Below, in pieces: positions 1 through 34,250 of a stretch of 34,250 bases of DNA (position 1 is its first letter; each line of letters begins with the position of its first letter). The notes beneath the pieces were generated by a model. It did not search any database, was not told where the DNA came from, and saw only the letters and a program-made list of their open reading frames with translations. The stretch spans positions 1 to 34,250 of the forward strand of contig JABHHM010000077.1 of the NCBI GenBank assembly GCA_018671575.1, in the 5' to 3' direction. A program made the translations under genes and the position numbers. This stretch comes from Methylococcales bacterium. Its GTDB lineage: Bacteria; Pseudomonadota; Gammaproteobacteria; JABHGC01.

Positions 1-137
1 AAACTACCCATATTGCGCAGAAGTTTTGTTTGTCTTTTTTGTTACAAAAATAGGCGTGTAGTCGCTCTACATAACTATTTTTGTGGCAAAGAAGACGGAC
101 AAAAGAGCCAGTAAGATGGGTAGTTTATTTATTGCGA
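1..137. repeat. Palindromic repeat family A, copy 1 (cut by window start)
   Basis: The ends AAACTACCCAT (from base 1) and ATGGGTAGTTT (to 126) are inverted repeats. The centre (about 47-86) is a near-palindrome, with AAAAATAGGCGTGTAGTCG facing a strand that ends AACTATTTTT. The sequence TTTATTTATTGCG at 125-137 matches the outer end of copy 3, so the element probably extends left beyond the window. It has the same orientation as copy 3 (21899-22062) and the opposite orientation to copy 2 (645-828). No reading frame is visible. It resembles a non-autonomous, transposase-mobilised palindrome (REP/MITE type), but the mobilising enzyme is unknown. Confidence 0.7.
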
Positions 138-378
138 GTTGCCTTACGCCTAAAGTCACTGAGATTTTAAAATGCTGAAAACTACAACGTGTTGAGGAAC
201 GATTGCCGATATAGTTGTTTGGTAAGGCAATTAATTTTAGATCATTATGATGGCAATTTTCTGCTTAAAAAATCGTTGGAAAAATATTTAAGCAACTCAA
301 TTTCAGATTATTATTAATAAAAGGTTATATGAAACATAAACATGATATTCCTCTGGCAAAGGAATAAAACATTATATT
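138..378. other. Gene-free spacer with short inverted repeats
   Basis: I see no credible gene here. TTGCCTTAC (139-147) and GTAAGGCAA (222-230) are an exact 9-bp inverted pair. TATTCCT (346-352) and AGGAATA (360-366) form a 7-bp hairpin just past the 3' end of the minus-strand FmdB-like gene. The hairpin lacks a T-tract, so it is at best a weak terminator. Confidence 0.4.
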
Positions 379-633
379 TTAACCATATTCACAACTACCA
401 CGCATTCCACAACTTCCATTACCACATTGTGAAGCTGATTCCCCCAAATTTCTACTATTCACAACCTGCCCCCCATTAACCAATTTGGTTACAGGGCTAT
501 TCAAAGGTGTTTCTCCCGCTGATATACCAGCGATTTGGCATAATTCACCCCAGTTTTTTATAACATCACTCATTTTGTGTTTAACTTCGATCAATTCTCC
601 GTTAGTTTCACAACGATAATCATAGGTTGGCAT
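379..633 (-). CDS. Small FmdB-like cysteine-rich (zinc ribbon type) protein
   Basis: This 84-residue protein starts MPTYDYRCETNG, the usual opening of FmdB-family putative zinc-ribbon regulatory proteins. It continues with EVKHKMSD, NWGELC and SPVTKL blocks and ends in a short Cys/Gly-rich tail. Cysteines lie near residues 8, 32, 70, 75 and 81. The classic FmdB CxxC pairs are not all present, so metal binding is inferred. An AAGGA ribosome site (complement of 643-647) lies about 9 bases before the ATG and overlaps the edge of palindrome copy 2. The gene stands alone, with palindromes on both sides. Members of this group are small soluble proteins without a firmly established role; the family name comes from a gene near formamidase/amidase operons. 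Gene call fairly sure, function open. Confidence 0.7.
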   Translation of the reverse strand: MPTYDYRCETNGELIEVKHKMSDVIKNWGELCQIAGISAGETPLNSPVTKLVNGGQVVNSRNLGESASQCGNGSCGMRGSCEYG

Positions 634-644
634 AGCAATTATTC

Positions 645-828
645 CTTAGGGGATGCGCAATAAATAAACATCCAACTTGCTTGTACCCAAAGGGCATAGC
701 AATTTTTTTGTCCGCCTTTTTTGTTGCAAAAATAGTTGTGTAGTTCGACTACACGCCTATTTTTTCGCCTCAAAGGCAAACAAAAATCCTGCGCAATTTG
801 GACATTTATTTATTTCGCTTCCCCTAAG
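645..828. repeat. Palindromic repeat family A, copy 2
   Basis: This 184-bp element has inverted ends: CTTAGGGGATGCGCAATAAA on the left and TTTCGCTTCCCCTAAG on the right. Its central near-palindrome includes ATAGTTGTGTAGTTCG and CGACTACACGCCTAT. It is the reverse orientation of copy 3 (21899-22062). Relative to copy 3 it has about 20 extra bases near 684-703. It sits directly upstream of the FmdB-like gene and contributes part of that gene's ribosome binding site. No coding potential is visible. Confidence 0.8.
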
Positions 829-1367
829 TAGATGATCGTAATATTTTCATCTGCTTATATTTCTTCGCCTGACATTATTTTACGTTCATCTCTGAGTAAA
901 ATTCCTTACTTTTCTCCGTACAATGACTAGTCACTGTATTGTCAAAATTTATCCTTTTGTTTTCAGCTAAATTTGCTTCCATCATTAATGGGTTCAAATT
1001 TTTGACTCTTGCTGAAAAAATAGCAAAAATTATCTTCAGTAAAAAACCTGTTTTTCTCTAACTCGCTGAAATTACAAATAAAAAACAATTCTAGTAATCG
1101 TCCTCGTGTCAATCAGGGATATCCCGTAACTGATTGAATATTAACCATATTAGGGATAATACTTCATTGAAAATGTGTCAAAAAAACGTCCAAAATATTT
1201 TTTTTTATTCGTAACTTCTAAAACTCTTATTTTCATTTATAAGACTATTCTTTAAGTCATTGATTATCAGTCTTATTATGAATTGTCAGTTTTTTCTCTT
1301 TTGTCTCTTTTATGCAATAAAACATCGCTAAGTGACTGAACTATATGGAATCTATAGGAGGGTGGTA
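829..1367. other. Long AT-rich gene-free leader upstream of mraZ
   Basis: About 540 bases contain no plausible gene on either strand. The only notable structure is a nested palindrome: CAATCAG (1110-1116) and CTGATTG (1130-1136) enclose the perfect palindrome GGGATATCCC (1116-1125). TGACTAGTCA near 923 is a further 10-bp palindrome. The mraZ promoter follows immediately. Confidence 0.5.
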
Positions 1368-1396
1368 TTGACAAAAATTTATAGAGTTTCTATAGT
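1368..1396 (+). promoter_or_regulatory. Probable sigma70 promoter of mraZ and the dcw cluster
   Basis: A perfect -35 TTGACA (1368-1373) is followed after exactly 17 bases by TATAGT (1391-1396), one mismatch from the consensus -10. Transcription would start near 1403, leaving a leader of about 100 bases before mraZ. The first MraZ-like box begins inside the -10, so bound MraZ could block RNA polymerase directly. Confidence 0.75.
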
Positions 1397-1459
1397 GGGG
1401 GTAAGTGGGAAAAAATGTATAAAAGTGGAATAAAGTGGGAAAATATGTTTTTGAGTGGT
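1395..1459 (+). promoter_or_regulatory. Putative MraZ operator: five GTGG boxes in exact 10-bp phase
   Basis: GTGGG occurs at 1395, 1405 and 1435, GTGGA at 1425 and GTGGT at 1455. The 10-bp slots at 1415 and 1445 hold degenerate ATGTA and ATGTT. MraZ of Escherichia coli and Mycoplasma is known to bind direct TGGG-type repeats spaced 10 bp apart upstream of mraZ. Position and spacing match that knowledge. This array covers seven helical turns, running from the -10 hexamer into the leader. Confidence 0.7.
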
Positions 1460-1500
1460 TTTGTGAATTTATCTATAAAGTCAAAAAATAGAGGTCAATA

Positions 1501-1935
1501 GTGTTTCGAGGCGATCAACATTTGACTATAGATGCTAAAGGGCGCATGGCGATACCAACCAAGTATCGAGAGACATTGCTTGAGCGCTATGATGGCAAGT
1601 TAGTGGTGACTGCTGACCCAGAAAGTTGCTTGTTATTATTTACTTTGCAGGATTGGGAAGAATTTGAAAGAAATTTATTGAAAGCACAAAAAGAAAAACA
1701 ATTGCCAAGGCTTAAAAAACTGAAACGGTTTTATATTGGGCAGGCGACAGAATTAGAAATGGATGGTAATGGTCGAATTCTATTGCCATCTACTTTAAGA
1801 AAGTTTGCGGGCTTAGATAAAAAAATAGTGATGTGTGGACAGGGTGATCGTTTTGAAATTTGGAATGAGCAAGACTGGAATGAGCAACTCAATGATGATA
1901 TGGATGAGCTGAAAGATTTGGCAGCATTATTTTAA
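1501..1935 (+). CDS. mraZ: MraZ, dcw-cluster transcriptional regulator
   Basis: This 144-residue protein is of the AbrB/SpoVT-like MraZ family, which forms ring-shaped oligomers and represses the dcw operon by binding TGGG repeats before its own gene. It carries two tandem MraZ domains. The first, near residues 5-50, includes LTIDAKGRMAIPTKYRE; the second, near 75-120, includes ELEMDGNGRILLPSTLR. Length is close to the usual 145-155. The start is GTG, giving MFRGDQ, the standard MraZ N-terminus. GAGG at 1491-1494 is a well-spaced ribosome site. The stop codon directly abuts the rsmH start. The upstream box array implies autoregulation. Confidence 0.95.
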   Translation: MFRGDQHLTIDAKGRMAIPTKYRETLLERYDGKLVVTADPESCLLLFTLQDWEEFERNLLKAQKEKQLPRLKKLKRFYIGQATELEMDGNGRILLPSTLRKFAGLDKKIVMCGQGDRFEIWNEQDWNEQLNDDMDELKDLAALF

Positions 1936-2871
1936 ATGGAAAAATTAAAAAACCACCTTCCTGTGTTATTGAACGAAGCAGTTGATGCCTTAAATATTAT
2001 TGAAGATGGCATATATATAGATGGTACATTCGGTCGAGGCGGACATTCACGAAAAATTTTAGAACAATTGGGTGAAAATGGTCGATTGATTGTCGTAGAT
2101 AAAGATCCTGATGCTATTCAATCTGCACATCATCTTGCTGTTGAAGACCAACGAGTTTCTGTTATTCATGACTCGTTTGCCAATTTAGTTCCGATCATTG
2201 AGAGGCGACAGTTAACGGGGAAAGTTAATGGCATTTTGTTGGACTTGGGGGTTTCATCTCCTCAGCTCGATATGGCATCCAGGGGTTTTAGTTTCATGAA
2301 TGATGGCCCGTTGGACATGAGAATGGATACTGAACATGGACAATCAGCCAGAGAATGGTTGGCTCATGTTAAAGAAAAAACATTGTCAGCTATTATCAAA
2401 AAATATGGTGAAGAAAAACACAGTAAATTGATTGCTCGTGGCATAAAAAACTATCAACTTGAAAATGAAATTAAAACAACGCTTCAACTGGCAAAAATAA
2501 TTGAAGATTCAGCACCAAGAAGAGAGAAGCACAAACACCCAGCAACAAGAAGTTTTCAAGCCATTAGAATTTTTATTAATGAAGAATTAACCGATTTGGA
2601 GGCTTGTTTAAAATCAATTGTCGATTTGTTGGCAAAAAATGGGCGATTGTCGGTGATCAGTTTTCATTCATTAGAAGATCGAATCGTTAAAAGATTCATT
2701 CGCAAACAATCTAAAGGTGACCCTTATCCAGATAACTTTCCAGTCAGGCAATGTGATTTGAATCCGACCATGAAAAGTGTGGGTAAGGCCATTTTCCCAA
2801 GTGAGGAAGAAATTAAGCAAAATGTTCGGTCTCGTAGTGCCGTTTTAAGGATTGCTGAAAAGTTAAGATGA
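1936..2871 (+). CDS. rsmH: RsmH, 16S rRNA (cytosine-1402 N4) methyltransferase
   Basis: RsmH (older name MraW) methylates N4 of C1402 in 16S rRNA, in the ribosomal P site, using S-adenosylmethionine. The 311 residues match the usual family length. [13 protein letters not shown] opens the protein. The SAM-binding loop is [14 protein letters not shown] near residues 29-42. [12 protein letters not shown] (near 101-112), [19 protein letters not shown] and [13 protein letters not shown] are family signatures. The gene starts on the base after the mraZ stop and overlaps ftsL by 4 bases (ATGA), indicating translational coupling. It acts in the cytoplasm. Confidence 0.96.
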
Positions 2872-3158
2872 AGTTTAAATTGGGTGTGATTTTTGGTTTG
2901 GCGGGTTTAATTGTGATGTCCAGTTTGGGTTTAATTTACAACAAACATGCCAATCGACAATTGATTGCTGAATTAAGAGAATTACAAAATCAGAATGATT
3001 TATTGCATATTAAAAATGGTCAATTGCAATTAGAGTTTGGTGCATGGACAACGCACCAAATGATTGAGCAAAAAGCAAAAAATCAAATTGGGATGAAATA
3101 CCCAGAAATAAATAAAATGTTTATCATAAAAAGTGAAAAAAGTCATGTGGGTTACTGA
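2868..3158 (+). CDS. ftsL: FtsL, divisome bitopic membrane protein
   Basis: This 96-residue protein has the FtsL layout: a very short cytoplasmic N-terminus, one membrane segment (about residues 5-24) and a periplasmic heptad-rich coiled coil (about 28-60), then a short tail ending [15 protein letters not shown]. FtsL pairs with FtsB and FtsQ and activates the FtsW-FtsI synthase. FtsL sequences are poorly conserved, so the call rests mainly on topology, size and position between rsmH and ftsI. It overlaps rsmH by 4 bases and ftsI by 14 or 26 bases, depending on the ftsI start. Confidence 0.88.
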
Positions 3159-4884
3159 ATCACATAAAGGCGAATATCAAAATTTTCCCAAACGAAAATT
3201 GAGCGTGCTTGTTGCTATGTCTTTGGTTGCTATTGTCTTAATGGCAAGATCGATTGACGTGCAAGTTATTAATAATGATCAGTTACAAAATCAGGGTGAT
3301 AAACGTCACATCAGAACCTTACAAACACAAGCTTATCGAGGTAAAATAAGTGATCGATTTGGTCGTCCTTTGGCGATTAGTACACAAGTTCATTCTATCT
3401 TTATTAATCCAAGGTTGATTAGTAAAGATGCTGATTGGATCGCTGATTTAGCAGATATTTTAGATTTGAAAAAAAAGCGTATCATCAATAAAATTGAAAA
3501 AAATAAACATCGCTATTTTGCTTATATAAAAAGGTGGGTAACACCTGCGACAACGGCCAAGGTCAATGCATTAATTAAGCAACATTCAATCAAAGGATTG
3601 TCGTTATTACCAGAATATAGGCGTTTTTATCCAATGGGTGAAATGTTCGCTCAAGTCGTTGGTTTCACCAACATTGATGACAAAGGGCAAGAAGGTATTG
3701 AGTTGGCATATAATCATTATTTAAAAGGAACGCCAGGCAAGCTACAAATAAAAAGAGATGCGAAACGAGAGATTATTGAAACAATCGGTATTAAATATAA
3801 AGAAAAAATAGGCAATGACTTGGTTTTAAGTCTGGATTCTAATATACAACATTTATTGCATCGAGAATTAAAAATTGCATTTGAAAAACATAATGCTAGA
3901 TCAGCTTCTGCGGTTATTTTAGATGTGAATACAGGTGAAGTGGTGGCTATGTCGAATCAACCATCATTTAACCCAAATAATAGAAGTAGTCTGAATGCAA
4001 CTCAACTAAGAAATCGTGCCGTTACTGATGTTTTTGAGCCAGGTTCTACTGTTAAGCCCTTTACCGTGGCAATTGGCTTGGAATCAGGATTGTTTAATGA
4101 AAAAAGTTTAATTGATACCACTGAAGGTCGATTGAATGTAGGTAGTCATTTGGTTAAAGATATTCATGATTACGGTAAAATAAATTTAGCTACTGTTATT
4201 CGAAAGTCCAGTAATGTCGGTGCAAGTACAATTGCATTATCATTAGATTCAGAATTTTATTGGAGAACATTGTCAAATATTGGTTTTGGTGAAGTCACTC
4301 AGAGTGGTTTTCCTGGTGAAACCACAGGAAAATTATTTCATTACAAGCGATGGAGTCGATTTAAACAGGCATCAATGGCATTTGGTTATGGTTTTTCATT
4401 AACAACATTACAGTTAGCTAAAGCTTATGTGGTGCTGGCATCGGGTGGTTACAATAAACCTATTTCTTTTACCAAAGTAGAAGGTGATATTTCAGGGACC
4501 AGAGTTTTTTCAAGAAAAACCACAGAAAAAGTATTGAGAATGATGGAAGCAGTTGTCAGAGAAAAAGATGGGACTGGACAATTGGCGCAAATAAAAGGTT
4601 ATCGAATTGCTGGAAAAACAGGAACAGTCCATAAATATCGGTCAGGTGGTTATGAAGAGGCGCGGTATTTGTCTTTGTTTTCAGGTGTTGTTCCTGCCAG
4701 TAATCCAAAATATGTTATGGTGACGATGGTTAATGATCCAAAATCAGGTAAGTATTACGGTGGACAAGTCGCTGCTCCCGTTTTTTCAAATGTAATGAGT
4801 AAAGTCTTGAGAATGAAAAATGTATTGCCTGATGATTTATCCAGTTTGGATATAAAAACAGCCAATAATAGTTGGACACATTAA
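3133..4884 (+). CDS. ftsI: FtsI (PBP3), septal peptidoglycan transpeptidase
   Basis: FtsI cross-links septal peptidoglycan with FtsW. It has a short cytoplasmic tail, a membrane helix near residues 23-39, a pedestal domain containing RGKISDRFGRPLA (69-81), and a C-terminal transpeptidase domain. The active-site motifs are visible: SxxK as STVK (305-308), SxN as SSN (359-361) and KTGT (495-498). The 583 residues match the family. The long form starts at GTG 3133; an ATG at 3145 gives 579 residues and a smaller overlap with ftsL. Neither has a strong ribosome site, so the start is uncertain by four residues. The stop is 4 bases before murE. Confidence 0.95.
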   Translation: MKKVMWVTESHKGEYQNFPKRKLSVLVAMSLVAIVLMARSIDVQVINNDQLQNQGDKRHIRTLQTQAYRGKISDRFGRPLAISTQVHSIFINPRLISKDADWIADLADILDLKKKRIINKIEKNKHRYFAYIKRWVTPATTAKVNALIKQHSIKGLSLLPEYRRFYPMGEMFAQVVGFTNIDDKGQEGIELAYNHYLKGTPGKLQIKRDAKREIIETIGIKYKEKIGNDLVLSLDSNIQHLLHRELKIAFEKHNARSASAVILDVNTGEVVAMSNQPSFNPNNRSSLNATQLRNRAVTDVFEPGSTVKPFTVAIGLESGLFNEKSLIDTTEGRLNVGSHLVKDIHDYGKINLATVIRKSSNVGASTIALSLDSEFYWRTLSNIGFGEVTQSGFPGETTGKLFHYKRWSRFKQASMAFGYGFSLTTLQLAKAYVVLASGGYNKPISFTKVEGDISGTRVFSRKTTEKVLRMMEAVVREKDGTGQLAQIKGYRIAGKTGTVHKYRSGGYEEARYLSLFSGVVPASNPKYVMVTMVNDPKSGKYYGGQVAAPVFSNVMSKVLRMKNVLPDDLSSLDIKTANNSWTH

Positions 4885-4888
4885 GTTA

Positions 4889-6373
4889 ATGAATGAAGAA
4901 TTTATTTCATTTTTATCCGATATCAGCGGTGTTTCAAATATTAATAATGTGAATTTTGGTGACTTAACTTTAGACAGTAGAGAGATTATTCCAGGAGATT
5001 GTTTTATTGCTTTAAATGGGGTGAAACAACATGGTTTGACATTTTCCAGACAAGCCATAAAAAATGGAGCGAAAGCTATTGTTTATGAGGCTGAAGGTAT
5101 TGAAATAAACGATTTTGTTGGTGAGACAGAAGGTGTCCTATTATTGCCTGTCTTGGGGTTAAAAGATAAGTTAGCTGAGTTAGCGAAAAAGTTTTATGGC
5201 AATCCGTCTGACAAACTTAAATTAATCGGCATAACGGGGACAAATGGAAAAACATCGTGTAGTCATTTTGCGGCTGAATGTTTAAATCAAAAATATAAAT
5301 CAGCTGTCATGGGAACGATTGGAAACGGTATTGTTGGGCATTTAAAGCAGTCATCTCATACAACGTTAGATATTATTTCTATTAATAAAATGCTAAATGA
5401 CTTTAGCAAAGATGATGTTAAGAATGTTGTGATGGAAGTTTCATCGCATGGCTTGGATCAGGGGCGAGTTGCAGAACTTAAATTTCAAACCGCTGTATTT
5501 ACCAATTTGACGAGAGACCATTTGGACTACCATAAAACAACAGAAAATTATGCAAAATGTAAGCTGAAATTGTTTGCCATGAAAGATTTAAAAAATGCAG
5601 TTGTTAATGTAGATGATCCTTTTAGTCAAACCATTTTGGATCATTTAAATCATCAAATTAATGTGATTGTTTATGGAATCAAATGGGTTAAAACAGACAA
5701 AAATTATGTTTTTGCTCGTGATATAACATTTGAACCCAATGGGATGGTCGTTAATTTTACATCATCCTGGGGTGATGGGGTTTTCAATACAAAATTATTG
5801 GGTGATTTTAATGTCAGTAATCTTTTGGCTGTACTAGGCATATTATTTTGTTCTGGAATAACCGTAGATAAGGCCATTAATTATATACAATCAGTGAACA
5901 ATGTAGCGGGTAGAATGGAAAAGTTTACGGCTAATAACTTACCAAAAGTTATAGTGGATTATGCGCATACTCCCGATGCTTTAGAAAAGGCATTAAAGAC
6001 TTTAAATTCACATTGCGATGGGAAAATATGGTGTGTTTTTGGTTGTGGTGGATCAAGAGACCAAGGTAAAAGAAAAATAATGGGAGCCATTGCTGAACAA
6101 ATGTGCGATCAGATTGTCCTAACAGATGATAATCCTCGAGAAGAACAATCTGAAAAAATTATAGAAGATATTTTACTGGGTATGATCAATAAGCCGATGG
6201 TAATAATTAAGCAAGATAGGCGACAAGCGATCGAATATGCTGTGACTAACGCAGATATGAATGATTTTGTTCTGGTGGCAGGTAAAGGCCATGAAAATTA
6301 TCAGGAAATTAACGGAAGGCGTTTGCCTTATTCTGATAGAGAGATTGTTAGTAATCTTGGAATGCTGAATTAA
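4889..6373 (+). CDS. murE: MurE, UDP-MurNAc-L-Ala-D-Glu:meso-diaminopimelate ligase
   Basis: MurE adds the third amino acid of the peptidoglycan stem in the cytoplasm using ATP. The 494 residues show the three Mur ligase domains: an N-terminal UDP-binding part (LTLDSREIIPGDCFIAL), the ATP-binding centre with GTNGKT at 117-122, and a C-terminal domain. The motif DNPR (in LTDDNPREEQ) is typical of enzymes specific for meso-diaminopimelate rather than lysine, which fits a Gram-negative cell. VVDYAHTPDALEKAL and CVFGCGGSRDQGKR are further signatures. It starts 4 bases after ftsI and shares one base with murF (TAATG). Confidence 0.96.
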   Translation: MNEEFISFLSDISGVSNINNVNFGDLTLDSREIIPGDCFIALNGVKQHGLTFSRQAIKNGAKAIVYEAEGIEINDFVGETEGVLLLPVLGLKDKLAELAKKFYGNPSDKLKLIGITGTNGKTSCSHFAAECLNQKYKSAVMGTIGNGIVGHLKQSSHTTLDIISINKMLNDFSKDDVKNVVMEVSSHGLDQGRVAELKFQTAVFTNLTRDHLDYHKTTENYAKCKLKLFAMKDLKNAVVNVDDPFSQTILDHLNHQINVIVYGIKWVKTDKNYVFARDITFEPNGMVVNFTSSWGDGVFNTKLLGDFNVSNLLAVLGILFCSGITVDKAINYIQSVNNVAGRMEKFTANNLPKVIVDYAHTPDALEKALKTLNSHCDGKIWCVFGCGGSRDQGKRKIMGAIAEQMCDQIVLTDDNPREEQSEKIIEDILLGMINKPMVIIKQDRRQAIEYAVTNADMNDFVLVAGKGHENYQEINGRRLPYSDREIVSNLGMLN

Positions 6374-7731
6374 TGTTTAACATGACCTTATCAAAATTAG
6401 CAAAAATAGTTGATGGTTGTTTGTATGGGGATGATGAATCTTTTGAGTGTATATCATCAGATACTCGTGCGATTAAACAAGGCGATCTTTATTTGGCTAT
6501 TAAGGGTGAAAGTTTTGATGGTCATCAATTTGTTGATGAGGCAAAGAAAAAAGGTGCTGTTGCCGCTATTGTTAGTCAAAAAAATGATTATTTAATGCCT
6601 ATTGTTGTGGTGGATGATACCGTCATTGCTTATGGTAAGTTGGCGGCATACTGGAGACAACAATGTAAGCTTAAAGTGGTTGCATTGACGGGAAGTAATG
6701 GCAAAACGACTGTTAAAGAGATGATTGCCGCTATTTTGTCACAAAAACAGCCAACTTTATCCACTCAAGGTAATTTTAATAATGAAATTGGATTGCCTAA
6801 AACATTGATGAATTTAACAGAGAAGCATCATTTTGCAGTCATAGAAATGGGTGCGAACCATATGGGTGATATTGCTTATTTAAGTCAGATAACAAAGCCT
6901 GATATTGGGTTAATTACCAATGTGGGAAGTGCTCATCTGGAGGGGTTTGGTTCCGAGGCTGGTGTGGCAAAAACCAAAGGTGAAATAATTGATGCTTTGT
7001 CATTAAATGGCATCATGGTTTTAAATGCAGATGATAAATATTTTTCTGAGTGGAAGCAACGAGCCAATGGTAAAGAAATTATTAGTTTTGCAATGTTATC
7101 TGAGGCAGATATTTCAGTAAATCGCATTGCTGAAAAAATTGAAATAAAAAACAATCAGTTTTATCAGCAGTATGACGTTATTACGCCGATTGGTCATGTA
7201 TCAATTAAGTTGTCATTGGCAGGAGCGCATAATGTGATGAATTCGTTGTCTGCCATTGCCGTTGCTATTGGCTTAGATTGTACTTTAGCAGAAATAAAGC
7301 AAGGTTTAGAATCAATAAGACCTGTTAAAGGTCGATTATGCCCAATGTTTGATGAACAAGGTGTTTGCTGGATTGATGATACTTATAATGCAAACCCAAC
7401 ATCGAGCCAGGCAGCATTAGATGTTTTAAGTCGATGTGATGGTGAGCGTATATTTGTTCTAGGTGATATGGCAGAATTAGGAGATGATTCTGTTAAGTTA
7501 CATGAAAAAATAGGTTGTCAGGCAAAAAAACAAGGTATTCAAACGATGTTTGCCATTGGTAAGGATAGTCAATATGCGATTGAACAGTTTGGTGAAAATG
7601 GGAAACATTTTGATGTTATAAACGAACTAATTGAGTCGCTTGACAATCAATTAAAATCACCAATGACTATTTTAGTCAAAGGTTCAAGGTCACAAAAAAT
7701 GGAACGTGTGATTAATTATTTTAACAAATAA
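6373..7731 (+). CDS. murF: MurF, UDP-MurNAc-tripeptide:D-Ala-D-Ala ligase
   Basis: MurF joins the D-Ala-D-Ala dipeptide made by Ddl to the UDP-MurNAc-tripeptide, completing the cytoplasmic pentapeptide precursor. The 452 residues match the family. The ATP loop GSNGKTT is at 107-113. Other marks are [23 protein letters not shown], the domain-linking [12 protein letters not shown] and VLGDMAELG. The start overlaps the murE stop by one base, so translation is probably coupled. An alternative ATG three codons later is possible but does not affect the domain. Confidence 0.96.
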
Positions 7732-7742
7732 AGAATAAATTT

Positions 7743-8825
7743 ATGTTACTGGCTTTAGCTGATTATTTAACTCAATATCACAGTGGTTTTAATGTTTTCC
7801 AATATTTAACCATGCGAGGTATTTTAGCAACTCTAACCGCATTAATAATTTCATTTATTGTGGGACCCATCATGATAAAGAAATTGAGTTTTCATCAAAT
7901 TGGTCAAACTGTTCGGGATGATGGACCTGAGAGTCATTTGAGTAAAGCGGGTACCCCCACCATGGGTGGCGCATTAATCTTAGTAACAATCAGTATTGCA
8001 ACCTTGTTGTGGGCTGATTTATCCAATCGATATATTTGGGTTGTTTTAGCGGTTACATTGGCTTTTGGCGTAATTGGTTTTTATGATGATTATAAAAAGC
8101 TGGTGCTCAATGACTCAAAAGGCTTGATCGCCCGTTATAAATATTTTTGGCAGTCAGTGTTTGGTTTGGGTGCGGCAATATTTTTATATATGACGGCGAC
8201 AATGCCAGCTGAAACACAATTATTGATTCCCTTTTTTAAAAATATTTCATTAGAAATGGGTTGGTTGTTTATACCATTAACTTATTTTGTGATTGTTGGC
8301 ACAAGCAATGCTGTTAATTTGACCGATGGCTTAGATGGTTTGGCAATCATGCCGACAGTGATGGTTGGTGGTGCATTGGGGCTTTTTGCGTATGTTTCAG
8401 GGCATGCAAAATTTGCTGCTTATTTGACAATACCCTTTTTACCTGAAGTGGGTGAAGTCATTGTTTTCTGTGGTGCATTGGTTGGTGCAGGCTTGGGTTT
8501 TTTATGGTTTAACGCTTATCCCGCCCAGGTATTCATGGGGGATGTTGGAGCTTTGGCTTTGGGGGCAGCACTTGGAGTTGTTGCTGTTGTTGTCAGGCAA
8601 GAATTGGTATTGGTTATTATGGGTGGGGTATTTGTTGCTGAAACGGTATCTGTTATTTTGCAAGTTGCTTCCTTTAAATTAAGGGGTAAGAGAATTTTTA
8701 GAATGGCACCGATACACCATCATTTTGAACTAAAAGGATGGCCTGAGCCAAGAGTTATCGTGAGATTTTGGATTATTACAGTTATTCTGGTTTTGATAGG
8801 ATTGGCATCATTAAAGATACGATAA
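7743..8825 (+). CDS. mraY: MraY, phospho-MurNAc-pentapeptide transferase
   Basis: MraY transfers phospho-MurNAc-pentapeptide to undecaprenyl phosphate at the inner membrane, making lipid I. The 360 residues equal the E. coli length. About ten membrane segments are visible. Signature loops are the acidic [29 protein letters not shown] and the histidine motif [13 protein letters not shown] near residues 323-335, all on the cytoplasmic face in the family. It begins 11 bases after murF and shares one base with murD. Confidence 0.97.
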
Positions 8826-10153
8826 TGAATAATTCTATCATTTTAATTGTGGGTTTAGGGAAAACTGGATTGTCATGTTTGAAATTTTTAAGCCAATCAA
8901 GTGCTCAAATTTTGATCAATGACAGTAGAAAAAATCCACCAGGAATAGATATTGTCAAAAAAAACTATGCAGATTGTGCATTGGTTTTAGGTCAATGGGA
9001 TAAAAATTATTTTGAGCGGGCAGATGAAATCGTACTAAGCCCTGGCGTATCGTTGCAAGAACCATTGGTTAAAGAGGCTATTGAGAGCGGTAAAAAAGTC
9101 TATGGTGATATTGAATTATTCGTTAATCATGTTGATAAACCTATTGTTGCAATCACTGGTTCTAATGGCAAAAGCACGGTAACAACCATGGTGGGTAAAA
9201 TGGCAGAAAATGCCAATTTAAATGTAAAGGTGGGTGGTAATATTGGTGTTCCAGCACTTGATTTGTTGGGTGATGAAAAAACGGATTTATATGTACTGGA
9301 ATTATCCAGTTTTCAATTAGACACTGTATTGTCATTGAGTGCTGATGTTGCGATTGTGTTGAATGTTAGTCCAGATCATATGGATCGTTACTCAGATATG
9401 CAACATTATACTGAGTCAAAGCAGAAAATTTATCAAAATGCTCGTGTCAAAGTGGTTAATAAAGACGAAATTAGAGTTGGGTTAATGGTTAAGGCTGAAG
9501 AAAATCAGGTTCGTTTTGGAATGAGCGAGCCTGGAGACAATGAATTTGGAATTCGTAAAATAACAGATAAAAGTTATTTGGCTTATGGTAATGAAAATTG
9601 GTTAAATATCAGTCAATTAGGTGTGATTGGCGAACACAATATAGCCAATTCATTGGCTGCTTTATCCATAGGGCAGTCGCTTGGCTTTTCTAAAGAGTCG
9701 ATGTTGCAAACACTTAAAACATTTTCTGGATTGGCTCATCGTACTGAAATGATTAAGTATAAAAATGGAATTAAATGGATTAATGATTCTAAAGCCACAA
9801 ATGTTGGAGCCAGCGTTGCCGCTATTAAGGGGTTACAGCAACCCATTATTTGGATTGCAGGTGGAGAAGCAAAAGAAGATGATTTTTCTGAACTGGTCAA
9901 AGTAGTAAAAAATAAAGTGAAACTGGCTTTATTAATGGGAAAAGATGCAAAATTAATTGCTGATTCGATACAGAAAGAGGTTCCTGTCATGCAGGTGTCA
10001 TCGTTAAAAAAAGCAGTTATTGAGGCAAAAAATAATGCGACTAAAGGAGATGTGGTTTTATTGTCTCCTGCTTGTGCAAGTTTTGATCAATTTAAGAATT
10101 TTGAAGACAGAGGTTGTCAATTTAAATTGGCCGTTGAACAGGTGGCACAATGA
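8825..10153 (+). CDS. murD: MurD, UDP-MurNAc-L-Ala:D-Glu ligase
   Basis: MurD adds D-glutamate to UDP-MurNAc-L-Ala. I start it at ATG 8825, which shares one base with the mraY stop (TAATG) and gives 442 residues beginning [18 protein letters not shown]. The frame stays open 19 codons further upstream, but that part only overlaps mraY and has no MurD character. The N-terminal fold has the GLGKTG loop (about 10-15). The ATP loop GSNGKST is at 112-118. ELSSFQLD, the NVSPDHMDRY region and NDSKATN (near 326) are classical. The stop overlaps ftsW by 4 bases (ATGA). Confidence 0.95.
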   Translation: MNNSIILIVGLGKTGLSCLKFLSQSSAQILINDSRKNPPGIDIVKKNYADCALVLGQWDKNYFERADEIVLSPGVSLQEPLVKEAIESGKKVYGDIELFVNHVDKPIVAITGSNGKSTVTTMVGKMAENANLNVKVGGNIGVPALDLLGDEKTDLYVLELSSFQLDTVLSLSADVAIVLNVSPDHMDRYSDMQHYTESKQKIYQNARVKVVNKDEIRVGLMVKAEENQVRFGMSEPGDNEFGIRKITDKSYLAYGNENWLNISQLGVIGEHNIANSLAALSIGQSLGFSKESMLQTLKTFSGLAHRTEMIKYKNGIKWINDSKATNVGASVAAIKGLQQPIIWIAGGEAKEDDFSELVKVVKNKVKLALLMGKDAKLIADSIQKEVPVMQVSSLKKAVIEAKNNATKGDVVLLSPACASFDQFKNFEDRGCQFKLAVEQVAQ

Positions 10154-11349
10154 CAATTGTCTGGACAGCAGGTAGTCGGCCTCAAAGTAGCGAAGAATCT
10201 AAGTCAAATAATCCAATAAAAATGGATTATTGGTTGATCGGTGCTGTGACTATTTTGGTGGCAATGGGGCTGGTTATGGTTGCCTCTGCATCATTACATA
10301 TTAATGCAAGTAATAGTTGGTATTACTTTAATCGTCAGTTGTTTTTTGTCGTCATTGGCGGTTTGTCTGGTTATGTGGTTTTTCATCTCGAACTGGATTT
10401 TTGGCGACGTAATGGTATTTTTTTATTCTTGTTTGGTTTGGTTTTGTTGGTTGTTGTTCTTATACCTGGTGTGGGAAAAGAAATTAACGGCAGTACCCGT
10501 TGGATTAGTTTGGTGGTTTTTAATATACAACCATCTGAATTGATGAAGTTATTTGTGGTGATTTATGTGGCAGGTTACTTATGTCGTCATGCGCAGGAAG
10601 TTTGTAAATCATGCGTAGGCTTTTTAAGGCCCATTGCACTGATTATTTTGACAGGAATTTTATTGATTTGTGAGCCTGACTTTGGTTCATTCGTGGTGGT
10701 GTTGACCACGGTGTTGTGTATGATGTTTTTGGCTGGAGCACAATTAAAACAATACATTGCATTTATCTTGATCGCAATGATTGCGTTGGCTTTATTGGTA
10801 TACATTGAACCTTATAGATTTGAACGATTGTTGGCGTTTTTAAATCCACAAGAATCTGCAAATAAAGGTGGTTATCAATTATTGCAATCATTGATTGCAT
10901 TGAGTCGAGGTGAATTATTCGGTGTGGGGTTGGGTAATAGTGTGCAGAAATTATTTTATTTGCCAGAAGCTCATACTGATTTTTTACTGGCTGTTATTGG
11001 CGAAGAACTAGGTTTGATCGGTGTTTATACCGTGATTTTATGTTATTTGATTATCCTTTTTAGATCATTTCAAATTGGTTGGAGAGCAGAGTTGCTAGAA
11101 AATCGTTTTTTTGCCTATATTGCCTACGGTTTAGGCATATTGCTGACCATTGAGGCTTTTATAAATATAGGCGTTAATATGGGTGTATTGCCAACGAAAG
11201 GCCTGGCATTGCCGTTCATGAGTTATGGTGGTAGTAGTCTGATTGTTTCTTGTGTGATGATTGCCATTATTTTGCGTATTCATCATGAGGTGATGAGTGT
11301 TAAAAAACCTAAGTCAAAAAGGAGTCGGCGTTGGGCACCTGTATTATGA
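10150..11349 (+). CDS. ftsW: FtsW, septal SEDS glycosyltransferase
   Basis: FtsW is the SEDS-family enzyme that polymerises lipid II into septal glycan strands, in complex with FtsI. The 399 residues contain about ten membrane segments after a short cytoplasmic N-terminus. Family signatures are STRWI (in the first third), PSELMKLF, the stretch LGNSVQKLFYLPEAHTDF followed by AVIGEELG, and the late LPTKGLALPFMSYGGSS. The start overlaps murD by 4 bases. Its last codons overlap the murG start and carry the murG ribosome site. Confidence 0.96.
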   Translation: MTIVWTAGSRPQSSEESKSNNPIKMDYWLIGAVTILVAMGLVMVASASLHINASNSWYYFNRQLFFVVIGGLSGYVVFHLELDFWRRNGIFLFLFGLVLLVVVLIPGVGKEINGSTRWISLVVFNIQPSELMKLFVVIYVAGYLCRHAQEVCKSCVGFLRPIALIILTGILLICEPDFGSFVVVLTTVLCMMFLAGAQLKQYIAFILIAMIALALLVYIEPYRFERLLAFLNPQESANKGGYQLLQSLIALSRGELFGVGLGNSVQKLFYLPEAHTDFLLAVIGEELGLIGVYTVILCYLIILFRSFQIGWRAELLENRFFAYIAYGLGILLTIEAFINIGVNMGVLPTKGLALPFMSYGGSSLIVSCVMIAIILRIHHEVMSVKKPKSKRSRRWAPVL

Positions 11350-12407
11350 TCATGGCTGGTGGCACGGGAGGTCACATTTATCCCGCATTGGCTGTTGCTG
11401 AGTTATTGCAAAAAAAAGGTTGTGAAGTTTTTTGGATGGGAACTCCCAATGGGATGGAATCCACCATTATACCGAAATGTGGCATTGCAATGCATTGTGT
11501 ATCTATCAGCGGATTGAGAGGAAAAGGTATTACAAGTTTGGCGATGGCTCCAATTAAGTTAGTAATTGCTTTGTCTCAAGCAGGATTGATTATACTGAAA
11601 AAAAAACCTGATGTTGTTTTAGGCATGGGAGGGTTTGTTACAGGGCCTGGTGGATTAATGAGTTGGTTTCTAAGGAAACCATTGGTTATTCATGAGCAAA
11701 ATGCCATTGCGGGAATGACGAATCGTTTATTATCTAAAATAGCTAACCGAGTGTTAGAGGCTTTTCCTCGTAGTTTTGGAAAGAATGTTTCATGCCAATT
11801 AACAGGAAATCCAATCAGAGGTAATGTATTGAATGTGAGTGAGCCTGGCATACGATTAAAATCTCATTCGGGAAATTTAAGAATTTTAGTGATTGGTGGA
11901 AGTCTGGGTGCTGTTGCCATTAATCAGGTTTTACCTAAAGCATTGAAACGAATAGATGAAGCGGTTAGGCCAGAGGTTTGGCATCAGGTTGGTAAGAAAA
12001 ATATTGAACAAGCTGAGCATGATTATGGTGAGTTGGCGGTGTCTGCAAAAGTTGTCCCATTCATAGAAAATATGGGTGAAGCTTATGAATGGGCGGACAT
12101 TGTGTTGTGTCGAGCTGGCGCACTAACCATTGCTGAAATCATGAGCGTGGGTATAGCTTCAATATTGGTGCCATATCCCTATGCTGTTGATGATCATCAA
12201 TCTAAAAATGCAAGTTTTTTACTTGAAAAGAAGGCAGCAATATTGTTGCCACAAGATCAATTGGATGAAGTAAAGTTGGCAGATAATTTTATGTATTTTG
12301 AAAATAATCGACAGGAGTTGTTGGAAATGGCGGAATCGGCAAAATCTTGCGGTATTAAAAACTCAGCTGAACAAGTTGCTGATATTTGCATGGGTGTGCT
12401 CCAATGA
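11331..12407 (+). CDS. murG: MurG, lipid II-forming GlcNAc transferase
   Basis: MurG transfers GlcNAc from UDP-GlcNAc to lipid I on the inner face of the membrane. The 358 residues show a GT-B fold: GGTGGH at 10-15, [15 protein letters not shown] and GGSLGA at the start of the second domain, then the donor-site [10 protein letters not shown] and DDHQSKNA. I choose TTG 11331 over ATG 11346 because AAAAAGGAG (11316-11324) sits 6 bases before the TTG. Only the longer form ([15 protein letters not shown]) keeps the first beta strand found in the family. It overlaps ftsW by 19 bases and murC by 4. Confidence 0.95.
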
Positions 12408-13843
12408 GGCAAGATCAGCACATTGTGAAAATTGTTGATAGTATCATGGATAGAAGTCGTAATGTCCATATGATCGGTATTGGCGGTTCTGGTATGGGTG
12501 GAATTGCTGAGGTATTACACAATTTGGAATATAATGTCAGCGGTAGTGATTTGAATGATAATGCGGTTACTGAGCGACTTTCCTCCTTGGGTATCAAAAT
12601 AACCAAAGGTCATTTTAAAGAATCTATAGAAAATTGCGATGTTGTCGTTATATCTAGTGCAGTTAATAATGAAAATCCAGAGGTGATGGCTGCCAGAGAA
12701 CAAAAAATACCCGTTATTCCACGAGCAGAGATGTTGGCAGAGTTGATGCGTTTTCGATATGGTATTGCGGTTGCAGGAACTCATGGAAAAACCACAACAA
12801 CCAGCTTAGTCGCTAGTTTATTGGCAGAAGCAAAATTAGATCCAACTTATGTTATTGGTGGTTTATTAAATAGTTCTGGTAGCCATTCAAAGTTGGGGAC
12901 AGGGCATTATTTGGTCGCAGAGGCAGATGAAAGTGATGCTTCATTTTTATACTTACAACCAATGATGTCGATTGTTACCAATATTGATATGGATCATATG
13001 GGAACATACGGTGGTGATTTTAATAAGCTAAAAGAAACTTTTATTGAATTCATACATCATTTACCTTTTTATGGGTTGGCAGTTTTATGCAATGAGGATG
13101 AAAATATTCGAGCCTTATTACCGCAATTGTCAAAACCGTATATAACCTATGGTCTCGATTCATCTGCTGATATATGGGCGCATGATATTGATCAAAATGG
13201 TGTGGAAACTCATTTTAGTGTTTCCAGAAAAAATAAAAGTAACTGGTTGCGGGTTACGTTGAATATGCCAGGTGTTCATAATGTGTTGAATGCATTATCT
13301 GCCATAGCTATTGCTGCAGAGTTAAATGTATCTGATGAATCGATATTATCGGCACTAAAATACTTTCAAGGTATCGGTCGTCGATTTCAGACTCAAGGTG
13401 ATTGTGAAATTAATTCAAAAAAAGTAATGTTTATTGATGATTATGGGCATCATCCCAGAGAAATCGATGCTACAATATTAGCAGTAAGGGAAGGCTGGCC
13501 AGATAGACGATTGGTTTTGGTTTTTCAGCCACACCGATACAGCCGAACCAGAGACCTTTTTGAAGATTTTGTGAATGTTTTATCAAAAACAGATGTTTTA
13601 TTGTTAACAGAGGTTTTTGCTGCTGGAGAAGATCCCGTAATTACTGCAGATGGTCGTTCTTTAAGTCGGTCTATTCGAAATCGTGCAGAAATAGATCCGA
13701 TTTTTGTAGAATCTTTGGAAAATGTGCCTAAAATATTAGCAGGTGTCATTCAGAATGATGATATTATTTTGACCATGGGTGCTGGAAGTATCGGCTCATT
13801 GTCAATAGATTTGAAAAATAAAATTTTAAAAATAGAAAAATAG
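12404..13843 (+). CDS. murC: MurC, UDP-MurNAc:L-alanine ligase
   Basis: MurC adds the first stem amino acid, L-Ala, to UDP-MurNAc. I start at ATG 12404, which overlaps the murG stop by 4 bases (ATGA) and gives 479 residues; a TTG six codons upstream is unnecessary. The dinucleotide-like loop [14 protein letters not shown] is near 22-35 and the ATP loop GTHGKTT at 125-131. [30 protein letters not shown] and FQPHRYSRT are family marks. The stop codon lies inside an 8-base tandem repeat that fills the gap before murB. Confidence 0.96.
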
Positions 13844-13862
13844 AAAAATAGAAAAATAGAAA
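13831..13862. repeat. Tandem repeat (AATAGAAA)x4 across the murC stop
   Basis: Four exact copies of the 8-base unit AATAGAAA run from 13831 to 13862, followed by a decayed copy AATAAAAA. The murC stop TAG (13841-13843) is in the second unit. Copy number can change by slippage, but the second unit always supplies the in-frame stop, so only the murC-murB spacing should vary. Confidence 0.85.
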
Positions 13863-13909
13863 AATAAAAACTAAAAAACTAACGGCTCATAGAAGTCAGT
13901 TATATAAAA

Positions 13910-14806
13910 ATGAAAATTAGTACCAAAGGAGATTTACTGTACAGCGAACCGATGTCTCGTCATACAACTTGGCGTGTGGGCGGTCCTGCCGAATATTATT
14001 ATCAACCTGCTGATTCTGATGATCTGGTCAATTTTTTAACTGACTTGGATTCAACTGTTCCCTTATTTTTGCTGGGATTGGGTAGTAATTTGCTGGTTAG
14101 AGATGGCGGTATTGACGGAGTTGTCATCGCTACAGCTGGTCGATTGAATGATTTTAAGTTGTTGACAGAAAATTTAATTAGAGTTGAAGTCGGTGTGCCA
14201 TGTGCCATTGTTGCAAGAAAAACAGTCAATATGAATTTATCGGGTGCTGAATTTTTGGCTGGAATTCCTGGAACAATGGGTGGTGCTTTAGCGATGAATG
14301 CAGGAGCCTTTGGCGGTGAAACTTGGAGCATTGTTGAATGTGTTGAGACAATAGATCGAAAGGGTCGAATTCGTTGTCGAAATAAGGATGATTTTGAAAT
14401 TGGTTATCGGTTTGTTCATGGTGCCAATGAAGAATGGTTTTTAGCCGCACATTTGAGATTAAGCAAAAATCAATCAGGCCTGGGGAAAGTTGAAATTAAA
14501 GAATTATTAAAAAAACGAAGTCTTTCACAACCCACAAAATGGCCAAGTTGTGGATCAGTTTTTAAAAACCCTGAAAATCATTTTGCTGCAAAATTAATTG
14601 AAGAATCAGGTTTAAAAGGTAAAAAAATTGGGGGTGCCCAAGTTTCTGAAAAACATGCAAATTTTATAATAAATTTAGGTGACGCAAAGGCGTCAGACAT
14701 TGAAGCATTAATGAACGACATAATCGAAACAGTGAATGAAAAATTTAACATTAAATTACAGTCAGAAGTCCATGTCATTGGTAAGTTGTTGGATGACCCT
14801 AAATGA
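13910..14806 (+). CDS. murB: MurB, UDP-N-acetylenolpyruvoylglucosamine reductase
   Basis: MurB is an FAD enzyme that reduces enolpyruvyl-UDP-GlcNAc with NADPH to UDP-MurNAc. At 298 residues it is the short type II form rather than the roughly 340-residue E. coli type I. HTTWRVGGPAEY opens the FAD domain. LGLGSNLLVRDGG, LAGIPGTMGGALAMNAGAFGGE and the catalytic-region CGSVFKNP follow, with GGAQVSEKHANFIIN late in the protein. A 66-base gap with the AATAGAAA repeat separates it from murC, the widest break among the Mur genes. It overlaps ddl by 4 bases. Confidence 0.95.
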   Translation: MKISTKGDLLYSEPMSRHTTWRVGGPAEYYYQPADSDDLVNFLTDLDSTVPLFLLGLGSNLLVRDGGIDGVVIATAGRLNDFKLLTENLIRVEVGVPCAIVARKTVNMNLSGAEFLAGIPGTMGGALAMNAGAFGGETWSIVECVETIDRKGRIRCRNKDDFEIGYRFVHGANEEWFLAAHLRLSKNQSGLGKVEIKELLKKRSLSQPTKWPSCGSVFKNPENHFAAKLIEESGLKGKKIGGAQVSEKHANFIINLGDAKASDIEALMNDIIETVNEKFNIKLQSEVHVIGKLLDDPK

Positions 14807-15726
14807 ACATTAAAAAAAATAAACAATTTGGTAAAGTGGCTGTTTTATTGGGTGGATCATCATCTGAACGAGAAATTTCATTAAAAAGTGGCCAAGCTGT
14901 TTTTAATGCATTAATTAGGCAAGGTGTCGATGCTGTTTCAATCGATGTGGATGATCATATATTGCAGTCTCTGCAAACTGAGCATTATGATTGTGCTTTT
15001 ATTGTGTTGCATGGTGCAGGCGGAGAAGATGGTGTTATTCAAGGTGCATTGGAAACCATCAAGCTACCTTATACTGGAACAGGTGTCATGGGTTCTGCCT
15101 TGGCAATGGATAAAATAAAAACCAAGCAAATTTGGCAAAGTTGTAATTTACCTACTCCATCTTATGTTGTGGTACAGCATAAAGCTGATTTGCTTGATGT
15201 GCCCAAAAAATTAAATTGGCCAGTGATTGTTAAGCCCGTGACAGGTGGTTCAAGCATCGGCATGGCAAAAGTTGAAAGTGAGGTCGAGTTGATGGTTGCC
15301 TGGGAAAATGCCAGGCAATATGATTCGGTAGTTTTGGTTGAGCAGTGGATTGTTGGTAAAGAATACACCATATCAATTTTGGATAATAATGCATTGCCAG
15401 TTATCAAACTGAAAACCCCAAATGAGTTTTATGATTATGAGGCAAAATACGCATCAGAAACAACTCAGTATGAATGTCCTTGTGGCTTAACTGAAGATCA
15501 AGAATTTGCAGTTAAAGCCATTGCGCTTCAGGCATTTAATGTACTGGATTGCAAAGATTGGGGGAGAGTTGATGTGATGGTGGATGATTATAATAAGTTG
15601 TGGCTGTTGGAGGTTAATACCGTTCCAGGAATGACTGATCATAGTTTGGTGCCTATGGCTGCTAAAGCTGATGGTATGGGATTTGATGAGTTGGTGTTGA
15701 AAATATTAGATTTATCTGTGCATTGA
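14803..15726 (+). CDS. ddl: D-alanine-D-alanine ligase
   Basis: Ddl joins two D-alanines using ATP, supplying the dipeptide for MurF. The 307 residues are DdlB size (306 in E. coli). VLLGGSSSEREISLKSG near residues 14-30, LHGAGGEDG, YTGTGVMGSALAMDK, the ATP-grasp stretch PVIVKPVTGGSSIGM, and WLLEVNTVPGMTDHS with the metal-binding Glu and Asn are all present. It starts inside the murB stop (ATGA overlap) and ends 7 bases before ftsQ. Confidence 0.96.
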   Translation: MNIKKNKQFGKVAVLLGGSSSEREISLKSGQAVFNALIRQGVDAVSIDVDDHILQSLQTEHYDCAFIVLHGAGGEDGVIQGALETIKLPYTGTGVMGSALAMDKIKTKQIWQSCNLPTPSYVVVQHKADLLDVPKKLNWPVIVKPVTGGSSIGMAKVESEVELMVAWENARQYDSVVLVEQWIVGKEYTISILDNNALPVIKLKTPNEFYDYEAKYASETTQYECPCGLTEDQEFAVKAIALQAFNVLDCKDWGRVDVMVDDYNKLWLLEVNTVPGMTDHSLVPMAAKADGMGFDELVLKILDLSVH

Positions 15727-15733
15727 AGTAGGT

Positions 15734-16447
15734 ATGAAATTCTTAAGTAAATTTTTAATGTTGATTGGAATATCTGTTGCGGTTATCTACGCTGTTTTTT
15801 CATCAATGGATCCAAAGGCATTTCCTATAAGCCATATTATTATCAATGAAGAGGTTAAAAATGTATCTTCGGCAATGATAGAAGATGCAATTAAAGATGA
15901 ATTGAATGTTGGTTTTTTTAAAATTGAATTGGATCGAGTTAGCCAGAAAATTTTGAGTTTACCGTGGGTAAATCAGGTAAAGGTGAAAAAAATTTGGCCA
16001 TCATCAATAAAAATTACCATTGTGGAGCAGATAGCGGTTGCTCGTTGGAGTGAACAATTTATTATCGATCAAGACGGAAAGTTGTTTTCACCGATTGTTT
16101 TGTCAGATAAGCAATTATTGCCTCTGTTTTTGGGTGGTAAAAAGGATATTAAAAAAATGATTTCAATTTATGGGTTGCTTGATAAGTCAATTGAAAAAAT
16201 GGGTGTATCAATTACCTCTTTGATGTTTAAGAATAATCTTTGGTCACTGGTTTTGAGTAATGATATTAATGTTATCTTGGGTAAAAAAGATATTGCGTTT
16301 CGATTCAAAAGGTTTTCAGAATTATTTAAAAATCAATTAAATAAACAGGAGCGTAAAATCGATCAAATTGATTTGCGCTACTCTAATGGTTTCGCAGTGA
16401 AATGGAAGCAAGCTCAGCAGATGATGTATTTGGAAGGTAATGTTTAA
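15734..16447 (+). CDS. ftsQ: FtsQ, divisome scaffold with POTRA domain
   Basis: FtsQ is a bitopic membrane protein that links early and late division proteins. This one has 237 residues: a short N-terminus, a membrane segment near 4-22, a periplasmic POTRA domain near 32-100 (ISHIIINEEVKNVS to SIKITIVEQ), and the FtsQ beta domain up to the C-terminus. LPWVNQVKVKKIWPSSI is the best conserved stretch. It is somewhat shorter than E. coli FtsQ (276), mostly at the two ends. The stop shares one base with ftsA (TAATG). Confidence 0.93.
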   Translation: MKFLSKFLMLIGISVAVIYAVFSSMDPKAFPISHIIINEEVKNVSSAMIEDAIKDELNVGFFKIELDRVSQKILSLPWVNQVKVKKIWPSSIKITIVEQIAVARWSEQFIIDQDGKLFSPIVLSDKQLLPLFLGGKKDIKKMISIYGLLDKSIEKMGVSITSLMFKNNLWSLVLSNDINVILGKKDIAFRFKRFSELFKNQLNKQERKIDQIDLRYSNGFAVKWKQAQQMMYLEGNV

Positions 16448-17679
16448 TGACTAAGAGACAGGATAGTAAATATATCGTCAGTTTAGATATTGGTACTTCA
16501 AAAGTTGTTGCAACGGTTGCCGAAATTAATGATGAAGGTGAGGTTGAAATTATTGGTATTGGTTCGCATCCTGCTCGTGGTATGAAAAAGGGTGTGGTCG
16601 TTAATATTGATTCTACTGTTCAATCTATTAAACGTGCCGTTGAAGAAGCTGAATTGATGGCTGGTTGTGAAATACAGTCAGTGTATACAGGTATTGCTGG
16701 GAGTCATATTAGAAGTTTAAATTCTCATGGAATAGTTGCGATCAAAGATAAAGAAGTTGGGCCAGACGATGTGTCGAGAGTTATTGATGCGGCAAAAGCA
16801 GTGGCCATTCCTGCGGATCAAAAGATTTTACATATTTTACCCCAAGAATTTTTAATCGATAATCAAGAAGGTATTCGTGAGCCTATTGGAATGTCTGGTG
16901 TTCGTCTTGAGGCAAAAGTTCATATTGTAACAGGTGCAGTCAGTGCGGCTCAAAATATTATTAAATGTGTTGGTTTGTGTAATTTGGATGTTGATGATGT
17001 GATTCTTGAGCAATTGGCATCAAGCTATGCGGTGTTAACAGAAGATGAAAAAGAGTTGGGTGTTTGTCTGGTTGATATTGGTGGTGGAACAACGGATATC
17101 GCTATTTTTACTGAGGGTGCAATAAGGCATACTGCTGTGATTCCCATTGCAGGAGATCAAGTGACCAATGATATAGCGGTAACATTAAGAACGCCAACGC
17201 ATCATGCAGAAAAGATTAAAATAAAATATGGCTGTGCATTAACTCAATTGGCAGGCGATGAAGAATTTATTGAGGTTCCTAGTATTGGGCAGCGTCCTTC
17301 CAGGCGTTTGTCTCGACATACGTTGGTGGAAGTAGTTGAACCACGCTATGAAGAATTGTTTTTATTGATACAGGAAGAGTTAAGGCGTAGTGGTTTTGAG
17401 GAAATAATTGCCGCTGGTGTTGTTTTAACGGGTGGCAGTTCAAAAATGGAAGGCTTGATTGATTTGGCAGAAGAAGTTTTTCACATGCCTGTTCGTTTGG
17501 GTGATCCAAAATATGTTTCGGGATTAACCGATGTCATCAGTAATCCTATCTATGCAACAGCTGTTGGTTTGTTATTGTTTGGTTCGGATCAAGAAGCAAT
17601 GTCGCATGAGCATATTGAAATAAATGGATTTAAAGGTATTTGGGAAAGAATGAAAAGTTGGTTTCACGGGAATTTTTAA
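16447..17679 (+). CDS. ftsA: FtsA, actin-like membrane anchor of FtsZ
   Basis: FtsA is an ATP-binding actin homologue that tethers FtsZ filaments to the membrane and recruits later divisome proteins. The 410 residues start with the phosphate-1 motif VSLDIGTSKVVA (11-22). CLVDIGGGTTDIAIF is the phosphate-2 motif and VLTGGSSKMEGL the adenosine motif. The FtsA-specific 1C subdomain lies between about 85 and 165. The last residues, GIWERMKSWFHGNF, form the amphipathic membrane-targeting helix. It overlaps ftsQ by one base and is followed by a 155-base gap before ftsZ. Confidence 0.97.
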   Translation: MTKRQDSKYIVSLDIGTSKVVATVAEINDEGEVEIIGIGSHPARGMKKGVVVNIDSTVQSIKRAVEEAELMAGCEIQSVYTGIAGSHIRSLNSHGIVAIKDKEVGPDDVSRVIDAAKAVAIPADQKILHILPQEFLIDNQEGIREPIGMSGVRLEAKVHIVTGAVSAAQNIIKCVGLCNLDVDDVILEQLASSYAVLTEDEKELGVCLVDIGGGTTDIAIFTEGAIRHTAVIPIAGDQVTNDIAVTLRTPTHHAEKIKIKYGCALTQLAGDEEFIEVPSIGQRPSRRLSRHTLVEVVEPRYEELFLLIQEELRRSGFEEIIAAGVVLTGGSSKMEGLIDLAEEVFHMPVRLGDPKYVSGLTDVISNPIYATAVGLLLFGSDQEAMSHEHIEINGFKGIWERMKSWFHGNF

Positions 17680-17683
17680 CCTA

Positions 17684-17703
17684 AATCAAATGATCATTTG
17701 ATT
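17684..17703. promoter_or_regulatory. Perfect 20-bp palindrome in the ftsA-ftsZ gap
   Basis: AATCAAATGATCATTTGATT reads the same on both strands. It starts 5 bases after the ftsA stop and about 130 bases before ftsZ. There is no T-tract, so it is not a standard terminator; a dimeric-regulator site or an RNA hairpin are both possible. AATCTC and GAGATT make a second small hairpin near 17735-17755. I see no convincing -35/-10 pair in the gap. Confidence 0.5.
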
Positions 17704-17834
17704 GTTCGGTTTGGGTTTAAGTTTAGGGAGAATCTCAAAAGGGAGAGATTTAATCTTCACGGATGTTAATAAATAATAATAACAATAATAATTTTAAAAT
17801 TTTAATAAAATAGTAATCACAGAGGAGTTTTATT

Positions 17835-19031
17835 ATGTTTCAATTGATGGATGCATGTCCAGAAAGCGCAAATATTAAAGTAATGGGTGTTGGTGGCGGT
17901 GGTGGTAATGCTGTTAAGCACATGATGAATGCAAATATTGGCGGGGTCGATTTTATTTGCGCTAATACCGATGCGCAAGCATTAAAAAATCTAGAAGATT
18001 GTACCGTTTTGCAATTGGGTACAGATATTACCAAGGGTTTGGGAGCAGGTGCAAATCCTGAAATTGGTAGAAAATCGGCGATGGAAGATCGTGAAAGAAT
18101 TAAAGAAATTCTGGACGGTGCGGACATGGTTTTTATTACTGCTGGAATGGGTGGCGGAACAGGAACAGGTGCGGCTCCCGTGGTTGCTCAAGTTGCCAAA
18201 GAAATGAATATATTGACGGTTGCTGTCGTGACAAAGCCTTTTCCTTTTGAAGGTGCCAAGCGCATGAAATTGGCTGAAGAAGGTATTAAAGAATTGTCGC
18301 AATCTGTTGATTCATTAATTACCATTCCAAATGAAAAGTTGCTGACTGTTTTAGGTAAAAACCTAAGTTTGTTAGATGCTTTTAGTTCTGCTAACGATGT
18401 TTTATTTGGTGCAGTTCGTGGTATTGCTGAATTAATTACCTGTCATGGTTTAATCAATGTGGATTTCGCGGATGTTAGCACTGTAATGCGTGAAATGGGC
18501 TTGGCAATGATGGGAACTGGTGTTGGTAAAGGGGATGAGCGGGCTAGAGAAGCTGCTGAGTCAGCTATTCATAGTCCATTATTAGAAGATCTTAGTCTGG
18601 TCGGTGCAAGAGGCGTATTGGTTAATATTACTGCGGGATTAGATTTGTCAATCAGTGAATTTGAGGAAGTGGGTAATATTATTCGAGATATCGCTTCAAA
18701 TGATGCCACCATTGTTGTCGGTACGGTTATTGATAATGAAATGGATGGAGAGATGAGGGTGACTGTTGTTGCAACGGGCTTGGGTGCTGAAGAAATTGCT
18801 CAAATTGAAGAGGAAATTAAGCCAGAAGTTCATCTTGTGTCTGATAACCAACAAATTCATCATGCAGCACCAATAAAGGCTGTGGCTAATGGTGATATTT
18901 CTTATGATCAATATGATGTGCCTGCTTCCATTAGAAATAAATCAAAAATATCTGCCGCTGGAGATGTTGTTCAGTCAAATGATGAAAAATGGATTGATAT
19001 TCCAGCCTTTCTGAGACGACAGGCAGATTAG
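17835..19031 (+). CDS. ftsZ: FtsZ, tubulin-like division GTPase
   Basis: FtsZ polymerises into the cytokinetic ring. The 398 residues contain [16 protein letters not shown] (15-30), NTDAQAL, the tubulin signature [13 protein letters not shown] near 105-117, the NFADV-type synergy region ([10 protein letters not shown]), a variable linker from about 320, and the conserved C-terminal peptide [13 protein letters not shown] that binds FtsA and ZipA. AGAGGAG (17821-17827) gives a strong ribosome site 7 bases before the ATG, stronger than those of the upstream genes and consistent with FtsZ's need for high expression. Confidence 0.98.
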
Positions 19032-19054
19032 TTTCTATTATTTCGTTGCTGTAT

Positions 19055-19092
19055 AAAAAGGGGTGGTCGTTATTGTCATCCCTTATTTTTTT
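19055..19092 (+). terminator. Rho-independent terminator after ftsZ
   Basis: AAGGGGTG (19058-19065) pairs with CATCCCTT (19077-19084) in an 8-bp stem with one G-U pair and an 11-base loop. It is followed by a run of seven Ts (19086-19092). It lies 27 bases after the ftsZ stop and would end the dcw transcript before lpxC. Confidence 0.8.
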
Positions 19093-19291
19093 ATCTCTTC
19101 AGATACTCTTCACTATATAAATAAGTATAAAAAAACTTTTTAATGAGAAATTCATCACAGATTTCCTTGACAAAAAGTCAGATGATGTTTCAATTACTAA
19201 GGAATGGTGGTTTTTTCATTTGAGCAAACAACAACAAATAATTATAATAAAAACACAATAAAACATAAAAACAACAAAAAATTTAAAAATG
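19093..19291. other. AT-rich gene-free spacer between ftsZ terminator and lpxC promoter
   Basis: No gene is visible. A TTGACA occurs near 19167 but lacks a good -10 at 16-18 bases. The rest is A-rich with no clear repeat. Confidence 0.4.
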
Positions 19292-19320
19292 TTGCTTTTT
19301 GTCTATTCTATTGCTATAGT
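19292..19320 (+). promoter_or_regulatory. Probable lpxC promoter with extended -10
   Basis: TTGCTT (19292-19297), a 17-base spacer and TATAGT (19315-19320) fit sigma70. TGC directly before the -10 is an extended -10 element. Transcription would start near 19327, about 47 bases before the lpxC ATG. Confidence 0.6.
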
Positions 19321-19373
19321 GTTATTAAATAGAGACAAAAAACACTTTTGGGGATAGATCGGGGGATTGGGTT

Positions 19374-20291
19374 ATGATAATGCAGAGAACTTTACGCAAT
19401 GTTATTCGTGCTACTGGTGTTGGTTTGCATACGGGAGATAAGGTTTATCTAACGTTGCGTCCTGCTGCTGCGAATACGGGGATAGTTTTCCGACGGGTAG
19501 ATTTAGATGAGCCGACTCTTATTCATGCCATCGCTGAAAATGTTAGTGATACTCGTTTATCTACCACATTATCAGAATCAGGTACAAAAGTTTCAACTGT
19601 TGAGCATTTGTTGTCTGCTTTTGCAGGGCTTGGTATTGATAATGCTTATATCGATCTTAGTTCACCTGAAGTGCCTATAATGGACGGCAGTTCTGGTCCA
19701 TTTGTTTTTTTAATACAATCAGCGGGTGTTGTTGAGCAAAAAGCACCTAAAAAATTCATTAGAATTAAAAAACCAATTATTGTTAAAGAAGACGATAAGT
19801 GGGCAAAATTTGAACCATTCGATGGTTTTAAAGTAACTTTTGAAATCAATTTTGATCATCCAGCATTTAAAAATGCTTCACAAAAATCAACCATAGATTT
19901 TTCTTCGACCTCATTTGTTAAAGAAGTTAGTCGTGCAAGAACTTTTGGTTTTATGAACGATATTGAATATTTGAGACAACATAATTTGGCATTAGGTGGT
20001 AGTTTAGATAATGCGGTTGTTGTTGATGAATTTCAAGTGTTGAATGAAGATGGTCTTAGATATGAAGATGAATTTGTTAAGCATAAGATTTTAGATGCAA
20101 TTGGTGATTTGTATTTATTGGGTCATAGTTTAATAGGACATTTTTCTGGGTTTAAATCGGGACATTCTCTGAATAATCGTTTGTTGAGAGCTTTGGCGGC
20201 CGATAGAACTGCTTGGGAAGAGGTTACTTTTGAAGACAATGAACGTGCACCTATTTCATACATGAAGCCTATTCCTGCAACTGCTGGATAA
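19374..20291 (+). CDS. lpxC: LpxC, UDP-3-O-acyl-GlcNAc deacetylase
   Basis: LpxC is the zinc enzyme that commits precursors to lipid A synthesis. The 305 residues equal the E. coli length and start MIMQRTLRN, matching the MIKQRTL opening of the family. Zinc ligands are visible as His78 (STVEHLLSA), His237 and Asp241 ([10 protein letters not shown]); the catalytic His is near 264 (KSGHSLNN). ATGVGLHTG and IMDGSSGPF are further signatures. It sits after ftsZ as in most gammaproteobacteria, but with its own promoter and a terminator before it, so it is probably transcribed separately. Confidence 0.97.
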
Positions 20292-20392
20292 ATTATTAGT
20301 CACGTGTGTTCAGTTTAGTTTGTGTTTGAGGTTCTAAAGACGAACTGAAGTGAATGCAGGTTGTCTAAGTTATTTCATACACGTTACTTAGT

Positions 20393-20424
20393 GCCATAGA
20401 AATCTATTTTTTTGTTGCTATGGC
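20393..20424. other. Hairpin between the convergent lpxC and dciA genes
   Basis: GCCATAG (20393-20399) and CTATGGC (20418-20424) form an exact 7-bp stem around a T-rich loop. It lies between the 3' ends of lpxC (plus) and dciA (minus). It could slow transcription from either side, but no T-tract follows the stem, so I do not call it a terminator. Confidence 0.35.
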
Positions 20425-20482
20425 GATTTACAGGTTTATTTTGGTACTTCTTTTTTCGATTTGTATTAAAGCATGAGTTGTC

Positions 20483-20935
20483 TTATTTATCTGGTTTGTG
20501 ATTATTAGATAATTTGGTTAACGCACTTCTAAGTTGTTCGTCATCAATGTTTTCTGCCGCATTTTTAAGTAATGTGGATACATCGTCTGTCATTAATAGT
20601 TTATCTGGTTTGGGTTTGTCCCTTTGCTTAGGATTGTAGCTAATTACTTTAATCCGAATGCTTTTAATTTCTTTGTAGTTGGTTTTGTTAAGTGATTCAA
20701 TCAGCATCGGCGTGTAATAACGGATTTTGTTACACCAGGCAGAATTTTTTGTGTATAGTGTCATTGAATTATTGTTCTGAGGAACAGCTCCAAGGCAATG
20801 CTGTTGAATCGATTTAGGTAAGAATGATTTAATGGTATTCAATAGTCTGAGTTGTATTTTTGCTACTTCAATAGTTGAATGCAATGATTTGTTGTTATTT
20901 TGAATAATAGAATTAAGTGATTTAGGTTTTTTCAT
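20483..20935 (-). CDS. dciA: DciA-like DUF721 protein, predicted DnaB helicase loader
   Basis: The 150-residue protein has the DUF721 core: LRLLNTIKSFLPKSIQQHCLG, then SMTLYTKNSAWCNKIRYYTP with the family's conserved 'S/T-x-x-W' turn, then SIRIKVIS. DUF721 is the DciA family, which loads the replicative helicase DnaB in bacteria lacking DnaC. The tail after residue 105 is charged and probably disordered. Its place between lpxC and the M23-secA genes matches the Pseudomonas arrangement as I recall it. It is on the opposite strand to its neighbours, starts only 15 bases from the M23 start, and has no clear ribosome site. Family fairly sure; role inferred from family. Confidence 0.8.
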   Translation of the reverse strand: MKKPKSLNSIIQNNNKSLHSTIEVAKIQLRLLNTIKSFLPKSIQQHCLGAVPQNNNSMTLYTKNSAWCNKIRYYTPMLIESLNKTNYKEIKSIRIKVISYNPKQRDKPKPDKLLMTDDVSTLLKNAAENIDDEQLRSALTKLSNNHKPDK

Positions 20936-20950
20936 AGTTAGGTGATTTTA

Positions 20951-21895
20951 ATGCAAATAATATTTTTTACAAGATTATGTAAAGGTGGTCGAGGTGTTAA
21001 TTTATGCCAGCCTTTATTTATTTTGTTGGGGGTATCTTTTTTTATTGCGACATTGGCAGGGTCAAATTATCTGGGGCGCCAGTCTGGTTACCATGCAGTG
21101 ACAGAAGTCCATGATAAAAAAATTCTTAAAAACATCAGTCAACTTAAAGCAGAACTAATTAAACAAAAATTAATTGTTGAAGCGACAAAATTAACCGCTC
21201 AATCTAATATAGATGCTTTGACTAAAAAAACAGCTATCTTGCAAGCACATGTTTTTCGTTTAAATGCCTTGGGAAAAAGATTGGTTAGCCTATCAAATAT
21301 GCTTGATGGAGAATTCGATTTTGAAAATATGCCTGCATTGGGAGGACCGATAGAAAATTCAGTTTTGGTTTCAGAGCAAAATTTAGGTGTACTTGATCAT
21401 GATTTGGATAAAATTATTGATGAAATTAAAGAAAAAGAACGTCAGTTGCTGGTGATTGAGTCAATATTGCAAAATAAACATTTAGGTAATGAATTTTATC
21501 CAACAGGTTCACCAGTTAAAGAGGGTTGGGTTTCTTCATCTTATGGAATGAGAATTGATCCAATTAATGGCAAAAAAGCACATCATAAGGGTATGGATTT
21601 TGCGGGTAAAAAAGGAATAGATGTAATGACGGTTGCTGCAGGCGTCGTTACTTGGGAAGGCCCTCGTTACGGTTATGGTAATATGGTAGAAATTAGTCAT
21701 GGTAATTATCTGGTTACTCGATATGGGCATAATAGTAAAAATTTGGTTGTGGTAGGACAGAAGGTTAAAAAAGGACAAGTCATCGCGTTGTTAGGTTCAA
21801 CAGGGCGCTCAACAGGGCCTCATGTGCATTTTGAGATATTAAAAAATGGACGGGCAATTAATCCGAAAAAGTATGTGAATTTAAAGGATATTTAG
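20951..21895 (+). CDS. Membrane-anchored M23 (LytM-type) peptidase
   Basis: This 314-residue protein is a predicted zinc endopeptidase or amidase activator acting on peptidoglycan in the periplasm. One membrane segment spans about residues 22-43. A coiled coil follows (about 55-155). The C-terminal M23 domain carries HHKGMDFAG (first His and Asp zinc ligands) and GPHVHFEIL (HxH), so it looks catalytically intact. I prefer ATG 20951 because AGGTGA lies just before it; GTG 20942 would add three residues. It is divergent from dciA and upstream of secA, but a palindromic repeat and a terminator lie between it and secA. Confidence 0.88.
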   Translation: MQIIFFTRLCKGGRGVNLCQPLFILLGVSFFIATLAGSNYLGRQSGYHAVTEVHDKKILKNISQLKAELIKQKLIVEATKLTAQSNIDALTKKTAILQAHVFRLNALGKRLVSLSNMLDGEFDFENMPALGGPIENSVLVSEQNLGVLDHDLDKIIDEIKEKERQLLVIESILQNKHLGNEFYPTGSPVKEGWVSSSYGMRIDPINGKKAHHKGMDFAGKKGIDVMTVAAGVVTWEGPRYGYGNMVEISHGNYLVTRYGHNSKNLVVVGQKVKKGQVIALLGSTGRSTGPHVHFEILKNGRAINPKKYVNLKDI

Positions 21896-21898
21896 GAA

Positions 21899-22062
21899 TA
21901 AGGGGAAGCGAAATAAATAAATGTCCAAATTGTGCAGGATTTTTGTTCGCCTTTGAGGCGCAAAAATAGGCGTATAGTCGAACTATACAACTATTTTTGC
22001 AACAAAAAAGGCGGACAAAAAAACAAGCTAGTTGGATGTTTATTTATTGCGCATCCCCTAAG
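21899..22062. repeat. Palindromic repeat family A, copy 3
   Basis: This 164-bp element begins 4 bases after the M23 stop codon. Its left end AAGGGGAAGCGAAATAAATA and right end TATTTATTGCGCATCCCCTA are imperfect inverted repeats. The centre contains CAAAAATAGGCGTATAGTCG facing CGAACTATACAACTATTTTT. It is an inverted copy of 645-828 and has the same orientation as copy 1. As a transcript it would fold into a very long hairpin, so it may protect or terminate the M23 mRNA. Confidence 0.8.
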
Positions 22063-22089
22063 CACGAAATAGCAGGAAATTATTTCGTG
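22063..22089. other. 8-bp hairpin next to palindrome copy 3
   Basis: CACGAAAT (22063-22070) and ATTTCGTG (22082-22089) are an exact inverted pair with an 11-base loop. It adjoins the right edge of copy 3 and may be a separate small structure. Confidence 0.45.
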
Positions 22090-22123
22090 TCCATCCCTTG
22101 CGCCCATTCCTAATAAAACTCTA

Positions 22124-22282
22124 AGGGGCGATTCAAATTTAACCTTTACATTAATTCGACCTTTTGCCCATGGGCTTTGTTACTCAAACAGTTGTATAAG
22201 TTCTACTGTGAGCCTGTTTTTGTACCTTATCAGTGAACAAAATTTCTTTGCAAATTGTAAAGGTTATTTTTGAATCATCCCT
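22124..22282. mobile_element. 159-bp MITE-like element with 27-bp terminal inverted repeats (family B)
   Basis: The left arm 22124-22150 (starting AGGGGCGATTCAAA) and right arm 22256-22282 (ending TTTGAATCATCCCT) are inverted repeats matching at 23 of 27 positions. The interior has no gene; it holds the 10-bp palindrome GCCCATGGGC near 22167. TA is present at both flanks and could be a target duplication. This is the form of a non-autonomous transposable element. No transposase is in the window. Confidence 0.65.
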
Positions 22283-22305
22283 AATGAATATAAAAAATTG
22301 TTATC

Positions 22306-22327
22306 AGCCCCTTTTAGGGGCTTTTTT
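22306..22327 (+). terminator. Rho-independent terminator upstream of secA
   Basis: AGCCCC (22306-22311) and GGGGCT (22317-22322) form a 6-bp GC-rich stem with a 5-base loop, followed by a run of Ts. It lies 86 bases before secA, so transcripts from M23 should stop here and secA needs its own promoter in 22328-22400. I see no strong consensus promoter there; TTGGAT near 22330 is a weak -35 candidate. Confidence 0.85.
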
Positions 22328-22413
22328 ATTGGATTACAATAGTTCTAAATAAATTTAAAAAATCAGTTAAATCTACTGATAAAACCCAAAAACCTTAACT
22401 TAAGAGAAAAAAT

Positions 22414-25119
22414 ATGGTTGGCAAATTATTACAAAAAGTTTTCGGTAGCAGAAATGATCGTTTATTAAAGCAATACCGAAAAATCGTCACTAAAATTAAT
22501 CTTTTGGAGCCACAATTAGCAGCTTTATCTGATGACGAGTTAAAAAGCCAAACACCAAAGCTTCAGGATCGTTTAAAAGATGGTGAATCAATAGAGCAGG
22601 TGTTGCCCGAAGCTTTTGCAACAGCAAGAGAAGCCAGTAAGCGAGTCATGAATATGCGCCATTTCGATGAACAGTTAATCGGTGGTATGGTATTAAATGA
22701 TGGCAGAATTTCTGAAATGAAAACGGGAGAAGGTAAAACTTTAGTAGCAACTTTGGCTGCTTACCTGAATGCCTTAACTGGAAAAGGCGTTCATGTTGTT
22801 ACCGTTAATGATTATTTGGCAACACGAGATTCAGAATGGATGGGGCAGTTATATGGCTTTTTAGGATTGACGACGGGTGTTATTACCACTGGCATGTCTC
22901 CCGAAGAAAAATTGTCAGCGTATAAAGCAGACATTACCTATGGAACAAACAACGAGTACGGTTTTGATTATATGCGAGATAATATGGCGTTTAGTTCTGA
23001 CCAGCGAGTGATGCGAGGTCTAAATTTTGCCATTGTTGATGAAGTGGATTCAATTCTTATTGATGAAGCAAGGACTCCCTTAATCATTTCGGGGGCGACT
23101 GATGATGATCCGCAAATGTACCTAAAAATTAACAAACTTATTCCATCTTTAGAAAAGCAGGAAGAGGAAGATGGGGCTGGAGACTATAGTTTGGATGAAA
23201 AGTCCAAACAGGCATTTTTAACAGAAGATGGACATCAAAAAGTTGAAGATATGTTGTTTGAGAATGGCTTGTTGAAAGAAGGTGAAAGTCTCTATGATGC
23301 ATCGAAACTATCACTAATGCACCATGTCAATGCTGGGCTGAGAGCTTATGTCTTATTTCAAAAAGATGTCGATTATATCGTGCAAAATGACGAAGTTATT
23401 ATTGTTGATGAATTTACGGGTAGAACAATGCCTGGGCGACGTTGGTCAGAAGGATTGCATCAGGCGGTTGAAGCCAAAGAGGGAGTAACGATTCAAAATG
23501 AAACACAGACTTTGGCATCAATCACTTTTCAAAATTTCTTCAGATTATATAGTAAATTAGCAGGTATGACTGGTACAGCTGATACAGAAGCGCCAGAATT
23601 TCAGCAGATATACAATCTCGAGGTTGTTATTGTTCCTACTCATAGAGATATGGTACGGGATGATCGAGGTGATTTAATTTATCTGACTAAAAATGAAAAA
23701 TACATGGCGATTATTGATGACATAAAAGAATGTCAGCAAAAAGGTCAGCCAGCACTGGTGGGGACAACATCGATAGAAATTTCTGAGTTTTTATCTGGAG
23801 AATTAAAAAAGTCCAAAATTAAGCATGAAGTTTTAAATGCCAAGCAACATGAAAGGGAAGCGTTTATTATTGAACAGGCTGGCGTTCCAGGTGCAGTGAC
23901 TATTGCGACCAACATGGCAGGACGTGGAACGGATATTGTGCTGGGTGGAAATATTGAATCAGAAATATCGCGTAAAAACTTTGATGATAAAACCATTGAG
24001 AAAAAGCGTAGTGAATGGGCCAAAACTCATCAAACTGTACTGGATTGTGGTGGTTTACATATCATAGGTACTGAGCGCCATGAATCAAGAAGAATTGATA
24101 ATCAACTTCGAGGTCGTGCAGGGCGACAGGGTGATAATGGATCCAGTCGATTTTATTTGTCACTTGAAGATGATTTGATGAGAATTTTTGCTTCAGAAAA
24201 AGTGTCTGGTCTGATGCAAAAACTGGGTATGGAAGAAGGTGAAGCTATTGAGCATCCTTGGGTGACAAAAGCGATTGAAAATGCTCAGCGAAAAGTAGAA
24301 GGTCGTAACTTCGATATGAGAAAACAGCTTTTGAAATATGATGATGTGGCCAATGATCAACGCAAGTTTGTCTACAAGCGACGCAGTGATTTAATGGAGG
24401 TTGAAGATATTTCAGAAACAATTACCGAGTTGCGAACTGAAGTGACTAATCATGTCATTGATGGTTTTATTCCTCCACAGTCATTGGAGGAATCATGGGA
24501 TATCAATGGTTTAAAAGATGCATTGGATCATGAATTTGGTGCACAGTTTGAAGTATCAAAATGGTTGGAAGAAGATGATTCTCTTCATGAAGAAACATTA
24601 AGGAAGCGTATTGTTGATGAGTTGACTAAATTATATCAAGAAAAAGAATCTAAAACTCGCTCTGAAATCATGAGAAATATTGAAAAGGGTATTATGTTAC
24701 AAGTCTTGGATTCTCATTGGAAAGACCATTTGGCTGCCATGGATTATTTGAGGCAGGGAATTGGCTTAAGAGGTTTTGCTCAAAAAAATCCTGAACAGGA
24801 ATACAAACGTGAAGGTTTCGGCATGTTTCAGGAAATGTTGTTAGCCATTGATTATGAAGTTATTACCACTTTATCCAAAGTAGAAGTACCGACTGAAGAA
24901 GATTTATTAGCAATGGAACAACAGATGTATATGAGTGAAAATATGCAGTATGAACATGCTGATATAGATGGTTTGGGTGTTGATTTTGAAAGTGAAGAAC
25001 AAGGCGAGAATGATGAGTCACTAACCTATGTTCGGGAACAAAAGAAAGTAGGGCGTAATGAGCCATGTCCTTGTGGTTCAGGTAAAAAATACAAGCAATG
25101 CCACGGCAAGATAAATTGA
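22414..25119 (+). CDS. secA: SecA, preprotein translocase ATPase
   Basis: SecA is the ATP motor that pushes preproteins through SecYEG. The 901 residues equal the E. coli length. Walker A is MKTGEGKT (102-109). [30 protein letters not shown], the second nucleotide-binding domain with [10 protein letters not shown] and RGRAGRQGD, the helical scaffold and wing, and the C-terminal zinc motif [13 protein letters not shown] (C885, C887, C896, H897) for SecB and lipid binding are all intact. AAGAG just upstream is the likely ribosome site. No secM-like gene precedes it; that position holds repeats and a terminator. Confidence 0.98.
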
Positions 25120-25257
25120 TGGATTGTTAACTATTTAGATCGCTTTAATGTGGCTTAATTTCCCCTCCTTCTAAGGAGGTAACCGAGGAAACAATATTTA
25201 TTTGCTTCTGGCAGAAAATTTCTTCTGCATTTTCTACACTCCTACTTTCATGTAGGT
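25120..25257. other. secA-argJ spacer, small hairpins
   Basis: CCTCCTT (25164-25170) and AAGGAGG (25173-25179) are inverted repeats only 2 bases apart. GCAGAA and TTCTGC near 25211-25228, and CCTAC and GTAGG near 25241-25256, form further small stems. None has a good T-tract, so termination after secA is unclear. Confidence 0.35.
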
Positions 25258-25320
25258 CGTAAACTCATATTTTTTTGCCTTGAACTGAAAATAAATAGGG
25301 GCAATCTGAACAGTTACACG
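25258..25320 (+). repeat. Short dispersed repeat, copy 1 (before argJ)
   Basis: CGTAAACTCAT, TTTTTTGCCTTGAACTGAAA and the following bases closely match 28843-28903 in the same orientation, with most of about 60 bases shared. It ends 7 bases before the argJ ATG, so it forms the argJ leader. It may be a decayed relative of the elements at 26540-26900, which contain a similar GTAAACTGCGC and GCCTTGATTTGAC order. Confidence 0.55.
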
Positions 25321-25327
25321 GATTAAA

Positions 25328-26542
25328 ATGAAAGACAATCAAGCTTCAAAGCTTCAAAGTGTTAAAGGAATTAAGATTGGTGTTGGCTGTGCAGGCATAA
25401 AACAACATGAAAAACCCGATGTTGTCCTTTTTGAAATGAGTGAAGCTACTAAAACAGTGGCTGTTTTTACTCAAAATGCATTTTGTGCCGCCCCTGTTGT
25501 TATTTCTAAAGACCACCTTTTAAAGCAGTCACCAAGATATTTGTTAATTAATTCAGGTAATGCCAATGCTGGAACGGGACAGCAAGGTTTTGATGATGCA
25601 TTATCTCTGTGTCAGGATGTAGCAAAAATAGCTGATGTATCCACAGAGTCTGTTTTACCTTTTTCAACGGGGGTTATTGGTGAATTTCTTCCGCAAGAAA
25701 AAATGACCGCTGTTATTCCAGAAATTTTTCAGTCATTGAGTGAAGAGGGTTGGTCAAATGCATCTAATGCCATTATGACCACAGATACTGTTCCAAAGGC
25801 ATTGTCTCGACAAATAGACATTGAAGGTGAGTTGGTAACAATAACGGGGATTGCTAAAGGTTCAGGAATGATTTGTCCAAATATGGCGACGATGTTGTCT
25901 TATGTAGCGACGGATGTGGCAATTGATAAAGTATTATTGGAAAAATGTTTTGTCGAGGTGGTAGAAAAAACATTCAATAAAATTACCGTGGATGGTGATA
26001 CTTCAACCAATGATTCATGTCTATTGATGGCGACAGGTGGTGCAGACCATTATTATTTTGATGACGAAACATCAAAAAACTATGTCCAATTAAAAATGGC
26101 TTTACTCGAAGTGTTTGAATATTTAGCTGTTGCCATTATCAAAGATGGGGAGGGTGCGACAAAACTGGTTGCTATTCATGTCAATAATGGTGCAACAAAA
26201 GAAGAATGCTCATCTGTTGCTTATACCGTCGCTAATTCACCATTGGTGAAAACAGCATTGTTTGCGGGAGACCCAAATTGGGGGCGTATTTTAGCAGCTG
26301 TTGGGCGATCAGGTATTAAGATGTTTGATATTGAAAAAGTTGAAATAGACATTGGTGATATCGCATTTGTTAGAAACGGTTCTGTTGCTTCTAACTACAC
26401 AGAAGAAAAGGGTCAAGCAGAATTTTCAAAAAATGAAATTGATATTTATATTCATTTGGGGCGAGGTGATGCTTCTGTTTGTGTTTGGACCTGTGATTTT
26501 TCATATGATTATGTGCGTATTAATGCAGAGTATCGAACGTAG
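25328..26542 (+). CDS. argJ: ArgJ, ornithine/glutamate N-acetyltransferase
   Basis: ArgJ moves the acetyl group from N-acetylornithine to glutamate, recycling it in arginine synthesis; bifunctional forms also use acetyl-CoA. The 404 residues match the family. GIKIGVGCAGIK is the usual N-terminus. STGVIGE (113-119) holds the oxyanion-hole residues. KGSGMICPNMATML contains the self-cleavage site before Thr188, which becomes the nucleophile. It ends YVRINAEYRT, the normal ArgJ C-terminus. The ribosome site is weak. Its TAG stop coincides with the edge of a repeat element at 26540. Confidence 0.96.
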   Translation: MKDNQASKLQSVKGIKIGVGCAGIKQHEKPDVVLFEMSEATKTVAVFTQNAFCAAPVVISKDHLLKQSPRYLLINSGNANAGTGQQGFDDALSLCQDVAKIADVSTESVLPFSTGVIGEFLPQEKMTAVIPEIFQSLSEEGWSNASNAIMTTDTVPKALSRQIDIEGELVTITGIAKGSGMICPNMATMLSYVATDVAIDKVLLEKCFVEVVEKTFNKITVDGDTSTNDSCLLMATGGADHYYFDDETSKNYVQLKMALLEVFEYLAVAIIKDGEGATKLVAIHVNNGATKEECSSVAYTVANSPLVKTALFAGDPNWGRILAAVGRSGIKMFDIEKVEIDIGDIAFVRNGSVASNYTEEKGQAEFSKNEIDIYIHLGRGDASVCVWTCDFSYDYVRINAEYRT

Positions 26543-26757
26543 AGGAGGCTGTCTCCGAGAACGCTATTTCTGCCAGAACTGCGTTTATCCTCAGGGGGGT
26601 ATCGAAGAAAATTCGACTTTTTAATCATTTGTTCCTGCAATAGATTGAGTTTCCGATATCCATGTCGGTCAAAATACTCATTTACACAGTAAACTGCGCT
26701 TTTTTATCAAAGTTTGTCTTGTTCTGACGAAAACCTGCATTCTCGGACAGCCTTCTA
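26540..26757. mobile_element. MITE-like element, family C, copy 1
   Basis: The left end TAGAGGAGGCTGTCTCCGAG and right end CTCGGACAGCCTTCTA are inverted repeats. The interior has no gene. Its right part (26668-26754) is the inverted counterpart of 26758-26848 in copy 2. Copy 1 is about 70 bases longer, with extra sequence near 26590-26665. Its first three bases are the argJ stop codon. Confidence 0.7.
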
Positions 26758-26900
26758 GGAGGCTATCCGAGAACTCAGATTTTCGTCAAATCAAGGCATA
26801 AAATTGTCGAAAAAGCGCAGTTTACGTGTGTAAATGAGCATTTTGAGACCATTTTTAACGCAGAGTTGACGGAAAGATGAGTTTTCGGACAGTCTCCTAG
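26755..26900. mobile_element. MITE-like element, family C, copy 2 (inverted)
   Basis: The left end CTAGGAGGCTATCCGAGAAC and right end GTTTTCGGACAGTCTCCTAG are 20-base terminal inverted repeats with few mismatches. CTAG stands at both outer limits and at the junction with copy 1. It lies in the opposite orientation to copy 1, so the pair can form a long hairpin. It ends 16 bases before the FGGY kinase start, and the only AGGA there comes from its edge. Confidence 0.75.
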
Positions 26901-26916
26901 GAAAATCTTATAAATT

Positions 26917-28329
26917 ATGACTGATATTTTAGTATTAGACCAAGGCGGTCAATCAAGTCGTGCCTGTTTGTTTTCTCCAGCAGGGGAAAAAATTGCATCA
27001 TCAAAAGTAGCAATTAAAACCAGGCGTTATGACAATCTGTTTGTTGAGCATGATGCTGACGAATTAATAGAATCATTGTTGCAGGCATCTCAAGATGTAC
27101 TGAAGTCCTGCAGTGATGAGTGTGTGTCTGGTCTAGCAACGCAGCGTTCCAGTATTGTTTGCTGGGATACTGAAACGGGTCAGCCTTTAACGCCTGTTAT
27201 TAGTTGGCAAGATCGTCGTGCTTATCAATGGATGCAACAATTTCAATCACAAAAAAAACAAATTTATCAAGCTTCAGGGCTATTTCCTACAGCTTACTAT
27301 GGCGCCAGCAAAATAAAGTGGTGTTTATCCAATGTTCCTGATGTTGTCAACGCCTACCAGAATCAAACCTTGTGTTGTGGCTCATTAGCCAGTTACATTA
27401 TCTTTAAACTGACCAAAGAGCGGCAATGTTTGTGTGATGCTGTTAATGCATCCAGGACATTGTTGTGTGATGTAAAATCATTGTCATGGAGTTCATATTT
27501 GCTGAAACTTTTTGGCATTGATGATCGTGTTTTGCCAAAAATTGTACCCAACCATTATTCATATGGCATATTAGCTATTGATGGATTTAATATTCCACTG
27601 ACGTTAGTCACAGGAGATCAGTCCAGTGCTTTATTTGGTTTTGGTCAAATTAAAGCAAATACGTTGGCTATTAACATGGGGACGGGGGTTTTTATTCAGC
27701 GTCCGATACCAAGTTTAAAATTAAATGATGATTCTCAGTTATTAATAAGTCCTATTTTGCAGAATAATAAAAAATCATCCTATGTCATTGAAGGCACTGT
27801 GAATGGTGGTGCTTCTGCAATAGCTTCGATGGATGAATTATTGTCAATTCAACAAAGTGAGTTGGAAAAATTGACGTTTCCTGTCAATGATTCGGATAAA
27901 ATTCCCTTGTTCATCAATGGTGTTGGGGGTGTTGGTTCTCCTTATTGGTTGCCGAACATAAAATCTCAGTTTATTGGTGAGGGGACTGGTCGACAAAAAA
28001 TGATTGCAGTCTTAGAAAGTATTGCTTTTTTAATAAAGAAGAATATTGATAGCATGGCTGAAATCTCTGCGGTATCAGAAAAGGCGTTTATCAGTGGTGG
28101 TTTGTCGAATAATGCTTATTTGGTTGGAGCATTGATGCAATTGACGGGGTTGAGGCTCTGTCAGTCAATGGATCATGAATTAACCATTAAAGGGATTGCT
28201 TATTTAATAACAGGCAAAGAATGTTTTACTTCAATTCCAAATGAAATTCCCAGTGTTGTTAAGGATGCAGGATTGTTGCAACGTTATCATTATTGGGAAA
28301 AACAGATGGGTCTTTTGGTTGCTGAGTAG
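26917..28329 (+). CDS. FGGY-family carbohydrate kinase, substrate unknown
   Basis: This 470-residue ATP-dependent kinase has the two-domain FGGY fold. Visible motifs are LDQGGQSSRACLFS (7-20), where glycerol kinase has DQGTTSSR; ATQRSSIVCWD and WQDRRAYQW; GDQSSALFGFG with the catalytic-base Asp; NMGTGVFI, the phosphate-binding loop; EGTVNGGASAI; and SGGLSNNAYL near the end. It is closest in style to glycerol kinase, but several substrate-loop residues differ and it is shorter than GlpK (about 500), so I do not call it glpK. No transporter or sugar gene is nearby. Upstream inverted elements separate it from argJ. It converges with the WCX gene, 9 bases away. Confidence 0.85.
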   Translation: MTDILVLDQGGQSSRACLFSPAGEKIASSKVAIKTRRYDNLFVEHDADELIESLLQASQDVLKSCSDECVSGLATQRSSIVCWDTETGQPLTPVISWQDRRAYQWMQQFQSQKKQIYQASGLFPTAYYGASKIKWCLSNVPDVVNAYQNQTLCCGSLASYIIFKLTKERQCLCDAVNASRTLLCDVKSLSWSSYLLKLFGIDDRVLPKIVPNHYSYGILAIDGFNIPLTLVTGDQSSALFGFGQIKANTLAINMGTGVFIQRPIPSLKLNDDSQLLISPILQNNKKSSYVIEGTVNGGASAIASMDELLSIQQSELEKLTFPVNDSDKIPLFINGVGGVGSPYWLPNIKSQFIGEGTGRQKMIAVLESIAFLIKKNIDSMAEISAVSEKAFISGGLSNNAYLVGALMQLTGLRLCQSMDHELTIKGIAYLITGKECFTSIPNEIPSVVKDAGLLQRYHYWEKQMGLLVAE

Positions 28330-28338
28330 CAATATTAT

Positions 28339-28635
28339 TTATGAGGCTGTTTGTGCCTGTTCATCCTGAAATATTTGAGGTTCTAATATTTTTAACTGAT
28401 TACGACCAAAGCTATAAAGCCAGTTTCTTAATTCATAACTGTCAATAATGGTGGCTTCTAATAATAAGTCTCCGTTATCAACTACTTTCAATGTTTGGTC
28501 TTTACTTAAATAAGTTTCATGCCATTGAATAGCAACTTCTTTGGTTAATTTTATTTTGAGTTTAAATTCATCTTTATTGATGGGGGATTTAAAAGAAATA
28601 TTTGGCTGTTGTTTATTTGCAACTATTGTATTCAT
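28339..28635 (-). CDS. Stand-alone WCX (WYL C-terminal extension) domain protein
   Basis: This is a 98-residue soluble protein. From about residue 22 it matches the C-terminal WCX domain of WYL-type transcription regulators: a strand FKLKIKLTKEVAIQWHET, then SKDQTLKVVDNGDLLLEATI, then ELRNWLYSFGRNQLKILEPQ. In the family this domain follows an HTH and a WYL domain; neither is present here. The upstream 300 bases contain no recognisable WYL remains. A possible minus-strand promoter and its own ATG argue that it is expressed as it is. It may be a decayed remnant or a small partner of a full-length regulator elsewhere. Domain assignment is by eye. Confidence 0.65.
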   Translation of the reverse strand: MNTIVANKQQPNISFKSPINKDEFKLKIKLTKEVAIQWHETYLSKDQTLKVVDNGDLLLEATIIDSYELRNWLYSFGRNQLKILEPQIFQDEQAQTAS

Positions 28636-28668
28636 GGCGGCATCTTCTTTTTTTATGGGCTTAAATTA

Positions 28669-28697
28669 AGCATAGGCTAAGAAAACTAGTGTTGCAA
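28669..28697 (-). promoter_or_regulatory. Possible promoter of the WCX gene
   Basis: On the minus strand TTGCAA (28697-28692), a 17-base spacer and TATGCT (28674-28669) resemble a sigma70 promoter with two mismatches in each hexamer. It lies about 35 bases before the ATG. Confidence 0.4.
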
Positions 28698-28762
28698 GAA
28701 TACTTTTTAAGTAGGGTTATGTGAGACAAAAATATATCTGTTGTATATAGGGGACAATTTTG

Positions 28763-28800
28763 AAAAGAAGAGATTGTAATGTTCGGATTTCTCTTCTTTT
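28763..28800. terminator. Strong AT-rich hairpin, possible terminator of the zf-CHCC operon
   Basis: AAAAGAAGAGA (28763-28773) and TCTCTTCTTTT (28790-28800) are an exact 11-bp inverted pair with a 16-base loop. It lies downstream of the minus-strand ilvE-zinc finger pair. The A/T ends of the stem could serve as the U-tract in either direction, but no long external T-run follows. Confidence 0.45.
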
Positions 28801-28842
28801 ACTCTATTTCCGTATGGGGGGAAGGAAATATTCATTTACGCC

Positions 28843-28903
28843 TGTAAACTCATGCTTTTGCCTTGAACTGAAACAAAATAGGACAACTTAACAATTACGG
28901 GTG
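28843..28903 (+). repeat. Short dispersed repeat, copy 2
   Basis: TGTAAACTCATGC and TTTTGCCTTGAACTGAAA, with the following bases, match the repeat at 25258-25320 in the same orientation. It lies 42 bases past the 3' end of the zf-CHCC gene. A 7-bp hairpin, GGTGAAT and ATTCACC (28900-28918), overlaps its end. Confidence 0.55.
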
Positions 28904-28944
28904 AATAATTAATTCACCGAGGTAGTTGCAAAATTTTGTGTTGG

Positions 28945-29130
28945 TTATATTAATGTATATTCGGCTCCGCAATAAGGACAAGTTGCATGACCTGTTTTTT
29001 CAATGGGTAAATAAACTTTAGGGTGTGAGTCCCAAAGACTCATCTGTTTACCTGGGCAATGTAAGGGAAGGTCTGTCTTGCTAACATCATATCTTTTTTG
29101 TGCGTTGGGTGTTATTTTTTGTTGATCCAT
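28945..29130 (-). CDS. zf-CHCC zinc-finger protein
   Basis: This 61-residue protein has the zf-CHCC pattern: LHCP (C25), WDSHPKVYLP (H36), then CPYCGAEY (C51, C54), giving a Cys-His-Cys-Cys zinc site. The family is related to the mitochondrial complex I subunit NDUFS6. Bacterial members are small proteins of unproven role, often beside ilvE in gammaproteobacteria. It starts 16 bases after the ilvE stop on the same strand, so the two are probably cotranscribed. Confidence 0.88.
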   Translation of the reverse strand: MDQQKITPNAQKRYDVSKTDLPLHCPGKQMSLWDSHPKVYLPIEKTGHATCPYCGAEYTLI

Positions 29131-29146
29131 CGTTTATTTGTCCGTT

Positions 29147-30076
29147 TTAAATATAAGTTAACCAGTCATCATACTGATTATTTTTACCATGAACCAAATC
29201 AAAATATTGTGTTTGCAATATTTCAGTCATTGGACCTCGTTTTCCTTTTCCAATTTGACGACTATCTAGTTCTCTAACAGGGGTCACCTCTGCCGCTGAA
29301 CCCGTTAGAAAAACTTCATCAGCAATATAAATTTCATCACGAGTTAGCCTTTTTTCGATAACTTTAAAGTTATTTTTATTCGCTAATTCAATGATGGTTC
29401 TTCTGGTGATTCCATCCAGTGCAGAAGTCAGGTCAGGTGTGTAAATAATATCATCACGAATAATAAATAGATTGGCTCCACTGGCTTCTGCTGCATAACC
29501 TTCGGTATCAAGTAGTAAAGCATCGTCTGCTCCACAAGATGTGGCTTCTTGTAATGCCAGCATGGAATTCATGTAATTGCCATTGGCTTTGGCTTTGCAC
29601 ATGGTGACATTGACGTGGTGTCGGCTGAAAGATGATGTTTTTAATCTCAGGCCTAATGATTGAACTTCTTCACCAAAATATTTTCCCCAGTTCCAAGCGG
29701 CAATAATAACATGGACTTTGAGGTTGTCAGCCCTTAAGCCTAATCCTTCTGCTCCGAAGAAGCACATGGGGCGAATATAGGCCCCTTCAAATAATTTGTT
29801 ATTCTTAACCGTTTCTATTTGTGCCGTATTCAGTTCATCAGAGCCATAGGGTATTTTCATATTGAGAATATGAGCCGATAGGAACAAGCGTTTAGTGTGT
29901 TCTTGTAATCTAAAAATGGCGCAACCATGTTCTGTTTTATAGGCACGTAAGCCTTCAAAAACGCCCATTCCGTAATGCAAAGTATGAGTTAATACGTGTG
30001 TTTTTGCATCTTTCCAGGGAACAAATTCGCCATCGTACCAAATGACGCCTTCACGATCTTCCATCGACATAGTCAT
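29147..30076 (-). CDS. ilvE: Branched-chain amino acid aminotransferase
   Basis: IlvE is the PLP enzyme that transfers the amino group between glutamate and the keto acids of valine, leucine and isoleucine. The 309 residues match E. coli IlvE. VIWYDGEFVPWKDAKTHVLTHTLHYG is the family opening, GVFEGLRAY follows, and KANGNYMNS carries the PLP lysine (about K163). EASGANLF, DGITRRTI and FLTGSAAEVTPV bind the cofactor and substrate. ATGs at codons 1, 3 and 5 leave the exact start open. It is followed by the zf-CHCC gene and preceded by glnE at 63 bases on the same strand. Confidence 0.96.
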   Translation of the reverse strand: MTMSMEDREGVIWYDGEFVPWKDAKTHVLTHTLHYGMGVFEGLRAYKTEHGCAIFRLQEHTKRLFLSAHILNMKIPYGSDELNTAQIETVKNNKLFEGAYIRPMCFFGAEGLGLRADNLKVHVIIAAWNWGKYFGEEVQSLGLRLKTSSFSRHHVNVTMCKAKANGNYMNSMLALQEATSCGADDALLLDTEGYAAEASGANLFIIRDDIIYTPDLTSALDGITRRTIIELANKNNFKVIEKRLTRDEIYIADEVFLTGSAAEVTPVRELDSRQIGKGKRGPMTEILQTQYFDLVHGKNNQYDDWLTYI

Positions 30077-30139
30077 GACACTCTATAATGTAAGTTGTTG
30101 ATTTAATTGTGTTTATAAAAATATTCTTATTGATATCAA

Positions 30140-33022
30140 CTAAGTTTCCATCAATTTTTGCCAAATGTCTATGATATTTTGACGTAATTGTACAAATTTT
30201 TCTGCTGATACAATATTGGCTTTTTCTTCCAATGTGTTTTTATGCAATGTTGCTCTGAGCGCGCGGTAGGCTTTATCTAACTGACTTGATTCTTGTTCGG
30301 TCAGATAATTAATGGATGTCAGATGGTTTAATAAATCATGCATACTGGTCTGTTCAACAATTTCGGGGTGTTCATTTGCCGAGGCAAGAATGGCATGTTG
30401 AACAATAAATTCTATGTCAGAAATGCCGCCTTTATGTTGCTTTAAGTCAAAAATATCGTTTTGCTGTACCGCCAGCTCATTACGCATTTTTTCTCTCATA
30501 TTTTTAACATCTGTTATTAACTGTTGCGGATCCCTTTTTAAGCAGAGAATGGTTTTTCTGATGTCATTGAATTGAGCCATTAATTCTGTACTGCCAGCAA
30601 TAGGAGTCGCTCGAACTAAGGCTTGATGTTCCCATGTCCAAGCTTCTTTTTGTTGGTAATCTAAATAAGCATTAATATTGCTCACTAATAAGCCTGATGA
30701 CCCGCTGGGGCGTAATCTCATGTGAACCTCATAGAGTATGCCTGAGGCGGTTTGGGTGTTTAATAAATGGATAACTCTTTGGCCCAGTCTGGAAAAAAAT
30801 AAGCTGTTGTCAACTGATTTTGAGCCAGATGTAAACTGTTGTAGTCCGCAACCATTGTATAAAAAGACCAAATCAAGGTCTGAACTATAACTCAGTTCAT
30901 TGCCACCTAATTTTCCATAAGCGATGATGATGAAGCCCGCATCAAGTGTTTTTCCGTCTTGTGTAAATTGAGGAGTCCCGTAAGCCTTAACCATATAGTT
31001 CCAGGCAATTGTTAAAATACTGTTTAAGACCACTTTTGCAATATTTGCCAGATGACGGCTGGCTAATTGAACGGGCATGACATCAGTTATTTCAGCGGCT
31101 GCAACTCGTAGCATATTGGTGTGAGCAAATTGCCTGAGAATATCCATTTGAAATTCCAGATCATCTTCATCACATGTATTGATCAGAATATCCAGTTCAT
31201 TTTTTAATTCAGTTTCATTGGGAGGGCTGTAGAGTTTTTTAGGGTCTAATAATTCATCCAATAAAAGAGGGTAGCGAGAGAGAAGTTTGGTAATCCATGG
31301 ACTGATGGCACTTAATTTTGTTAATTGTTCCAATACCATCGGGTTTTCAATTAATAAAGCCAGGTAAGAAGTCCGTCTGACAATTTTTTCCAGTAAATCT
31401 AAAACACGATAAAGAATGATTTCGGGTTGTTCAAAATGGGTAAGGCTGATCAATACTTTAGGCATTAATGTGTCAAGCCGAGATCTTCCCTTTTTTGACA
31501 ATGCTTTAACCATACTGGATTGTTGAAATTTTTGTAAACGATACAGCACTTGTTTGGCATTACGGTATCCGTTTTGGCTTAAATGATTATAAATATCATC
31601 TTCTGGATTTAAGCCATTCCAAAGTTGACTCCAAACGGTTTCAATTTCATCATTTTTTGTCGACTGCTGAGTATCCGTAGAAATAATTTCTGAAAAAGCA
31701 TCATGAACATTTTGTCGATGTTGTTGCAGTATCGTAACGAAAGTTTCCCAATCAGGAAAATTGCAGGCATAGGCCAATTGAATTTTTCCAATGTCATCTT
31801 TAGGCAGACTATGGTGCTGTTTGTCTGAGTGTGATTGAATTTTATTTTCAGCCATTCGGAGGAAATGGTAAGCTGCAATTAAGTTTTGTCCGATATCGTG
31901 GGTCAGGTAATTTTTTTCAATGAGTTTGTTAAGAATAACAAGAATTTTTCTTTCCCGAAGTTCGGGGTCTCTGCCACCACGGATCAGTTGAAAAGCTTGT
32001 CCAATGAATTCAATTTCACGAATACCGCCCAAGCCAAGTTTGATGTTGTCGGCCATATTCTTACGTTTGATTTCCTGATTAATCATGCCTTTCATTTCAC
32101 GAATGGATTCAAATGCGCCATAATCAAGATAACGTCTGTAGATGAAAGGTTGTAACATTTTTAGAAAATATTCACCTTGCTGTTTATCTCCAGCAATGGC
32201 GCGAGCTTTGATCATGGCATATCTTTCCCATTCGCGGGCAACAGCGACATAATAATTTTCCATGGCATCAAAAGACATCACTAAAGGACCGCTATCACCA
32301 TAAGGCCTTAATCTTGTGTCCACTCTAAAAACAAAACCATTTTGATCAATTTTGTCCAGCGATAAGGTGACCTGCTGGATGAGTCTAATAAAAAACTCCT
32401 GATTGCTTACTTCTCTACCACCTACTGTATTGCCTGTTTCGGGAAAAGCAAAAATCAGGTCGATATCTGATGAAAAATTAAGTTCATAAGCGCCCAGTTT
32501 GCCCATTGCCAGAACAACCAGTCGCTGTTCTGTGCCAGCTTCTGAGGTTGGGTTTCCCCATATTTTAGCAAGCCATTGGTGATGTTTTTCAATGGCAATA
32601 TCGATACAAGCCTCAGCCAATAGGGATAAATCGTTTAAAATTTCTTCAAGTGGTGCACTGTTGTTAATATCTCTCCAGGCAATGCGAATCATTTCACGAC
32701 GTCTGAATAGGCGCAATGTTTTGTCTAACTGGGCTGGATTAAGGTGGTTTGCCGTTTCAGTTTGTAGTGAATTTTGGTAGTGATTTACTTGATAGGTCTT
32801 TTTTAAGTCACCAGAATTTAACAGCTCATCAAACATTATTGGATGACGAATACAATTTTGAGCGACGAAATCACTGACGCTGAAAGTTTTAATTAATTCC
32901 AATAACCATTGTTCGTCATCAGATAGCGTTAAATTATTTTGCTTGAAAGCATTTTCAAGTTCTTGCCAATATTGCTTTGTTTTGCTTTGAAGAATGCTGG
33001 GGAGAGATTCAATAGTATTCAT
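30140..33022 (-). CDS. glnE: GlnE, glutamine synthetase adenylyltransferase/deadenylylase
   Basis: GlnE adds AMP to, and removes it from, glutamine synthetase in response to PII and glutamine, tuning nitrogen assimilation. The 960 residues are close to E. coli (946). Two nucleotidyltransferase halves are visible. The N-terminal half has GKLGAYELNFSSDIDL (174-189), the deadenylylation site in E. coli. The C-terminal half has GKLGGNELSYSSDLDL near residue 700-715, the adenylylation site. DTRLRPYGDSGP and MRLRPSGSSGL are matching repeats in the two halves. No frame break is seen. It is 36 bases after the chemoreceptor gene, same strand. Confidence 0.96.
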   Translation of the reverse strand: MNTIESLPSILQSKTKQYWQELENAFKQNNLTLSDDEQWLLELIKTFSVSDFVAQNCIRHPIMFDELLNSGDLKKTYQVNHYQNSLQTETANHLNPAQLDKTLRLFRRREMIRIAWRDINNSAPLEEILNDLSLLAEACIDIAIEKHHQWLAKIWGNPTSEAGTEQRLVVLAMGKLGAYELNFSSDIDLIFAFPETGNTVGGREVSNQEFFIRLIQQVTLSLDKIDQNGFVFRVDTRLRPYGDSGPLVMSFDAMENYYVAVAREWERYAMIKARAIAGDKQQGEYFLKMLQPFIYRRYLDYGAFESIREMKGMINQEIKRKNMADNIKLGLGGIREIEFIGQAFQLIRGGRDPELRERKILVILNKLIEKNYLTHDIGQNLIAAYHFLRMAENKIQSHSDKQHHSLPKDDIGKIQLAYACNFPDWETFVTILQQHRQNVHDAFSEIISTDTQQSTKNDEIETVWSQLWNGLNPEDDIYNHLSQNGYRNAKQVLYRLQKFQQSSMVKALSKKGRSRLDTLMPKVLISLTHFEQPEIILYRVLDLLEKIVRRTSYLALLIENPMVLEQLTKLSAISPWITKLLSRYPLLLDELLDPKKLYSPPNETELKNELDILINTCDEDDLEFQMDILRQFAHTNMLRVAAAEITDVMPVQLASRHLANIAKVVLNSILTIAWNYMVKAYGTPQFTQDGKTLDAGFIIIAYGKLGGNELSYSSDLDLVFLYNGCGLQQFTSGSKSVDNSLFFSRLGQRVIHLLNTQTASGILYEVHMRLRPSGSSGLLVSNINAYLDYQQKEAWTWEHQALVRATPIAGSTELMAQFNDIRKTILCLKRDPQQLITDVKNMREKMRNELAVQQNDIFDLKQHKGGISDIEFIVQHAILASANEHPEIVEQTSMHDLLNHLTSINYLTEQESSQLDKAYRALRATLHKNTLEEKANIVSAEKFVQLRQNIIDIWQKLMET

Positions 33023-33058
33023 AAATGACTTATTTGTTTTTTGTTTTGGGCATGGTAC

Positions 33059-34250
33059 CTATAACGTAAATTTACTAACCAAATCTTCCTGGTTTTGTGC
33101 AAGTTGAGCCAAATTAAGGCTGGCAGTAAATGTTTCTTTAGCACCATTGGCTGATTCATCAATGACGGTCACGATATTGCTGATGTTTCGGTTAATTTCT
33201 TCTGCAACCTGACTCTGAGTTTTAGAGGCATCGGCAATTTGAGTATTCATGTTGCTAATTTCATTAATTGAACTGTCTATCTGATTTAAGCATTGACTGG
33301 TGCTAGATGCTTGTTCTACCACCTGATCGGCACGAGTGATTCCTTTGTTCATAACTGTTACAGCCTGACTGGCTGCTGCTTGAAGTTTTTCAATCATACT
33401 TTGAATTTCAGCCGTAGATTCTTGAGTTCTTTGTGCCAAAGTTCGGACCTCTTCGGCAACCACGGCAAATCCTCTGCCTTGTTCACCTGCTCTGGCCGCT
33501 TCAATGGCGGCATTGAGTGCCAATAAATTGGTTTGATCCGCAATGCCTCGTATGACTTCAAGTACACCACCTATGTTTTCGCTGTCATGTGCTAGGGTAG
33601 TGATGACGTTTGATGCTTCGCTGATTTCTTCTGAAAGCGAATTGATTGCTGTCATGGTGTTGTCTGATTGTGCTTTGCCTTCTCTTGATTCCTGTTTTGC
33701 TTGAGTTGCTGCAGTCGCTGCATTATTGGCATTTCTGGCAACTTCTTGCACGGTGGCAGACATTTCATTCATTGCGGTAGCGACTTGCTCAATTTCAATT
33801 TGCTGTTGTTGAATTCCTGAGTTTGCTTGTTGAGATATTTTTGCCGTTGATTCCGCTGTGCCTAATAATTGATGACTGGATTCAGTCAGATTTTTAATGG
33901 TTAAAATGAATTGTGATAGCATGTGGTTGAATGCGAGTGCCAGTTCTCCTAACTCGTCATCAGTCATTTGTTTTGCCTGGCAAGTAAGGTCAGATTGTTT
34001 TTCAACCCGTAGCATTGAAGAATTGATGTCTTTAATTTGTTTGATGATTTTGTGACTGATTGAAAATGTCAGCATGATGATTAACGAAACAAATATTAAT
34101 GTTAAAATGGCAATGCTTGATAATGAGGAAAGTGCCTGGTTTTGCAGTTGATCAATATGCTTTACTAGTTGTGTTGACAGTTGATTTTCAAAATCTTTTA
34201 ATGAATTGATTCTGGCTGTTGCTGCTTTAAACCAGTCGTTAGGCTTAATC
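33059..34250 (-). CDS. Methyl-accepting chemotaxis protein, N-terminus outside window, probable NIT sensor
   Basis: The frame is open from 33059 to the window edge (codons from 34249), so the start codon is beyond it; an internal ATG at 34075 falls inside the membrane segment and is not the start. The visible N-terminal part, [20 protein letters not shown], resembles the end of the NIT (nitrate/nitrite-sensing) domain. A membrane helix follows ([20 protein letters not shown]), then a divergent HAMP linker, then a full signalling domain with the hairpin tip [20 protein letters not shown] and [21 protein letters not shown]. It would signal through CheA-CheW to the flagella or pili. No CheR/CheB-docking NWETF tail is present. 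Confidence 0.85.

Follow-up and report, generated by a model that had tools for sequence, protein, structure and literature searches.

The window analysed here, a stretch of 34,250 nucleotides from a Methylococcales bacterium, contains a short reading frame that resembles only the C-terminal (WCX) domain of WYL regulators. The locus raises the question of whether this frame encodes a free WCX domain that works on its own or is what is left of a larger regulator gene.

28339..28635, minus strand: WCX ORF, 98 aa, ATG start, open frame; WCX domain at residues 24-96

Homology and coding signal

The homology to WCX and the reading frame are both real. The frame was credited in an earlier note with a start of its own, and an ATG does open 98 codons that occupy exactly 28339..28635 of the minus strand. 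Residues 24-96 match Pfam WCX (PF25583) with 28.9 bits (E 1.5e-6, cut-off 23.9), and the ORF scores 29.3 bits in a whole-genome profile scan. A profile of 46 distinct full-length WYL proteins, themselves collected through WCX and query searches, gives it 51.3 bits, compared with a maximum of 2.4 bits for 300 frames from 50 shuffled gaps. No other Pfam family lies above its cut-off on the 98-aa protein (one other appears, below its cut-off), and Pfam identifies no HTH domain in it. NCBIfam returns no match at E 0.1, the PADLOC WYL model is matched at its C-terminal end only (model positions 95-158 of 162, 21.4 bits), and searches of PDB sequences and of PHROGs yield one insignificant match each (E 0.92 and E 0.12, respectively). 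Comparison with both profiles thus bears out the assignment of the protein to the C-terminal domain alone, without HTH or WYL parts.

Codon usage of the ORF is gene-like (0.292 bits per codon): among the controls, 25 of 90 segments of true genes score lower and none of 450 off-frame segments scores higher. The length of the ORF is by itself weak evidence, since a first-order Markov simulation of the 615-bp region produced an ORF of at least 98 aa in 70 of 5000 cases. An A/G-rich AAAGAAG sits where the ribosome-binding site could be. The plausible promoter that had also been claimed was not recovered: a scan of the minus strand from 28636 to 28900 identified no sigma-70-like site, the best relaxed sites having 8 of 12 matches, or 9 if the spacer is 15 bases long.

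Probable truncation at both ends

Everything N-terminal of the WCX domain is absent from the ORF, and no part of the relatives can be matched reliably to its first 13-22 residues. In the MAFFT alignment residues 1-11 are scattered over the end of the WYL domain, local alignments to class relatives start at residues 14-38 with two exceptions at 6 and 10, and reliable similarity begins at about residue 14-25. This lack of a counterpart fits both a remnant and a working domain.

Towards the C-terminus, P86 falls in the column of an invariant proline (100% of the alignment) and is followed by 12 residues. The 51 rows of that alignment have 19-45 residues after it; one row (L109_+0_1) is spurious and was excluded from the profile, the tree and the class-member constraint test. 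In a second set, of 40 relatives, at least 19 residues follow the conserved proline. The conserved L and R after the proline are replaced by F and Q in the ORF. In PafBC, according to the parts of the WYL survey drawn on here (PMC6789036), the C-terminal helix after a conserved proline pairs with the partner WCX, and P86 may be the equivalent of that proline. Judged from the alignment, most of a PafBC-type WCX pairing helix would then be missing from the ORF; the missing helix has no space without overlap, because only 9 bp separate the ORF from the kinase gene. A free domain that lacks most of the pairing helix would be ill suited to WCX-WCX pairing. By analogy with CapW, where each WCX crosses over to the WYL of its partner in the portion of the report consulted (PMC9122588), it could still touch a WYL face. 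Several family-conserved residues (Q47, G55, L69, G77 and P86) are kept in the ORF.

A single-sequence structure model of the 98-aa protein has a mean pLDDT of 60. Checked for a ferredoxin-like fold, this low-confidence model gives the order beta-alpha-beta-beta-alpha, with the last strand drawn as a helix. The helix covers residues 78-96 at a confidence of 51-64, where the relatives lead one to expect a strand and then a helix; this modelled helix counts against the missing-helix point, though it is given little weight. With so poor a model, searches by structure were ambiguous. Foldseek returned no match at E 0.001, with the DriD C-domain in second place (probability 0.99, E 0.014) after an unrelated chaperone, and VIA returned no Z of 8, with DriD at rank 45 (Z 4.5).

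Constraint on the frame

Of 27 positions conserved in at least 70% of 40 relatives, the ORF departs from the consensus at 11 (41%), compared with a median of 12% and a maximum of 36% for the members; these relatives were chosen by their match to the query or to the Pfam profile, so that poorly conserved intact members are under-sampled, and two of the 17 from the phylum (L178 and L179) are alike over the part shown. With the 23 class members alone the ORF departs at 9 of 22 positions (member maximum 35%), and at the strictest threshold of 0.9 with all 40 relatives at 4 of 12, which one member equals. Some of the departures are conservative exchanges, such as V to I and L to F. These comparisons suggest that the ORF may be under relaxed or altered constraint.

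In simulation, 6-8% of random substitutions create a stop in the ORF, and an unselected frame is still open in 47% of cases after 10 substitutions, 6% after 45 and 0.35% after 90. If most of the departures at conserved sites postdate the truncation, an open frame without selection is unlikely. Either the truncation is recent and most of the divergence earlier, or some selection still keeps the frame.

Surroundings of the ORF and the same locus in relatives

The other features around the ORF are the following.

28636..28944, minus strand: upstream gap, 309 bp, without WYL or HTH trace (profile, tblastn)
28900..28918, minus strand: terminator-like hairpin downstream of the zinc-finger gene, near the gap start; consensus match only
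28330..28338, no strand: gap of 9 bp between convergent stops, from the WCX ORF stop to the kinase stop
26917..28329, plus strand: FGGY-family carbohydrate kinase, convergent; glycerol-kinase-like, below NCBIfam cut-offs
28945..29130, minus strand: zf-CHCC zinc-finger protein, upstream neighbour on the same strand as the WCX ORF
29147..30076, minus strand: branched-chain aminotransferase, presumably IlvE-like; synteny anchor

Along the minus strand the order is a glnE-like gene, the ilvE-like gene, zf-CHCC, the 309-bp gap, the WCX ORF, 9 bp and the convergent kinase gene; the glnE-like gene is the large minus-strand gene before the ilvE-like gene, and we take it to be glnE from its resemblance. 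The upstream gap could hold at most 103 codons, compared with roughly 230 missing residues, and no HTH or WYL remnants were identified in it by profile or tblastn (best tblastn E 0.35). Two terminator-like hairpins were found in the kilobase, compared with 0.4 expected, and the one at 28900..28918 would separate the zinc-finger gene from the WCX ORF. The FGGY kinase gene is located after argJ, and its product scores 262 bits against the GlpK-type model, with a cut-off of 590. Elsewhere in the window, a DciA-family gene at 20483-20935 on the minus strand (Pfam 34.6 bits, cut-off 24) has a weak codon signal and lies on the strand opposite to its neighbours.

Among the best 80 of 530 relatives at the ilvE / zinc-finger locus, 76 carry the zinc finger. 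None of these 76 loci, at least four of which hold less than 1 kb beyond the zinc finger, contains a meaningful WCX match, whole or cut (best E 1.7). The earlier note had envisaged that relatives might carry a full-length regulator here; the 76 loci show neither that nor a short version, so the fragment or its parent either arrived in the lineage of the window or disappeared from the other lineages. A fixed position after the zinc finger was considered for the gene that we take to be waaF and was rejected, since 16 of 77 loci carry it on the same strand and no more than 2.4 kb away. Changed gene order is therefore shown only relative to the other genome of the family (G001), in which the zinc finger is followed by another gene and the upstream neighbours keep their order.

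Relatives in other genomes

In the class sample of 369 genomes, 26 besides that of the window match the protein (28 matches, E 0.01 or better), and 27 of the 28 matching frames are at least 324 aa long; the exception, of 178 aa in G302, begins near a contig end. In the phylum sample of 398 genomes, 34 besides that of the window match (40 matches). The top seven phylum matches, with identities of up to 44%, are frames of 334-413 aa from another class, six of them in one family (f207). The best relative is a 340-aa frame in G476, with 45.7% identity over 70 residues. No match was found in the one other genome of the window's order that was compared. The best relatives thus lie in another class, which, as far as such a sample goes, hints at a possible transfer between classes.

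Nine frames shorter than 250 aa, besides that of the window, occur among the class WCX matches listed. Six are at or near contig ends (G302, G301, G365, G170 twice and G354), with the placement of G301, G354 and one of the G170 frames judged from coordinates alone. The other three, in G227, G084 and G313, are WYL genes that are broken or partial. Five of the 40 phylum frames are shorter than 250 aa (G580, G507, G607, G508 and G574:C116), all of them, by coordinates, within about 600 bases of a contig end on the upstream side. The matches listed from the 369 class and 398 phylum genomes accordingly include no clean short WCX relative, and the orthologues of the same short length that the earlier note had suggested looking for did not emerge from them. 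Plasmids and viral contigs contain no relative of the ORF, and a phage collection gave two weak matches (E 0.01), one of which falls within the C-terminal part of a full-length CDS.

The record CAKLQH020000004.1, labelled as an Acinetobacter phage, is probably a bacterial chromosome, because gidA is encoded on it, along with a full-length CDS whose end resembles WCX. The broken or partial WYL genes of three other class genomes (L116 in G227, L137 in G313 and L135 in G084) show that breakage of WYL genes, or assembly error resembling it, is not rare.

The full-length WYL regulator of the same genome

The assembly is a draft of 524 contigs, 90% complete, in which other WYL genes may be missed; at E 0.001 its only other WCX match and its only WYL match are one 327-aa HTH-WYL-WCX protein on contig C196. 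Its gene immediately precedes a type I-F CRISPR operon (cas1f, cas3f, csy1, csy2; 1-9000, L187), which suggests that this regulator is CRISPR-linked. The regulator resembles the ORF in belonging to the same family and having a WCX domain, and differs from it in subgroup, being of WHPxQ type whereas the ORF is of PLSxDQ type (the latter label is coined here). In the WCX-domain tree, which has few columns and in which the ORF is odd in composition and long-branched (1.84 compared with a median of 0.66), the C196 regulator falls in the WHPxQ group, split from the group of the ORF by a 100/100 branch. A full-length WYL gene, to whose product a free domain might have been a partner, is found in this genome, once and in another subgroup.

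Origin of the ORF

The ORF is probably, with considerable room for doubt, the remnant of a WYL regulator gene truncated on both sides. The parent would have been an HTH-WYL-WCX regulator gene of the PLSxDQ subgroup that sat or landed between the zinc-finger and kinase genes. A deletion or rearrangement would have taken the HTH and WYL domains together with most of the helix at the end of WCX, and left an open frame, perhaps translated, without a DNA-binding or sensing part. We infer that sequence was deleted, that this happened recently and that the ORF has no function. Speaking for this reading are the full length of nearly all class relatives matched, the short C-terminus, the many departures at conserved positions, the long branch, the lack of a good promoter, and the absence of a meaningful WCX match from the 76 loci and from the other genome of the order. 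Speaking against it are the open frame with its gene-like codons, the potential ribosome-binding site, the modelled helix, the one relative that departs as much at the strictest threshold, and the absence of an intact ancestor from this locus in the relatives compared. A remnant with recent loss of the 5' part, one of two readings in the earlier note, stands as the best-fitting one, with the amendment that sequence was lost at the C-terminal end too, only 12 residues following P86. Read as a remnant, the ORF illustrates ordinary gene decay and serves as a caution that Pfam WCX matches can mark fragments. The finding is real, though probably an ordinary one.

The other reading of that note, a free domain that modulates a full-length WYL protein, is weakened and now appears unlikely, though by no means negligible. 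Such a protein would bind the WYL-WCX face of a full-length regulator, or nucleic acid, and tune it in a dominant-negative-like manner. The open frame with gene-like codons, the five retained family residues and the presence of a full-length HTH-WYL-WCX regulator in the genome are consistent with it, as is the position of WCX domains at the dimer and ligand interface, as given in the consulted parts of three reports (PMC6789036, PMC9122588, PMC11804915). It is weakened because the PafBC-type crossing C-terminal helix is, by alignment, mostly missing, because the one full-length WYL regulator found belongs to WHPxQ, on the far side of the 100/100 branch, and because there is no clean short relative among the matches listed; the conserved sites, moreover, have changed more than in nearly all relatives tested. 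A more specific form, in which a selected WCX micro-domain without the pairing helix caps the WYL-WCX groove of another regulator or binds nucleic acid, is improbable. If a working free WCX domain were nevertheless encoded, it would represent a kind of small regulator of WYL proteins that did not turn up in a narrow check of open-licence literature, where the titles and the starts of abstracts of the papers listed name no free WCX protein.

Less probable still is an assembly artefact, in which a wrongly joined contig would have brought the 3' part of a WYL gene to this site. The fragmented state of the draft and the different gene after the zinc finger in the other genome of the family would allow for it. 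No HTH-WYL part that could complete the ORF is present elsewhere in the assembly, though about 10% may be missing, the upstream neighbours stand in the same order as in the family relative, and two false joins would be needed, as both ends are cut, 309 bp and 9 bp from the neighbouring genes. Finally, a chance ORF merely resembling WCX, whose length the simulated regions would permit, is effectively refuted by the family-profile score, far above that of any shuffled frame, and by codon usage above that of all off-frame controls.

Comparison with known WYL proteins

In the parts of the WYL survey consulted (PMC6789036; 15,079 entries), an HTH precedes WYL in over 90% of sequences and WYL occurs mostly together with WCX. 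As described there, the survey started from the WYL domain and for this reason could not list WCX-only proteins. The broken or partial WYL genes of G227, G313 and G084 resemble the ORF in being short WCX frames, but these genes retain a WYL part within or next to the fragment, and none was found at the ORF. HTH-WYL-WCX regulators of the PLSxDQ subgroup, such as the frame in G476, share the C-terminal domain with the ORF; they are at least 324 aa long with at least 19 residues after the proline, whereas the ORF has 98 aa and 12 residues. PafBC, DriD, BrxR and CapW belong by profile to the same WCX family as the ORF, but, as far as the portions of their descriptions drawn on here go, they bind DNA as full-length dimers and have a WYL sensor, unlike the ORF.
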